A stretch of DNA of 57,146 nt from Flavobacteriaceae bacterium (GTDB lineage Bacteria; Bacteroidota; Bacteroidia; Flavobacteriales; Flavobacteriaceae), in contig WFXA01000237.1 in NCBI GenBank assembly GCA_015490835.1, positions 1 through 57,146 on the forward strand. Direction: 5' to 3'. Numbering within the stretch: the stretch's first letter is position 1; each line of letters opens with the position of its first letter. The translations under genes were made by a program, and so were the position numbers. Under the pieces are notes generated by a model. That model worked only from the letters and a program-made list of their open reading frames with translations, had not been told where the DNA came from and did not search any database. Positions 1-57,146 of this stretch are shown in pieces.

Positions 1-91
1 GCTTTAGTATTAAATACGTCAACTGCCCTATTGTTTTGATTTTAGAAGTTAGGCATCTTTGCTACATCAATAACTAATAAAAACTCTATAA

Positions 92-592
92 ATGAAAACA
101 CTTAAAAAATTTACTTATTCAGTAGTAATGATTTCCTTAATTACCTTTACATCTTGTAGTAAAAATAATGACAATAACGACAATAATAACAATAATGGAG
201 GCGAAGAATATTTAACCGCTAAGATAGATGGAACTAATTATGAAGCTGCACAAAGTCCTGCTGTAATTGTTTCAGCAACTATTAGCAATGGTATTTTTGT
301 GCTAACTGGAGGAAACAACAATGGAGATACCGTAAGAGCAACCATAAATGGTTACACAGGAACGGGAACTTATACAACCGGTGACAATATAAATAACACC
401 AACTCTTTGTCGTATATTACTTTACCGGCAAACAGTTGGATGTCCACTTTTGATATTGGTTCAGGAACGTTAAACATTACTTTAGAAGACGGAGAATATG
501 TAGAAGGAACCTTCTCTTTTGAAGGTTACAATGCTACAAATCAAACCACTAAAAATATTACTAACGGTAAATTTAGAGCCAAATTAGAATAG
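92..592 (+). CDS. DUF6252-like surface/periplasmic lipoprotein
   Basis: A 166-residue protein that starts with a lipoprotein signal peptide: Lys residues, a hydrophobic stretch, then the lipobox-like FTSC ending at Cys22. An Asn/Asp-rich linker (about residues 24-35) follows, as is common after Bacteroidota lipobox cysteines. The rest is a small beta-rich, Gly/Thr/Asn-rich domain with alternating hydrophobic residues. It resembles lipoproteins labelled DUF6252 in Flavobacteria by overall pattern (TAKIDG near the start, a TGTY strand). The function is unknown; the domain name is from memory and moderately sure, the lipoprotein call is firmer. It stands alone, with a hairpin terminator downstream. 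Confidence 0.8.
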   Translation: MKTLKKFTYSVVMISLITFTSCSKNNDNNDNNNNNGGEEYLTAKIDGTNYEAAQSPAVIVSATISNGIFVLTGGNNNGDTVRATINGYTGTGTYTTGDNINNTNSLSYITLPANSWMSTFDIGSGTLNITLEDGEYVEGTFSFEGYNATNQTTKNITNGKFRAKLE

Positions 593-641
593 TACTGTAA
601 TGTTTTAAATTAAATCTCATTATTGAGGTTTTTACGTGGAG

Positions 642-678
642 CCGAGAGAGAAACTTAAAAGTCATCTCTCGGTTTTTT
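642..678 (+). terminator. Rho-independent terminator
   Basis: An 8-bp perfect stem (642-649 with 665-672, CCGAGAGA/TCTCTCGG) is followed by TTTTTT. It lies about 50 bp after the lipoprotein gene and probably ends that transcript. Confidence 0.8.
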
Positions 679-744
679 AGTGAGACAGAAAATCTTTTGA
701 TTTTCGTAGTCAGTAAAATATAATTTCCTAAACCAACCAACCCA

Positions 745-999
745 ATGGAAATAAAACTATTTATACTAATTCTGGTTTTTATACTGCTTTTAATTTGGTT
801 GTTTTTTAACCGAAGATTAAAAGCACAAAACAAAAATCATTCGCTTCAAGTTAACCAATTACAATATTGCATTAACACTCATAAATCGCAGGTAACTTTT
901 AGAGATAAAAAGTTAAATAAGTATGATTTTTTGCGTTATAATTTATCAGAATCATTAGTGACGCAAGAAGAAATGAAATGTTTTGAGTATCTTACATAA
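745..999 (+). CDS. small membrane-anchored hypothetical protein
   Basis: An 84-residue frame with one strongly hydrophobic segment (about residues 4-23) followed by a basic, Gln/Lys-rich tail without a recognisable domain. The topology suggests an N-terminal membrane anchor with a cytoplasmic tail after FNRR. It sits 15 bp before the histidine kinase gene on the same strand, so it is probably cotranscribed. I do not recognise the family. The start is the first ATG after the upstream terminator. The coding call rests on the credible membrane segment and the operon-like spacing; it could be spurious. Confidence 0.55.
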   Translation: MEIKLFILILVFILLLIWLFFNRRLKAQNKNHSLQVNQLQYCINTHKSQVTFRDKKLNKYDFLRYNLSESLVTQEEMKCFEYLT

Positions 1000-1014
1000 A
1001 TTTTTTATCATCAA

Positions 1015-2964
1015 ATGAATATTTCTAAATTATTGGTGCTGGTTCTTTTACTAAGCAATCAATTTATTTTCTCGCAAAAAACTGTAAAAAATATAGACAG
1101 TTTATTGGTAGTATTAAAAAGCTCAAAACCCGACACTTCAAAAGTTATTTTATATCAAACTATTGCCGGTCATTATAATGTTACATCATTAGATAGTGCA
1201 AAACCCTTTGCAGAAAAAGGCTACCGCCTTGCAGAAAAACTAAATTATGATAAAGGCAAGTGGATGAATCTTAACACACTTGCAAATTACTTTGAAAGAA
1301 AAACACAGTATCCTGAAGCGTTGGCAATATACAATCAAGCATTAGATATTATAAAAAGGATCAACAGTACAAAAGGGTTTGCAGTAGTTTTAAATAATAT
1401 AGGCACGATTCATATAAAAAAGGGAGAATACCAAGAAGCATTAACATTATTATTTGAAGCACTTAAAGCCGAAGAAAAATTAAATAATCAAAACGGAATT
1501 TCACAAGCCTATAATAACATTGGAGTCGTATATTATTACCTTCAAAATTTTGACAAAAGCACAGAATATTTAACAAAAGCACTTGAAACACAAGAAAAAC
1601 TAGGGAATTATAATGGGCTTATTAACGGTTACAATAATATAGGAGCTATTAAAATATACCAAGAAAAATATAATGAAGCAATAAAATCTTACGAGAAAGC
1701 ACTAAGAATTAGCACTAAGATAAAAGATAAAAAAAATGAATCTATTGAACTCGCTAATATTGGAATATGTTGGGTGAATTTAAAAAACTATAAAAAGGCA
1801 GAAGAATTTTATCAAAAATCAATTAGATTAAAAGATTCTATAGGAGATTTTGCAGGAAAATCCAGATCTTATATCAATTATGGAGAAGCTTTTTCTAAAC
1901 AAAACAAATACGACAAAGCAATGGAATACCTAGAAAAAGGACTTGCTATTGCAGAGAGTAATAATTTAAAAAAAGAAAAAGAAACAGCTTTTTATCTCTT
2001 GTCTAAAGTTTATTCAAAGAAAAACGATTTTAAAAGCTCAAATGAATATTTAAAAAAATACATTTCGGTAAAAGATTCTATTTTAAATGAGGCTAAAACA
2101 AAAGCCATTACTGAAATGGAAACCAAATATCAAACCGAAAAAAAAGAAAAAGAAATCCTTGAACAACGTACACTTTTAGCCGAAAAAGAATTGCAAGTAA
2201 AACAAAAAAATTATTTGCTATATGCCTCTGTTGGCTTTGCATTAGTTCTTGGTTTAATAGGTTACTTGTTATACAACCAACAAAAATTAAAAAACAGCCA
2301 ACTAAAAAAAGAGAACCAATTAAAAGTAGCACTGGCAAAAATCGAAACCCAAAACAAACTGCAAGAACAACGCTTACGTATTTCAAGAGATTTACACGAT
2401 AATATCGGCGCACAACTTACCTTTATTATTTCAAGTATCGATAATCTTAAATACGGCTTTAAAGATATGGGTGAAAAATTAGCTAACAAACTAAGCGGAA
2501 TTAGTCAGTTTACCGGACAAACCATTTATGAATTACGCGATACAATCTGGGCAATGAACAAAGAAAAAATAACCTTTGAAGATCTGCAAGCTCGTATTTC
2601 TAACTTCATTAATACCGCAAAAATGACTTCAAATACTGTTCAGTTTTCATTTACAATAAATCCGGAAGTAAATAAAAATCGTATTTTTACATCGTTAGAA
2701 GGAATGAACATCTACCGAATTATTCAAGAAGCAGTTAATAATGCCATCAAATATGCAAACGCTTCAACTATTTCGAAACGTGTTTATAAAAAAAATGACA
2801 AGTTGCAAATTGCCATATCAGATAACGGAAAAGGATTTGATGTGTCAAGTATTGAAATGGGTAACGGACTTCATAATATGAGGAAAAGAGCAAGAGATTG
2901 CAATGCGCAATTAGAAATTAATTCAGAAATAAAAAAAGGAACAACTATAACCATTAAATTTTAA
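1015..2964 (+). CDS. TPR-containing sensor histidine kinase (NarL/LytS-like HisKA_3 type)
   Basis: This 649-residue protein has a signal sequence (1-20), a long run of tetratricopeptide repeats (about 75-350), a coiled-coil stretch, one membrane segment (about 397-418) and a cytoplasmic kinase core. The phospho-acceptor is His461 in the HisKA_3 H-box RDLHDNIGAQL. The ATPase has an N-box (IIQEAVNNAIKYA), a G1 box (DNGKGFD) and a GNGLHNM G2 box. This order (periplasmic TPRs, membrane helix, HisKA_3, HATPase) is a known Bacteroidota sensor layout. The following lipoprotein gene starts 6 bp later and a LuxR-type response regulator lies about 770 bp downstream, so its partner is probably that regulator. 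The signal is unknown; periplasmic TPRs suggest protein binding. Confidence 0.93.
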   Translation: MNISKLLVLVLLLSNQFIFSQKTVKNIDSLLVVLKSSKPDTSKVILYQTIAGHYNVTSLDSAKPFAEKGYRLAEKLNYDKGKWMNLNTLANYFERKTQYPEALAIYNQALDIIKRINSTKGFAVVLNNIGTIHIKKGEYQEALTLLFEALKAEEKLNNQNGISQAYNNIGVVYYYLQNFDKSTEYLTKALETQEKLGNYNGLINGYNNIGAIKIYQEKYNEAIKSYEKALRISTKIKDKKNESIELANIGICWVNLKNYKKAEEFYQKSIRLKDSIGDFAGKSRSYINYGEAFSKQNKYDKAMEYLEKGLAIAESNNLKKEKETAFYLLSKVYSKKNDFKSSNEYLKKYISVKDSILNEAKTKAITEMETKYQTEKKEKEILEQRTLLAEKELQVKQKNYLLYASVGFALVLGLIGYLLYNQQKLKNSQLKKENQLKVALAKIETQNKLQEQRLRISRDLHDNIGAQLTFIISSIDNLKYGFKDMGEKLANKLSGISQFTGQTIYELRDTIWAMNKEKITFEDLQARISNFINTAKMTSNTVQFSFTINPEVNKNRIFTSLEGMNIYRIIQEAVNNAIKYANASTISKRVYKKNDKLQIAISDNGKGFDVSSIEMGNGLHNMRKRARDCNAQLEINSEIKKGTTITIKF

Positions 2965-2969
2965 TAATT

Positions 2970-3665
2970 ATGAAACAATTTATCACATTTTTAAGCATTG
3001 CATTATTTATTTCATGCTCCAATTATGGAGAAAAATTAACCTTCGACGGAACCGATGTTTTTTATAAAGAAGGAGCAACAAAAGAGCAAGCCCAAAAATT
3101 AGGAGAATACCTTAAAAAAAGTGGTTTTACAGACGGAACCGAAAAATCTGTACAGCTTGTAAAAAACAAAGAAAGCGGTAACCTAACCTTTAGAATGGTT
3201 GTGGCAAACGATTTTAAACAAGGAAAAGATATGGTTTTTAAAACCTTTGCCAAACAACTTTCAAAAAATGTATTTGGCGGAGAGCCATTAGATTTTGAGA
3301 TTTGCGATAATACGTTTAAAACGGTAAAAACATTCAAATTTGAAAAACAAGATGAATTGGTTGAAAAGGATGGTGCATCCGTTTTTTATACAAATAACGT
3401 AACTAAAGAAGATGCTCAAAACTTGGCAAATTATCTTAAAACAAGCGGTTTCACAGATGGGACTCCTAAAACCATTCAGCTAGATAAAAAAGATGGAAAT
3501 TACCTTTTTAGAATGGTAGTTAAAGAAGGAATAGAAAAAGATGATAAAAATGTAAATATTCTTAAACAATATGGCGATATGATATCTAAAAATGCCTTTA
3601 ATGGTAAACCGGTTGTTGTGCATCTGTGTAACGATGAGCTGGAAACACTTCGTATAGCCAAATAA
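2970..3665 (+). CDS. lipoprotein with two tandem homologous domains, between kinase and regulator
   Basis: A 231-residue protein with a short lipoprotein signal ending at ISCS (Cys16). The body is two copies of one roughly 100-residue module. Copy 1 (about 27-115) and copy 2 (about 128-225) both carry VFYxxxxTKExAQxL, then YLKxSGFTDGT, then FRMVV. It starts 6 bp after the histidine kinase stop and is followed by the response regulator, so it belongs to the same locus. A lipoprotein between a periplasmic TPR kinase and its regulator could be a sensing accessory or a regulated product; neither can be shown from sequence. I do not recognise a named family. Confidence 0.85.
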   Translation: MKQFITFLSIALFISCSNYGEKLTFDGTDVFYKEGATKEQAQKLGEYLKKSGFTDGTEKSVQLVKNKESGNLTFRMVVANDFKQGKDMVFKTFAKQLSKNVFGGEPLDFEICDNTFKTVKTFKFEKQDELVEKDGASVFYTNNVTKEDAQNLANYLKTSGFTDGTPKTIQLDKKDGNYLFRMVVKEGIEKDDKNVNILKQYGDMISKNAFNGKPVVVHLCNDELETLRIAK

Positions 3666-3700
3666 GGCAAATGCCTTATAGCATCTGCTTTGTTTTGTTG

Positions 3701-3708
3701 TATATTTG
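3701..3708 (+). promoter_or_regulatory. -7 element (TATATTTG) before response regulator
   Basis: Matches the Bacteroidota -7 consensus TAnnTTTG, about 25 bp before the ATG at 3734. No convincing -33 TTG was found at the usual spacing. It suggests that the regulator has its own promoter in addition to any read-through from the kinase. Confidence 0.45.
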
Positions 3709-3733
3709 AAATATGTAATCAACCCACTTTACC

Positions 3734-4381
3734 ATGATTCGTATTGCTATCGTTGATGATAACAGTTTTTTAATTTCGGCAATTAAAGAAAAACTTTCTT
3801 TTTTTGATGACGTACGAGTTAAACATACAGCTCTAAACGGAAGCGAGTTGCTTACAAAATTAGAAGATGACCATAATTTAGATGTTATTTTAATGGATAT
3901 TGAAATGCCGGTACTTAACGGTATTGAAACCACGCAAATGGTAAAACAAAAATATCCACAATTAAAAATCATTATGCTCACGGCTTTTGATAATGATGAA
4001 AATATTTTTAATGCCATAAAAGCAGGAGCAGATGGTTATTTACTAAAGGAAATTAATCCGGAAGAATTGTACAACGGCTTAACCGAAACATTAAACGGAG
4101 GAGCCGCTATGAATCCTTCCATTGCGTTAAAAACATTAAAACTTCTTAGAAATCCTATAAATGTTACCAATAAGAAAGACAAAGAAGGTATTTCGCTGTC
4201 AAAAAGAGAAGTAGAAGTACTGGAGCAACTTAGTAAAGGGTTAAGTTATACCGTGATAGCCGATAATCTGTTTCTGTCACCCAGTACCGTACGTAAACAT
4301 ATCGAAAATATTTACAAAAAATTGCAAGTACACAGCAAAATTGAAGCCGTACAAAAAGCTAAAAATTATAATATTATCTAG
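3734..4381 (+). CDS. NarL/FixJ-type response regulator with LuxR HTH
   Basis: A 215-residue response regulator. The N-terminal receiver domain (1-120) has the acidic pair VDDN, the phospho-acceptor Asp55 in LMDIEMP, a conserved Thr in TAF, and the Lys of YLLKE. The C-terminal LuxR/GerE helix-turn-helix (about 155-212) begins LSKREVEVLEQLSKG and includes STVRKHIENIYKKL. HisKA_3 kinases normally pair with this class, so the TPR kinase at 1015-2964 is the likely partner. Its targets are not visible; the duplicated lipoprotein gene between the two is one candidate. Confidence 0.93.
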   Translation: MIRIAIVDDNSFLISAIKEKLSFFDDVRVKHTALNGSELLTKLEDDHNLDVILMDIEMPVLNGIETTQMVKQKYPQLKIIMLTAFDNDENIFNAIKAGADGYLLKEINPEELYNGLTETLNGGAAMNPSIALKTLKLLRNPINVTNKKDKEGISLSKREVEVLEQLSKGLSYTVIADNLFLSPSTVRKHIENIYKKLQVHSKIEAVQKAKNYNII

Positions 4382-4406
4382 CTCGTTTTCAAATCGCTTA
4401 AATTTG

Positions 4407-4414
4407 TATATTTG
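4407..4414 (+). promoter_or_regulatory. -7 element (TATATTTG) before DUF202 gene
   Basis: A TAnnTTTG match 24 bp before the ATG at 4439, consistent with a transcription start about 20 nt before the gene. Confidence 0.5.
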
Positions 4415-4438
4415 CATACCACATAAGCGGTTTGATTT

Positions 4439-4714
4439 ATGAATAATCCCAATTTAAAATTAGGCGACAATCTGGCAATTGTTCGTACAAGACTTGCAAA
4501 CGAACGTACTTTTTTAGCCTTTTTTAGATCCAGCGTATTTTTTTTAGGCACAGGAATCTCCATTCTAAAAATAAATCTTTTTAAAGATGTACTCTTTCTC
4601 GGATGGGCATTTATTATATTAGCTCCCATTATGTTTGTAATAGGTTTATACCGAATGTTTTTTGTAAAGAAGAATATTAAATCTATTATTGAGTACGCAA
4701 CAAAACAAAATTAA
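4439..4714 (+). CDS. DUF202 (YidH-like) small membrane protein
   Basis: A 91-residue protein with the DUF202 signature: an N-terminal LAxxRTxLANERTFLAF segment, then two hydrophobic helices (about 33-46 and 56-78) and a basic C-terminus. DUF202 proteins are inner-membrane proteins of unknown biochemical function, widespread in bacteria and sometimes fused to SPX domains in eukaryotes. It stands alone with its own promoter element. The following MORN-repeat gene starts 19 bp after its stop, so the two may be cotranscribed. Confidence 0.85.
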   Translation: MNNPNLKLGDNLAIVRTRLANERTFLAFFRSSVFFLGTGISILKINLFKDVLFLGWAFIILAPIMFVIGLYRMFFVKKNIKSIIEYATKQN

Positions 4715-4733
4715 TTTTTACCCTACTATTTTT

Positions 4734-5351
4734 ATGAAACACGTATTTTTATTTACACTAATTTTAAGCATTGGTTTTAATAGCATTGCACAATGTACCG
4801 GCGATTGTAAAAACGGAAAAGGAACCTACAAATGGAGCGATGGCGAACGATATGAAGGAACATTTAAAAACGGAAAATTTAATGGCGAAGGAACCTATTA
4901 TTACAAAGATGGAGCAAAGTTTATCGGGACTTACTTAGACGGAAAAAAACACGGAGAAGGAGTATATATTAATGCAAGAGGAAAACGTTTTGAAGGTACT
5001 TGGAAAAACGGAAACAGAGTTGAAAAAACCAATAGTATTTACAAAGAGTGGCTTGTAGGAAAATGGGAAGGAAAAGGCTATCAGCAAGGACATAAAACGT
5101 GGCATGTAGTTCTTAATTATTCAAAAGATAACATCACAATTAGTTATCCCGATTTTCCTTGTAGCGGAAAGTGGGAATTTGACCAAGAAAATTCAAAGCA
5201 AATATTCTTTAATGAAATTATTGAAAAAGGAAAATCCAATTGCAAACCACCAACACGTATTGTAGTACAAAAATCGTATGACAAAATTTTGGGTGTTTAT
5301 TTCTTTCAAGGGAAAAAACAAATAGCTTCGGCAAACTTGGTTAAACAGTAG
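4734..5351 (+). CDS. exported MORN-repeat protein
   Basis: A 205-residue protein with a signal peptide (residues 1-20, ending SIAQ). At least three MORN repeats follow (GxGTYxWxDGxxYEGTFKNG pattern, about 25-95), then a C-terminal beta-rich domain of about 100 residues containing two Cys. The frame stays open upstream to 4689 and would overlap the DUF202 gene. The ATG at 4734 is preferred because it places a clean signal peptide at the N-terminus. MORN repeats are structural or lipid-binding in other systems; the role here is unknown. Confidence 0.85.
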   Translation: MKHVFLFTLILSIGFNSIAQCTGDCKNGKGTYKWSDGERYEGTFKNGKFNGEGTYYYKDGAKFIGTYLDGKKHGEGVYINARGKRFEGTWKNGNRVEKTNSIYKEWLVGKWEGKGYQQGHKTWHVVLNYSKDNITISYPDFPCSGKWEFDQENSKQIFFNEIIEKGKSNCKPPTRIVVQKSYDKILGVYFFQGKKQIASANLVKQ

Positions 5352-5497
5352 CGTTTGTTAATCATTATAGTCGAAAAGTGAATATGTTGAAAGTAGAATA
5401 ATAGTAATCCTAAACTACCAACTGTTGGCATACTGACTCTCTTACTGACGATTTTTTCGATTGATGATTTAGTTGTTGAGTGATGAGTTATTGAGTA

Positions 5498-5553
5498 AAA
5501 ACTGCCAACTGCCCACTGCCAACTGCCCACTGCCCACTGAATACTGCCCACTG
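5498..5553 (-). repeat. 7-bp periodic repeat array (CAGTNNN), locus 1
   Basis: Eight consecutive heptads. Read on the minus strand each is CAGTNNN (NNN = GGG, ATT, GGG, GGG, TGG, GGG, TGG, TTT). It lies in the 296-bp gap between the convergent MORN and thioredoxin-like genes. Next to it (5450-5497, minus strand) is an ACTCA-rich tract ending AATCATCAATCGAAAAAATC, similar to sequence beside the locus at 44.2 kb. The rest of this gap shows no gene. Confidence 0.85.
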
Positions 5554-5647
5554 GTGATTAATGATTGGGAACTTAGAGTTTTTCTTTAAAAGTAAATGAA
5601 GAAAAAAATTATATCATAGAATGCGGAACAGAGTTACTATTATTTTA

Positions 5648-6202
5648 CTACTTCCATTTAATACTGCATCCTACACTGGGTTTTTGAATTTTTCGTTGAG
5701 GATGATTACTTAAAATATAATCCAGAGCTTCTCGCAGATCTCTCCCGTTTACAGGGATGGTATTACCGGGACGCGATTCGTCTAATTGTCCATGGTAAAC
5801 TAATTTTAAATCGCTATCGAAAACGTAAAAATCCGGAGTGCAGGCAGCTTCGTAAGCTTTTGCAACTTCCTGTGTTTCGTCAAAAAGATACGGGAAGGGA
5901 TATTTGTTTTTAAAAGCCGTTTCGTACATGTTTTCCGGCGAATCTTCGGGATATTTATCAACATCGTTACTGTTTATAGCAATAAAACTAAAGCCTTGCA
6001 CACTATAATCGTTGGCTGTTCTTACCAGCTCATCATTTACATGTTTTACAAAAGGACAGTGGTTACAAATAAACATAATAACAGTGCCTTTTTCGCCTTT
6101 TAAATCTTGAAGTGAGTAAGTATTACCGGAAACTACATCAGGAAGCGAAAAATTAGGAGCTTTTATACCCATTGGTAAATTATTGGAAGGAGTAACTGCC
6201 AT
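5648..6202 (-). CDS. thioredoxin-family protein (AhpC/TSA-like)
   Basis: A 184-residue thioredoxin-fold protein with no signal peptide. The peroxiredoxin/redoxin-like N-terminus (APNFSLPDVVSG) leads to a CNHCPF active site (Cys46, Cys49), unlike the CGPC of thioredoxin. A conserved cis-Pro region, AACTPDFYVFD, follows with another Cys. This CxxCPF subgroup is common in Flavobacteria as a stand-alone thioredoxin-family protein. The likely role is a cytoplasmic thiol-dependent reductase or peroxidase; the substrate is unknown. It is divergent from csaA, with about 60 bp between the starts. Confidence 0.9.
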   Translation of the reverse strand: MAVTPSNNLPMGIKAPNFSLPDVVSGNTYSLQDLKGEKGTVIMFICNHCPFVKHVNDELVRTANDYSVQGFSFIAINSNDVDKYPEDSPENMYETAFKNKYPFPYLFDETQEVAKAYEAACTPDFYVFDSDLKLVYHGQLDESRPGNTIPVNGRDLREALDYILSNHPQRKIQKPSVGCSIKWK

Positions 6203-6265
6203 ACTTTATTTTTTTATATATTAGTGTGAAAAACCAACCGAAAGTTACAACTAATTTAGAAAACA

Positions 6266-6601
6266 ATGAACAATTTATCTTGGGAAGATTTTGTAAAAGT
6301 AGAAATGCGTGTAGGAACAATTATACATGTTGAAACTTTTCCGGAAGCAAGAAATCCGTCGTTTAAATTACAAATAGATTTTGGAGAATCCATAGGAATA
6401 AAAAAAACCTCGGCGCAAATTACGCGTCTGTATTCACCTGATGTTTTATTGGGTAAACAAATTGTAGCGGTAGTTAATTTTCCGCCTAAACAAATAGCTA
6501 ATTTTATGAGTGAATGTTTAGTGTTAGGTGCGGTTAATGAAGATGAAGTTACACTCCTTCAACCGGATGCCAAAGTAAAAAACGGACTTAAAATTTTATA
6601 A
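6266..6601 (+). CDS. csaA: CsaA-like tRNA-binding-domain chaperone
   Basis: A 111-residue stand-alone OB-fold protein of the CsaA family, related to the tRNA-binding domain of MetRS and PheRS. It shows VEMRVGTI near the N-terminus, the KLQIDFG strand, and the conserved tail CLVLGAVNEDEVTLLQP. The length is that of full CsaA (about 110). CsaA has been described in Bacillus as a secretion-associated chaperone; the role in Bacteroidota is not established. The stop codon touches the 8-A run that serves as the terminator T-tract of the opposite-strand gene. Confidence 0.92.
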   Translation: MNNLSWEDFVKVEMRVGTIIHVETFPEARNPSFKLQIDFGESIGIKKTSAQITRLYSPDVLLGKQIVAVVNFPPKQIANFMSECLVLGAVNEDEVTLLQPDAKVKNGLKIL

Positions 6602-6635
6602 AAAAAAACCTGCAAAACAATACATCTTGCAGGTT
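6601..6635 (-). terminator. Rho-independent terminator for the DUF4476 gene
   Basis: A 9-bp perfect stem (6607-6615 with 6627-6635, AACCTGCAA/TTGCAGGTT). On the minus strand it is followed by a run of T (A-run 6601-6608). It lies about 20 bp past the stop of the minus-strand gene. There is no T-run in the plus direction, so it acts on the minus strand only. Confidence 0.8.
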
Positions 6636-6655
6636 AAAAAGGGTGTTCTTATTTC

Positions 6656-7555
6656 TTAGTGTGTGTTTATATACTCATTTAGTTCTTCAATAGAGTCTTC
6701 CCATTCAAAAGCTTGAGCAACTTTAAAATAGTTTCCGGTATCGTAAGTATAATCGTATGCAAATTTTGCAAATTCTAATTTTTTATCTTCCCAATCAAAT
6801 AAATTTACAATATCTCTAACTTGGTCTGCAAACAAACAGTTGGCAGCAACCACTTGCTTTGCAATACTAAGTTTTGTGTCGTCCCAAGTTTTAGATTTTA
6901 TGGTTTGTAATGCTTGTCTAAAATCGGCTTCACTCATAGGCCAAGGACAACCATAAGGTCCGTTGTAACCATCCATAATATAATGGTCATCTATTCCGCC
7001 TCCAACTGTTGTGGTGGTAGTTGTCGTTGTGGTTTCTGTGTAAACACCATTATTACCTGTGTTTACATTTACATCCATATTTACTCCTCCAACAGAGATA
7101 CCTACCGATACGTTATCGGGATTTCCAACTCCGGAAGTAGTAGTGGTAGTTGTTGTTTGCGAAAACACAGGGTTAGGGTTATAAACTACAACTCTTCTGG
7201 TTTGGGTAGGAACGATTTCAGATAGGTGATCTACCATAGAAACGATTCGTAATTTCTTTTTTCCTTTTTTTTCAATTATTTTATAGGTAAGGCTATTTTC
7301 TCCTTCAGGTAAATAAAGCGTTTTGTCGATGTTTTTACTGTTTGGGTTTTCAAAAACAATTTTTAAACCGTATGCAGGAGCAGCCAGTCCGGTAATGGCA
7401 ACATTGTTTTCGGCAAATTCGTGCTGTTGTACGTTGTTTAAAAATACGGTGAATCGCTCACCGTTATCCGAGTAAATTTCAATATTGTTGAAATAGGTTT
7501 GCGCGCTGGTTATGGTTGCGGTAAACAGTAAAGTAAATAGTAGTAATTTTTTCAT
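6656..7555 (-). CDS. exported DUF4476 protein
   Basis: A 299-residue protein with a signal peptide (1-18, ending TSAQ), an N-terminal beta-rich domain (about 20-110), a low-complexity middle with two poly-Thr tracts (7 and 9 Thr), and a C-terminal DUF4476 domain (about 208-297; MSEADFRQAL..., KTWDDTKLSIAKQ, LFDWEDKKLEFAKFAY). DUF4476 has helical repeats with recurrent FDWEDKKLEFA-like units and is widespread in Bacteroidota without a known function. The poly-Thr regions may be a flexible exported linker. It is monocistronic with its own terminator. Confidence 0.9.
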   Translation of the reverse strand: MKKLLLFTLLFTATITSAQTYFNNIEIYSDNGERFTVFLNNVQQHEFAENNVAITGLAAPAYGLKIVFENPNSKNIDKTLYLPEGENSLTYKIIEKKGKKKLRIVSMVDHLSEIVPTQTRRVVVYNPNPVFSQTTTTTTTSGVGNPDNVSVGISVGGVNMDVNVNTGNNGVYTETTTTTTTTTVGGGIDDHYIMDGYNGPYGCPWPMSEADFRQALQTIKSKTWDDTKLSIAKQVVAANCLFADQVRDIVNLFDWEDKKLEFAKFAYDYTYDTGNYFKVAQAFEWEDSIEELNEYINTH

Positions 7556-7603
7556 AATTGTTAGTTTTAAGGAAGGTTTTTCAAAGAGTGTGCCAAAAGT
7601 AGA

Positions 7604-8014
7604 TTACGCTATAAATTTAGATTTAATCTCGGGAGTAGGAATCATGCATTCTTGTTTTTTACCGTACCATTTGTATCGGTTTTTTGCTATAAAATCGTAT
7701 GCAAAATTACGAATAAATTTTGGAACAATCATAAACCCAAATAGTATCGGGTAACCTCCGTTAAGATGTTTGGCTATGTGTAGTGCTGCAGATGATTTAC
7801 TATAGAGTTTCTTGTTTTCTAAATACAAAATAGAGTCGGCTTGTGTTTTATCTTTCGGAAAAGAAGCTAAGGTTTTTTTAGCAAAGTCACTCTGTAAGGC
7901 TGCAAATTTAAAAACGTTTTTTTTGTCTTTTTTAATAATAAAATTTACCGAAGCATTGCAAAGATTACAAACTCCGTCGAAAAAAATGATGTTATTGTGT
8001 TTTGTGTTTATCAT
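7604..8014 (-). CDS. DCC-family thiol-disulfide oxidoreductase-like protein (DUF393)
   Basis: A 136-residue DUF393 protein with the defining motif FDGVCNLC (Asp13, Cys16, Cys19) near the N-terminus, then the FAALQS strand. The family is predicted to have a thioredoxin-like fold and redox activity; its substrate is unknown. The gene overlaps mutS2 by 4 bp (ATGA type), so it is translationally coupled as the last gene of the DUF6787-mutS2-DCC operon. Confidence 0.9.
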   Translation of the reverse strand: MINTKHNNIIFFDGVCNLCNASVNFIIKKDKKNVFKFAALQSDFAKKTLASFPKDKTQADSILYLENKKLYSKSSAALHIAKHLNGGYPILFGFMIVPKFIRNFAYDFIAKNRYKWYGKKQECMIPTPEIKSKFIA

Positions 8015-10170
8015 ACTTTTTCCAGTTCGGTAATGGCAACTTGTGTGATAAATGTACCGTAATTTACTATTGCCTTGTTTTTCTCTATTTTTTCGAGTGT
8101 GCCTATTGCTCTTCCATCTTTCATTCGTACACTATCGCCAATCTTAGGTAAAACCAACGGCTTTTTTATAGCTTCTTTTTTACGTTTTACTTTTTCTTTT
8201 TTCTTTTTTTCTCTTATTACTTGTACTTTTTGTGTTACTTCTTTTTCAATGGCTTGTTTCTTGATTTTTTCTTTCTTTTTCTCTACGGGTTTTTTCTTTT
8301 TTAATTTGCTGTTTATAATTAAAGTTAGTTTAAAAAGTTCGTCTAATAATTGTTTTTTTCGTTTATTATAGAAAAAGGTTTCTGCAAGGCTTGTAACTTT
8401 TTTACCAATACTAATATACCGTTGGTTGTTATCGTACAATTCTTGGTAACTTTCTAATTTTTCTTGAATTTTAGTATTTATTTCCTCCAGTTGTTTGGTT
8501 TGTAGTTTTGCTTTTTCAGATGTTTTTTTTAGGTCTTCGGTGCTTTTTCTAAACTGAAAACGTTCTTTTTGCAAATTGGCAATACTCTTATCAAATCTAA
8601 CCTTGCCCCGTTCAATCTTCTTTTTTGCTTTGTTAATCAGGCTGTACGGGATTCCGTTTTTTTGTGCTACTTCAAAAGTAAAAGAACTTCCAGCCTCACC
8701 TAATTGAAGCTGAAACATGGGTTCTAACGATTTTCGGTTAAACTGCATGTTGGCATTGGTAGCAAACGGTAATTCGCTTGCAAGTAGTTTTAGGTTGGTG
8801 TAATGGGTGGTGATAATACCAAATGCTTCTCGTTGATAAAATACTTCTAAAAATGTTTCTGCAAGTGCGCCTCCCAATTCGGGATCGCTTCCGGTTCCGA
8901 ATTCGTCAATTAGAAATAATGTGTTTTTATTGCACTTTTTTAAAAACCTATTCATTGTTTTTAACCGATAGCTGTAGGTGCTTAAATGGTTTTCGATAGA
9001 TTGATTGTCGCCAATATCGGTTAAGATTTTATTAAAAATAAAACATTCACTTTGTGCATCGACGGGTATTAACAAGCCGCTTTGCAACATTAGTTGTAGT
9101 AAACCTACGGTTTTTAAAGTAATGCTTTTTCCGCCTGCATTGGGACCCGAAATAACAATAATCCTATTTTCTTGATGAAGCGCAATGGTTTGCGGATAGG
9201 TTTTTTGTTTTCGCTTTTTATTTTCCAAAAGCAGTAGGGGATGGTAAGCATTTTTTAAAAACAATCGTCTTTGTGTAGAAATATTGGGAAGGTTTGCATT
9301 TATGGTAACAGCATATCGAGCTTTAGCCGAAAGTACATCGATATGAGTAAGGTAGTTTTGTTGGTTTTCAAGTAACGGAGCGTAGGGTCTTAGTAATTCT
9401 GTAAGTGATTTTAAAATGCGTTTAATTTCTTCCGCTTCTTCGTATAAAAGCGAACTTAACTCGTTGGTAAACTCGAGTGTTTCTTGTGGCTCTATATATA
9501 CAATACTTCCTGTTTTTGAGCTACCTAAAACAGCTCCTTTTACTTTTTTACGGTGCATTGCTTTTACAGCAAGTACTCTTCGGTTTTCTACAATGGTTTC
9601 TTTAATATCGTCTAGGTAATCTTGCGACCCGTATATAGATAAAGCTTGTGAAAATGAAATTCCTATTTTTCCTTTAACACGAAGGAGTTCGCTTCTTATT
9701 TCCGAAAGTTTTTTGGAAGCGTTGTTTCGTATTTGTCCGTAATTATCAAATACTTCGTTTATGTTGTTTAGTAGAGAAGGAGTAGCTTCTGTTTGTTGCG
9801 AGAATTGGTTTAAATTGTTGTAGAATTCTTTATATTTATCGAAATATTTTTTTAATGCTACGACAGTTTCGATAATGGTTTTAATTTTTCTGAAACCGGA
9901 AATTTCTAAAATGCTATTTTCTATTTGAAACAGTACTAATTCTTTATTTATGGCATCAAAACCGTGATTGGGAATGGGATTGTCGGAATTTATCGAGACT
10001 TTAAATTCATAGGTGCGTTGAAGTTCGGGAAGGATATCTTTTGCATTTAAAAACGGAACAATTTTAAGAACCTTTTCTTTTCCGGTTTCTGTAATGGTAT
10101 GATTTGCAATTTGGTTTAAAACCAATGGGAATTCAAGACTTTCTAGTGTTTTAATAGGAACAGAAATCAT
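8011..10170 (-). CDS. mutS2: MutS2-like ATPase lacking the Smr domain
   Basis: A 719-residue MutS2-family protein. The N-terminal core and clamp (1-300) are followed by the ATPase, with Walker A GPNAGGKS at 342-349, a Walker B region LIDEFGTGSDP, and the TTHY signature. A long Lys/Glu-rich coiled coil follows (about 510-660), then a short C-terminal beta domain (PKIGDSVRMKDGRAIGTLEKI). Family members are usually about 780 residues and end in an Smr nuclease domain; none is present here and the stop follows the beta domain directly. MutS2 acts in anti-recombination or ribosome rescue in other bacteria. It is coupled by 4-bp overlaps to both neighbours. Confidence 0.92.
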   Translation of the reverse strand: MISVPIKTLESLEFPLVLNQIANHTITETGKEKVLKIVPFLNAKDILPELQRTYEFKVSINSDNPIPNHGFDAINKELVLFQIENSILEISGFRKIKTIIETVVALKKYFDKYKEFYNNLNQFSQQTEATPSLLNNINEVFDNYGQIRNNASKKLSEIRSELLRVKGKIGISFSQALSIYGSQDYLDDIKETIVENRRVLAVKAMHRKKVKGAVLGSSKTGSIVYIEPQETLEFTNELSSLLYEEAEEIKRILKSLTELLRPYAPLLENQQNYLTHIDVLSAKARYAVTINANLPNISTQRRLFLKNAYHPLLLLENKKRKQKTYPQTIALHQENRIIVISGPNAGGKSITLKTVGLLQLMLQSGLLIPVDAQSECFIFNKILTDIGDNQSIENHLSTYSYRLKTMNRFLKKCNKNTLFLIDEFGTGSDPELGGALAETFLEVFYQREAFGIITTHYTNLKLLASELPFATNANMQFNRKSLEPMFQLQLGEAGSSFTFEVAQKNGIPYSLINKAKKKIERGKVRFDKSIANLQKERFQFRKSTEDLKKTSEKAKLQTKQLEEINTKIQEKLESYQELYDNNQRYISIGKKVTSLAETFFYNKRKKQLLDELFKLTLIINSKLKKKKPVEKKKEKIKKQAIEKEVTQKVQVIREKKKKEKVKRKKEAIKKPLVLPKIGDSVRMKDGRAIGTLEKIEKNKAIVNYGTFITQVAITELEKV

Positions 10171-10484
10171 GGAGAAGAAGATTTAAATAAAAATCCTAAT
10201 CCCATTTTTTTAAGCATCTTTTTTTCAAACTCCCAAAAAAATTTGAATTGCCCAAATAACCATCCGTAAGCTACTATTAACACTTGGTAAATAGGAAATA
10301 TTAATATAATTCTTAGGGGTTTGTATAACCATATATTGGTAGTTTCTTGTGGTAATCCTATAAGTGTCATTACGGGTTTTGCAATAATCAGTGCCGTGTA
10401 ACCGGTAATTGAAAAGACAAGGAGGATTATACCAAGCTGAAAGTTAGAGGTTATATTCCAGCGTTTTTTAAGTTTGCTAAACAT
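10167..10484 (-). CDS. small membrane protein (DUF6787-like)
   Basis: A 105-residue protein with a basic N-terminus (FSKLKKRWNI) and two membrane helices (about 16-36 and 53-78), ending in a Lys-rich amphipathic tail. It resembles the flavobacterial DUF6787 group, which has no known function. Its stop overlaps the mutS2 start by 4 bp, giving the order DUF6787, mutS2, DCC. That order suggests cotranscription but no functional link can be shown. Confidence 0.75.
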   Translation of the reverse strand: MFSKLKKRWNITSNFQLGIILLVFSITGYTALIIAKPVMTLIGLPQETTNIWLYKPLRIILIFPIYQVLIVAYGWLFGQFKFFWEFEKKMLKKMGLGFLFKSSSP

Positions 10485-10556
10485 AGTATAAAAATAAGTG
10501 TAAAGATAGGAATTTATCTTTGTTGGTAAGAAACTTCACAATTAAAAAATACTACT

Positions 10557-10973
10557 TTATTGCGGTGTTAGTTTTTGCTTGTATTTTTTCTGAAAATATT
10601 TTAAGTAATTATATAACAGGTAGTTTACCTCCAATCCGTAATGAATGGTGGGGTCGTAGTTTATTTCTTGTTCATACAATTGTTTTGAATATTTAGTATC
10701 CAGTACTCTTCTATTGTATTCGCCAACCCAAAGTCTGTTCCTGTTTTCTAAAAAGGTTATGCCATAATAGCCTCTTGGCGGTTGCGTAGCTAACCAGTTT
10801 TGAAAACCGGGTTCAATGATGATAATGTCGTATTCTAATTTATCATTTTTAAGATGTATTGTATCACTAACCACAGAGGAATTATCCTCTTGGTTTTTAA
10901 TTAAAGGTTTTCCGGAATTGCAACTGTAGATAAATATTGCAAGGATTGATAGAAAAATAAATACGCTTTTCAT
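10557..10973 (-). CDS. DUF6146-like lipoprotein
   Basis: A 138-residue lipoprotein with signal IFIYSCN (lipid-attachment Cys18) and an acidic linker. The compact domain contains EPGFQNWLATQ, RGYYGITFLENRNRLWV and EYNRRV, a pattern seen in the flavobacterial DUF6146 group. The function is unknown. It has its own transcription unit on the minus strand, with a 540-bp gene-free region upstream. Confidence 0.8.
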   Translation of the reverse strand: MKSVFIFLSILAIFIYSCNSGKPLIKNQEDNSSVVSDTIHLKNDKLEYDIIIIEPGFQNWLATQPPRGYYGITFLENRNRLWVGEYNRRVLDTKYSKQLYEQEINYDPTIHYGLEVNYLLYNYLKYFQKKYKQKLTPQ

Positions 10974-11212
10974 TTTTTCTTTAAAATTACAAAAAAAAAT
11001 TAGTAGTCATCATTATTTTAGCCAAAATTTAAGAAGGGACGGTGGTGTACTACTTTTTATAAAAAAGTTTTTAGCTTGTTTTTAAAATACGTTTTCTTTT
11101 TTCTGAGGTCGCAATTTGCGTCCTAAGTGTATTGTGCTTATGAAAAAACATCAGGTCATACGGGCTTATGCTAAGCCAAATTGAGGTGTTTGGTGATATG
11201 AAGATTGAACCG

Positions 11213-11283
11213 TTAAGATATTAAGATTTATTAAGAGATATTAAGTTTTTATTGTATTTTCTTAACTATTCTTAATATCTTAA
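11213..11283. repeat. AT-rich inverted repeat, 14-bp perfect arms
   Basis: TTAAGATATTAAGA (11213-11226) is perfectly complementary to TCTTAATATCTTAA (11270-11283). With a few mismatches the arms extend to about 26 bp. The loop also holds TTAAG motifs. It could be a cruciform, a non-coding repeat element or a bidirectional terminator. Confidence 0.75.
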
Positions 11284-11384
11284 AGGTAAATAAACAGAAG
11301 AAGTGCGCTTTTATGTTTACCTGTTTTTAGCCAATTTTGAGTCGTCTTTTTTGATAAATCAATCACCATATAAGGTACAACAAA

Positions 11385-11400
11385 GGTACAAATTTGTACC
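11385..11400. promoter_or_regulatory. 16-bp perfect palindrome GGTACAAATTTGTACC
   Basis: A perfect dyad 115 bp past the 3' end of mnmE, with a half-site (GGTACAA) again at 11373-11379. The shape is that of a dimeric regulator operator, but no promoter or regulated gene is evident next to it. Confidence 0.4.
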
Positions 11401-11514
11401 TAATAACGCAAAATAACACAAAAAATAAAATAAGTAATTAAAAAACAAAAAGCCTTTATTTGCAGGATTTATAATGGTTTATTGCAGGTTTTGTTGTTGT
11501 TTGTTTTGTGGTGG

Positions 11515-12888
11515 TTACTTTCCGATACAGAAATTCGCAAAAATATTTCCAAGAAGTTCATTGTTAGTAACTTCACCGGTTATTTCGCCCAGATAATACA
11601 ACGCTTCTCTAATATCTATTGCCAATAAATCACCGGAAAGGTTGGTTTCTATTCCTTTTTGTATTTGTACGATAGCCGCTAAAGCTTTTTGCAACGAGTT
11701 GTAATGACGGCTGTTGGTTATAATGGTTTGGTTAGTACTGAGTTGTTTGAGTTCAACTAGGTTAATTAATTGTTGTTTTAAAACTTCTAATTGTATTTGT
11801 TTTTTAGCCGAGATAAAAAGGATGTTAAAACCTGCTTTTTGTAAGTTGGTTTTTTCGGTTTTGGTAAGAATATCTGATTTATTAGCAACAACCAAACGGC
11901 TTAATTCTTTAGGAAATTGAGACAAATCTTCTTCAACTTCATTTATATTGGTTTCTTTGGCATCGAATAAATAAATAAATACCGCCGATTTTTTTAATTC
12001 GGAAAGTGCTTTTTGAACGCCTATTTTTTCGATTTCGTCATTGGTTTTCCGCAGCCCTGCTGTATCGATAAATCGGAATTTAATTCCGTCAATAATAATT
12101 TCGTCTTCAATGGTATCGCGTGTCGTACCTGCAATGTTACTTACAATGGCTCTATCTTCGTTTAAAAGGCTGTTTAAAAGTGTAGATTTACCTGCATTGG
12201 GTCTGCCAATAATAGCAACGGGAACTCCGTTTTTTAAAACATTTCCGGTAGCAAAGGAGTCTAATAAAAATTTTATGGCATCTCGTATTTGAGAAACCAA
12301 TTTTTTAAATTGTGTTTTATCGGCAAATTCTACATCTTCTTCTGCAAAATCAAGTTCGAGCTCTATAAGCGAAGCAAAATCGAGTAGTTTTTGACGCAGT
12401 TGTTTTATTTGTAAAGTAAAACCGCCACGCATTTGTTGTAAGGCTATTTGGTGCGAAGCCTTAGAGTCGCTAGCAATAAGATCGGCTACTGCTTCGGCTT
12501 GGCTTAAATCCATTTTTCCGTTAAGAAATGCTTGTAGTGTAAATTCACCCGGTTTTGCTACACGACATCCTTTTTTTATAAGTAGTTTAATAATTTCTTG
12601 TTGAATATAACTGCTTCCGTGGCAAGAAAATTCGACTACATTTTCGCCGGTGTACGAATGGGGTGTTTTAAAAACGGTAGCTAATACTTGGTCTATAATT
12701 GTTTTTCCATCTACAATATCGCCTAAATGTACGGTATGGGATTTTTGATGTTTTAATATTTTTCCTGAAACAGATTTAAAAACACTTGAAGCAATACCTA
12801 TGGCATCTTTGCCCGAAATACGTATAACAGCAATGGCACCACTACCCGAAGGTGTTGCCAAAGCAACAATAGTATCTTTGTGAATCAT
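11515..12888 (-). CDS. mnmE: tRNA modification GTPase MnmE
   Basis: A 457-residue full-length MnmE (TrmE). The N-terminal tetrahydrofolate-binding domain starts DTIVALATPSGSGAIAVIRISG. The G domain lies in the middle (Walker A GRPNAGKST, switch region GTTRDT, DTAGLR, NKSD). The C-terminal helical domain ends with the invariant CIGK. With MnmG it installs 5-carboxymethylaminomethyl groups at the wobble uridine of certain tRNAs. The gene follows a small acetyltransferase-like gene by 14 bp and is probably cotranscribed with it. Confidence 0.97.
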   Translation of the reverse strand: MIHKDTIVALATPSGSGAIAVIRISGKDAIGIASSVFKSVSGKILKHQKSHTVHLGDIVDGKTIIDQVLATVFKTPHSYTGENVVEFSCHGSSYIQQEIIKLLIKKGCRVAKPGEFTLQAFLNGKMDLSQAEAVADLIASDSKASHQIALQQMRGGFTLQIKQLRQKLLDFASLIELELDFAEEDVEFADKTQFKKLVSQIRDAIKFLLDSFATGNVLKNGVPVAIIGRPNAGKSTLLNSLLNEDRAIVSNIAGTTRDTIEDEIIIDGIKFRFIDTAGLRKTNDEIEKIGVQKALSELKKSAVFIYLFDAKETNINEVEEDLSQFPKELSRLVVANKSDILTKTEKTNLQKAGFNILFISAKKQIQLEVLKQQLINLVELKQLSTNQTIITNSRHYNSLQKALAAIVQIQKGIETNLSGDLLAIDIREALYYLGEITGEVTNNELLGNIFANFCIGK

Positions 12889-12902
12889 TGCGATAGTCTG
12901 CT

Positions 12903-13202
12903 CTAAATATTAATTCCGATGGGAAGCAGGCATTTGTATTTTCTTCGGTTTTTGCGCATAAAAGCTGCAATTTCGGGGCTAGTAGGAACCAGATGAATGT
13001 TTCTTCTTTTTACCTCTTCAAATACAGCTTTGATAAAAATATCTCTAAAACCTTGCTCTTCTAAGTCTTGCGGCATATCGTATTTTGTCAAGAAGATTTT
13101 TCTTTCTTGAAGTGCATATTCAATGCGAGCCATGTTGTCTCCAATTTCCAGTTGAAATTGTCTTAAAAATTCGTTGTCGGTAATTTCTACATCTTCGATC
13201 AT
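12903..13202 (-). CDS. small GNAT-like N-acetyltransferase domain protein (YjdJ/NATD1-like)
   Basis: A 99-residue protein resembling the short YjdJ-type GNAT domain: MARIEYALQ at the front, then a helix (FRDIFIKAVFEEVKRRN) and a C-terminal VPTSPEIAAFMRKNRRKY block that matches the family's conserved Pro/aromatic end. Full GNAT proteins are longer, but this subgroup is about 95-105 residues. The glycine-rich acetyl-CoA loop is weak here (LEEQGFRD instead of GxGxG), so catalytic activity is doubtful. It lies 14 bp upstream of mnmE on the same strand. Confidence 0.72.
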   Translation of the reverse strand: MIEDVEITDNEFLRQFQLEIGDNMARIEYALQERKIFLTKYDMPQDLEEQGFRDIFIKAVFEEVKRRNIHLVPTSPEIAAFMRKNRRKYKCLLPIGINI

Positions 13203-13304
13203 AGGGAGCGATTTTAATTGAAACTATATGTTTTCTAAATTAAAATAATACAATTTTTTTCCAAAAACATATTATGTTTAGATTTAGGGTGTAAATTTAC
13301 AAAT

Positions 13305-13312
13305 TATTTTTG
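13305..13312 (+). promoter_or_regulatory. -7 element (TATTTTTG) before hydrolase gene
   Basis: A TAnnTTTG match 30 bp before the ATG at 13343. It overlaps the possible upstream TTG start at 13310, which argues for the downstream ATG. Confidence 0.5.
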
Positions 13313-13342
13313 TATGCAAGATGCATTACATCGAAAAACGAA

Positions 13343-14005
13343 ATGAAAATCAGTAAAATACCTATTTATTTTGTTCCGGGATTGGCAGCGGGAAAAGAAA
13401 TTTTTAATCACCTTTCGCTTCCTCAAGACCGTTTTGATATAACGATAATAGAGTGGATTATCCCGTTTGAGAACGAGTCATTAACTCAGTATGCTCAACG
13501 TATGGCTGCCTTTGTTACTGCGCCTAACGCTGTTCTTGTAGGTGTCTCCTTTGGCGGTGTTGTTGCTCAAGAAATGAGTGCTTTTTTAAAATTACATAAA
13601 CTAATTATTATATCTAGTGTTAAAACAAAATATGAAATGCCTAAACGTATGCATATTGTTTCAGCGTTGCGCTTGTATAAATTGCTTCCAATAGATTTTA
13701 TTGTGAGTACTCCAGATTTAACAAAATTTGCCGTTGGACCAAAGTCCAAAAAAAGGTTACAACTTTATAACACCTATTTAACAATGCGTAATAAATATTA
13801 TTTGCGCTGGGCTGTAAAGCAAATGCTTAGTTGGGATAGAGAGAAAGCTGTTAAAGGTATAAAACATATTCATGGAGACAAAGATGTTGTTTTTCCTCTA
13901 AAAAATATTAAACATAGCGAAATTATAAAACGAGGCACTCATGTAATGATACTTTTTAAAGCTGAAGCGGTTACACGTAAATTAATTGAAATTATTAATT
14001 CTTAA
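13343..14005 (+). CDS. alpha/beta hydrolase
   Basis: A 220-residue alpha/beta-hydrolase-fold protein, cytoplasmic by sequence. The oxyanion-side motif FVPGLAAG is near the N-terminus, the nucleophile elbow is GVSFGG (Ser nucleophile in GxSxG), and the C-terminal HGDKDxVFP and GTHVMI blocks carry the likely Asp and His. The substrate is unknown. The frame is open to 13310, but that region overlaps the promoter element, so ATG 13343 is chosen. Its stop overlaps the stop of the convergent LytTR gene by 4 bp. Confidence 0.88.
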   Translation: MKISKIPIYFVPGLAAGKEIFNHLSLPQDRFDITIIEWIIPFENESLTQYAQRMAAFVTAPNAVLVGVSFGGVVAQEMSAFLKLHKLIIISSVKTKYEMPKRMHIVSALRLYKLLPIDFIVSTPDLTKFAVGPKSKKRLQLYNTYLTMRNKYYLRWAVKQMLSWDREKAVKGIKHIHGDKDVVFPLKNIKHSEIIKRGTHVMILFKAEAVTRKLIEIINS

Positions 14006-14715
14006 TGTTTCATTGAAGCTGCAAGGGCTTCAACTAAATCTGCCTTTCTGTTTCTACTAAGAGGTAGTTGCTCGTTATCTAACTCAATAACCTTGCTGTT
14101 GTATCGTTCTACTTTTTCAATATTTACAATGTATGATTTATGAATTCTTAGAAAACGATCGCTGGGCAGCAGGGCTTCAAAAGCTTTCATGGTAGAAAGC
14201 ACAACAAGTGCATCGTGTTCGGTTACGAGTTTTACATAATCGCCAAGCGCTTCAATATAGCGTAGGTCGTTTAAAAATACTTTTCGTTTTTTAAGATTAC
14301 TTTTTACAAAAATAAATTCACCTTCATCAAAATTATCTTCGTTTTTAAGTTTGAAATTGGTAATGGCTTTATGTACGGCGTTTAAAAAACGATCTTTAGA
14401 GATGGGTTTTCTTAAATAATCTACCGCATCATAATCAAAAGCTTTAAAGGCATATTTGGTTTTTCCGGTGATAAAAATAACTTGAGGTTTGTCTTCTAAA
14501 TCGTCTAACAAATCAAATCCGGAGAGAATAGGCATCTCTATATCCAAGAAAATTAAATCTACTTTTTGGTCGGCTAAACCTATTTTAGCCTCAATAGCAT
14601 TATTATACTCTGCTACAAGGTTTAATGAAGGGTGATTTTCGATGAGTCTAACAATTGATAGTCTTTGCAGAGTGGAGTCATCAACAATGACACACTTAAG
14701 ATTGAATTTATCCAC
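14002..14715 (-). CDS. LytTR-family response regulator
   Basis: A response regulator of 237 residues from the preferred GTG start. The receiver domain has the acidic pair VDDS, a phospho-acceptor Asp in FLDIEMP, and the KP dipeptide in YLRKPI. The LytTR DNA-binding domain (about 140-235) has the YIEALGDYVKL and RFLRIHKSYIVN motifs. The frame runs open to a TTG at 14769, but a promoter (TTG, 19 bp, TACTTTTG) lies inside that extension, so GTG 14713-14715 is the likely start. No kinase gene is adjacent; LytTR regulators usually pair with LytS/YehU-type kinases encoded elsewhere. Confidence 0.92.
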   Translation of the reverse strand: MDKFNLKCVIVDDSTLQRLSIVRLIENHPSLNLVAEYNNAIEAKIGLADQKVDLIFLDIEMPILSGFDLLDDLEDKPQVIFITGKTKYAFKAFDYDAVDYLRKPISKDRFLNAVHKAITNFKLKNEDNFDEGEFIFVKSNLKKRKVFLNDLRYIEALGDYVKLVTEHDALVVLSTMKAFEALLPSDRFLRIHKSYIVNIEKVERYNSKVIELDNEQLPLSRNRKADLVEALAASMKH

Positions 14716-14739
14716 GATTAATTTGTGTTTTAACTTGTA

Positions 14740-14769
14740 CAAAAGTACAAAAAATCCGATGAATGACAA
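14740..14769 (-). promoter_or_regulatory. promoter of LytTR regulator
   Basis: On the minus strand, TTG (14769-14767) is separated by 19 bp from TACTTTTG (14747-14740), a full match to the Bacteroidota -33/-7 pattern. It lies 25 bp before the GTG at 14715 and decides the start. Confidence 0.75.
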
Positions 14770-14829
14770 TATTTTTTAACATTTGTTAAGTGAATTTTGC
14801 CAAGAATCTGTATTCTTTATTAAACCACT

Positions 14830-14859
14830 TTGTTGTTTTCAAATAAAGTATTACTTTTG
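14830..14859 (+). promoter_or_regulatory. promoter of rpsF operon
   Basis: TTG (14830-14832), a 19-bp spacer, then TACTTTTG (14852-14859). This predicts a leader of about 50 nt before rpsF. Confidence 0.75.
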
Positions 14860-14865
14860 CACGCT

Positions 14866-14882
14866 CTTGGCGAAATGCTAAG
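14866..14882 (+). promoter_or_regulatory. rpsF leader hairpin, candidate S6:S18 autoregulatory site
   Basis: CTTGGC (14866-14871) and GCTAAG (14877-14882) form a 6-bp stem with a GAAAT loop right after the predicted transcription start. Many bacteria carry an S6:S18-binding structure in this leader; whether this hairpin is that motif is an inference. Confidence 0.4.
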
Positions 14883-14913
14883 GAAATATAATAATTTAAA
14901 ATAAAACAAATTT

Positions 14914-15252
14914 ATGAATCATTATGAAACTGTTTTCATCTTGAATCCCGTTTTATCTGAAGAACAGATAAAGGAAACAGTTAAGAAATTTGAAGATATT
15001 CTTATTTCGAGAGATGCCAAGATGATCCACAAGGAAAATTGGGGGCTTAAAAAATTAGCTTACCCAATTCAAAACAAAAAAAGTGGCTTTTACCACTTAT
15101 TTGAGTACACCGTAGCCGGTGATGCAATTAATAAACTCGAAGTAGAGTTTAGAAGAGACGAGCGTATTATGCGTTATTTAACTGTAAGCCTAGATAAACA
15201 CGCAATCGCTTGGGCAGAAAAAAGAAGAAATCGTAATAAACAAAAAGCGTAA
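14914..15252 (+). CDS. rpsF: 30S ribosomal protein S6
   Basis: A 112-residue S6, starting with the typical [17 protein letters not shown] and containing [11 protein letters not shown] and [11 protein letters not shown]. It binds 16S rRNA in the 30S platform together with S18, whose gene follows after 2 bp. First gene of the rpsF-rpsR-rplI operon; promoter and leader hairpin upstream. Confidence 0.97.
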
Positions 15253-15254
15253 TT

Positions 15255-15551
15255 ATGGCATCTATTGAACAACAAGCAAAAGGAAAAAAAGACGGTGAAA
15301 TAAGATACCTTACACCGCTTAATATCAACACTTCTAAAAAGAAGAAATACTGTAGATTTAAAAAATCCGGTATTAAATATATAGACTATAAAGACCCAGA
15401 TTATTTATTGAATTTTGTAAACGAACAAGGTAAAATTTTACCAAGACGTCTTACAGGAACTTCTTTAAAATATCAAAGAAAAGTAGCTGTTGCCGTAAAA
15501 AGAGCACGTCATTTGGCTTTAATGCCTTATGTAGCCGATTTATTAAAATAA
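15255..15551 (+). CDS. rpsR: 30S ribosomal protein S18
   Basis: A 98-residue S18 with the conserved core [16 protein letters not shown], a [11 protein letters not shown] stretch and a basic C-terminus ([11 protein letters not shown]). The N-terminal extension is short, as usual in this phylum. It pairs with S6 in the 30S platform. It starts 2 bp after rpsF and is followed 13 bp later by rplI. Confidence 0.97.
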
Positions 15552-15564
15552 AAGTAGAAGCATT

Positions 15565-16017
15565 ATGGAACTTATATTAAAAAAAGATGTAGAAAACCTT
15601 GGTTTTACAGACGATATTGTAACTGTAAAAAATGGATATGGTAGAAATTTTCTTATCCCGCAAGGATATGCCGTTTTAGCAACTCCTTCTACTAAAAAAG
15701 TATTGGCAGAAACCTTAAAACAACGCGCTTATAAAGAAAAGAAAATTGTAAAAGAAGCGCAAGCATTAGCCGATAAATTAGCTGCTTTAGAAATTAAAAT
15801 TGCAGCTAAAACAGGGGAAGGAGATAAACTGTTTGGCTCTGTTTCTAACGCAAATATTGCAGATGCACTTGCCAAAGAAGGTATTGAGGTTGAAAAGAAA
15901 TTTATTACTATTGCCGGAGGATTGGTAAAAAGAGCAGGGCAATACGAAGCAACTGTACGCTTCCATAGAGAAGTTATTTCAAATATTACCTTTGATGTAG
16001 TTGCCGAAAAAAAATAA
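15565..16017 (+). CDS. rplI: 50S ribosomal protein L9
   Basis: A 150-residue full-length L9. The N-terminal domain has MELILKKDVENLG and the GYGRNFLIPQGYA block, followed by the long connecting helix and the C-terminal rRNA-binding domain (KLFGSVSNANIADAL). Last gene of the operon, followed by a strong hairpin terminator. Confidence 0.97.
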   Translation: MELILKKDVENLGFTDDIVTVKNGYGRNFLIPQGYAVLATPSTKKVLAETLKQRAYKEKKIVKEAQALADKLAALEIKIAAKTGEGDKLFGSVSNANIADALAKEGIEVEKKFITIAGGLVKRAGQYEATVRFHREVISNITFDVVAEKK

Positions 16018-16043
16018 ATAGCAAAATTGCTGTACTAATCTAG

Positions 16044-16074
16044 CGTCCCGATACTTATTTTCGGGACGTTTTTT
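16044..16074 (+). terminator. Rho-independent terminator of the rpsF-rpsR-rplI operon
   Basis: An 8-bp perfect stem (CGTCCCGA 16044-16051 with TCGGGACG 16061-16068) followed by TTTTTT. Confidence 0.9.
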
Positions 16075-16101
16075 ATTTTGGTTTATTGCAAAACCACAAA
16101 T

Positions 16102-16581
16102 ATGAAATACACAAGACTTACAAAAGAACAATTTGAAGAGTTGCATCAAGAGTTTGCCAACTTTCTAGCTTCTCAGTCAATTACGGCAGATGAATGGAAA
16201 AAAATTAAAACAGAAAAACCACACATAGCCGAAGATGAGTTAGATGTTTTTAGTGATTTAATTTGGGAAGGCGTATTAAAAAAAGTTCGGTTTTTAGAAA
16301 ACAATTCGAGCAAGCAACTATCACTTTTTGAAATAAAAGATAATGAAATGAAGCTGTTGGTTGTAAAAACAAACAACTCTTCTATTGATTTAAGCACAAA
16401 AGAAGGAATGCTTTGGTTAGAAAACAATATCCTTTCAGATGAAGTAGAATTATTTACGGCATCAAAAAAAATTTCGGAAGACAGGAACAACGATATTTTT
16501 TTACTAATTAAACAAGGAGCAGTATTATCTGATGGAAAACTCTTTCAAGCATTTCAAAAAATACTTCCAAAAACCGGTTAA
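16102..16581 (+). CDS. DUF6495-like cytoplasmic protein
   Basis: A 159-residue soluble acidic protein starting MKYTRLTKEQFEELHQEF, a start shared by the flavobacterial DUF6495 group. It is predicted mostly helical, with WLENNILSDEVEL and a helical C-terminus. The function is unknown. The frame continues back to a TTG at 16078 just after the ribosomal terminator, but the ATG at 16102 fits the family start. No signal peptide or membrane segment. Confidence 0.78.
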   Translation: MKYTRLTKEQFEELHQEFANFLASQSITADEWKKIKTEKPHIAEDELDVFSDLIWEGVLKKVRFLENNSSKQLSLFEIKDNEMKLLVVKTNNSSIDLSTKEGMLWLENNILSDEVELFTASKKISEDRNNDIFLLIKQGAVLSDGKLFQAFQKILPKTG

Positions 16582-16616
16582 CTGATTTTTATCATACAAT
16601 ACTTGTTTTTTGTTAT

Positions 16617-16624
16617 TAACTTTG
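16617..16624 (+). promoter_or_regulatory. -7 element (TAACTTTG) before truncated haemoglobin
   Basis: A TAnnTTTG match 25 bp before the ATG at 16650. Confidence 0.5.
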
Positions 16625-16649
16625 CGAAAAAGAGTGCTAAAAGCAAAAA

Positions 16650-17054
16650 ATGGATACACTACACGATATAAATAACCGAGAAGATATTTCTAAACTCATG
16701 CATACTTTTTACGCCGAAATACGTAAAGATGCAGTTTTAGGTCCCATTTTTAACCCCATTATTAAAGATTGGGATAAACATCTTGAGTTACTTACCGATT
16801 TTTGGGAGACCAATCTTTTTTTTGTAAAAAAATACAAAGGAAACCCGTTGGAAGCCCATGTTCGAGCCGATAAATTTCATAACCAAACTATTAACGAAAA
16901 ACATTTTGGACTTTGGTTAAATTTGTGGTTTAAAACTATCGATTCTTTATTTGAAGGCGAACGGGCACAACTGGCAAAAAATCGTGCTAGAAATATGAGT
17001 ACCTTTATGAATCTTGAAATATTTAGAAGAAGAACACAAGAAAAAGAAAGTTAG
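16650..17054 (+). CDS. group III truncated haemoglobin
   Basis: A 134-residue truncated globin. Group III features are FYAEIRKDAVLGPIFNPII in the B/CD region, the FWETNLFF E-helix block, and NEKHFGLWLNLWFKTID around the F-G helices, with His candidates for haem ligation (in HVRADKF and EKHF). Such proteins bind haem and O2 or NO; the physiological role of group III is unsettled. It converges on an exported glutaredoxin gene with a 4-bp stop overlap. Confidence 0.9.
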   Translation: MDTLHDINNREDISKLMHTFYAEIRKDAVLGPIFNPIIKDWDKHLELLTDFWETNLFFVKKYKGNPLEAHVRADKFHNQTINEKHFGLWLNLWFKTIDSLFEGERAQLAKNRARNMSTFMNLEIFRRRTQEKES

Positions 17055-17671
17055 TTCTCGCTGTCTAATTCCTTCATTACCTCTTCAACGTTGTCATAGC
17101 CAAAAATCGCGTGATCTTTATTCCAAATAACCGGAAACCTAATTTTTGTTTGTGCGTCTAACGTTGGTTCAATAAATACCATAAATTGCCTGTACAATGC
17201 TTGGTCTTTCTCAATATTCAAATCCCTGTATTGAATGCGCTTTGAGGTAAGAAGCGAAGTGAGTAAGTCGCATTTTGGGCAATTGTTTTTCGAAAAAATA
17301 ACCACTCTGTTAGCAAGGGTTCGCTCTATATTGTTTGCTTTTTTGTTGACGGTAAATTGAAGCTCGGTTTTTCGTTCATTAACAATAAGTTCATAGGTAT
17401 ATTGATGCGGCACTCCGGTAAGTTCTATTAATGTAATCATTGGCGTTTTTGAAAGCGGAGGGAGGTCTTTTAATACCGGTTTAGAAGCACTTCTTCTGTA
17501 GCCTTCGGCATAAACCATTAAAAAAACGTTTAAAGTGTCTTGTGTTTTGTTTTCGGCGATAAGAACAACACGCTTACCGGTTTTCTTTTCAGAAATTAAT
17601 ACTTTTAAGTCTTGTGAAAAACCAAATTTTGAGGTAAAAACAAGAATAAAAAAAATAATTAGTTGCTTCAT
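17051..17671 (-). CDS. exported glutaredoxin-domain protein
   Basis: A 206-residue protein with a signal peptide (1-19, ending FGFS), a beta-rich N-terminal domain (20-110) and a C-terminal glutaredoxin-like domain from about 120. Its active site is CPKC (Cys131, Cys134), with the RFPVIW cis-Pro motif and FGYDNVEE. Glutaredoxins are normally cytoplasmic, so an exported one in a single chain with an extra domain is unusual. Probably a periplasmic thiol oxidoreductase. A -7 element lies 7 bp before the ATG, predicting almost no 5' leader. Confidence 0.85.
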   Translation of the reverse strand: MKQLIIFFILVFTSKFGFSQDLKVLISEKKTGKRVVLIAENKTQDTLNVFLMVYAEGYRRSASKPVLKDLPPLSKTPMITLIELTGVPHQYTYELIVNERKTELQFTVNKKANNIERTLANRVVIFSKNNCPKCDLLTSLLTSKRIQYRDLNIEKDQALYRQFMVFIEPTLDAQTKIRFPVIWNKDHAIFGYDNVEEVMKELDSEN

Positions 17672-17678
17672 ATATTTA

Positions 17679-17686
17679 CAAATGTA
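17679..17686 (-). promoter_or_regulatory. -7 element (TACATTTG) abutting the glutaredoxin start
   Basis: On the minus strand TACATTTG ends 7 bp before the ATG at 17671. If this is the promoter, transcription begins within a few bases of the start codon. Confidence 0.45.
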
Positions 17687-17695
17687 TTAAATAAG

Positions 17696-17703
17696 TACCT
17701 TTG
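17696..17703 (+). promoter_or_regulatory. -7 element (TACCTTTG) before exonuclease operon
   Basis: TACCTTTG ends 11 bp before the ATG at 17715. It is a full TAnnTTTG match and heads the four-gene run to cinA, with a very short leader. Confidence 0.55.
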
Positions 17704-17714
17704 TAGCATAAATT

Positions 17715-18494
17715 ATGCCAATGAAACTTCAATTGCACAAACCTATTTGTTTTTTCGACTTAGAAACAACAGGAATTAATGTTACCAAAGACCGTATTGT
17801 TGAAATAGCTGTATTAAAGGTCTTTCCGAACGGAAATAAAGAATCGCATACTTGGCGGGTAAATCCCCAAATGCCCATTCCTAAAGAAGCCTCGGATGTA
17901 CACGGTATTACCAACGAAATGGTAGCAAATGAACCTACTTTTAGTGAATTAGCACCAAAAATTTATGCGCTTATAAAAGATTCAGATTTAGGAGGATTTA
18001 ATAGCAACCGTTTTGATATTCCACTTCTGGCAGAAGAAATGCTTAGAGCGGGAATGGATTTTGATTTAAAGAAAAATCTTGCGGTAGATGTGCAAACCAT
18101 CTTTCATAAAAAAGAAAAGAGAACACTTGAGGCTGCCTACCGGTTTTATTGCGATAAAGAATTAAAAAATTCCCATAGCGCACTAGCCGATACCCAAGCT
18201 ACTTTTGAAGTATTGCTCGCACAACTTGAAAAATATGACGATTTACAGACAGATGTAAAGTCGCTTGCCGAATTTAGTTCGCATCGTAGTTTTGCCGATT
18301 TTGCAGGGTTTATAGGTTATAATAAAAATGAAGAAGAAGTCTTTCTTTTCGGAAAACATAAAGGAGTAAAAGTAGAAGACGTGATGGAAAAAGAACCCGG
18401 TTATTTTGGTTGGATACTTAATGCCGATTTCCCGCTTTATACCAAAAAAGTTTTAACAGCAATTAAACTTAGAAAGTTGAATACAAAACAATAA
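17715..18494 (+). CDS. DnaQ-like 3'-5' exonuclease
   Basis: A 259-residue DEDDh exonuclease. ExoI is FFDLETTG (Asp15, Glu17), ExoII is GFNSNRFDIPLL, and ExoIII is HSALADTQAT (His and Asp catalytic). A C-terminal extension (about 190-255) includes FGKHKGVKVEDV, a short domain often found after DnaQ-like exonucleases. The role could be proofreading, repair or RNA processing. It heads a coupled run: exonuclease, FAH-fold enzyme (7-bp gap), HPt, cinA. Confidence 0.92.
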   Translation: MPMKLQLHKPICFFDLETTGINVTKDRIVEIAVLKVFPNGNKESHTWRVNPQMPIPKEASDVHGITNEMVANEPTFSELAPKIYALIKDSDLGGFNSNRFDIPLLAEEMLRAGMDFDLKKNLAVDVQTIFHKKEKRTLEAAYRFYCDKELKNSHSALADTQATFEVLLAQLEKYDDLQTDVKSLAEFSSHRSFADFAGFIGYNKNEEEVFLFGKHKGVKVEDVMEKEPGYFGWILNADFPLYTKKVLTAIKLRKLNTKQ

Positions 18495-18501
18495 GCGGTA
18501 G

Positions 18502-19113
18502 ATGAAAATTATTTGCGTAGGAAGAAACTATTCCAAACATATCGAAGAACTAAACAATCAAAAACCGAAAGAACCGGTATTGTTTCTTAAACCGGACTCG
18601 GCAATTGTGCTAAAAAATCAACCCTTTGTCATTCCGCCGTTTTCTACTAATATCCAACACGAAGTTGAAATACTGGTAAAAATAAATAGAATCGGAAAGC
18701 ATATTGATGCTAAATTTGCATATAAATATTATAACGAAATAGGATTGGGAATTGACTTTACCGCTCGCGATTTACAAAGTACATTAAAAGCAAAAGGATT
18801 ACCTTGGGAAAAGGCAAAAGCATTTGACGGATCGGCAGTTATAGGAAAATTTTTACCTAAAAATTCGTTTGATGACCTAAATAATATTAATTTTATTCTG
18901 AAAAAGAATGACACGGTAGTACAAGAAGGGAATACGGCACAGCTTTTGTGGAAAATAGATGAGTTAATTGCCTACATCTCTACATTTTTTACACTTAAAA
19001 TCGGAGATGTGATTTTTACCGGAACTCCCGCAGGAGTTGGAAAAGTAGAAACAAACGATGTATTGTCCGGTTTTATTGAAGAAAAACAACTTTTTAAAGT
19101 AAAAATTAAATAA
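18502..19113 (+). CDS. fumarylacetoacetate hydrolase family protein
   Basis: A 203-residue FAH-domain protein (YcgM/FAHD1-like length). It starts MKIICVGRNYSKHIEEL and shows the metal-binding HEVEILVKI, GLGIDFTARDLQ and the late GDVIFTGTPAGVG motif. Such enzymes are acylpyruvases, oxaloacetate decarboxylases or related hydrolases; specificity cannot be read here. It has no signal peptide. Its stop abuts the ATG of the HPt gene with no gap, so translation is probably coupled. Confidence 0.93.
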   Translation: MKIICVGRNYSKHIEELNNQKPKEPVLFLKPDSAIVLKNQPFVIPPFSTNIQHEVEILVKINRIGKHIDAKFAYKYYNEIGLGIDFTARDLQSTLKAKGLPWEKAKAFDGSAVIGKFLPKNSFDDLNNINFILKKNDTVVQEGNTAQLLWKIDELIAYISTFFTLKIGDVIFTGTPAGVGKVETNDVLSGFIEEKQLFKVKIK

Positions 19114-19455
19114 ATGGAACGAAATTATTCAATAGAAAAACTTTCTGAAATTGCAGGAGGTGACGAAGATTTTATGAAAGTTGTTGCACAAACTTTTCTA
19201 GAAGAAATCCCACAAGATTTGCAATCACTTCTCGAAGCAATAGAAAATAACAACAAAAAGCTCACCTACCAATTTGCACATAAAATGAAACCAAACTTGG
19301 AAATGTTTGGGATTGATGTATTAAAAGAAGTAAAGGCAATAGAATCTTGGACAAAAACCACCAAAAAAGTAAGCGATATAAGTGATCAAACCGAAAAAGT
19401 TTACCTTGTTTTAACTTCCGTTTTTGAAGAACTTAAAGCAGATTTTAATCTTTAA
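19114..19455 (+). CDS. stand-alone HPt phosphotransfer protein
   Basis: A 113-residue protein consisting of one Hpt domain. His56 in QFAHKMKPNLEMFG matches the phosphotransfer His position; the preceding FMKVVAQTFLEEIP helix is typical. HPt proteins pass phosphate between hybrid kinases and response regulators. No kinase gene is nearby, so it probably serves a phosphorelay encoded elsewhere. The gene abuts its neighbours exactly: ATG immediately follows the FAH stop and its own stop precedes the cinA ATG. Confidence 0.88.
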   Translation: MERNYSIEKLSEIAGGDEDFMKVVAQTFLEEIPQDLQSLLEAIENNNKKLTYQFAHKMKPNLEMFGIDVLKEVKAIESWTKTTKKVSDISDQTEKVYLVLTSVFEELKADFNL

Positions 19456-20697
19456 ATGCAAGCTCAAATTATTACCATAGGCGATGAAATACTCATCGGG
19501 CAAATTGTTGATACAAATTCAGCCTTTATTGCAAAACAACTTACCAAAATAGGAGTAAAGGTTTACGAAATAACCTCGATACAAGACCAAGAAAAACATA
19601 TTTTACACGCTTTAACCGAAGCCGAAAAAAAAGTACAATTAGTTATTGTTACCGGTGGATTAGGACCTACCAAAGATGATATAACAAAACAATCATTCTG
19701 CATTTTTTTTAACGATACGCTTATCGAAAACAAAAAACTGTATGAACATGTAAAACAGCTCTATAAAAAATATACAAACGGAGATTTGCTTCCCGAAAGT
19801 ATGCACCAAGCCTTAGTGCCTTCTAAGGCTACAATTTTACAAAATAATTTGGGCACTTCGCCCGGCTTATGGATGGAGCAAAACAACACGGTTTTTGTAT
19901 CTCTTCCCGGAGTTCCTTACGAAATGAAACAACTTATAAAAAAAGAGGTAATTCCGCGTATTGTAAAACGTTTTAACAGACCGTATATTTATCAAAAAAC
20001 ACTGCTCACTTACGGAAAAGGAGAAAGTGAAATAGCAAAGCAAATAGCAGACTGGGAAAACCAACTTCCCAAACAAATAAAATTAGCCTACTTACCATCA
20101 CCGGGTAGAGTAAGGCTACGTCTTATGGCAACAGGCAAGGATGAAATTGTGATACGCAATCTTGTAGAAAAGCAAATAAAACAAGTAGCAGAACTACTAA
20201 AAGACAGTGTTGTAGGATATGAAGAAGACGCTAGTATTGAAGAGCTAATTGCAAAAAAATTAGTAGCTAATAGTCAATCGTTAAGTGTTATTGAAAGTTG
20301 TACCGGTGGCGAAATTGCCACCCAATTTACCCAACATGCCGGTGCATCTTCGTATTTTAAAGGAAGTATGGTGCCGTATAATTCGGCTTATAAAATTAAA
20401 GTATTGGGTATAGATAAAGAACTTATTGATAAATTCACCGTGGTTAGCAATGAGGTTGCACAAGAAATGGCTTTACGAGGACAACAACTTTTTGAAACCC
20501 ATTATTGTATAGCCACTACAGGAGTTGCAGGACCGACCCAAGGTGAAACTCAAGATGAAGTGGGTACGGTATATATAGCACTTGCCACACCTACGGGTGT
20601 TTTTTCTAAAAAATTTAACTTCGGAAAACCCAGAGAACGCGTTATAAAACGAGGTGTTAATAAAGCACTGGAACTATTATTAAAAGAATTAAAATAA
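19456..20697 (+). CDS. cinA: CinA-family protein
   Basis: A 413-residue protein with the full CinA layout. The N-terminal MoCF/COG1058 domain (1-170) has IITIGDEILIGQIVDTNS and VTGGLGPTKDD; the C-terminal CinA_C domain (about 255-410) has SVIESCTGGEIA and ATTGVAGP. Family members include nicotinamide-mononucleotide deamidase and ADP-ribose pyrophosphatase activities in the two domains. In naturally transformable bacteria the gene is tied to competence; here the context is unrelated. Last gene of the coupled run; the convergent aminotransferase stop is only 6 bp away. Confidence 0.95.
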   Translation: MQAQIITIGDEILIGQIVDTNSAFIAKQLTKIGVKVYEITSIQDQEKHILHALTEAEKKVQLVIVTGGLGPTKDDITKQSFCIFFNDTLIENKKLYEHVKQLYKKYTNGDLLPESMHQALVPSKATILQNNLGTSPGLWMEQNNTVFVSLPGVPYEMKQLIKKEVIPRIVKRFNRPYIYQKTLLTYGKGESEIAKQIADWENQLPKQIKLAYLPSPGRVRLRLMATGKDEIVIRNLVEKQIKQVAELLKDSVVGYEEDASIEELIAKKLVANSQSLSVIESCTGGEIATQFTQHAGASSYFKGSMVPYNSAYKIKVLGIDKELIDKFTVVSNEVAQEMALRGQQLFETHYCIATTGVAGPTQGETQDEVGTVYIALATPTGVFSKKFNFGKPRERVIKRGVNKALELLLKELK

Positions 20698-20703
20698 TTT
20701 CAT

Positions 20704-21816
20704 TTAAACCTTTGATTGCCACTTATTAAGCACATCAATAACAGTATCAACTTCTTTTTTGGTCATAACCGGACTCATAGGAAGACTTATCACTTCGTTA
20801 TGTATGGCTTCGGTTATAGGGAAAGTTAGATTGTTGTATGTTGCTAAGGCTTCTTGTTTATGAGGCGGTATGGGGTAATGTATTAAATAACCAATTCCTT
20901 CTTTTTGTAAATATTCTAAAAACTCACTTCGTTGCGAGACTCTAATTACAAATAAATGAAATACGTGATTTTTACTTTTGTTATAAAACGGAAGTGTTAT
21001 GTTAGGATTATTAATTTCTGCTAAATACCTAGTGGCAACAGCTCGTCTTTTTAAATTATCGGTATCCAGATGCATTAATTTAATACGTAAAAACGCAGCT
21101 TGAATTTCATCTAATCTAGAGTTAAAGCCTAGATACCGATTTACATATTTTTTGCTTTGACCGTAATTTCTTAATTGAGAAATTAGGGTTGCCAGATCGG
21201 CATCATTGGTGGTAACGGCACCTCCGTCTCCCAAAGCTCCCAAATTTTTGGTAGGATAAAAACTAAATCCGGCAGCGTCTCCCAAGTTTCCAGCTTTTTT
21301 TCCGTTTTTATCGATGGCTCCGTGAGCTTGGGCGGCATCTTCAATAACTAATAATTGATGTTGTTTTGCCAAGCTAAGGATTTCTTCCATAGGTGAAAGC
21401 TGCCCGTATAGATGTACCGGCATAATAGCTTTGGTTTTAGCAGTTATTTTTTGTTCTAAATGAGAAAGATTAAAGTTATAGGTTTTTGTTTCGGCTTCAA
21501 CCAAAACGGGTGTTAATCCGGCTTGTTTAATGGCAAGAATAGTAGCGATGTAGGTATTTGAAGCTACCAAAACTTCATCTCCATCGTTTAATTTTCCAAG
21601 TATTTTATAGGCTTCAAGGATAAGCCGAAGTGCATCAAGACCGGTACCGGTTCCTACACAAAATTGTGTGCCGCAATAGGAAGCAAATTCTTTTTCAAAT
21701 AGCGAGAGTTGCTCGCCTAAAATAGAATTTCCCGAATTTAAAAAGTGAGAAAATACCGTTTTAAATTCCTTTTCAAATCGCTGATTTATCTTTTTTACAT
21801 CAATAAATTTAATCAT
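20704..21816 (-). CDS. DegT/DnrJ/EryC1 sugar aminotransferase (FdtB/QdtB-like)
   Basis: A 370-residue PLP aminotransferase of the sugar family. Catalytic Lys190 lies in [14 protein letters not shown], the cofactor region has [11 protein letters not shown], and GTGTGLDAL binds the phosphate. The [15 protein letters not shown] block near the C-terminus is typical of FdtB/QdtB-like enzymes that aminate dTDP-3-keto-6-deoxyhexoses. The FemAB/GNAT-like gene lies 3 bp upstream and an FdtA-like ketoisomerase is encoded at 36.2 kb, so the likely product is dTDP-Fuc3NAc or dTDP-Qui3NAc. Specificity is inferred. Confidence 0.93.
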
Positions 21817-21819
21817 ATG

Positions 21820-22791
21820 CTAAGGAGTTAATCGGTGAGCGTGTTGTGTTTCTATTTCAAAAATCGTGTTGACACAGGTTCTGGCGCCAAAACCTTCTTT
21901 CCATTGTAACAATCCTTTATTGAGTTGTTTTCCGCCGGCTTCGGTTGAAATACCAAAATCAAAATAATGCTTATGTGTAAATTCTTTTTCAATTAAATAA
22001 GTAAATAAAAAATCCAACGTTCCCAATGTTTGTTTGTCATTTCCCGCCGAAATATATTGCACGTGTGCTGTGGTTTGGGTTTCAAAAATAGTTGCGCCGC
22101 CTTTGATGATTCCGTTGTGATAGACGTTAAATTGTCTAATGTTTTTAGGAAAACGTTTTGCCAAAAGGCTTATTTCTTCTACCGTGTGTACCGGATTTAC
22201 TTGATGTTGCTGCTGTAAATTAGGAATAAGAATTTGATTCCAAAAGGCATTAAATTCAGGTTCTTCCTTAATAACCAATCCTTGTTTTTGTGCTTTTTTT
22301 GTTCCACGTTTTCGTAAATTGCTTAGCGGAAGTCGGGGAGCCGTAAGATCAATTACCGAAGAAAGCCCCATTTGAATAGTTTTTGCATCCAGTAAAAACA
22401 TCAAATAATCTATTTCTTGAGCGGGAAGTGTAGCGTAATAATCGGGAAGTTTTTTTAAGATTAGAGAAGAAATTTGTTGAGTATGTAAATACTGCAATAC
22501 GGTTTTAACAATAGATAAAACAGTAGAAAATTTTACTTCCGGACGCAATAAAAACCCGCCGTAACTCAATCCTTGGTGGGAATACATTGTTTCGCCCGAA
22601 CGATTTGCGGGTAATAAAGAAACCAAGGTATCTTGGTCATAAATCAATAAGGATGCATCGGTAAATCGGTCATTATGATAGTCCATAAAATATCTATAAA
22701 ACAGAAAAGTAGCATTTTTTGAGGCAGCTACAAAGGTATCCCATTGAGATTGTTTTTCGGGTGAGTATGGTACAACTTTTAGTGCGATGAT
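21820..22791 (-). CDS. FemAB/GNAT-like acyltransferase (FdtC-like) with non-canonical or lost start
   Basis: The frame is open from 22830 and has family-like residues well upstream of the first ATG (22686): about 35 codons reading VVPYSPEKQSQWDTF then VAASKNATFLFYR. That N-terminus is characteristic of Bacteroidota FemAB-like sugar acyltransferases. No ATG, GTG or TTG exists in frame upstream of 22686. ATC at 22791 or 22788 is the most plausible start, just after a -7 element. From 22791 the product is 323 residues. The core contains RKRGTKKAQKQGLVI, GGATIFETQ and FDFGISTEAGGKQLNKGLLQWKEGFG. Partner gene: the aminotransferase 3 bp downstream. If translation begins at 22686, the protein lacks its first 35 residues. 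Confidence 0.78.
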   Translation of the reverse strand: MIALKVVPYSPEKQSQWDTFVAASKNATFLFYRYFMDYHNDRFTDASLLIYDQDTLVSLLPANRSGETMYSHQGLSYGGFLLRPEVKFSTVLSIVKTVLQYLHTQQISSLILKKLPDYYATLPAQEIDYLMFLLDAKTIQMGLSSVIDLTAPRLPLSNLRKRGTKKAQKQGLVIKEEPEFNAFWNQILIPNLQQQHQVNPVHTVEEISLLAKRFPKNIRQFNVYHNGIIKGGATIFETQTTAHVQYISAGNDKQTLGTLDFLFTYLIEKEFTHKHYFDFGISTEAGGKQLNKGLLQWKEGFGARTCVNTIFEIETQHAHRLTP

Positions 22792-22819
22792 TGTCGGGTT
22801 TAAAAAACAGCTTGTTTTA

Positions 22820-22827
22820 CAAAGGTA
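22820..22827 (-). promoter_or_regulatory. -7 element (TACCTTTG) before the FemAB-like gene
   Basis: On the minus strand TACCTTTG ends at 22820. A start about 5-7 nt downstream puts the transcript 5' end near 22813, leaving room for a short leader to ATC 22791, far upstream of ATG 22686. No -33 TTG is obvious. Confidence 0.5.
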
Positions 22828-22885
22828 AAACTAAAATTATTTATAATTTTATCGGGACTTTACGATCACTAATTTTAACCTTATT

Positions 22886-24172
22886 TTGAAAAACAAATTT
22901 ACACTACCTAAACGCCTTAACTTAGAAAGTATTCTATTGGGAGTGGTATTTGTTTTTTCGTTTGTTTATTTAGTGGTTAAACCTGCCGTTTTTTCACCAG
23001 ATTCGTACAGTTACCTCAGAGCAGACATGTACCGATTTCCCGGTTATGTTGCCTTTTTACGAATAAGTAAATTTGTTTTCGGCGAACAAATTTACCCTTA
23101 TTTTGTGGTTGTTTTTCAAACTGCATTTGCATTGATAGCCGTTTACTTCTTATATAAAAAAGTGTCAGTTTTTTTGAAAATGAATCCTTTTTTTAAAACT
23201 GTTTTACTGGGTGTTCTTTTGCTTCCGTTTTTTTCAAGCCTTAATATTGCCAATGAAGTTTCTGCCGAAGCAATTTCGTATGGTTTGTATTTGTTTATTT
23301 GTAGCTATACCGTAATTTTTTTGTTTAAAAACCAATATAAAACGGTGTTTTATATAGCTATTGCTGTATTTTTACTTTCGTTAACACGCGGACAATTTAT
23401 CATCATTCCTTGGATAATAGCCTTTTTGTTTGTGCTTAAAGAGCGAAAACAATTGTTTTTACGAAAAAACATCACCGCTTTATTAGTGCTGTTAACGCTT
23501 CCGTTTATTACAAAATTTGCCGATCGCACCTACCGAAAAATTTTCTTTAATGAGTTTGTAGAAACACCTTATAGTTTTGTAAACAGTGTAACGCTTCCGT
23601 TGTTTATTGCTTCCGAAAAAGATACACTACAACTTACAAATCCCGATACCAAGCAAATCTTTAAACACAGTTTAAAAACCATTGACAGCCTACAGTTGCG
23701 AAGTATTTATGCAGAAACCAATACCGAACAGTACAAACTGTTTCATGACAATTTCCCGAAAATTTGCAATCAAAACATACACGATTACGGAAAACATTAT
23801 TTTTATAAACCCGAAGCTCCTCATCAAGGTACGGTGGAGATTGAAAAAACTTCGAAAGAATTGTTTTTTGTGCTGGTAAAAAACAATTTCACACAATGGA
23901 TTTCACTATATTTTGAAGGAATGAAACACGGATTTAAATCGGTTTTTATATTAATTTTTGTTTTGGTTATGCTGCTTATTAGCGGCTGGAAAACGCTTAT
24001 GCGGTTTGATTCACTTTGGGCAATGGTGTTTTTAGGAACTCTTTGCTTGCTGTCTAACAGTATGATTGTGGCATTGGCTTGCCATTCTATAGACCGGTAT
24101 CTTTTTTACAATTGGTTTTTTATGGTCATTATAATTTATGCTATCTTTCAGCGCAGTAAATCTATAGTATGA
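22886..24172 (+). CDS. polytopic membrane protein, GT-C-like
   Basis: A 428-residue protein with about 9-11 membrane helices and a soluble region (about 215-340). The first loop has SPDSYSYLRADMYRFPGY, an acidic/aromatic pattern like the catalytic loop of GT-C glycosyltransferases. I do not recognise a named family. The start is a TTG at 22886 (KNKFTLPKRLN follows); no ATG lies nearby, and the next in-frame Met is well inside the first loop. It overlaps the following GT2 gene by 4 bp, so the pair may act together in glycan assembly at the inner membrane. Confidence 0.8.
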   Translation: MKNKFTLPKRLNLESILLGVVFVFSFVYLVVKPAVFSPDSYSYLRADMYRFPGYVAFLRISKFVFGEQIYPYFVVVFQTAFALIAVYFLYKKVSVFLKMNPFFKTVLLGVLLLPFFSSLNIANEVSAEAISYGLYLFICSYTVIFLFKNQYKTVFYIAIAVFLLSLTRGQFIIIPWIIAFLFVLKERKQLFLRKNITALLVLLTLPFITKFADRTYRKIFFNEFVETPYSFVNSVTLPLFIASEKDTLQLTNPDTKQIFKHSLKTIDSLQLRSIYAETNTEQYKLFHDNFPKICNQNIHDYGKHYFYKPEAPHQGTVEIEKTSKELFFVLVKNNFTQWISLYFEGMKHGFKSVFILIFVLVMLLISGWKTLMRFDSLWAMVFLGTLCLLSNSMIVALACHSIDRYLFYNWFFMVIIIYAIFQRSKSIV

Positions 24173-25314
24173 AACCCGAACTTTCTGTTGTAATGCCTTG
24201 TTTAAATGAAGCCGAAACACTTGCCGTGTGTATCAAAAAAGCGCAATCTTTTTTTGAGAGAGAAGGTATAGCGGGTGAAGTGATTATCGCCGATAACGGA
24301 AGTACTGACGGTTCACAACAAATTGCAGATTCGTTAGGAGCCAAAGTGGTTACTGTCGAGCGCAAAGGTTACGGAAGCGCATTACAAGGTGGCATACAAG
24401 CAGCACAAGGAAAATTTGTGATTATGGGCGATGCAGATGATAGTTATGATTTTAGCAACTTAATGACCTATGTTACACAATTGAGAGCAGGCTATGATTT
24501 GGTGATGGGAAACCGATTTAAGGGTGGCGTAAAAAAAGGAGCAATGCCGTTTTTACACAAATATTTGGGTAATCCGGTGTTGTCTTTTTTAGGACGATTA
24601 TTTTTTAAAACCAACATTAAAGATTTTCATTGCGGATTACGGGGTTTTAGCAAAGAGGCATATACCAAAATGGGATTAAAAACCACTGGAATGGAGTTTG
24701 CCTCAGAAATGGTGGTAAAAGCCAGCTTGTTAAACCTGAAAATCACCGAAGTTCCCACTGTATTATCGCCGGATGGAAGAACCCGACCACCACATCTTAA
24801 TACGTGGCGGGACGGATGGCGACATTTACGTTTTTTGCTGTTATATAGTCCTACGTGGTTGTTTCTATTTCCGGGAATGGTTCTTATGGTTGTCGGACTG
24901 ATTATTTCCGGAGTGTTGCTTGCAAATCCGGTTACCATTAACGGAATTACATTTGATGTACACACACTGTTGTTTAGCGCAGGAAGTGTATTGGTAGGAT
25001 TTCAATTCTTATTGTTTTACGGTTTAACTAAAGTGTATACGGTAGAAAACGAGCTGCTTCCTAAACCCGAAAAATACGATCGTTGGTTTTCGGCTTTTAA
25101 TTTAGAAAAAGGGCTAATAATTGGAGCATTGATGGTTTTGGTAGGTATTGGGTTATCTTTTTATGCTTATTTTGGATGGAGACACATTAACTACGGTGAT
25201 ATAACCAATTCACAAACCTTTAGAGTGGTAATTCCGGCAGTAACGGCTATTTTATTAGGTGTTCAAACCATCTTGTTTAGTTTGTTTTTTAGTGTTTTAG
25301 GTTTGAAAAAATAA
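24169..25314 (+). CDS. GT2 glycosyltransferase with C-terminal membrane domain (DPM-like)
   Basis: A 381-residue family-2 glycosyltransferase. The GT-A domain has SVVMPCLNEAETL, the IIADNGSTDGS donor-site block and MGDADDSYDF (DxD-like). After about residue 225 come four hydrophobic segments. The layout matches polyprenyl-phosphate (dolichol-phosphate-like) sugar transferases, which make lipid-linked sugars for GT-C enzymes. It overlaps the GT-C-like gene upstream by 4 bp, which fits that pairing. Sugar specificity is not readable. Confidence 0.93.
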   Translation: MKPELSVVMPCLNEAETLAVCIKKAQSFFEREGIAGEVIIADNGSTDGSQQIADSLGAKVVTVERKGYGSALQGGIQAAQGKFVIMGDADDSYDFSNLMTYVTQLRAGYDLVMGNRFKGGVKKGAMPFLHKYLGNPVLSFLGRLFFKTNIKDFHCGLRGFSKEAYTKMGLKTTGMEFASEMVVKASLLNLKITEVPTVLSPDGRTRPPHLNTWRDGWRHLRFLLLYSPTWLFLFPGMVLMVVGLIISGVLLANPVTINGITFDVHTLLFSAGSVLVGFQFLLFYGLTKVYTVENELLPKPEKYDRWFSAFNLEKGLIIGALMVLVGIGLSFYAYFGWRHINYGDITNSQTFRVVIPAVTAILLGVQTILFSLFFSVLGLKK

Positions 25315-25322
25315 GCTGATTT

Positions 25323-25682
25323 TTATTCTTTTCTTTCAAATACTTTCTTTCCACTATCATCAATGTATTGGTATAATCCTCGTGGCGCACCTCTGTAAAT
25401 AATGATGTAGCTTCCGTCATCTTGAAGATGGGTTAGGTATTTTTTATTTTCAGAAAGGTACGAAAATGAGACCCGAAAAACATTTACCGATGTTTTTAAG
25501 TTTTTATTGTTGTTCTGAAAAGTTGAATCAACTCCTCTAATGGTAAATAAATTACTAAAAACAGAGCGTATTTTATTTTTGTCATCTGTTTTTATAGCAG
25601 TTTCTTGAGCATATTTAAGCCCTACATAACTTCCGTTATCTACCATTATAACACAAATGGCTCTTGGGTCATTTTTATTTAT
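25323..25682 (-). pseudogene. C-terminal remnant of a third alkaline-phosphatase-fold (sulfatase-like) gene
   Basis: The frame encodes only the last roughly 120 residues of the protein type at 26907-28385. Homology begins exactly at the stop codon of the glycosyltransferase gene (INKNDPRAI versus INKTDPNAI in the intact copy). The metal-binding ADHG is VDNG here, losing the His. The last 145 bp of the gene are nearly identical to the intact copy (about 5 differences by eye), while the part before is clearly more diverged. The membrane domain and most of the catalytic domain are gone; a 107-residue ORF from 25646 remains but cannot be catalytically complete. Confidence 0.85.
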
Positions 25683-26776
25683 ATAATGCTTTTGTAAACA
25701 GCAAGAGTTTTATCTGCAAACATATTGGTTGTGAAAAAGTCTATAAATTTTTTATAGGAGCGAGTTTTAAATTTTTCTTGTAGCTGCTTGTCGTTAAGAA
25801 GTGTAACCAAATTTTTTGCAAGACATTTGGCATCTGCAACATTACAAATAAATCCGTTTTCACCATTATTGATTACTTCGGGAAGAACGCCCACATTTGT
25901 AGAAACCACCGGAACTTTATAACAAAAAGCTTCTAAAACTGAGGTGGGTCCGCCTTCTCTTTCTGATGTAAGGATAAAAGCATCAAACTGCGGTAAAAAC
26001 ATCGAAGCATTTTCAACAAATCCAGTAAAGGTTAAGTATTGCTCAATGTTTAATAATTTTGCCTTTTCTTTTAATTCTTCTGTAAGCGACGTAAAAGAGC
26101 CTATCTGAACAACGTGTAGATTTTTAAAATTTAGTGTGTTTACTACAATAGAAATTGTTTTTAATAGGGTAAATAAATCTTTTGCATTGGTATGATTGGC
26201 AATATTACCTACTATAAAAACATCATCAGGAAGGTTATATTTTTTTGTTATGTTTTCCACATCGGCAACATGTAAACGCTTCACGGCATCGTAAATGACA
26301 ACTAATTTATGAACATTTTTTTTCTTTATAACCAGTTCTTTCATCTGGTTTTTCACTTGGTTTGACACACAAATAATTTTATTTATTCCTTTATAATTAT
26401 ATTTAAACTTGCTTAACCAGCTCATAGATCTTCCCATTCCTTTTTTTGAAAAAACAGTAGGTGTTTTGAAACGGTGTAGCAAATCTGAAATTGTATAAAC
26501 GGTTAACGAATCGCTTGTATGTAAATGAATGATATCAGGTTTTTCTTCTAAAATAATGGTTTTTAGGTAATTGTAGTTTTTTAATTTATTCAACTTAATA
26601 TCTCTACAGACAATAAAAGGAATATTATTGACAGAACAATAATTGTGTAAAGGAGTGTTTCCTACACCAAAAACAACATTGTTAATGCCTTTTTTACTAA
26701 TTTCTCTGACTAATTCTGCTAATTGCTGTTCATTTCCACCCCAACTTCTCGCACCGGAAACATGTAAAACCTTCAT
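25679..26776 (-). CDS. GT4 (GT-B fold) glycosyltransferase
   Basis: A 365-residue glycosyltransferase. The N-terminal GT-B domain starts VLHVSGARSWGGNEQQLAEL, the middle has PDIIHLHTSDS, and the C-terminal donor-binding domain has EREGGPTSVLEAFCYKVPVVSTNVG (the EX7E pattern of family 4). The stop codon lies on the boundary of the truncated sulfatase-like gene, suggesting recombination placed it there. The 130-bp gap upstream is AT-rich and has an A-run at 26894-26906; no clear promoter picked. Confidence 0.92.
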   Translation of the reverse strand: MKVLHVSGARSWGGNEQQLAELVREISKKGINNVVFGVGNTPLHNYCSVNNIPFIVCRDIKLNKLKNYNYLKTIILEEKPDIIHLHTSDSLTVYTISDLLHRFKTPTVFSKKGMGRSMSWLSKFKYNYKGINKIICVSNQVKNQMKELVIKKKNVHKLVVIYDAVKRLHVADVENITKKYNLPDDVFIVGNIANHTNAKDLFTLLKTISIVVNTLNFKNLHVVQIGSFTSLTEELKEKAKLLNIEQYLTFTGFVENASMFLPQFDAFILTSEREGGPTSVLEAFCYKVPVVSTNVGVLPEVINNGENGFICNVADAKCLAKNLVTLLNDKQLQEKFKTRSYKKFIDFFTTNMFADKTLAVYKSII

Positions 26777-26906
26777 TTTTTTTATTTTTTACAAATATAG
26801 ACAAAGTAAGCATCTTTATTTTCGTGACTTTTACCAAAAATAACATAATTAAGTAAATAGTTAGAAGCATAACAGCTATTTGTATGAGATAACTAAAAAA
26901 AAAAAA

Positions 26907-28385
26907 TTATTTTACTTTATTAAATACTACATTTCCACTATCATCAATGTATTGGTATATTCCTCGTGGCGCACCTCTGTAAATAATGATGTAGCTTCCG
27001 TCATCTTGAAGGTGGGTTAGGTATTTTTTATTTTCGGAAAGGTACGAAAATAAGACCCGAAAAACATTAACCGATGTTTTTAGATTTTTGTTGTATTCTT
27101 GAAAAGTTGTATCGACTCCTTTAATAGCAAACAGGTTGCTAAAAATACTGTATATTTTATCTCTGTTTTGCGTTTTTGTTTGTGCTTCTTTTGTAGAAGC
27201 CATTCCAATATATCCTCCATGGTCTGCCATAATAATTACAATAGCATTGGGGTCGGTTTTATTTATAGTTGAAATAATTTCGGTAAGTCTTTGATTAGAT
27301 GTTTGTAGTTTTTTTAACCAAATTTCTTTTTCACCGGCTATTCCTTTCGAATCGGTAAAGGAGTTTGAAATATGGGCAGGTTTTAAAATTTGAATAAAGA
27401 AAAATCTAGGGGCATTTTCACTTTTGTTAAACACCTTTTTAAAATCTTTAACAACATCTCTTTTATAATTTGTTCCTTTAGAAATAATAGGAATATCTTT
27501 TACAGAAAAATTGGCGTAATCGTAACCTATTTTCGGAAAATTCATTAAAAAGTAAGGAGACTCGGTTAAGAAATAGGTTTTATAACCATTGTTTTTAAAA
27601 ACACTCAAGGTTGTATTGTTTGAAATGATGACGCTTCTCCCGTCCATACCTTCTTCATCACTCATAGCTTTGTTGTAGTAATGATGCTTCATCATAAAAA
27701 CAGAACTATTTGAAGGTAGGGTTGAAGCATAATTGCTTCTAAAGTCGGGATAGAAGGTAAATTTATTTTGCTTCAAAAAGTTTTCAAATTTGCTATTGTT
27801 AATCTTATAATACCCTTTTATTAGCTCAGAAGTATTTACATATCCGTCCGGTTGAATAAAATATACATTGGGCTTTTTCTTAAATTGTACTGAAGCAATA
27901 TCGTCGGGTTGTTTTTTCCATTCTTTAGAAAAAGATTGTTGTTTAATTAGAGTAGGGATTAATGTAAAGAGCCCTAAAAATGCCAAAATAAATTGAAAAA
28001 TTACAATTTTTGAACTGTGTTTATAAAAAAGCAAAGCAATAATTATTGCTATACTACCTGTGAGTACAATATACCAAATTGAAATTCCTGCATAAATACA
28101 AACTAATAGTAAGGTTAAAAACACCCATACATTTAAAAATGGGAAAAGGTATTTTTTAAATTTTTTTAGAAATAAAAGATTAAAAAATACCGAAGCAATC
28201 CAAAAACCGGCAATAGGAATCAACAAAAAAACGGAAGCAAAAAACAATAAATGCTTATATGATTTTACCAATGCATAATTGTTTGAATAATAAAAAAACA
28301 CCGGATACAAACCGGCTGCTAAACCGTAAAAAACCGGTTTTAGTTTACCCGAAAGTAATTTGTTTATGCTACTGGTAAAACTCAT
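26907..28385 (-). CDS. membrane-anchored alkaline-phosphatase-fold (sulfatase/LtaS-like) protein, copy A
   Basis: A 492-residue protein with about 5 N-terminal membrane helices (1-150) and a C-terminal catalytic domain outside the membrane. Metal/nucleophile features: QPDGY (about residue 177), a Ser/Thr-rich STLPSNSS nucleophile region, KPAHIS, and the ADHGG metal site (about 387). The layout resembles phosphoethanolamine or phosphoglycerol transferases (EptA, OpgB, LtaS) of surface glycans, but the membrane part and overall sequence are distinct. It overlaps copy B by 4 bp and lies in a glycan cluster, so it may decorate a surface polysaccharide. Substrate unknown. Confidence 0.85.
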   Translation of the reverse strand: MSFTSSINKLLSGKLKPVFYGLAAGLYPVFFYYSNNYALVKSYKHLLFFASVFLLIPIAGFWIASVFFNLLFLKKFKKYLFPFLNVWVFLTLLLVCIYAGISIWYIVLTGSIAIIIALLFYKHSSKIVIFQFILAFLGLFTLIPTLIKQQSFSKEWKKQPDDIASVQFKKKPNVYFIQPDGYVNTSELIKGYYKINNSKFENFLKQNKFTFYPDFRSNYASTLPSNSSVFMMKHHYYNKAMSDEEGMDGRSVIISNNTTLSVFKNNGYKTYFLTESPYFLMNFPKIGYDYANFSVKDIPIISKGTNYKRDVVKDFKKVFNKSENAPRFFFIQILKPAHISNSFTDSKGIAGEKEIWLKKLQTSNQRLTEIISTINKTDPNAIVIIMADHGGYIGMASTKEAQTKTQNRDKIYSIFSNLFAIKGVDTTFQEYNKNLKTSVNVFRVLFSYLSENKKYLTHLQDDGSYIIIYRGAPRGIYQYIDDSGNVVFNKVK

Positions 28386-29857
28386 TTTATTTTTTTAAAA
28401 ATAACTTCTTTCTTATCATCAATTACCCGATTAATTTTTTTTGAAAAATACCCATCAATAAGTAAGTTGTAACTCGAATTATCTTCAACAGATGGTAACA
28501 AAGTCTCGTCCTTACTTAACACCGAAAATAAGATCTTAAAAACATTTACATTAGAAGTTAGATTTCTGTCTTGATTAGCATTTAGATAACCGTTCCATTT
28601 AATGGCAGCCAGATTCCCGAAAATAGATTTTATTTTACTTTTGTTTTTGGTCTGAAACATTTCGTTATAACTTTCCATTCCTACCCAGCCACCGTGGTCT
28701 GCCAGAACTATAACAATGGCATTCGGATCGTTTTCAGAAATAAAAGTGAGTATGTTTTTTAACCATAGATTCACCTCTTCAATTTTGGCGAGGTATTCTT
28801 CTCGTTCGCGCTCTTTTCGGTTATTCCTATCACCCGTAAAATGAACGTGGTGAGGTAGTAATTTTTCGATAAAAAAGAATCTGGGCTTAGTTGTTCTCTC
28901 TTTAAATGCTTTTTTAAAATCCATAAAAACATCGGTTCTGTTTTCTCCGCCTCTGCTAAAATAAGGAAGGTCTTTTATATCAATATTTGTATAATCGTAC
29001 CGTTGTTTGCAACGATTTTGTTGAAAATAATCATCCTGAACAATCATGTAGGTTTTGTATCCGTTATTTTTAAAAGTGGAAAGTACCGGATTGTTTCCGC
29101 AAATAACCTCACGTGCACGAGGCATTTCTAAATCGGGAAATGTCATATTAAAAAACAAATGTTGCTTCATTAAAAACATCGAAGCGTTAGAGGGTAAACT
29201 TGCCGGATAATTACTTCTAAAATCGGGATATAATGTAAAATTTTGCGCTTCCAACCAGTTGTAAAAATTGTTTTTATATCGATATAAAGAATCTTCCATA
29301 ACCGATTTTGAAACATAGCCGTCCGGTTGTATCATATACACATTGGGTGTGTTTTTAAAGGTAATGGCTTTAACCTTATTGAATGTTTTAATTTGCTTAT
29401 CTGCTTTTAAATTGTCTGTTATTTTTATTCCTAATTTAAATAAAGGGAGTACACTAATAATTAAAACTAACAACAGAATTTTTTTATACGTGTGCGAAAG
29501 TTTAAAAGAGAGCAAACCACTTAGTAATAAAACAACAGTTAAAAACTTTTTCTTTATTAATAGTGTGGAAGCATAAGAAGCAAAAAAAGCCGTAAGAAAG
29601 ACGATAAGGATAAATAAGAGTTGGTTTTTATGTTTTTTTAGAAGTGGAATTTTTTTTGAAAAAAGATAAAACAAAAGAAAAATTACTATCGGAATACCTA
29701 TATAAAAAGCGGCAAAAAACAAAAAATGTTCGGTAGAGTTTAGCGCAAAATAATTATTGGAGGTATAAAACAAAAAGGGGTATAACCCACAAATCAATCC
29801 GATTAAAATAGGATTGGAAAGCGACAAAAAGTTCTTTTTTCCTTCGTTTGCAGGCAT
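28382..29857 (-). CDS. membrane-anchored alkaline-phosphatase-fold (sulfatase/LtaS-like) protein, copy B
   Basis: A 491-residue paralogue of copy A with the same layout: about 5 membrane helices (1-145), QPDGY at about 177, SLPSNASMF in the nucleophile region, KLLPHHVHF (a His pair where copy A has KPAH) and ADHGG at about 386. The two copies share domain positions to within a few residues but are diverged in the membrane part, so the duplication is old. The 4-bp overlap with copy A indicates cotranscription. Upstream of the start lies a 7-bp repeat array. Confidence 0.85.
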   Translation of the reverse strand: MPANEGKKNFLSLSNPILIGLICGLYPFLFYTSNNYFALNSTEHFLFFAAFYIGIPIVIFLLFYLFSKKIPLLKKHKNQLLFILIVFLTAFFASYASTLLIKKKFLTVVLLLSGLLSFKLSHTYKKILLLVLIISVLPLFKLGIKITDNLKADKQIKTFNKVKAITFKNTPNVYMIQPDGYVSKSVMEDSLYRYKNNFYNWLEAQNFTLYPDFRSNYPASLPSNASMFLMKQHLFFNMTFPDLEMPRAREVICGNNPVLSTFKNNGYKTYMIVQDDYFQQNRCKQRYDYTNIDIKDLPYFSRGGENRTDVFMDFKKAFKERTTKPRFFFIEKLLPHHVHFTGDRNNRKEREREEYLAKIEEVNLWLKNILTFISENDPNAIVIVLADHGGWVGMESYNEMFQTKNKSKIKSIFGNLAAIKWNGYLNANQDRNLTSNVNVFKILFSVLSKDETLLPSVEDNSSYNLLIDGYFSKKINRVIDDKKEVIFKKIK

Positions 29858-29944
29858 AGCGATATTCCTTTGCGTTTTATGTGTTTCAAAGCTACTATAA
29901 TTTTAGGAAAAAAAGATGCCGGATGGTGGGATTTATGTTTGTAT

Positions 29945-30042
29945 CAGTTTTCAGTTGGCAGTTTTCAGTTGGCAGTTTTCAGTTGGCAGTTTTCAGTTGG
30001 CAGTTTTCAGTTGGCAGTATTCAGTAGGCAATATTCAGTTTC
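29945..30042 (+). repeat. 7-bp periodic repeat array (CAGTNNN), locus 2
   Basis: Fourteen consecutive heptads, mostly alternating CAGTTTT and CAGTTGG, the last four degenerating (CAGTATT, CAGTAGG, CAATATT, CAGTTTC). It is followed by an ACTCATCAACTCACC-type tract (30043-30065). The array lies between the start of the copy B gene and the stop of the TolB-like gene, both on the minus strand. Confidence 0.9.
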
Positions 30043-30073
30043 ACTCATCAACTCACCAACTCACCAATAAAAA

Positions 30074-31183
30074 TCACTCTACCCATTCGGTGATAAAAAG
30101 GTTGGTGTCATGTCCGCCTCCATTGTTTCGGTTGGATGAAAAAATTAAATATTTACCATCATTCGAAAAAACGGGAAAAGCATCAAATGTTTCACTATGC
30201 GTAACGCGTTCAAGGTTTTTTCCATCAATATCAATCATATACAAATTAAATGGGAATCCTCTTTCTGCTTCAAAATTTGAAGAAAATAACACACGTTTTC
30301 CGTCGGGTAAGAAAAACGGACTCCAATTGGCATTGCCCAAATGGGTTATTTGTTTTAAGTCGCTACCGTCGGCGTTACAAATAAATAATTCCATGTTGGT
30401 GGGTTCTACCAGTCCTTCGGCAAGTAAATCTTTGTATTTTTTAATTTCTTCTTTTGTTTTGGGACGTGACGATCTAAAAATTAGTTTCGTTCCGTCCGGA
30501 GAGAAAAAGGCACCTCCGTCGTATCCCAGCTCGTTGGTAATTTGTTTTACATCACTTCCGTCTATATTCATGGTATATAATTCCAGGTCTCCGCTTCGGG
30601 TGGAGGTAAAGACAATTTTATCACCTTTTGGCGAAACGGTTGCTTCGGCATCATATCCGGGTTCGTTGGTAAGTTGTGCTGTGATATTTCCTTCCAAATC
30701 AGCTACAAAAATATCGAAACTATCATATACGGGCCATACATACCTGCCTTCTTTTCGAAGCGGAACTTCGGGACAATTTTCATCTACCAAATGAGTAGAG
30801 GCATAAACAAAATGTTTGTTGTCCGGTAAAAAATAGGCGCAAGTGGTACGACCTTTTCCGGTGCTAATCATTGGCGGTTTATTGTCTTTAAAAGTATCGG
30901 TGGCATTCATTAAAAACATTTGGTCGCAATTTACGCCCCAGGCTTTATTATTGGATTGAAAAACCAGTTGTTTATCATCAAAACTCCAGTAGGCTTCAGC
31001 ATTATCACCGCCAAAAGTAACTTGACGCATATTTTTAAAATGTTTTTCCTCGGGAAAAATTAGCGGATTTTTGGTATGGGTTGTAATTTCTTTATCGGTT
31101 GATCCGGCTTCTTTCTTTTGCGAAGTTTCTTCTTTGCAAGAAATTAAATTTATAAATAAAAATAAAAATAGGAAATATCTCAT
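30074..31183 (-). CDS. TolB-like WD40/PD40 beta-propeller lipoprotein
   Basis: A 369-residue lipoprotein from the ATG at 31183 (lipobox NLISC, lipid Cys16). The body is made of PD40-type propeller repeats: SPKGDKIVFTS, SPDGTKLIFRS, LPDGKRVLFSS, SNDGKYLIFSS. Such TolB-like proteins are periplasmic or surface-attached and often bind partners or glycans. The frame is open to 31204, but the chosen start gives a clean signal and a -7 element lies just before. It sits between a glycan cluster and an M28 peptidase divergently transcribed. Confidence 0.9.
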   Translation of the reverse strand: MRYFLFLFLFINLISCKEETSQKKEAGSTDKEITTHTKNPLIFPEEKHFKNMRQVTFGGDNAEAYWSFDDKQLVFQSNNKAWGVNCDQMFLMNATDTFKDNKPPMISTGKGRTTCAYFLPDNKHFVYASTHLVDENCPEVPLRKEGRYVWPVYDSFDIFVADLEGNITAQLTNEPGYDAEATVSPKGDKIVFTSTRSGDLELYTMNIDGSDVKQITNELGYDGGAFFSPDGTKLIFRSSRPKTKEEIKKYKDLLAEGLVEPTNMELFICNADGSDLKQITHLGNANWSPFFLPDGKRVLFSSNFEAERGFPFNLYMIDIDGKNLERVTHSETFDAFPVFSNDGKYLIFSSNRNNGGGHDTNLFITEWVE

Positions 31184-31201
31184 GATTAATGTAATTTTGC
31201 G

Positions 31202-31209
31202 CAAAAATA
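31202..31209 (-). promoter_or_regulatory. -7 element (TATTTTTG) before TolB-like gene
   Basis: A TAnnTTTG match on the minus strand ending 18 bp before ATG 31183. It rules out the longer start at 31204. Confidence 0.5.
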
Positions 31210-31278
31210 ACGAAACAATAACGATTAAAAAACCTTTGATTTATTGAATAAATAACGAATTTTAAAAAAAAAATAACG

Positions 31279-32508
31279 ATGAAAGCATTTCCACTACTAT
31301 TCGCACTTATCTTGTTAATTTCCTGTAAAACCGAAACTCCGGTTAAAACCGTAACGATGAAAGATGATGTCTATTTTTTATCAGATGACAAACTGCAAGG
31401 AAGAGAAACAGGCACTCCATCCGAAAGAGAAGCAGCCAATTATATTGCCAAACGCTATAAAGAATTGGGATTGCAACCTGCCGGAACCAAAGAATATTTA
31501 CAACCTTTTACCTTTAAACCAAAAACAAATCCGCACGGAAAAGCACAATTTGTAGAAACCCAACAAGATAGTACCATTACCGGTGTAAATGTGGTTGGTT
31601 TTTTAGATAATAAAGCAGAAAATACCATCATTATTGGGGCTCATTTTGACCATTTAGGTTATGGAATAGAAGGTACGCTTCATCGAGGAGAAGATAACGC
31701 CATTCATAATGGAGCCGATGATAACGCCAGTGGTGTGGCAATGATGTTACATCTTGCCGAGAAGTTAAAAGGAAAAAATAAACACAATAACTACTTGTTT
31801 ATTTCTTTCTCCGGTGAAGAAATGGGGCTTTTAGGCTCTAATTATTTTGCTAAAAACGCTACTATAGACCTTGATAAAGTAAATTATATGCTAAATATGG
31901 ATATGGTAGGAAGGCTAAAACAAGACAGTACGCTTGCCGTTTACGGTGTAGGAACTTCTCCAATGTTTAGTCAAGTGGTAAGTGCCAATAACAAAGACTT
32001 TAAGATTATTAAAAAAGAATCCGGTGTAGGTCCCAGCGACCATACTTCATTCTACTTGGCTGATGTTCCGGTATTGCATTTTTTTACAGGACAACATGAA
32101 GATTATCACAAACCTACAGATGATGCTGATAAATTAAATTATGAAGGAATGGAAAAAGTAGCCAACTATATTTTGGCAATCATTACAGATCTGGATGATA
32201 ACGGGAAAATGGCTTTTAGAAAAACAAAAAACGAAAGTGAAAATAACCCAAAATTTAAAGTAACCTTGGGTGTTGTACCGGATTATATGTATGATAAAGC
32301 CGGAATGAAAATAGACGGTGTTACCGATGGAAAACCCGCTCAAGTAGCCGGAATGAAAAAAGGGGATATTGTGATGAAAGTAGGCGATCTGGAAATCGTA
32401 GATATGATGAGTTATATGAAAGCACTCTCCAATTTTGAAAAAGGACAAAAAACAAAAGTTGTGGTTATTCGAGATGGCAAAGAAGTTACTCTGGATGTAG
32501 TCTGGTAA
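31279..32508 (+). CDS. M28 zinc peptidase with C-terminal PDZ domain, lipoprotein
   Basis: A 409-residue lipoprotein (signal ending LISC, Cys16). The M28 catalytic domain has the Zn-site residues in GAHFDHLG, GADDNASG, SGEEMGLLG, NMDMVG and GQHEDYHKPTDD. A PDZ domain occupies about 320-405 (DGKPAQVAGMKKGDIV). Such enzymes are aminopeptidases at the cell surface or in the periplasm. Divergent from the TolB-like gene; a strong terminator follows. All zinc ligands seem to be present. Confidence 0.95.
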   Translation: MKAFPLLFALILLISCKTETPVKTVTMKDDVYFLSDDKLQGRETGTPSEREAANYIAKRYKELGLQPAGTKEYLQPFTFKPKTNPHGKAQFVETQQDSTITGVNVVGFLDNKAENTIIIGAHFDHLGYGIEGTLHRGEDNAIHNGADDNASGVAMMLHLAEKLKGKNKHNNYLFISFSGEEMGLLGSNYFAKNATIDLDKVNYMLNMDMVGRLKQDSTLAVYGVGTSPMFSQVVSANNKDFKIIKKESGVGPSDHTSFYLADVPVLHFFTGQHEDYHKPTDDADKLNYEGMEKVANYILAIITDLDDNGKMAFRKTKNESENNPKFKVTLGVVPDYMYDKAGMKIDGVTDGKPAQVAGMKKGDIVMKVGDLEIVDMMSYMKALSNFEKGQKTKVVVIRDGKEVTLDVVW

Positions 32509-32532
32509 GATAAAATACGTATTACGATTTTA

Positions 32533-32564
32533 AGCCGAAGGATATTACGTTCTTCGGCTTTTTT
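32533..32564 (+). terminator. Rho-independent terminator of M28 peptidase gene
   Basis: An 8-bp perfect stem (AGCCGAAG 32533-32540 with CTTCGGCT 32552-32559) followed by a T-run. Confidence 0.9.
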
Positions 32565-32592
32565 ATTTCTTCTTCCTAATATAAATAATTAG

Positions 32593-32600
32593 TAAGTTTG
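32593..32600 (+). promoter_or_regulatory. -7 element (TAAGTTTG) before flippase
   Basis: A TAnnTTTG match 18 bp before the TTG at 32619. Its position fits use of that TTG start. Confidence 0.5.
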
Positions 32601-32618
32601 TGAACTAATAAAATTTTT

Positions 32619-33902
32619 TTGAAACTACATAGATTTATTAAAAATAACCTGTTGTTAAAAATGACCTCTCTAAATTCGGGAGTTATTTTAGTTAGGCTTT
32701 TTATTGGATTTTTTATTCAACGCGAATTAACCCAGTTGTTACCAAGCGGTGACTATGCCAAGGTAGGTTCTTTACGAAATTTGATGCAAATACTTACATC
32801 AATTACTTCGTTAGGCATTTTTAACGGGATAGTAAAATATGTTTCCGAACATAAAGAGGATAAACAACAATTACAAAAGTTATTTTCAACAGCCTTTGTT
32901 TTTACACTTTTTGCCAGTCTTACCACATTTTTTGTGCTGTTCTTTTTTTCGGATGCGATTAGTGATTTTTTCTTCTTTTCAAAAGAGTATGCTTTTATCA
33001 TAAAAATTATTGCTGTAATGGCTCCTTTTATAGCCGTTCAACGGGTGTTTAACGGAGTGGTAAATGGTTTGTCTAAGTATAAAAGTTTTTCAAAAATTGA
33101 GTTAACCGCCTATTTGTTTTCAGCCGTACTCACACTTTTTGGGTTATATAAATACAATCTGGAAGGAGTACTAATTGCTATTGCTATTATTCCCTTAGTG
33201 CAAGTGTTGGTTATGTTAGTAATCTTTATAAAAGTGTTACGGGAATATGTACAGTTTTCTAAATTAAAATTTGCAACACCGCTTGCAAAAAGTTTATTGG
33301 CTTTTTCGTTAATGTCTTTTGTTTCAACTATTTTATTAAATTTTTTAGAAACCGATATTAGAGGAATGATAGCCGATAAAATAGGAAATTCCGATGCGGA
33401 TATATGGACGGCAATAACCATTCTATCAAAAAATTATATGGTTTTTTCCGGTGCTATTTTTACCCTTTATGTGATTCCAAAATTCAGTACTATTTATTCA
33501 AAAAAAGAATTTGTAAGGGAGGTAAAAAACATCTATAAAACTCTTTTGCCATTATTTGCAATTGGAATGTTGTTAATTTACTTTTTCAGACAATTATTTA
33601 TCAATTATATTTTTGTTGATTACCAAGGAATGAATCCGTTGTTTAAATGGCAACTATCCGGAGATTTTATTCGGTTGGTAGCCTTGGTGTTGGCACATCA
33701 ATTTTTTGCTAAAAAAATGGTGAGAAACTTTATTTTTACAGAGATTCTTTCACTTACTTTGTTTTATTTATTTGCTAATTATTTAAGCGGGATTTATGGT
33801 GTAGAAGGCGTAGTAATGGCACATTTTTTTAGATATATTATTTACTTACTTGTGGTGGTTTTTTTAGTAAATAGGTATTTTTCAAAATCTGATAAAAATT
33901 AG
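32619..33902 (+). CDS. Wzx-type polysaccharide flippase
   Basis: A 427-residue MATE-like O-antigen translocase with about 12 membrane helices spread over the whole length. Early segments KMTSLNSGVILVRLFIG and LPSGDYAKVGSLRNLMQ match the N-terminal region of Wzx/WzxE-like flippases. It moves lipid-linked sugars across the inner membrane. The start is a TTG at 32619, just after a -7 element. The ATG at 32661 would remove the first 14 residues, which look like those of relatives. Converges on a glycosyltransferase, with stops 2 bp apart. Confidence 0.88.
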   Translation: MKLHRFIKNNLLLKMTSLNSGVILVRLFIGFFIQRELTQLLPSGDYAKVGSLRNLMQILTSITSLGIFNGIVKYVSEHKEDKQQLQKLFSTAFVFTLFASLTTFFVLFFFSDAISDFFFFSKEYAFIIKIIAVMAPFIAVQRVFNGVVNGLSKYKSFSKIELTAYLFSAVLTLFGLYKYNLEGVLIAIAIIPLVQVLVMLVIFIKVLREYVQFSKLKFATPLAKSLLAFSLMSFVSTILLNFLETDIRGMIADKIGNSDADIWTAITILSKNYMVFSGAIFTLYVIPKFSTIYSKKEFVREVKNIYKTLLPLFAIGMLLIYFFRQLFINYIFVDYQGMNPLFKWQLSGDFIRLVALVLAHQFFAKKMVRNFIFTEILSLTLFYLFANYLSGIYGVEGVVMAHFFRYIIYLLVVVFLVNRYFSKSDKN

Positions 33903-33904
33903 CG

Positions 33905-35041
33905 TTAGTTGTTTTTCCAACTATCAAGATACCGTTTTGCGATTTGTTTAAAATCATGATGTTTTTCAATAAACAATCGCGCATTAGTACCTATTTGCGT
34001 TATTAACTCTGGATTTTTAATGAGTTTTTCCAGCTCATTTGCAATTTTTTGAGCATTTGGAAGCGCATTAATGGCAACGGGAAAATCTAAGTTGTAAAAT
34101 TTCTCAAACTCTTTTTCGGCTCCTGTAAAAACTACTTTCCCTTTTGCCATAGCTTCAAGTGCATTGTAGCCTTGATCGTAAGAGAGAACTTGGTCAAGAA
34201 CAATATGAGCTTGATTATAGCGATGTATATATTGATTATACGGAAGATTTTCTGCGACAACAACAGTTACTTTTTCAGAATATTTTTTGTTAATGATTTG
34301 TAATGCTTCTTCAAAAAAACGAATCCCTTTGCTGTGGTAGTTGCTTCGGTTGATGCCTAAAAAAATAACAATCTTATCGGTCACGGGATTTTCAATATAC
34401 CTGATTTTTGAAAGATTTACAGGGTTTGGAACCATTCCTATATAGTTGGGTTTACCAATTAACGGAAGATGGTAATCAATGTCTGAAGCGATTATTCCAT
34501 CAACCTTATTTACTACCCAATGATGCAATTCTTTAAATGGTTGCGTACTGTATTTTAGAGCAAAATCAATTTGTTTTTTTTGGATTTTTCCCGAAAAATA
34601 ATCTTCAAAAATAGAATATTTTAATTTTTTTTCTAAAGCATACTTTACATTGGTATAATCGGCACCGCAAGAAAGTAAAAACAATTTTTTATTGTGTTGT
34701 TTGAGAAAAGAAATAATCTCTTTCTCGGCTTTTGGAGAAATGCCAAACGGGCTTTCGTTTATAAGTTGCACCACGTCAAAATCGGTAAATTTCTCTTTTT
34801 GGTTAAAAAATTGTTTTCGAACAGAAACCGAAGAAATATTAATTCCGGAAAGTTTGTAAATTCCAACCAATACTTTTCTGAAAAAACCGGTTACATATTT
34901 TTTTTTTAATAAGACATCTGCCGGAAAATTTTTAAAATCATCACCGGTTGAAACCAAAGTTACTTGATGCCCCAATGCTTTTAAACCTTCTTGTAACGAA
35001 TTATGTAGCCGGCTGTATTCTCCTACTAAAAGTATCTTCAT
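33905..35041 (-). CDS. GT-B fold glycosyltransferase
   Basis: A 378-residue GT-B glycosyltransferase. The N-terminal half starts MKILLVGEYSRLHNSLQEGL; the C-terminal half has FLGINRSNYHSKGIRFFEEAL and DQVLSYDQGYNALEAMAKGKVVFTG, the conserved donor-binding acidic region. Probably a capsule or O-antigen transferase; its sugar is unknown. It diverges from the GT4 gene at 35092, 50 bp away. Confidence 0.88.
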   Translation of the reverse strand: MKILLVGEYSRLHNSLQEGLKALGHQVTLVSTGDDFKNFPADVLLKKKYVTGFFRKVLVGIYKLSGINISSVSVRKQFFNQKEKFTDFDVVQLINESPFGISPKAEKEIISFLKQHNKKLFLLSCGADYTNVKYALEKKLKYSIFEDYFSGKIQKKQIDFALKYSTQPFKELHHWVVNKVDGIIASDIDYHLPLIGKPNYIGMVPNPVNLSKIRYIENPVTDKIVIFLGINRSNYHSKGIRFFEEALQIINKKYSEKVTVVVAENLPYNQYIHRYNQAHIVLDQVLSYDQGYNALEAMAKGKVVFTGAEKEFEKFYNLDFPVAINALPNAQKIANELEKLIKNPELITQIGTNARLFIEKHHDFKQIAKRYLDSWKNN

Positions 35042-35049
35042 AAATTGCC

Positions 35050-35057
35050 TATCTTTG
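35050..35057 (+). promoter_or_regulatory. -7 element (TATCTTTG) before GT4 gene
   Basis: A TAnnTTTG match 34 bp before ATG 35092, in the short divergent gap. Confidence 0.45.
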
Positions 35058-35091
35058 ACCTTGTAAACCTACTAAAAAATACCCGTTTTTT

Positions 35092-36201
35092 ATGCAAATA
35101 CCACCTGCAAAAAAGAAATTAACTGTTTGTTTGGTTACTATTTCGTTAAATAAAGGCGGTGCAGAACGCTCTTGTGCTATTCTTTCTCAGCTATTGCATA
35201 ATTTGGGTTATCAAGTGTATATTGTAACATTAAACTCGGGAGTAGATTATTCTTTTTCCGGTGCGTTATTTAATTTAGGTGAACATAAACCCAAAGTTGA
35301 TACGTTGTTGAGCAGGGTAAAAAGGTTTAGCCGTTTGAGAAGATTTTTGGTGGAAAAAAAAGTGGATATCATTATCGATCATCGTTCAAAAAACAACTAT
35401 TACCGTGAGTTGTTTTATGCAAAATACTTGTATAAAGGATTAAATAAAATATATGTAATTCATAGTTCAAATTTAACTCAATACGTAACTAATAAACCCA
35501 AAAAATTTAGTGCTCATTGTTTGAGGAAGACTCGGTTGGTAACAGTTTCAAAGCAGATTGAAAATGATCTTATCAAAAAATACGGAATAACTCAAGTTGC
35601 CACCATTCATAATTGTTTTTTACCCGAATGGAAGGCTGAAAACGAACAGATACCCAAAGAATTACAAGATAAAATCTATCTGTTATCTTACGGAAGAATT
35701 GATGATGATATAAAGGATTTTATATTTCTTATAAATTCGTTTAAAAAATCAATGCTTTGGCAGAAAAACATTTTTTTGGTACTAATGGGAGAAGGAAAAG
35801 ATAAGAAGATGCTTCAACAATATGCCAAAAAACAATCTTTAGAGAATTCGATTATTTTCTTACCCTTTGTAAAAAAACCGTTTTCTATTATAAAGAGCGC
35901 TAAAATAGTAACGCTTACCAGCCGGTATGAAGGATTTCCAATGGTGTTGGTAGAATCTCTTTCGGTTGGAACTCCGGTTGTTTCGCTTGATATTGTTTCC
36001 GGTCCGGCTGAAATAATAAAACACAAGGAGAACGGCTTGTTAATTAAAGAAAGAAATGTATCTTTATTTGCCGAAGCATTGCAGACTATGTTCACGAATG
36101 ATGCGTTGTATAATCATGTAAAAACCAATACCGAAAAGTCTGTTAGTGAATTTTCGGCGACATCCATTTCAGAAAAATGGAATAATTTATTGCAAAAATG
36201 A
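35092..36201 (+). CDS. GT4 glycosyltransferase
   Basis: A 369-residue GT-B family-4 glycosyltransferase with N-terminal LNKGGAERSCAILSQLL and C-terminal SRYEGFPMVLVESLSVGTPVVS (EX7E). It overlaps the FdtA-like gene by 4 bp, so the two are translationally coupled; the transferase may therefore use the amino-sugar made by that pathway (inference). Confidence 0.93.
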   Translation: MQIPPAKKKLTVCLVTISLNKGGAERSCAILSQLLHNLGYQVYIVTLNSGVDYSFSGALFNLGEHKPKVDTLLSRVKRFSRLRRFLVEKKVDIIIDHRSKNNYYRELFYAKYLYKGLNKIYVIHSSNLTQYVTNKPKKFSAHCLRKTRLVTVSKQIENDLIKKYGITQVATIHNCFLPEWKAENEQIPKELQDKIYLLSYGRIDDDIKDFIFLINSFKKSMLWQKNIFLVLMGEGKDKKMLQQYAKKQSLENSIIFLPFVKKPFSIIKSAKIVTLTSRYEGFPMVLVESLSVGTPVVSLDIVSGPAEIIKHKENGLLIKERNVSLFAEALQTMFTNDALYNHVKTNTEKSVSEFSATSISEKWNNLLQK

Positions 36202-36602
36202 ATGAAATTAATATTGTAGAAATACCTAAAATAACAGACCCCGACGGACGCGGAAATCTCTCGGTAATTGAAAAAAACACACTTCCTTTTGAAGTAAAAA
36301 GAGTGTATTATTTATATGATATTCCCGGAGGAGAAACACGTGGCGCACACGCTCATAAACAACTCCAACAATGTCTAATAGCTTTAAGCGGTAGTTTTGA
36401 CGTAAAATTGGATAACGGAAAAACCCGACAAACCATCACCCTAAATAGACCCGATAGAGGGTTGTTAATTCCCAACGGAATTTGGCGAGAGTTGGTTAAT
36501 TTTTCTTCCGGATCGGTGTGTTTGTCGTTGGTTAGCGATGTCTATGATGAGAATGATTATATACGCGATTATCAAGAATTTTTATCACTTAAAAGAAGTT
36601 AG
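36198..36602 (+). CDS. FdtA/WxcM-like sugar 3,4-ketoisomerase
   Basis: A 134-residue cupin protein of the dTDP-sugar ketoisomerase family. GETRGAHAHKQLQQCLIALSG has the conserved His pair that distinguishes FdtA/QdtA, and DPDGRGNLSVIE marks the N-terminus. It converts dTDP-4-keto-6-deoxyglucose to the 3-keto sugar, which an FdtB-like aminotransferase (20.7-21.8 kb) and an acyltransferase (21.8-22.8 kb) can process. FdtA makes the Fuc3N configuration, QdtA the Qui3N one; which applies is not decided here. Its 3' end overlaps the convergent GT2 gene by 18 bp. Confidence 0.93.
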   Translation: MNEINIVEIPKITDPDGRGNLSVIEKNTLPFEVKRVYYLYDIPGGETRGAHAHKQLQQCLIALSGSFDVKLDNGKTRQTITLNRPDRGLLIPNGIWRELVNFSSGSVCLSLVSDVYDENDYIRDYQEFLSLKRS

Positions 36603-37532
36603 TCGAACTCCTTTTTTCTCTAATACGTTTTGTGTTTTTAATAATACTTTCAATATAGATTTTGGCAGTTTAAGTAAAAGGCGTTGTTTGGAGGTAAGAT
36701 TTTTTAAATCAATTTTTTTATAATAATTTGTGAAAGAAGCTCTGTCACCGGCAAGTTTGTGTTGTATAGCGAATGAAAACCGGTTTAAATCGAGGTATTT
36801 TTTTAAATTGGGATTATTTTTTGCTTGACTCTCATATTTATCAAGATTCATAAATACCCTGTTTAAGGTAGGCGTATGTGAAATACGATTGCTACCGTCA
36901 AGATTGTGTCTAGCTGAAACCCGATTAATAAAAACCGGTGGAGAAATAAGGGCAGCTCTAAGCCATAAATCGGTATCTTCTCCGGCTCCGTTGGTGATGG
37001 TATAATCAAATCCTTTTAGTTTTAAAAAAAAATCTTTGCGCATACAAACCGCAGATGTCCAAGCCAAGCAATCTACCAAACTATTCTCAAAATAATTAGG
37101 AACAATACCCGTCCATCCATTTTCTTTCTTAGTAACAGTAGATTGCATAGAGGTTGTAAACGAATGCCTCCGTTTTTTTTCGTAAGCAGTTAAAAACCAA
37201 TTGCTTTCAGGAAATTTATTAATTAATAAATTAATGTCTTCCAAATGGTTGGGATACCAATAATCGTCAGCATCTAAAAAAGCAATGTAAGAAGATTGAG
37301 CTTTTTCAACACCAAAATTACGAGCTTTTGAAACGCCTTCATTCTTTTTTGTGTATTGTTTTATTCTGTCATCTTTTATTGTGTTAACAACTTCGGCACT
37401 TTTATCTGTAGAGCCATCGTTTACTATAATAATTTCAAAATCTGTAAAGGTTTGCGAAAGAACACTTTGTAAGGTATTTAAAATATCTTTTTCTTTATTG
37501 TAAAGCGGTATGATAACAGAAAACTCAGGCAT
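36585..37532 (-). CDS. GT2 glycosyltransferase
   Basis: A 315-residue family-2 GT-A glycosyltransferase: FSVIIPLYNKEKDI, EIIIVNDGSTDKS, and FLDADDYW for metal/nucleotide binding, then GAGEDTDLWLR (typical acceptor region). It overlaps the next GT2 gene by 8 bp and converges with the FdtA-like gene with an 18-bp antisense overlap at the 3' ends. Sugar unknown. Confidence 0.93.
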   Translation of the reverse strand: MPEFSVIIPLYNKEKDILNTLQSVLSQTFTDFEIIIVNDGSTDKSAEVVNTIKDDRIKQYTKKNEGVSKARNFGVEKAQSSYIAFLDADDYWYPNHLEDINLLINKFPESNWFLTAYEKKRRHSFTTSMQSTVTKKENGWTGIVPNYFENSLVDCLAWTSAVCMRKDFFLKLKGFDYTITNGAGEDTDLWLRAALISPPVFINRVSARHNLDGSNRISHTPTLNRVFMNLDKYESQAKNNPNLKKYLDLNRFSFAIQHKLAGDRASFTNYYKKIDLKNLTSKQRLLLKLPKSILKVLLKTQNVLEKKGVRLTSFK

Positions 37533-38418
37533 TTTTCTTTAATTTTACATAATAAGATAAACGGTACAGGTCAAATAAAAAAATAGAAGGGTTTTTTGAG
37601 CAACTAATTTTTTTAATTAGTGGTAAAAAAGGAGTGATTACAAATTGAAAAACACCACTTAACTTTAAATAATTTAGTTGTAAGTAAGTTTTTTGAAGTC
37701 TGCTCACATTGGGTTTTATGAGTTTGTTTTTTTCTAAAGTTATCGTAGTTTTTACGGCATTTAGAGACTTGGTTAAAAAAATATCGTTATCTTCTAAACC
37801 TAAGTGAATCACAGGATTATCAATGTGTAAAATAACTGTTTCTCTTTTCTTTAAACAGTTTTGAAATAGAATATCCATTCCGTAATAATTGCTAAGTAAA
37901 CGAGTATTAATCTCTATAAAAATGTTTTTCTTAATAAAGAAACAACCGGAATTAATAGTTTGATAAGGTTTTCTTTTTCTATTACTAACAGCTATATTTT
38001 CTCTTCTTCTGCCATATTTCCATCTAAGTATTTTAACTTTTTCAGGTTTGTTTTCTTGATACGTGATACCACCAAATAGCACATCTGTGTTTTTTTTAAT
38101 TTCTTTTACATAACGAGAAATAAAATCGTTGTTTTTTGGTAATACATCTGCGTCTAAAAATAATAACCAATTGTGGTTAGCTCTAGTGGCAAGATTTTGT
38201 CTTGTTTTTGTGCGACCTAAATTGCTTTTGTTTTCAAAATAAAAACAATGTGGTAAGGTTTCGGTTTTTTTGTTTTTTAATTTAATCTGTTGGTCTGAAG
38301 AGGCATCATCACAAATCATTATTTCAAAATCAATACCCGTATCTGTAGCTTGTTTGTGAAGTAAACTAACTAGTTTGGTAATATCATAATTATATGTAGG
38401 AATTAATATTGAAACCAT
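37525..38418 (-). CDS. GT2 glycosyltransferase
   Basis: A 297-residue family-2 transferase, first gene of a pair. Motifs: SILIPTYNYD at the N-terminus, EIMICDDASSD, and LLFLDADVLPKN. It overlaps the following GT2 by 8 bp. Probably another surface polysaccharide transferase. The 65-bp gap to the divergent subtilase gene holds its promoter, not identified. Confidence 0.92.
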   Translation of the reverse strand: MVSILIPTYNYDITKLVSLLHKQATDTGIDFEIMICDDASSDQQIKLKNKKTETLPHCFYFENKSNLGRTKTRQNLATRANHNWLLFLDADVLPKNNDFISRYVKEIKKNTDVLFGGITYQENKPEKVKILRWKYGRRRENIAVSNRKRKPYQTINSGCFFIKKNIFIEINTRLLSNYYGMDILFQNCLKKRETVILHIDNPVIHLGLEDNDIFLTKSLNAVKTTITLEKNKLIKPNVSRLQKTYLQLNYLKLSGVFQFVITPFLPLIKKISCSKNPSIFLFDLYRLSYYVKLKKNA

Positions 38419-38483
38419 AAATTGGTTGCTAATTTACAATTATCAAGCTAATTTTAGTATATTTAGCTTGAAAATACATTGCG

Positions 38484-40148
38484 ATGAAAAGATTGTTTTT
38501 TATTCTGTTATTTCTTCTTTTGGTTTCTGCCCTTGAGGCTCAAGAATATTCGTGGTTTTACATAAGAGCTAAAGACTCTTTGTTACAACCTCGGTTTAAA
38601 AGGCAAGACAGTATTTTAATTTACCAAGGAAATAATAATTATTTTAAAAAAATATTTTCCCGATACCGAATTTACGAGTTTAAAAAAACTGCAAGAAATG
38701 CTGAAAAAAAATATTTAAACCGAACTTTTTTTGTAGTATCCAATTCCGATACCTTATTAAAAGATTTGCTGAATATTCCCGATTCGCCCTTTATTTCGGG
38801 CGAAATAATTCCGGAAGCCGAAAAAGAAATATACGAACCTAACGATTACGGAATAACTAGCACTATAGGCGAAAACATAGGCTTACCGGTTTATTTAGAT
38901 TATTACGACGTGTTGGGTGTACCGCACGCATGGTATTATACTACCGGCAGAAGAGAAACCATTATAGGCATTTCAGACGGTAGTGTAGACACTACCGATA
39001 TAGAATTTAAAGGAAAAACCAAAGTTATTAGAAAGTCACACCTTGCCAACGGTCATGGCATATCGGTTTCGGCAACAGCAGCTGCACAAGGCGATAACGG
39101 CTATGGTTTTGCGGGCATCTGCTTTGATTGTAGCATTTACGGTACTTCTTACGGATATTTTCAAAATTTAGAAACTTTGGTTGAACTTTCTAATCTTGGG
39201 GCTAGCGTAATAAATTGCAGTTGGGGTATAGCCAAACCTTACGAAACCGCACAAGAAGAAATTTATAAAATAGCAAAAAATAAAACCGTAACAGTAGCCA
39301 TTGCTCACAACAAAAAATGGATTAAAACCAAAAACAAAGGCAAATTGTTTTACTATCCGGCTTCGTACGATAAAGTTATCTCGGTGGCAACGGTTATGCA
39401 TCGTCATGAAAAGCCGTTAGATAATATTCTTGTTCAAGAAACCAACGGAAAATACTATGCTTCAAATATTCGAGGTTATTTGGGTAGAAATTTAGGCTTT
39501 AAAAACAATGATACTTTAGACCAACCGTTTATTTATCCTGTAGCTTTGCGAACTTTAAATCCTGCAGTAGATATTTTAGGACCCGGAGTAGGATTAGTTC
39601 GTTATGGAGAATACGTATTACGTAATAAAATAAATTACAGTGCGTATGGTGCAACTTCGGGAATAGCACCATTAGTAACAGGAACAGTTGGTTTAATGAA
39701 ATCGCTTCAACCTTGTATAACTGTTGATGAGGTAGATGCTATTATTAAACTTACTTCTATGAATATAGATGCTATTGAAGCCAATAAACCGTATTTTGGT
39801 TATTATGGTGCCGGAATGCTTCAAACAGGTAATGCAGTTGAGTTGGTTTATAAATTAGCAACGCCTTCTGAAACTGCCTATATCCAAAATCAAAAATTTA
39901 AACGTTGGGTTTTTCCCATTAAAGCCGTTTCAGAAAAAGTAATTATTCAAAATCAAGTTTTTGAAGATGATGCGGTACTTACTCTTACAGCCAAAAATCA
40001 AATTATAATAAGGAAGAATACTGTTTTAAAACCCAATAAAACGGGAAAAATTCAATTAAAGATAGACGCTGATTTACAACCTTCTTGCGAATTGTATCTC
40101 AGAGACGGATTTCCAAACAATAAGTATTACTTTCCTGAAAATAATTAG
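38484..40148 (+). CDS. S8 family serine peptidase (subtilase)
   Basis: A 554-residue protein with a signal peptide (1-19, ending LEAQ), an N-terminal prodomain-like region (20-140), a subtilase domain (about 155-460) and a C-terminal beta domain. The catalytic triad is Asp165 (SDGSVD), His191 (GHGI) and Ser392 (GATSG). The usual AAGN oxyanion segment reads AIAHN, an altered but Asn-containing version. No T9SS sorting domain is seen at the C-terminus. The gene is next to the glycan cluster; substrate unknown. Convergent with purA, stops overlapping by 4 bp. Confidence 0.9.
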   Translation: MKRLFFILLFLLLVSALEAQEYSWFYIRAKDSLLQPRFKRQDSILIYQGNNNYFKKIFSRYRIYEFKKTARNAEKKYLNRTFFVVSNSDTLLKDLLNIPDSPFISGEIIPEAEKEIYEPNDYGITSTIGENIGLPVYLDYYDVLGVPHAWYYTTGRRETIIGISDGSVDTTDIEFKGKTKVIRKSHLANGHGISVSATAAAQGDNGYGFAGICFDCSIYGTSYGYFQNLETLVELSNLGASVINCSWGIAKPYETAQEEIYKIAKNKTVTVAIAHNKKWIKTKNKGKLFYYPASYDKVISVATVMHRHEKPLDNILVQETNGKYYASNIRGYLGRNLGFKNNDTLDQPFIYPVALRTLNPAVDILGPGVGLVRYGEYVLRNKINYSAYGATSGIAPLVTGTVGLMKSLQPCITVDEVDAIIKLTSMNIDAIEANKPYFGYYGAGMLQTGNAVELVYKLATPSETAYIQNQKFKRWVFPIKAVSEKVIIQNQVFEDDAVLTLTAKNQIIIRKNTVLKPNKTGKIQLKIDADLQPSCELYLRDGFPNNKYYFPENN

Positions 40149-41419
40149 TTTCTTACAATAGTTTGTTTTCTATCGGGACCTACCGATACAATTTTAATAG
40201 GTACTCTTAATTCGTTTTCTAAAAATTGTATATAATGGTTTAATGCAACCGGAAGTTGCGAAGCGTCTGTCATTTGAGTTAAATCATCTTTCCAACCCGG
40301 AAGTTCGGTATAAACGGGAGAAACATTTTCCGTGTCAATATTGTAAGGGAAATGAGTAATCGTTTTTCCTTTAAATGTATAGGCGGTACATACCTTTATT
40401 TTATCGAAACCGCTTAACACATCACTTTTCATCATCATTAATTGGGTTACGCCATTTATTTGCACAGTGTATTTTAATGCTACTAAATCTAACCAACCAC
40501 ATCTTCTGGGGCGACCGGTTGTTGCACCAAACTCATTTCCTATACGAGCCATTGTCTCACCATAGCTGTCAAACAATTCGGTGGGAAAAGGACCGCTTCC
40601 AACACGAGTTGTATAGGCTTTAAAAATGCCATAAACTTGGTTTATTTTTCCCGGAGCCACACCCAATCCGGTACAAGCACCGGCTGCAGTAGTGTTAGAT
40701 GAGGTTACGTAGGGATAGGTTCCAAAATCGATATCAAGTAATGAGCCTTGTGCGCCTTCAGCTAAGATTGTTTTTCCTTCTGTTTGAACTTGGTGAAAAT
40801 ATTCTTCGCTATCTATAAAAATTAATTGTTTTAAAGTTTTTATTGCATCAAAAAATTCGGTTTCTAATTCTTTTAAATTGTAGTCGATTTTAGAATCAAA
40901 AAAGTCTATCATTTTAACATGCTTGGTAGCGAGCGCGTGGTATTTTTCTTTCCAATTAGTGAATTCTAAATCACCTACTCTAATTCCGTTTCTACCGGTT
41001 TTATCCATATATGTGGGACCAATGCCTTTTAGGGTTGAACCTATTTTGGCTTTTCCTTTTGCCGCCTCAGATGCAGCATCTAACAGCCTGTGTGTGGGGA
41101 GTATTAAATGTGCTTTGCGCGAAATAAGTAACTTGCTTTTTATGTCTAAATTAAAGGGAGCAAGTTTATCTAATTCTTTTTTAAAAATAACGGGGTCTAT
41201 GACAACACCATTACCTACAACATTGATTGCATTTTCATGAAAAATACCGCTGGGTATGGTATGAAGCACGTGTTTTATACCGTCAAACTCAAGAGTGTGT
41301 CCGGCGTTAGGACCTCCTTGAAACCGAGCAATGATGTCATAATTTTTGGTTAAAACATCAACAATTTTTCCTTTGCCTTCGTCTCCCCATTGGAGACCTA
41401 GTAGTAAATCTACCGCCAT
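40145..41419 (-). CDS. purA: adenylosuccinate synthetase
   Basis: A 424-residue full-length PurA. It starts with the GTP-binding LLGLQWGDEGKGKIVDVL and contains GGPNAGHT, a KGIGPTYMDK loop and TTGRPRRCGWLD. It catalyses the first committed step from IMP to AMP with GTP and aspartate. It follows the fur-like gene by 1 bp in the order relA/spoT, fur, purA; PurA is inhibited by (p)ppGpp in other bacteria, so the grouping is suggestive. Confidence 0.97.
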   Translation of the reverse strand: MAVDLLLGLQWGDEGKGKIVDVLTKNYDIIARFQGGPNAGHTLEFDGIKHVLHTIPSGIFHENAINVVGNGVVIDPVIFKKELDKLAPFNLDIKSKLLISRKAHLILPTHRLLDAASEAAKGKAKIGSTLKGIGPTYMDKTGRNGIRVGDLEFTNWKEKYHALATKHVKMIDFFDSKIDYNLKELETEFFDAIKTLKQLIFIDSEEYFHQVQTEGKTILAEGAQGSLLDIDFGTYPYVTSSNTTAAGACTGLGVAPGKINQVYGIFKAYTTRVGSGPFPTELFDSYGETMARIGNEFGATTGRPRRCGWLDLVALKYTVQINGVTQLMMMKSDVLSGFDKIKVCTAYTFKGKTITHFPYNIDTENVSPVYTELPGWKDDLTQMTDASQLPVALNHYIQFLENELRVPIKIVSVGPDRKQTIVRN

Positions 41420-41420
41420 A

Positions 41421-41870
41421 TTATTTTTTGGATTTTTTATTTCCGTAGAAATATAGAGAGTGGTTAATTATTTCGATGTCAAAAACTTCTTCAATGGTTT
41501 TTTTTATATTTTCGATTCTAGGGTCACAAAATTCAATAACTTCTCCGTTAGAGAGTATAACATGGTCGTGTTGTTTATCAAAGTAGCATTTTTCATAAAA
41601 TGCTTGATTTTGCCCAAATTGATGTTTTCTTACAAGACCGCATTCTAGTAATAATTCGATGGTATTATAGAGTGTTGCACGGCTCACCCGATATTTTTTA
41701 TTTTTCATGTTGATATACAAAGATTCTATATCAAAATGCTCGTTTGAGTTGTAAACTTCTTGGAGTATGGCGTACCGCTCGGGGGTTTTACGATGCCCTT
41801 TTTTTTCTAAAAAAGCTGTAAAAACGTCTTTTACTATTTCTTGATTATCGGGTTTAGGGTTGGTTTCCAT
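41421..41870 (-). CDS. Fur-family transcriptional regulator
   Basis: A 149-residue Fur-superfamily repressor with the winged-helix N-terminus ([16 protein letters not shown] and [23 protein letters not shown]) and the dimerisation half with [14 protein letters not shown]. The usual structural-zinc CxxC after HDHxx is LSNG here, so that site is absent. Remaining His/Glu residues could form the regulatory metal site. It could be a PerR-, Zur- or Fur-like member; specificity is not readable. Lies 22 bp after relA/spoT and 1 bp before purA. Confidence 0.93.
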
Positions 41871-41892
41871 AACGTTGGCAAATGTAACTATT

Positions 41893-44097
41893 TTAAACTC
41901 GAGTTACTTTATCTATTCCGTTTATTTTTTTAATGTTTTTCACAAGGTTATCAAGAATGCTTTTGTTTTTTACCTGAACCGTAATTTTTCCTGTAAAAAC
42001 TCCGTCATCACTATCAAAGTGTACACTTTTCATATTAATACCTAAATTATTTGAAATTATTTTGGTTACCTCGTTTACCAGTCCGATGGTATCTATTCCG
42101 GTAATTGTTAAATTGGCTTTAAAGTCTATTTGGCTGGAGTCTATCCATTTTGCTTTTAAAATTCTATAACTGTAATTACTCTGTAATTGTACTGCGTTAG
42201 GACAGTTTTTTTTGTGTACTTTAATACCTTCAGATACTGTTAAAAATCCAAAAACATCATCACCGGGAATTGGATTACAACATTGTGCCATTTTATAGTC
42301 CAGTTTTTCTTCTTCTTTTCCAAAAACCAGCTGGTCATATTTTTGGGTTAGTTCTTCTTTGTTTAGTTCGGGAGGAGGTGATTTTTTTCTAATACGGGAT
42401 TTTAAAAACTTTAAGAAGGCATTGTTTCTGGTAGTGGCAAAGTCTTTTAATTGTTGGTTGTCTATACTTCCGCTTCCTACTCTATAAAATAAATCTAAGC
42501 TTGTTTTTAATTTAAAAAAAATAACCAGCTGATTGATGGTTTTTTCATCTAGTGTAATTTTTAATGATTTTAGTTTTCTGGCTAAGATAACTTTTCCTTC
42601 GTTGGCAATTAGTTTTTGTTCTTCTTTAAGCGATGATTTTATTTTAGATAGTGCTCTTCCTGTAGTGGCATAGTCTAACCAATTTGCATTTGGTTTAGCT
42701 TTTTCTGATGTTATGATTTCAACTTGATCACCACTTTTAAGTATGTGACTTAATGGTACTAATTTTCCGTTAACTCGAGTACCTCTTGTATGTAAGCCTA
42801 CTTCGGTATGTACGTGAAAAGCAAAATCTAATGCTGTGGATCCTTTTGGTAGTGAGTACAAATCTCCTTTAGGAGAAAAGACAAAAATTTCTTTAGCGTA
42901 GAGGTTTAGTTTAAATTGTTTTACAAAATCTACTGCATTAATATCCGGATTTTCAAGAGATTCTTGAAGTTTTGCCAGCCAAGTATCTAAGGAATTATCG
43001 TCTTTTTCTTTGGTTTTATATTTGTAGTGTGCAGCATATCCTTTTTCGGCGATTTCGTTCATTCGTTCGCTACGAATTTGTACTTCTACCCAACGACCTT
43101 TAGGACCCATAACAGTTATGTGTAAGGCTTCATATCCTGTAGATTTTGGAGAAGAAATCCAATCTCGTAATCGGGTTGGGTTAGGGGTAAAGTGGTCGGT
43201 TACGATAGAGTAAATTTTCCACGCGAGAAATTTTTCGTTTTTTTCTGTGCCTTTATAAATAATTCGAATTGCAAATTTATCGTATACTTCTTCAAAAGTA
43301 ACATTTTGCGCAAGCATTTTTCTGCGTATCGAAAATATTGATTTGGGTCTTCCTTTTATGTCGTATTCTATTTTTTCTTCGTCTAATGATTTTTTGATGA
43401 TTTCTGAAAATGAAGCAATGTAGGCATCTTGTTCTTCTTTGCTTTCTTTTATTTTTTTTAGTATGTCATTGTAAACTTCGGGTTCTGTGTATTTTAGCCC
43501 TAAGTCTTCAAGTTCGGTTTTAATATTATAAAGCCCAATACGATGTGCAAGCGGTGCGTAAATATACAGTGTTTCTGAAGCTATTTTTGCTTGTTTATGA
43601 ACCGGCATAGCATCCATCGTTTGCATATTATGCAATCGATCGGCAATTTTTATAATAATTACACGAATGTCTTCGTGTAGCGTAAGAAGTAATTTCCTGA
43701 AATTTTCGGCTTGATGAGACACATCTTTATCTGAAGAGAGGTGCTTAATTTTTGTTAATCCATCTACAATTCGTGCAACGGTTTCACCAAATAATCGCTC
43801 GATATCGGTTACGGTGTACTCCGTGTCTTCAACTACATCGTGTAACAGTGCAGCGGCAATTGAAGTGGCATCTAACCCAATTTCTGAAGCAACAATTTTA
43901 GCTACTGCAATAGGATGAAAAATATATGCTTCTCCCGATTTTCTGCGTTGATCTTTATGTGCATCAACAGCAACATCAAAAGCACTTCGAATTAACTTTT
44001 TATCTTTTGGAGATAGGGTTTGGTAGCTAATACGGAGTAATTCCTTATACTGTTTTGCAATTTCTTTTTTCTCTACTTCAATGGCTTCTTCAGTCAT
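41893..44097 (-). CDS. RelA/SpoT (p)ppGpp synthetase/hydrolase
   Basis: A 734-residue Rel protein with all domains in order: HD hydrolase ([20 protein letters not shown]), synthetase ([38 protein letters not shown]), TGS ([22 protein letters not shown]), a conserved Cys-rich segment ([10 protein letters not shown]) and a C-terminal ACT domain. The intact HD motif means it can probably hydrolyse (p)ppGpp as well as make it. First gene of a run with a Fur-like regulator and purA. Confidence 0.96.
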
Positions 44098-44576
44098 AAT
44101 ATAAAACTACAACATTGTTTTTAAAGAAACAACTAAAATTTATGTGCAATTTATTTTTTTGTAAAATATTTGGTCAATAGTGTTTAGTTGGCAGTCTTCA
44201 GTAGGCAGTCTTCAGTAGGCAGTCTTCAGTAGGCAGTTATCAGTAGGCAGTATGCAGTATTCAGTTGGCAGTGGGCGGTCATCAGTAGGCAGTCATCAGT
44301 AGGCAGTCATCAGTAGGCAGTCATCAGTAGGCAGTCATCAGTAGGCAGTCTTCAGTAGGCAGTTATCAGTAGGCAGTATGCAGTATTCAGTTGGCAGTGG
44401 GCGGTCTTTAGTGATTCGTGAGTAGTCAATCGAATTAATCTTCCCTTTTGGTATTCTCGATACTTTCAACAAGTTGAAAATCTACCTGTTGGCAGACAGG
44501 CTCGAACACCTTTTGATTTCAGGTTAAAGAAATGTTCATCAAATCATCAATCCTCAATCCTCAATCGAATAAATCG
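44098..44576. other. 479-bp gene-free region with repeats
   Basis: Contains the heptad array (44185-44414). After that, the only patterned sequence is AATCATCAATC followed by heptad-spaced CAATCCT, CAATCCT, CAATCGA (about 44542-44569). No ORF is credible. The promoter of the relA/spoT gene must be near the left end; none was picked. Confidence 0.7.
44185..44414 (+). repeat. 7-bp periodic repeat array (CAGTNNN), locus 3, with 126-bp higher-order repeat
   Basis: About 33 heptads, mostly CAGTCTT/CAGTCAT/CAGTTAT alternating with CAGTAGG. A 60-bp block at 44221-44280 recurs identically at 44347-44406, a distance of 126 bp, exactly 18 heptads. It lies between the start of relA/spoT and the end of the M48 protease gene. 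Confidence 0.92.
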
Positions 44577-45812
44577 TTAGTTTTGTTTTAATTTTTTTAT
44601 TCGTTGTAAAAGTGTTGGATGCGAATAATGAACAAATACATACCAAGGATGGGGTGTTAAGTTACTTAAATTGTTTTTACTCAATTTTTTAAGAGCTGAA
44701 ATCATCGGTTCTTCTCCAAAAGTTCTTTTGGCAAAAGCGTCAGCTTGGTATTCAAATTTCCTTGAAAGATAGTTCACAATTAACCCTGTAATTTCTGAAA
44801 TCGGGGTATATAAAATACCAAAAACCAAGAGTCCTATGTGAAAAGAAGGTGTGGAAATATGTAATGCTTTCGATAACAAGGGGTTTCCTATAAAAAGAGA
44901 TAATAACCAAAGTGTAAAACCCGTTAGTAAAGTAGATAGGATAAGGTTAATGATGACATGATTTTTTTTATAATGTCCAACTTCATGAGCCAAAACAGCA
45001 ACCACTTCGTCTTCGGTTAAATCATTAATAAGCGTGTCGTATAACGTTATTCTTTTTTGTTTTCCAAATCCCGAAAAGTAAGCGTTGGCTTTGGTGCTTC
45101 TTTTTGAACCGTTTATAATAAAAATAGTAGAAAGTGCAAACCCTACTTTGTTTGCATATTGTGTGATTTTTTCTTTTAAACTTCCTTCAGCTAATGGTAT
45201 TTGCTTGTTAAAAAGGGGTACAATAAGTTTTGAATAAAAAAAGGTGATAAAAAGAGTGAAAATTGAAATAATTCCCCAAGCATATAACCAAAAATTACTT
45301 CCGGAAAGTTGATAAAACCATAATATAGCTGAAAGAATACTTCCTCCCAGAACCAGAAATAAGAGCCAGCCTTTAAGTTTGTCTAATACAAATGTTTTTA
45401 AGGTCGTTTTATTAAAACCGAATTTTTCTTCGATAACAAAAGTATGATAATACTGAAAAGGCAATGTAAGTAAATCATTTGCCAAAAAAATTAGACCGAA
45501 AAAAAGTAGGGAAATTAAAATTTCGTTGTTTGTAAAACTTCTCACAAAAGTATCTGTTAAAGCAAAACCATCAAGAAAGAAAAAGAAAAGTATTGCAATC
45601 ATAGAGAGTGTTGAGGTAATAAGACCGAATTTAAAATTCGCTTTTTGGTAAGCAATCGATTTGTTATACTCGTCTTGGTTATACACATCTGCAACTTCAT
45701 CGGGAAGTTTTTGTGTTCTGTTTTTAAAGTTAAGATAATCTAAAAACGTGTCGAATAGAAAATTAAAGATGAGAATACCTATTATAAGGTAAAAAAAAGT
45801 TTGGGGATTCAT
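44577..45812 (-). CDS. M48 family metalloprotease (Ste24/CAAX protease-like)
   Basis: A 411-residue integral-membrane M48 protease with about 7 hydrophobic segments. The zinc site is HEVGH in VVAVLAHEVGHYKKNH, with a downstream EFQADAFAKR-like block (KFEYQADAFAKRTFG) giving the third ligand. The layout matches Ste24/CAAX prenyl protease 1; in bacteria the substrates are unknown, since protein prenylation is absent. Coupled to a TrmH-type gene upstream by a 4-bp overlap. Confidence 0.94.
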   Translation of the reverse strand: MNPQTFFYLIIGILIFNFLFDTFLDYLNFKNRTQKLPDEVADVYNQDEYNKSIAYQKANFKFGLITSTLSMIAILFFFFLDGFALTDTFVRSFTNNEILISLLFFGLIFLANDLLTLPFQYYHTFVIEEKFGFNKTTLKTFVLDKLKGWLLFLVLGGSILSAILWFYQLSGSNFWLYAWGIISIFTLFITFFYSKLIVPLFNKQIPLAEGSLKEKITQYANKVGFALSTIFIINGSKRSTKANAYFSGFGKQKRITLYDTLINDLTEDEVVAVLAHEVGHYKKNHVIINLILSTLLTGFTLWLLSLFIGNPLLSKALHISTPSFHIGLLVFGILYTPISEITGLIVNYLSRKFEYQADAFAKRTFGEEPMISALKKLSKNNLSNLTPHPWYVFVHYSHPTLLQRIKKLKQN

Positions 45813-46612
45813 AGATTAAAATTACGTTGTCTTTTGGCTTCAAAAATAAGAATTCCTGCTGCAACCGAAACATTTAACGAATCGATTTTCCCTTGCATGG
45901 GTATGTGTATGTTTTTAGTGCTTTCTGTTCGCCAAGTTTCAGAAAGTCCTGTCGCTTCTGTACCTACCACAATGGCAGAAGGCTTAGTGAAATCACAAGT
46001 TTGGTATGGGATAGACTTCTGTAAAATAGCACTATAAATAGCTATGTTTTTTTTCTTTAAATAATCAATAATAGTCTGTGTTGTACCGGTTGCAATAGGA
46101 ACAGAAAATAAACACCCTACGCTACTTCGTATTATATTTGGGTTGTATAGGTCTGTTTTGGGGTTGGCAATGAGTACCGCATTGAGTTTTGCGGCATCGG
46201 CTGTGCGTAAAAGGGCTCCTATATTTCCCGGTTTTTCGGGTGCTTCTGCAACAAGTACTAACGGATTTTTTGTAGTAAATTTTAATGAATTTAAATCATT
46301 TTTTTTCGTTTTTAAAATAGCTAGTATTCCTTCGGTGGAACCTCTGTAAGCAATTTTTTTGTAAACCTGTTTTGTAATTTGTATAAAACTTATTTTTTCA
46401 ATTATTCCCAACTCATTTAGTTTGCTTTCCGGAAAAATTTCAGGACAAAATAGTAAATCAACTATCTGAAAATTAGCTTCTATTGCTAATTTAATCTCTT
46501 TAAAACCTTCAACAACAAAGCGTTCTTTTTTTCTTCGCTCTTTCGATTTTTCTTGAAGTAAAACAATGGATTTTATGGTTGAATTAGTAGTACTTGTAAT
46601 AACTTTTGCCAT
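45809..46612 (-). CDS. TrmH/SpoU-family RNA methyltransferase
   Basis: A 267-residue SPOUT methyltransferase. The N-terminal substrate-binding domain (KERRKKERFVVEGFKEI) is followed by the knotted catalytic domain: LNAVLIANPKTDLYNPNIIRSS, AIVVGTEATGLSE and IPMQGKIDSLNVSVAAGI. It methylates ribose 2'-O of tRNA or rRNA; the target is not readable. A -7 element lies about 4 bp before its ATG, implying a leaderless or nearly leaderless transcript. First gene of a pair with the M48 protease. Confidence 0.94.
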   Translation of the reverse strand: MAKVITSTTNSTIKSIVLLQEKSKERRKKERFVVEGFKEIKLAIEANFQIVDLLFCPEIFPESKLNELGIIEKISFIQITKQVYKKIAYRGSTEGILAILKTKKNDLNSLKFTTKNPLVLVAEAPEKPGNIGALLRTADAAKLNAVLIANPKTDLYNPNIIRSSVGCLFSVPIATGTTQTIIDYLKKKNIAIYSAILQKSIPYQTCDFTKPSAIVVGTEATGLSETWRTESTKNIHIPMQGKIDSLNVSVAAGILIFEAKRQRNFNL

Positions 46613-46616
46613 ATTG

Positions 46617-46624
46617 CAAAGTTA
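46617..46624 (-). promoter_or_regulatory. -7 element (TAACTTTG) abutting the TrmH-like start
   Basis: On the minus strand TAACTTTG is followed by CAAT and then the ATG. With the usual spacing from the -7 element, transcription would start at or very near the A of the ATG. Confidence 0.45.
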
Positions 46625-46643
46625 AACTTTTAATAAAAAACTT

Positions 46644-46651
46644 TACCTTTG
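46644..46651 (+). promoter_or_regulatory. -7 element (TACCTTTG) before rhodanese gene
   Basis: A TAnnTTTG match 22 bp before ATG 46674, in the divergent gap. Confidence 0.55.
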
Positions 46652-46673
46652 TTTTTCATAAAAAAATATAATC

Positions 46674-47123
46674 ATGAAAACACTACTACTTTTTTTAGCA
46701 TTTGGTTTAACGTTAACTTTTCAATCTTGTAAAAACACGCCAACAATAAAAAATAAGGATAATCAAACTGTTACAGCTACCCAGAAAGAAGTTGTAAAAC
46801 AAGAAAAAACATATTTAAACACACCAAAAGAGTTTTATGATGTCATTCAGTCTAAAAAAGTTCAATTAGTTGATGTTAGAACACCGGAAGAATTTAATGA
46901 AGGTCATTTAAAAGGAGCTGTGAATATATGTGTTACCTGTGATGGTTTTAATTCTAAAGTAAGTAGCTTAGACAAGTCTAAACCGGTGTATGTGTATTGC
47001 CGTTCAGGTCATAGAAGCGGAAATGCAACTAAAATTCTTTCCGAAATGGGATATGAAGAAGTTCATGATATGGATGGTGGAATAGAAGCCTGGCAAGCAA
47101 ACAATTTGCCAGTAGAAAAGTAA
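46674..47123 (+). CDS. rhodanese-like lipoprotein
   Basis: A 149-residue lipoprotein (signal ending FQSC, Cys19) with a rhodanese domain (about 50-147). The active-site loop is YCRSGHRSG with catalytic Cys109; LVDVRTPEEFNEGHLKGAVN precedes and DGGIEAWQ ends the domain. Periplasmic or outer-membrane single-domain rhodaneses handle sulfane sulfur, but the substrate here is unknown. The extra Cys pair VTCDG could be a second redox site. Confidence 0.93.
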   Translation: MKTLLLFLAFGLTLTFQSCKNTPTIKNKDNQTVTATQKEVVKQEKTYLNTPKEFYDVIQSKKVQLVDVRTPEEFNEGHLKGAVNICVTCDGFNSKVSSLDKSKPVYVYCRSGHRSGNATKILSEMGYEEVHDMDGGIEAWQANNLPVEK

Positions 47124-47210
47124 ACCAATTCTCTTAATACAAAAGAGTTTAAAACAAACATAAATTAGTCAAAAAAAATGGTGTTATGCCGAAGAATTGA
47201 AATTGGTTTT

Positions 47211-47231
47211 GTCCTAAAATTTATTTAGGAC
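47211..47231. repeat. short perfect inverted repeat
   Basis: GTCCTAAA (47211-47218) and TTTAGGAC (47224-47231) form an 8-bp stem with a 5-nt loop. There is no T-run on either side, so terminator function is doubtful. It lies in the 286-bp gap between the rhodanese gene and the tmRNA. Confidence 0.5.
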
Positions 47232-47379
47232 GGGATTGAACATTAATTTTAGATTAATTGCAAGCTGTCAGAAAAATAACAGTTTTTTTACATGGTGAAG
47301 ATACATAAGTAAATGGCTTGTGGACATTTAGAGAGAGCTGCCAGCTTGCCACGCCGGAAAACGAATACCGCAGGCAAAC

Positions 47380-47403
47380 AAAAAAAGCCACAAAAGTGGC
47401 TTT
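47380..47403 (-). terminator. Rho-independent terminator of tmRNA
   Basis: AAAGCCAC (47384-47391) and GTGGCTTT (47396-47403) form a perfect 8-bp stem. On the minus strand a T-run follows (A-run 47380-47386). It lies right after the 3' end of the tmRNA. Confidence 0.9.
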
Positions 47404-47409
47404 AAGAAG

Positions 47410-47804
47410 TGGAGCCGGAGGGATTCGAACCCTCGTCCAAACAAGTAACCACTATGCTTTCTACATACTTAGTCTTCAATTAATTTTAGTCCGTAATCTG
47501 ATTGAAGACGACCTGATTACGGCTTAGCTTTAATTTGAGTTTCGCCCTTATATCAAAGCACTATAAGAACTAGGTTTACTTTTACGAAGCCTCCGGTTCA
47601 ATCGCCGTAAACCAAGGCAATTGAGAGACTTCTTGCTTTCCCGCCTTGCGGGACCAGGCTAATCTTACTATACTTCAGATTATGCAGCAAGAGCGAAGTT
47701 ATTATCGCCGTTTAAAAGTGTGAATTATGAGATTTACGAGCTGTATTTCAGCGCTCGGTATGCTTACATAGTAATTTACATCGCTGTCAAAACCAGTCGG
47801 CCCC
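47410..47804 (-). ncRNA. ssrA: transfer-messenger RNA (tmRNA)
   Basis: The 5' end (minus strand) reads GGGGCCGACTGGTTTTGACA and pairs through GGGGCCG with CGGCTCC at the 3' end to make the tRNA-like acceptor; a T-arm (GAGGG, TTCGAAT, CCCTC) precedes it. The internal tag frame (47680-47709, minus) is GGC-GAT-AAT-AAC-TTC-GCT-CTT-GCT-GCA-TAA, giving the tag GDNNFALAA after the charged Ala. The encoded sequence is 395 nt. The CCA end is not encoded: after discriminator A comes CTT. A terminator follows. It is divergent from the saccharopine-dehydrogenase-like gene. Confidence 0.95.
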
Positions 47805-47880
47805 GGTTATATTACGAAAATTACTTTTCAAAGAACTACCTTTCCAAAAAGAAAGCCTGCAAATATATAATTTTAAAATG

Positions 47881-47888
47881 TATCTTTG
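47881..47888 (+). promoter_or_regulatory. -7 element (TATCTTTG) before saccharopine-dehydrogenase-like gene
   Basis: A full TAnnTTTG match. Transcription would start about 30 nt before ATG 47923 and excludes the earlier in-frame start at 47878. Confidence 0.6.
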
Positions 47889-47922
47889 TAGCAAGTTACT
47901 AACCTTTCAAAATGTGTACCAA

Positions 47923-49146
47923 ATGCCAATACACTTCGCTTTAATTAAAGAACGTAAAACTCCGCCGGACAGAAGAGTAGTTTTTTCGCCAAAAGCCTGT
48001 CAAGGAGTCATCGAAAAATTTCCAAACGCTAAACTTATTGTTGAAAGTAGCGACATTCGGTTTTTTAAAGACGAGGATTATATAAAAGCCGGTTTTAAAG
48101 TTACTAATGATGTTACAGCTTGTGATATAATGTTGGGTGTTAAGGAAGTACCCATTGAAGCATTAATTCCGAATAAAAAATATTTCTTTTTTAGCCATAC
48201 CATAAAAAAGCAACCTTATAACCGAAAATTATTACAAGCTATTCTATATAAAAAGATTGAATTTTATGACCACGAAACCATCGTTAATGAAAAAGGACAC
48301 AGACTTATAGGATTTGGAAGGTATGCCGGATTGGTAGGAGCCTACAACGGATTTAGAGCATTGGGATTAAGAGATAAACTTTTTAATCTTCTCAAAGTAG
48401 AACAGTTACATGATTTACAAGAAGTGAAATCCGAACTAGATAAAATTAAATTGCCTGCCATTAAAATACTATTAACCGGAAACGGAAAAGTAGCACATGG
48501 TGCAAAAGAAATACTCGATCACTTAAAAATTAAGCAAGTTACCGTTGAAGAATATTTACACAACACGTATCAAGTGCCGGTATATTGTAAAATAGGAATT
48601 CATAATTACAACAAACGAAAAGACGGAAAACACTGGGATAGATTCGATTTTTACAACCATCCCGAAGAATACGAAAGCAATTTTATGCGATTTGCAAAAG
48701 TAACCGATATGTTCATAGCCGGACATTTTTATGGTGATGGTGCTCCTTATCTGTTTACTCGGGAGGATGCAAAACATCCCGATTTTAAAATTAATTTGGT
48801 AGCCGATATATCTTGCGATATCGATGGTCCTGTTGCTTCAACTATAAGACCCTCTACCATAGCAGACCCGTTTTACGGTTATAATCCAAAAACCGAAACC
48901 GAAGTTGCTTTTGATGCTCCCGGTGCCATCACGGTAATGGCAGTAGATAATCTTCCGTGCGAATTACCTAAAGATGCAAGTGAAGGTTTCGGAAAAATGT
49001 TTATAAAACATGTTATTCCTGCTTTTTTTAATGGAGATAAAGACGGAATATTGGAACGAGCCCGGGTAACTACTTCCAACGGAAAACTCACAAAACGCTT
49101 TGCGTATTTACAAGATTATGTAGACGGAAAAGAATTAAACTCATGA
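47923..49146 (+). CDS. NAD(P)-dependent oxidoreductase, saccharopine/alanine dehydrogenase family (LYS1-like)
   Basis: A 407-residue protein. The N-terminal half has the AlaDH/PNT-type [18 protein letters not shown] and a [16 protein letters not shown] block with the conserved catalytic His region; the later part has [17 protein letters not shown] (nucleotide-binding) and the [19 protein letters not shown] motif seen in LYS1-type saccharopine dehydrogenases. It probably oxidises or reduces an amino-acid-derived substrate; the exact reaction is uncertain. Coupled to pyrF by a 4-bp overlap. The chosen ATG follows a -7 element. Confidence 0.88.
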
Positions 49147-49973
49147 ATACTGAAAAACTAATTTCCGAAATACATAAAAAACAATCTTTTCTGTGCGTAG
49201 GATTAGATGTAGATTTACAGAAAATACCTGCATTTTTATTAAAAGAAGAAGATCCGATTTTTGAATTTAATAAAGCCATTATTGAAGCTACTCATCCTTT
49301 TACTGTGGCGTATAAACCCAACCTTGCTTTTTATGAAGCCCACGGAATAAAAGGTTGGCAAGCACTAAAAAAAACTATTCATTACCTAAATAAAAATCAC
49401 CCCGAAATGTTCACTATAGCTGATGCAAAGCGTGGTGATATTGGTAATACATCGCAAATGTATGCCAAAGCTTTTTTTAACGATTTGGGCTTTGATAGTA
49501 TTACGGTAGCTCCTTATATGGGTAAAGATTCGGTGGAACCGTTTTTGGCTTTTAAAGAAAAACACACCATATTATTGGCATTAACATCAAATGAAGGCGC
49601 TTACGATTTTCAAACCAAAAAAGCAGGAGATAAAGCGCTTTATAAAAAAGTTTTGGAAATCTCTAAACAATGGAAAAACAGTCAAAATTTAATGTATGTA
49701 GTAGGAGCCACCAAAGCCGAGTATTTTAAAGAAATAAGGCAGATTGTACCGGATAGTTTTTTATTGGTTCCGGGTGTTGGTGCGCAAGGCGGAAGTTTGA
49801 AAGCGGTTTGTAAATACGGATTGACTAAGAATATAGGACTTCTAATAAATTCATCCCGCGGAATTATTTATGCTTCAAAAGAAAAAGATTTTGCTAAGGC
49901 AGCTGCTGAGGAAGCAGAAAAATTACAGCTTCAAATGAAAACTATTTTAAATGGAACTAACCGACCAGCTTAA
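49143..49973 (+). CDS. pyrF: orotidine 5'-phosphate decarboxylase
   Basis: A 276-residue PyrF of the longer type-2 subfamily. The active-site signature is [15 protein letters not shown] (Lys and Asp pair) with [13 protein letters not shown] and the phosphate-binding end [12 protein letters not shown]. It makes UMP from OMP in pyrimidine synthesis. Starts inside the last codons of the previous gene (ATGA overlap) and overlaps the BtuF-like gene by 23 bp. Confidence 0.97.
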
Positions 49974-50724
49974 TCGAAAAATAGTTTTAAAAAGCGTACC
50001 AAAAAGAATTGTTTCGTTAGTACCCTCTCAAACCGAACTCTTGGTTGATTTAGGGTTGGAAAATACTTTGGTAGGAATTACCAAGTTTTGTGTGCATCCT
50101 AGTTTTTTACGAGAATCCAAAACTATTGTAGGAGGAACCAAAAAGGTAAACTATACTAAAATAATTCAGCTTCGTCCCGATATCATTATTTGCAACAAAG
50201 AAGAAAATACCAAAGAAATGGTTATTGAGTTAGAAAAAATAGCACCGCTTTGGGTGAGTGATATTTTTACTATTGATGATAACCTTAAAATGATTGAACA
50301 ATTGGGACAACTGTTTGATAAAGAGAAAAAGGCAAGGCAAATCATTTCAACAATTCAAGCAGAAAGAGATAGATTTTTAAAAGATGTATGCAAAAGACCG
50401 GTTAAAAAAGTAGCCTATCTTATTTGGAAAAATCCGTATCTTCTTGCCGGAAAAAATACTTTTATCAATGAATTACTTAGCTTTAACCGGTTTGAAAACA
50501 TCATTACACAGCCTACTTCTCGTTATCCTGAAACCACTATTAAACAGTTGCAAGAAGCCGATGTAATTTTACTTTCAACAGAGCCCTATCCGTTTAAACA
50601 AAAAGATGTTGAAGAACTCGCCCAAATTACCAAAAGAAAAGTAGAATTAGTTAACGGCGAATTTTTTAGTTGGTATGGCTCTAGATTAATAAAAGCTTTT
50701 GAGTATTTTAAAACTATTTATTAA
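49951..50724 (+). CDS. BtuF-like helical-backbone metal receptor without signal peptide
   Basis: A 257-residue protein with the class-III substrate-binding fold of BtuF and Fhu[19 protein letters not shown] at the front, [12 protein letters not shown], and the [17 protein letters not shown]-type region near the C-terminus. Members bind cobalamin, siderophore or haem in the periplasm, but this protein has no signal peptide or lipobox: it starts [12 protein letters not shown]. No BtuCD genes are near. A cobalamin-dependent mutase gene lies 0.9 kb downstream. The 23-bp overlap with pyrF is the start choice because the motif begins at residue 13. Confidence 0.88.
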
Positions 50725-51428
50725 TCCTGCAAAGCAAAAACTTGTTTTAATAAATTGGTAGTACGCGAAGAAATTTTAGTTCTAATATTTTTTTCCTCTA
50801 CAGCAATCATAGTGTAAACACCTTTTAAAGCTTGATTGGTTACATAATCTGTTAAATCCGGGTTTACCTTGTTTACAAACGGAATGGTGTTGTATTTGTT
50901 AATAATATTTTCCCAAATTTGGTCGGCTCCTACTTTGCTAAACGAATTTTTAATTACCGGATTAAATTTGGTGTACAAAGCTTGATTGGTTTTATTTTGT
51001 AAGTACATTGTAGCAGCATTATCACTACCTAGAAGGATATTTTTTGCATCGGTAAAAGTAATGCCTTTAACAGCATCTACAAAAATGGGAGTCGCCTCTT
51101 TAACCGCATCTTCTGCAGCGCGATTAAGTACTTTTAAGCCTTCGTCTGCAAGTTTTCCTAATCCGATATCGCGTAGTGTTCTATCTACCTTTTGAAGCTC
51201 TTGTGGCAATAGGATTTTCACCAATTTATTTTTATAAAAACCGTCTCTTTGTGTAAGTTTTGTTACTTGTTTGTTTATCCCAAAATCTAAAGCTTGTCGC
51301 AATCCTCCTGCAATATTAATTGTATTTGTGCCGTTGCCACCGGGAAGCGTGTTAACCACATTTTGCAACTCGGCACAAGAAAATAAGGTTAAAATAATCG
51401 ATAATAGATATAACTTGATAAATCTCAT
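50721..51428 (-). CDS. DUF4197 lipoprotein
   Basis: A 235-residue lipoprotein from ATG 51428 (signal ending TLFSC). The body is a helical DUF4197 domain: LRQALDFGINKQVTKL, a KILLPQELQKVDRTLRDIGLGKLADE block and AVKGITFTDAKNILLG. DUF4197 proteins are exported and of unknown function. The frame is open to 51470, but the chosen start has the clean lipoprotein signal. Stop overlaps the BtuF-like stop by 4 bp. Confidence 0.92.
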   Translation of the reverse strand: MRFIKLYLLSIILTLFSCAELQNVVNTLPGGNGTNTINIAGGLRQALDFGINKQVTKLTQRDGFYKNKLVKILLPQELQKVDRTLRDIGLGKLADEGLKVLNRAAEDAVKEATPIFVDAVKGITFTDAKNILLGSDNAATMYLQNKTNQALYTKFNPVIKNSFSKVGADQIWENIINKYNTIPFVNKVNPDLTDYVTNQALKGVYTMIAVEEKNIRTKISSRTTNLLKQVFALQD

Positions 51429-51582
51429 AGAATAAATTTTACTTTTTTCAAATATACACATTATGCTCATAAAAAAAACATTCTGTGAAGAGCTTTAAAA
51501 TGTTAGATTAAAACATAAATAAACCTACCATTGAATTTTGATATAAATCGCATCTATTCTAAATTCTTATTTTTTGATTTTG

Positions 51583-51590
51583 TAACTTTG
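51583..51590 (+). promoter_or_regulatory. -7 element (TAACTTTG) before icmF
   Basis: A TAnnTTTG match 26 bp before ATG 51617. No cobalamin riboswitch-like structure was seen in the gap to the DUF4197 gene. Confidence 0.55.
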
Positions 51591-51616
51591 CCATCATTTA
51601 TTTTAGCAATAGCATT

Positions 51617-54600
51617 ATGCAAAAAATCACACCTTATAAGCCCAAAAATAAAGTACGCATTGTAACAGCCGCTTCACTCTTTGACGGACACGATGCCTCT
51701 ATTAACATTATGCGTCGCATTATTCAAGCTACCGGTGTTGAGGTGATTCATCTCGGTCATGACCGTAGCGTAGAAGAAGTTGTAAATACTGCCATTCAAG
51801 AAGATGCCAACGCCATTGCAATGACCTCGTATCAAGGTGGGCATAATGAGTATTTTAGATATATGTACGATTTATTACAAGAAAAAGGAGCAAAACATAT
51901 TAAAATTTTTGGTGGCGGTGGCGGTGTTATTCTTCCTTCAGAAATAGAAGAATTACAGAAGTATGGTATAACACGAATCTATTCACCGGACGATGGTCGT
52001 GAAATGGGATTGCAAGGTATGATTAATGATTTGGTTAAAAAGTCGGACTTTCCCATTGGGAATAAATTAACTGTTAAAGTAGAAGCGTTGCCAAAAAAAG
52101 ATTCGGGAAACATTGCCAGAGTAATTTCATCTGCCGAAAATTTCCCCGAAGTAGCAAAAGCAACACTCGACAAAATTCATATTAAAAATAAAAATTCAAA
52201 AACACCTGTATTGGGTATTACAGGTACGGGTGGTGCTGGAAAATCGTCATTAGTAGATGAACTGGTGCGTAGGTTTTTGGTAGATTTTCCTAAGAAAACT
52301 ATCGGAATTATCTCCGTAGATCCTTCTAAACGTAAAACGGGTGGTGCTTTACTTGGTGACCGTATACGAATGAATGCTATTAATAATAAGCGTGTGTATA
52401 TGCGTTCGTTAGCAACTCGGCAGAGCAATTTGGCATTGTCTAAATATGTTGCAGAAGCCATTGAAGTATTAAAAGCTGCCGAGTATGATTTAATTATTTT
52501 GGAAACTTCCGGAATTGGACAAAGCGATACCGAAATTCTGGAACATAGTGATGTTTCGTTGTATGTAATGACACCCGAATTTGGTGCAGCTACCCAACTT
52601 GAAAAAATCGATATGCTCGATTTTGCCGACTTGGTTGCCATCAATAAATTTGATAAACGCGGCTCGCTTGATGCCCTGCGTGATGTAAGAAAGCAATATA
52701 TGCGTAATCACCAATTGTGGGATACACCGCAAGAGCAACTTCCTGTTTTTGGAACTATCGCTTCACAATTTAATGACCCGGGAATGAATACTTTGTATGT
52801 AAAAGTAATGGAAAAACTTTCCGAAAAAACACAAACACCGTTACATACTTCGTTTCAGGCTAAAGATGAGTCTTCCGAAAAAATATTTGTAATTCCTCCG
52901 GCGAGAGTTCGCTATTTGTCTGAAATTTCTGAAAATAACAGAAGCTATGATACTAAGGTTGATAAACAGGTAGAAGTAGCGCAAAAACTTTACGGAATTT
53001 ATAAAACCATTTGCTCCGTAATCGGGTCTGAAACAAAACCAACACATCTAACAAAATCCGGATTAAATGATGCCGAAATTTTGTCAATTTCAACAACCCA
53101 GAATATAGACTTCATCAAGCTCTTAATTAAAGAATTTGACCGCGTAAAGATGGACTTAGACCCCTATAATTGGGAAGTTGTACTCGGGTGGAAAGAAAAA
53201 GTAACAAAATACAAACAACCCATTTATAGTTTTAAAGTAAGAGATAAAGAAATAAAAATACAAACCCATACTGAATCATTGTCCCATTTACAAATACCAA
53301 AAGTTGCTTTGCCTAAATATGAAGCTTGGGGCGATATACTTCGTTGGGTTTTGCAAGAAAATGTACCGGGTGAGTTTCCGTTTGCTTCAGGATTGTACCC
53401 TTTTAAACGTACCGGTGAAGACCCAACCCGTATGTTTGCAGGCGAAGGTGGACCGGAGCGTACCAATAGACGATTTCATTATGTAAGTTTGGGAATGCCT
53501 GCTAAACGGTTATCTACGGCATTTGATAGTGTTACCCTTTACGGAAACGATCCCGATTTACGACCTGATATTTACGGAAAAATAGGAAATGCCGGCGTAT
53601 CTATTTGTTGCTTAGACGATGCCAAAAAACTCTATTCAGGATTTGATTTAAGCCACCCGATGACTTCGGTGAGTATGACTATTAATGGTCCGGCTCCTAT
53701 GATGTTAGGTTTTTTTATGAATGCAGCCATAGATCAAAATTGTGAAAAGTATATTAAAGAACATGGACTGGAAAAAGAAGTTGAAAAAAAGATTGAAGCA
53801 AAATATAAGAAACTAAATGTAGAACGACCATTTTATCAAGGCGATATTCCTGAAGGGAATGATGGCTTAGGTCTTATGTTGCTAGGAGTAACAGGAGATG
53901 AAGTATTGCCTAAAGAGGTGTATGAAAGAATTAAAAAAGAAACCTTAACGCAAGTACGAGGTACGGTGCAAGCCGATATTTTAAAAGAAGATCAAGCACA
54001 AAACACTTGTATTTTTTCTACCGAGTTTGCCTTGCGCTTGATGGGAGACGTGCAAGAATATTTTATAGAAAATGGCGTGCGTAATTTTTATTCGGTTTCT
54101 ATATCGGGTTATCATATTGCTGAAGCAGGTGCAAACCCTATTACACAGCTTGCTTTTACACTTGCAAACGGATTTACTTATGTGGAGTATTACCTTTCTA
54201 GAGGAATGGATATTAATAAATTCGGACCTAATTTATCCTTCTTTTTTAGCAACGGTATCGATCCGGAATATTCGGTGATTGGTCGTGTAGCACGTAAAAT
54301 CTGGGCAAAAGCATTGAAGCATAAATACGGAGCAAATCCCAGAGCGCAAATGTTAAAGTATCACATACAAACTTCGGGTCGTTCGCTGCATGCACAAGAA
54401 ATAGATTTTAATGATATTAGAACCACCTTGCAAGCCTTATATGCTATTTATGATAATTGTAACTCATTGCATACCAATGCCTATGATGAAGCTATTACCA
54501 CACCTACAGAAGAAAGTGTACGGCGCGCTATGGCAATACAATTAATTATTAATAAAGAGCTGGGTCTATCTAAGAATGAAAATCCTATTCAAGGTTCATT

Positions 54601-55057
54601 TATTATAGAAGAATTAACCGAACTGGTAGAAGAAGCCGTTTTAAAAGAATTTGACAGACTTACTGAAAGAGGAGGCGTTTTGGGTGCTATGGAAACCATG
54701 TACCAACGCAGTAAAATACAAGAAGAAAGTTTGTATTACGAAACATTAAAGCATAATGGTGAGTTTCCAATCATTGGTGTAAACACTTTTTTAAGCAGTA
54801 AAGGGTCGCCTACTATAATCCCTCAAGAAGTTATCAGAGCAACCGAAGAAGAAAAACAACATCAGATTAAAGTTATAAAAAATCTTCACAAAGCTAATAA
54901 AACCGAATCGGAACGGTTATTAAAAAAACTACAACTAACAGCCGTAAATAACAAAAATATTTTTGGCATCCTTATGGAAGTAACTAAAAAATGTTCCTTG
55001 GGTCAGATTACAGGAGCTTTATTTGAAGTAGGTGGGCAGTATCGAAGAAATATGTAA
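51617..55057 (+). CDS. icmF: fused isobutyryl-CoA mutase-type enzyme IcmF (B12-binding + G-protein chaperone + mutase)
   Basis: A 1146-residue three-part fusion. The B12-binding domain (about 10-150) has [13 protein letters not shown] and [11 protein letters not shown], with the His for cobalt coordination. The MeaB/MeaI-like G domain (about 190-440) has the P-loop [17 protein letters not shown]. The mutase domain (about 530-1140) contains the TIM barrel with [22 protein letters not shown]. IcmF interconverts isobutyryl- and butyryl-CoA (some members also pivalyl- or isovaleryl-CoA), with GTP-dependent cofactor protection. Length and order match IcmF. Confidence 0.94.
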
Positions 55058-55167
55058 GCAGAAAATACAATTTACGAAGTAACTTGTAGCGAATGGCTTC
55101 TTTTGATAGAGATTAATTAGGCTGAATAACAAAATTAGTGCTCTTTAACCACATTTTACAAGTAGGA

Positions 55168-55995
55168 TTATTGATTAAAATGTACATATCGTTGTAGGTT
55201 GGCATCTTCGCAAATAAATGAAAGATTATTGTTATAAATGCCCTTATAATCAGCATACACTTGGCCGCAATTGGTTTCGTTATAATGGTTTACAATCACC
55301 AATTTTCCGCTATCAAGAAAGTTTTGTGCTCCTGTTTGGTCCCACCAGTTTTTATCATCGTGATACGATTCGTATAAAACACCATCAAAATCGGAGGCGT
55401 TTTCAACGGTGTTTTTTGCCATACATTTCATTCCTTTTTGGTGTACGTAATCGCAAAGTTCTTGATAATAGGCTATTCCTTCTTCTTGCGTTACTTGAAA
55501 ACCGTATGTTGCTCTTAGGTCATCGTCGTAAATCCAATCCATATTATCAAATTCTACCCAATCGCACCCCCAATCTGAAATTTTATCGATGCGAGCTTTC
55601 ATAATAGCTAAGATGCCGGTTGTTACTTCATTAACAAAAAACTCATTAGGCCATTGTCCCCAAGGAGTGGTAACTAAATAAGGTTGCATTTCTTGAAAAT
55701 CGGCTCGCCAATTTTCTCCTGTACCAATACTAATATAAGCACCTACTTCGTTTCCGTTTGCTTTAATAGCATTTACGTTTTGCCAAACGTTATTTTCAAA
55801 AGGGTCTATTAAAGTATAAGCATTAGTTGCTTCGTTTAAAATAAGATTAACGCTATCTGTCTCGTAATTTTCTTGATACGCTTGGTTATAAATGGCTTTG
55901 GCAGAAGAATTTTCTGCAGGCGTAGTATTTTCTTCTTGATTATTGCAAGAAATAGTAAAAAGAGTTATACTTAGAACAACAAAATATCGGGACAT
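55168..55995 (-). CDS. GH114-like (endo-alpha-1,4-polygalactosaminidase-fold) lipoprotein
   Basis: A 275-residue lipoprotein from ATG 55995 (signal ending FTISC). The catalytic barrel domain (about 45-270) has GAYISIGTGENWRADF, the WVEFDNMDW acidic motif and CMAKNTVENASDF, as in GH114/TM1410-type proteins. Homologues in fungi cut galactosaminogalactan; the bacterial target is unknown. The frame extends to 56031 but the chosen start gives the proper signal. No gene cluster link to the glycan region is evident. Confidence 0.88.
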   Translation of the reverse strand: MSRYFVVLSITLFTISCNNQEENTTPAENSSAKAIYNQAYQENYETDSVNLILNEATNAYTLIDPFENNVWQNVNAIKANGNEVGAYISIGTGENWRADFQEMQPYLVTTPWGQWPNEFFVNEVTTGILAIMKARIDKISDWGCDWVEFDNMDWIYDDDLRATYGFQVTQEEGIAYYQELCDYVHQKGMKCMAKNTVENASDFDGVLYESYHDDKNWWDQTGAQNFLDSGKLVIVNHYNETNCGQVYADYKGIYNNNLSFICEDANLQRYVHFNQ

Positions 55996-56047
55996 AGATA
56001 GAGTTTTAGCCTTAAAACGAAAAAAACGCAACGATATTTTATTCCAT

Positions 56048-56078
56048 AAAAAAATCCCGACCTTTACAAGTCGGGATT
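56048..56078 (-). terminator. Rho-independent terminator of T9SS cargo gene
   Basis: A 9-bp perfect stem (AATCCCGAC 56053-56061 with GTCGGGATT 56070-56078). On the minus strand a T-run follows (A-run 56048-56054). Confidence 0.9.
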
Positions 56079-56099
56079 AATATAAAAAATGTTTTTAAC

Positions 56100-56948
56100 T
56101 TATTGCTTGATTACTTTTTGAGTAAGTGTACCGGCAGAAGTTTCTATTTTAAGCATATAGATACCTGCAGTAAGGTTGGCTGTATTCATAGTACCGTTTA
56201 TCATTTTTGCTCCGGTATCCTTACCTAAAACATCAAATAAAGTAGCATTAGTAATTTCTACATTACCGGGAACTTTTACGTTTAATACGTTTGTCATAGG
56301 GTTAGGGTAAATAGAAGAAACCTCTGCAAGGTTGTCATCTACAGAAAGATACTCTTGTCCCACAACATTCATAATATGCCATCTGTCATTAAAACCAAGA
56401 GCAGCATAAGTCGAAGGAGTGGAAAGACCACAGTCTGCTGCTGCAATCCAAGAATCATCATTAGAAGCAACATCAGTAGCACCTAATCTAAATGCAGTTG
56501 TTCCATCACTGAGAACAGAAAGTTCTACAACCATTACACTATTAGCAGGAACTACAGTACCAGCATCAACATCCATAGAAACAACGGTTCCTCCGTCTGC
56601 CGAAGAAAGAGTTCCAGCTCCACTTCCCAATAGTGTTAAAGTTCCTGTTGGATCACCACTATCTGTTGTATAAATATTAATAGCAACAGGATAAGAATCT
56701 CCAGGTGCACCAACTACTTCTTCAACTCCGAATTCTACAGAAAGAACTTCCCAATCTGTTGTTATTGAAAAATCATTGGCTAAGTCAAAAACACCATAAA
56801 ACTGATTATCAGTAGTAATACCACTACTTTGACAAGTTAACCCTAGACCGGCAACTACAGTTTGAGAGCTATTGTGAGTAATTGTCGTTTGTGCATTAGT
56901 AGCAAAACTAATAGCGAATGCAACTAGTAATAAAGTAATTTTTAATGC
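56100..56948 (-). pseudogene. T9SS type A sorting-domain protein with start codon lost at an IS junction
   Basis: The frame is open for 282 residues and encodes a signal peptide (LLLVAFAISFATNAQ), a central domain and a C-terminal type A sorting domain (about 207-282: YPNPMTNVLNVKV, LFDVLGKD, AGIYMLKIET, KVIKQ). No start codon exists: the codons before the signal peptide are GCA-TTA-AAA, directly preceded by the TAA that ends the IS1595-like transposase. The first possible start, TTG at 56630, is far inside the protein. An IS insertion has therefore separated the coding sequence from its start and promoter. Confidence 0.75.
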
Positions 56949-57146
56949 TTATCCGTAACTTTCCCCAAGCCAATTCCATCTGTAAGAAACGGCTGCTTTC
57001 ATAAGTCTGTCAAACAGGTTATTAAAATACCTCCTATTAAATTTGAAACAAAATTCATTTAAATAACTTTGCAAAAAATCATCATCAATTCTGTGGTGCA
57101 CATCTAAGAACAGCCTCTTTGCATTGCTAATAGCTTTGTGAACCCA
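56949..57146 (-). mobile_element. IS1595-family transposase, C-terminal part, cut by the window edge
   Basis: The frame on the minus strand, open from the window edge, encodes WVHKAISNAKRLF, then HHRIDDDFLQSYLNEFCFKFNRRYF and ends FDRLMKAAVSYRWNWLGESYG-stop. The LNEFCxxxNRR block is characteristic of the C-terminal part of IS1595-type (ISXO2-like) transposases. Its stop is flush with the 5' end of the T9SS gene, so the IS terminus must lie in the last bases of the ORF or in the few bases after it. The inverted repeat and the other half of the element are outside the window. Confidence 0.85.

Follow-up and report, generated by a model that had tools for sequence, protein, structure and literature searches.

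Units of 7 bp are strikingly common among bacterial tandem repeats, and polymerase slippage is the usual explanation offered for this. The STRR heptanucleotide repeats of cyanobacteria have the units CCCCAGT, TTGGTCA and CAACAGT, and the TRAP RNA sites consist of (G/U)AG words at a pitch of 5–6 nt with free spacers. According to MacGregor 2015 (PMC4679880), direct repeats of TAACTGA occur in Beggiatoaceae, cyanobacteria and five Bacteroidetes, among which Gramella and Aequorivita have long sets with an admixture of other heptamers. The repeats were suggested to take part in rearrangement, and they were also proposed to act as a terminator substitute or translational site. Slippage is the published proposal for the abundance of heptads, and long simple sequence repeats with a 7-nt unit were described by Mrazek and co-workers in 2007, both as cited in PMC4679880 and PMC4692102. 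The latter paper reports three heptanucleotides in Calothrix, as well as GGGNATC heptamer repeats in Xanthomonas and Nostoc, which are G-rich, quadruplex-forming and noted to occur in inverted pairs, while heptamer-derived satellites are mentioned in PMC6749651. No paper on CAGTNNN as such was found in the open-access listings examined; among the matches listed, ACTGCCAACTG as text led to topics that were unrelated by title, and 7-bp tandem repeats together with Flavobacteriaceae led to MacGregor 2015 as the only relevant paper. The first-pass annotation of the array described below, which knew of no named element matching it, was right only by half: heptanucleotide repeats form a recognised class, and TAACTGA is the CAGTTAT version of this very heptad.

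The DNA analysed (the window) is a stretch of 57,146 bp, contig WFXA01000237.1 of a Flavobacteriaceae bacterium (GCA_015490835.1) whose draft genome (G000) comprises 2.77 Mb in 276 contigs. A CAGTNNN array occupies positions 44185–44415 on the plus strand, and the earlier estimate of about 33 heptads without phase slips proved exact: 33 heptads stand in one phase, 29 of them with an exact CAGT, and the other four are off by one letter (TAGT at 44185 and 44409, CGGT at 44276 and 44402). The 60-bp block at 44221–44280 that had been seen to recur 126 bp (18 × 7) further on, at 44347–44406, is indeed identical there and belongs to a longer exact repeat, 69 bp at its maximal extent, with copies at 44212–44280 and, 18 heptads downstream, at 44338–44406 (both plus strand). 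Random noise, the alternative named by the annotation, was checked with the pattern CAGTx4: the window gave 37 matches and 100 dinucleotide-preserving shuffles of it gave none, while the draft genome as a whole gave 113 vs. 0 for the backwards pattern. The NNN triplets (27 distinct ones across the 25 arrays counted below) are mostly nGG or nTT in alternation, with 93 alternations vs. 51.0 ± 4.6 in shuffled order over these arrays, so the better unit is one of 14 bp, CAGTnTTCAGTnGG; Tandem Repeats Finder likewise gave the array a period of 14, with 13.7 copies, 87% matches and 2% indels. CAGTTAT is present only at 44234 and 44360 (2/33 heptads), singly and never doubled, and tandem TAACTGA (two or more) is absent from the array. 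As the annotation had judged, the array is neither a CRISPR, having periods of 7 and 14 instead of repeats of about 23–50 bp with unique spacers, and RelA-like and M48-type genes as neighbours, nor a REP/BIME hairpin, as its folding is no better than that of shuffles (z 1.5 and 2.0 as DNA), and for the RNA of its minus strand (ACTG) every one of 200 shuffles folded better (z = 3.0). An Rfam covariance-model search of the window at gathering score gave no match at the array; the sole match was a tmRNA gene at 47407–47804 on the minus strand (RF00023, 158.7 bits).

The spacer that holds the array measures 479 bp and is flanked by two minus-strand genes, which we take to encode a RelA/SpoT-like protein (41893–44097, 734 aa, start facing the array) and an M48-type peptidase (44577–45812, 411 aa, stop facing the array), with 95 bp between the start of relA and the first CAGT. 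Two further arrays were found in the window, one at 29945–30042 (plus strand, 14 heptads, 13 of them CAGT, with alternating TTT/TGG spacers), directly followed by an octad run of ACTCACCA at 30043–30067 (plus strand), and one at 5498–5553 (minus strand, 8 heptads). Arrays of four or more CAGT were counted in the window and 16 other array-bearing stretches of G000 (210 kb), which yielded 25 arrays. These arrays are essentially all intergenic: none lies within the genes of a greedy non-overlapping ORF set, and two lie under raw ORFs dropped from that set, of 81 aa (locus L190) and 292 aa (window 29916–30794, plus strand), the latter spanning the second array and overlapping a 376-aa ORF on the opposite strand (30074–31204). 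The CAGT strand of 8/25 arrays begins 1–12 bp past a same-strand stop codon, and where a start codon faces an array (20 cases) the distance is 7 bp once and 27–442 bp otherwise, so that the 25 arrays do not have the placement of the Beggiatoaceae TAACTGA repeats several nucleotides upstream of start codons. Across the 25 arrays no consistent relation to gene orientation was found, the neighbours standing in every arrangement. A link to replication polarity was rejected, the sign of the relation between CAGT strand and local GC skew being inconsistent. Periodicity in the array-bearing DNA is nearly confined to 7, 14, 21 and 28, with less at 8, 16 and 24 and single runs at 15, 23 and 29, and the runs beside the arrays include AATCNNN heptads, GTGAGTC runs and the octads named above, together with TAGTTTC and CACTCAC words. 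A "CANT" grammar (CAAT, CACT and CATT alongside CAGT), seen in such neighbouring runs, was dropped as a general rule because the cyanobacterial sample has many unrelated words.

Orthologous sites were compared between genomes. RelA was found in 18/19 genomes of the genus (source genome included), and in 15 congeners the distance from the RelA start to the M48 match is 67–242 bp vs. 479 bp in G000, consecutive CAGT heptads being absent within 700 bp at this site. In the sister species (G003, RelA 97% identical) and in G002 the contig ends there. The G003 spacer (L161, 3690–4382) contains seven CAGT heptads, a long TAGTTTC/TGGTTTG/TTGTTTC run and then CACTCAC/CATTCAC up to the contig end, i.e., three kinds of heptads within one spacer, and the G002 spacer (L170) finishes at the contig end in what is presumably sequencing-adapter sequence. 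Around the array at 29945, G000 and G003 align over 17.4 kb at 90% identity, and where the former has 14 heptads with TTT/TGG spacers, the latter has 11 with CTT/TTG, CAGT being the word in both. As the sister species also has different heptads in the relA spacer, the array at 44185–44415 is taken to be young and changing in 7-bp steps. Between a convergent gene pair (products of 373 and 148 aa), the two matches are 9–115 bp apart in eight congeners and, in one more, 896 bp; in G000 and G004, which have heptads there, the distances are 444 and 284 bp, respectively. In six of the nine other congeners a hairpin with a T-run, read by eye, stands where these two genomes have heptads. The arrays are young and local, and are re-homogenised lineage by lineage. 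Their single phase, the 18-heptad duplication, the absence in congeners and the replacement of text in the sister species show that they grow in 7-bp steps, and the expansion in heptad multiples proposed in the first-pass annotation is thereby upheld.

The conservation of the CAGT word relative to its spacer was measured on chains of four or more CAGT with at most two other heptads between them, scoring the inner heptads only. In G000 (25 arrays, 155 inner heptads) the core departs by 0.0113 per site and NNN by 0.390, a ratio of 34.6, and in G003 (18 arrays) the values are 0.0132 and 0.384, a ratio of 29.2; with a 14-mer consensus, which removes the alternation, the ratios are 23.2 and 23.5, respectively. 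Arrays were selected by CAGT, so drifted ones are missed, and the controls carry the same selection bias. Among the matches listed, the ratio is 10.9 in other named Bacteroidota (27 arrays), 13.0 in other phyla (41 arrays), 12.5 on viral contigs (272 arrays) and only 5.1 in cyanobacterial CAGT arrays (37 arrays, NNN variety 0.106), the named-genome values coming from 80 titled loci out of at least 118, assigned to phyla by title. Ten other words in cyanobacterial DNA (25 loci and 18 stretches not chosen for arrays) gave 0.5–3.2 with the same pipeline, eight of these being independent because two pairs are complements. Neutral slippage simulations, which are simple and in which small NNN-diverse subsets can seem protected by chance, gave 1.3–3.1 over seven settings, 6.3 on 10 arrays in one further setting, and 1.7–3.2 over ten settings with the 14-mer consensus. 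When runs were picked by period and the best four positions compared with the other three, 49 cyanobacterial runs reached 2.5 vs. 3.0 in a neutral simulation of equal diversity (2.0–4.9 in neutral simulations overall), and runs of any word picked by period 7 gave 6.6 in the G000 loci (17 runs) and 3.7 in the named-genome loci (246 runs in the 118 loci listed). Slippage anchored on the four-letter word was rejected as the sole cause, simulations with a 3- or 4-nt anchor giving 1.1–2.1. Copying only CAGT-bearing heptads led to 5.5–6.7 (two settings, the others retaining too few arrays), and rejecting 98% of core changes to 8.6–13.4, or 12.9–40.3 by a different measure.

CAGT is not the only word of this kind. 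In 30 loci of ten other Bacteroidota, 13 arrays of TGAC, the word CAGT read backwards, keep their word (core departure 0.006), with departures of 0.212, 0.044 and 0.0 at the three NNN positions, and TGAC arrays were found in 20/148 genomes of the phylum vs. 31 for CAGT (source genome included). In a separate scan of 20 genomes, TGAC was the commoner word in some (G040–G042); the uniqueness of CAGT, considered at one point, is weakened by these counts. GTGACNN arrays in which the two-letter spacers vary were also seen by eye in the Bacteroidota genomes G178 and G089 (L456, L457 and others).

The arrays are spread well beyond the source genome. CAGTx6 was found in 11/38 relatives besides G000 (backwards control in one) and in 30/147 other genomes of the phylum, where the backwards control occurs in 20 (by-eye counts), and the impression that similar strings are common in Flavobacteria thus holds in spirit. 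A CAGTx8 scan of one genome per species over 84,980 species returned at least 118 stretches, and the 80 titled ones among the matches listed comprise 25 from cyanobacteria, about 22 from Bacteroidota and others from about a dozen further groups. Array-bearing Bacteroidota that are culturable include Algoriphagus kandeliae, Flavobacterium stagni and Fulvivirga imtechensis. Stretches not chosen for arrays were also examined, all from genomes that had themselves been chosen for having CAGT arrays: 242 kb of cyanobacterial DNA contained 49 lag-7 runs of many different words and at most 8 runs at any other lag between 4 and 24, multiples of 7 aside, vs. 2 lag-7 runs in 150 kb of G000 and 3 in 320 kb of four other Bacteroidota (1 and 0 after shuffling), so that a general 7-nt bias is not evident in the latter genomes.

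Viral contigs with CAGTx6 are represented by at least 120 stretches, and some of those with a GC content near 60% are dense in arrays, e.g., 32 in 11.5 kb of L071 and 26 in 9.1 kb of L093. Other array-bearing phage contigs of about 60% GC include L046, L048, L056, L085 and L114. PHROG matches on L071 are annotated as "transposase" and "DNA transposition protein", genes that look Mu-like, and on L093 as tail completion/Neck1 protein; on L093 at least two arrays were seen by eye just upstream of a ribosome-binding site. In 30 viral loci, which are non-independent, some being parts of one contig or related phages, neighbouring arrays at most 60 bp apart are arranged as CAGT then ACTG in 81 cases, on the same strand in 51 and as ACTG then CAGT in none, and several of the CAGT/ACTG pairs enclose a AAAGGCAAA-like loop. 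No CAGT-then-ACTG pair was found in 30 stretches of G000 and G003, and the three arrays of the window lie far apart.

Gene order was compared for 15 array-bearing spacers of G003, of which eight have flanks that match none of the G000 loci used. Among the seven that match, two are collinear with G000 (L349 at 5628, and L354), one has a single recognised flank (L356), one is the relA site that stops at the contig end, and three (L345, L350 and L355) each join blocks from different array sites of G000, the partners being L187, L189, L194, L196 and the window. In L345 the array starts within a gene whose G000 counterpart is intact (225 aa), leaving an ORF of 103 aa, and the convergent pair mentioned above is found within 0.9 kb in 11 of the 12 genomes having both genes, G003 alone splitting it across contigs. 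Some gene-order breaks of G003 therefore coincide with arrays, a pattern that chimeric joins or misassembly could mimic, each genome being a single draft; arrays at such places may matter to genome stability, or else serve as a warning for metagenome assembly.

Slippage that is blind to sequence explains the growth of the arrays, but not the protected CAGT word. We tentatively favour, with somewhat less than even confidence, an intergenic heptanucleotide satellite that is grown by slippage and whose CAGT word is kept by sequence-specific recognition at a 7-nt pitch. Replication slippage or unequal exchange would make an array grow, shrink and re-homogenise by whole 7-bp units; the pattern of change suggests recognition of CAGT (or of ACTG on the opposite strand) every 7 nt, and heptads that lose CAGT would be removed or not be amplified. 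The candidate reader could be a nucleic-acid-binding protein aligned along the array or else the machinery responsible for spreading the repeat, acting on DNA or RNA. Both explanations offered by the first-pass annotation are thus partly retained: slippage with segmental duplication accounts for growth in heptad multiples but leaves the protected CAGT unexplained, and a phased binding site, still hypothetical, would fit the protected CAGT better than slippage does. In a bolder form that we regard as unlikely, CAGTNNN would be a phased code on which a putative protein widespread in Bacteroidota docks every 7 nt, ignoring the spacer. Counterparts of this protein would account for the CAGT arrays seen in some phages that have Mu-like transposition genes, and likewise for the GTGACNN arrays found elsewhere; the arrays would then be docking tracks with a selected word and drifting text, and not passive satellites.

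It is possible, though doubtful, that the arrays are instead functionless simple-sequence repeats made by a polymerase that slips with a preferred 7-nt step, with no reading involved and CAGT being a founder effect that copying has carried from one array to another. Slippage is, after all, the published proposal for heptad abundance as cited in PMC4679880 and PMC4692102, heptads of many words dominate the unselected cyanobacterial stretches (the 49 runs in 242 kb), the arrays are intergenic and absent from the relA site of 15 congeners, and other heptad words (AATCNNN, TAGTTTC, CACTCAC) adjoin them. Yet neutral slippage, with or without a 3–4 nt anchor, does not reproduce the contrast of 1% vs. 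39% between core and spacer, and period 7 does not stand out in unselected Bacteroidota DNA. Quite improbable, in our view, is a cis-regulatory RNA site, i.e., a leader or 3′ end element such as a terminator substitute or translational site. The 8/25 CAGT strands that begin shortly after a stop codon, the heptads of G000 and G004 at the place of a hairpin and T-run in six of nine congeners, and the poor folding of the ACTG-strand RNA, which suits a single-stranded binding site, would agree with such a role, but the arrays adjoin genes in every arrangement, and their start-codon gaps, 7 bp in one case and 27–442 bp in the other 19, are unlike the few bases of TAACTGA. Nor has the clade plainly given up intrinsic terminators, since candidates are still found in a rough scan (11 in 210 kb of G000, 5 when shuffled; 10 in 150 kb of G003, 1 when shuffled); an apparent loss, with 0.5–0.7 per 10 kb in these two genomes vs. 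2.75 in outgroup loci, was discounted because identical spacers recur many times among the outgroup loci.

The region downstream of the array raises another alternative, which we consider unlikely: an intergenic element of several parts, dispersed together, namely the CAGT array, GTGAGT/ACTCACC runs, a palindrome and a tail. The palindrome (44450–44510, plus strand, 61 bp, GGTATTCTCGATAC...TCGAATACC) is a closed stem with two hairpins that folds at z −2.7, and it is followed by a short AATCCTC heptad run on the array strand (44542–44566) and by the recurrent tail AATCGAATAAATC (44563–44575, plus strand). Eight palindrome copies of at least 55 bp are present in the searched G000 loci, which were chosen for arrays; it recurs in L185, L188, L189, L195, L436 and L443 (two copies), with a part in L354. 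Dispersal as a unit is suggested by the five copies lying downstream of a CAGT array on the array strand, by a 28–30 bp upstream flank that two pairs of arrays have in common, and by the tail AATC[AG]AATAAATC, which has 15 occurrences in G000 vs. 0 for its reverse; 10/15 adjoin a CAGT array, all on the CAGT strand, of which nine lie downstream of an array or between two, and the tenth 26 bp upstream of the listed array. Against it, the order of the parts varies, 5/15 tails have no array, three palindromes (L436 and both in L443) are on contigs without a CAGTx4 match, tail counts in relatives are mostly near the reversed control, and no ends, target duplication or encoded enzyme were noticed in the array loci.

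For the satellite with a recognised word, which remains our preferred reading, the core/spacer contrast offers a measurable test, slipping words being near 1–3 and the CAGT arrays of this clade at about 30. If the contrast survives a full census, it would separate passive heptad repeats from read arrays with a fixed word and free spacers.

Compared with known systems, the arrays share with the long repeats of the Mrazek type, as these are cited, a tandem heptanucleotide period far above chance, and they lie mainly outside genes, but a simple repeat has one (near-)identical unit text, whereas CAGTNNN keeps a single word and leaves the other three letters free, NNN departing by 39% per site (20% when the consensus is 14 bp). 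The GGGNATC repeats are likewise heptameric and in intergenic excess, with length and sequence that differ at the same genes of close relatives; CAGTNNN differs in having no such G-tracts and in folding poorly. Closest in text are the TAACTGA repeats, which have a 7-bp unit, a CAGT core ((TAACTGA)n being the complement of (CAGTTAT)n) and a mostly intergenic position, close relatives having shorter spacers without obvious repeats, but they sit a few bases upstream of start codons, where the arrays described here are not exclusively found, and here CAGTTAT is rare and the spacer text is free with nGG/nTT alternation. The STRR repeats are also tandem 7-bp units, two of the three containing CAGT, but the cyanobacterial CAGT arrays have less NNN variety (0.106) and a ratio of 5.1 among the matches listed. 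TRAP-type sites serve as a working analogy, with no claim of membership: both have a short fixed word, a free spacer, a fixed pitch, many copies and an unstructured strand, with a pitch of 5–6 nt there vs. 7 here. Heptanucleotide repeats are thus already known, and what is new is a variant in which the heptads of a satellite keep a protected word of four letters while their spacers are free.
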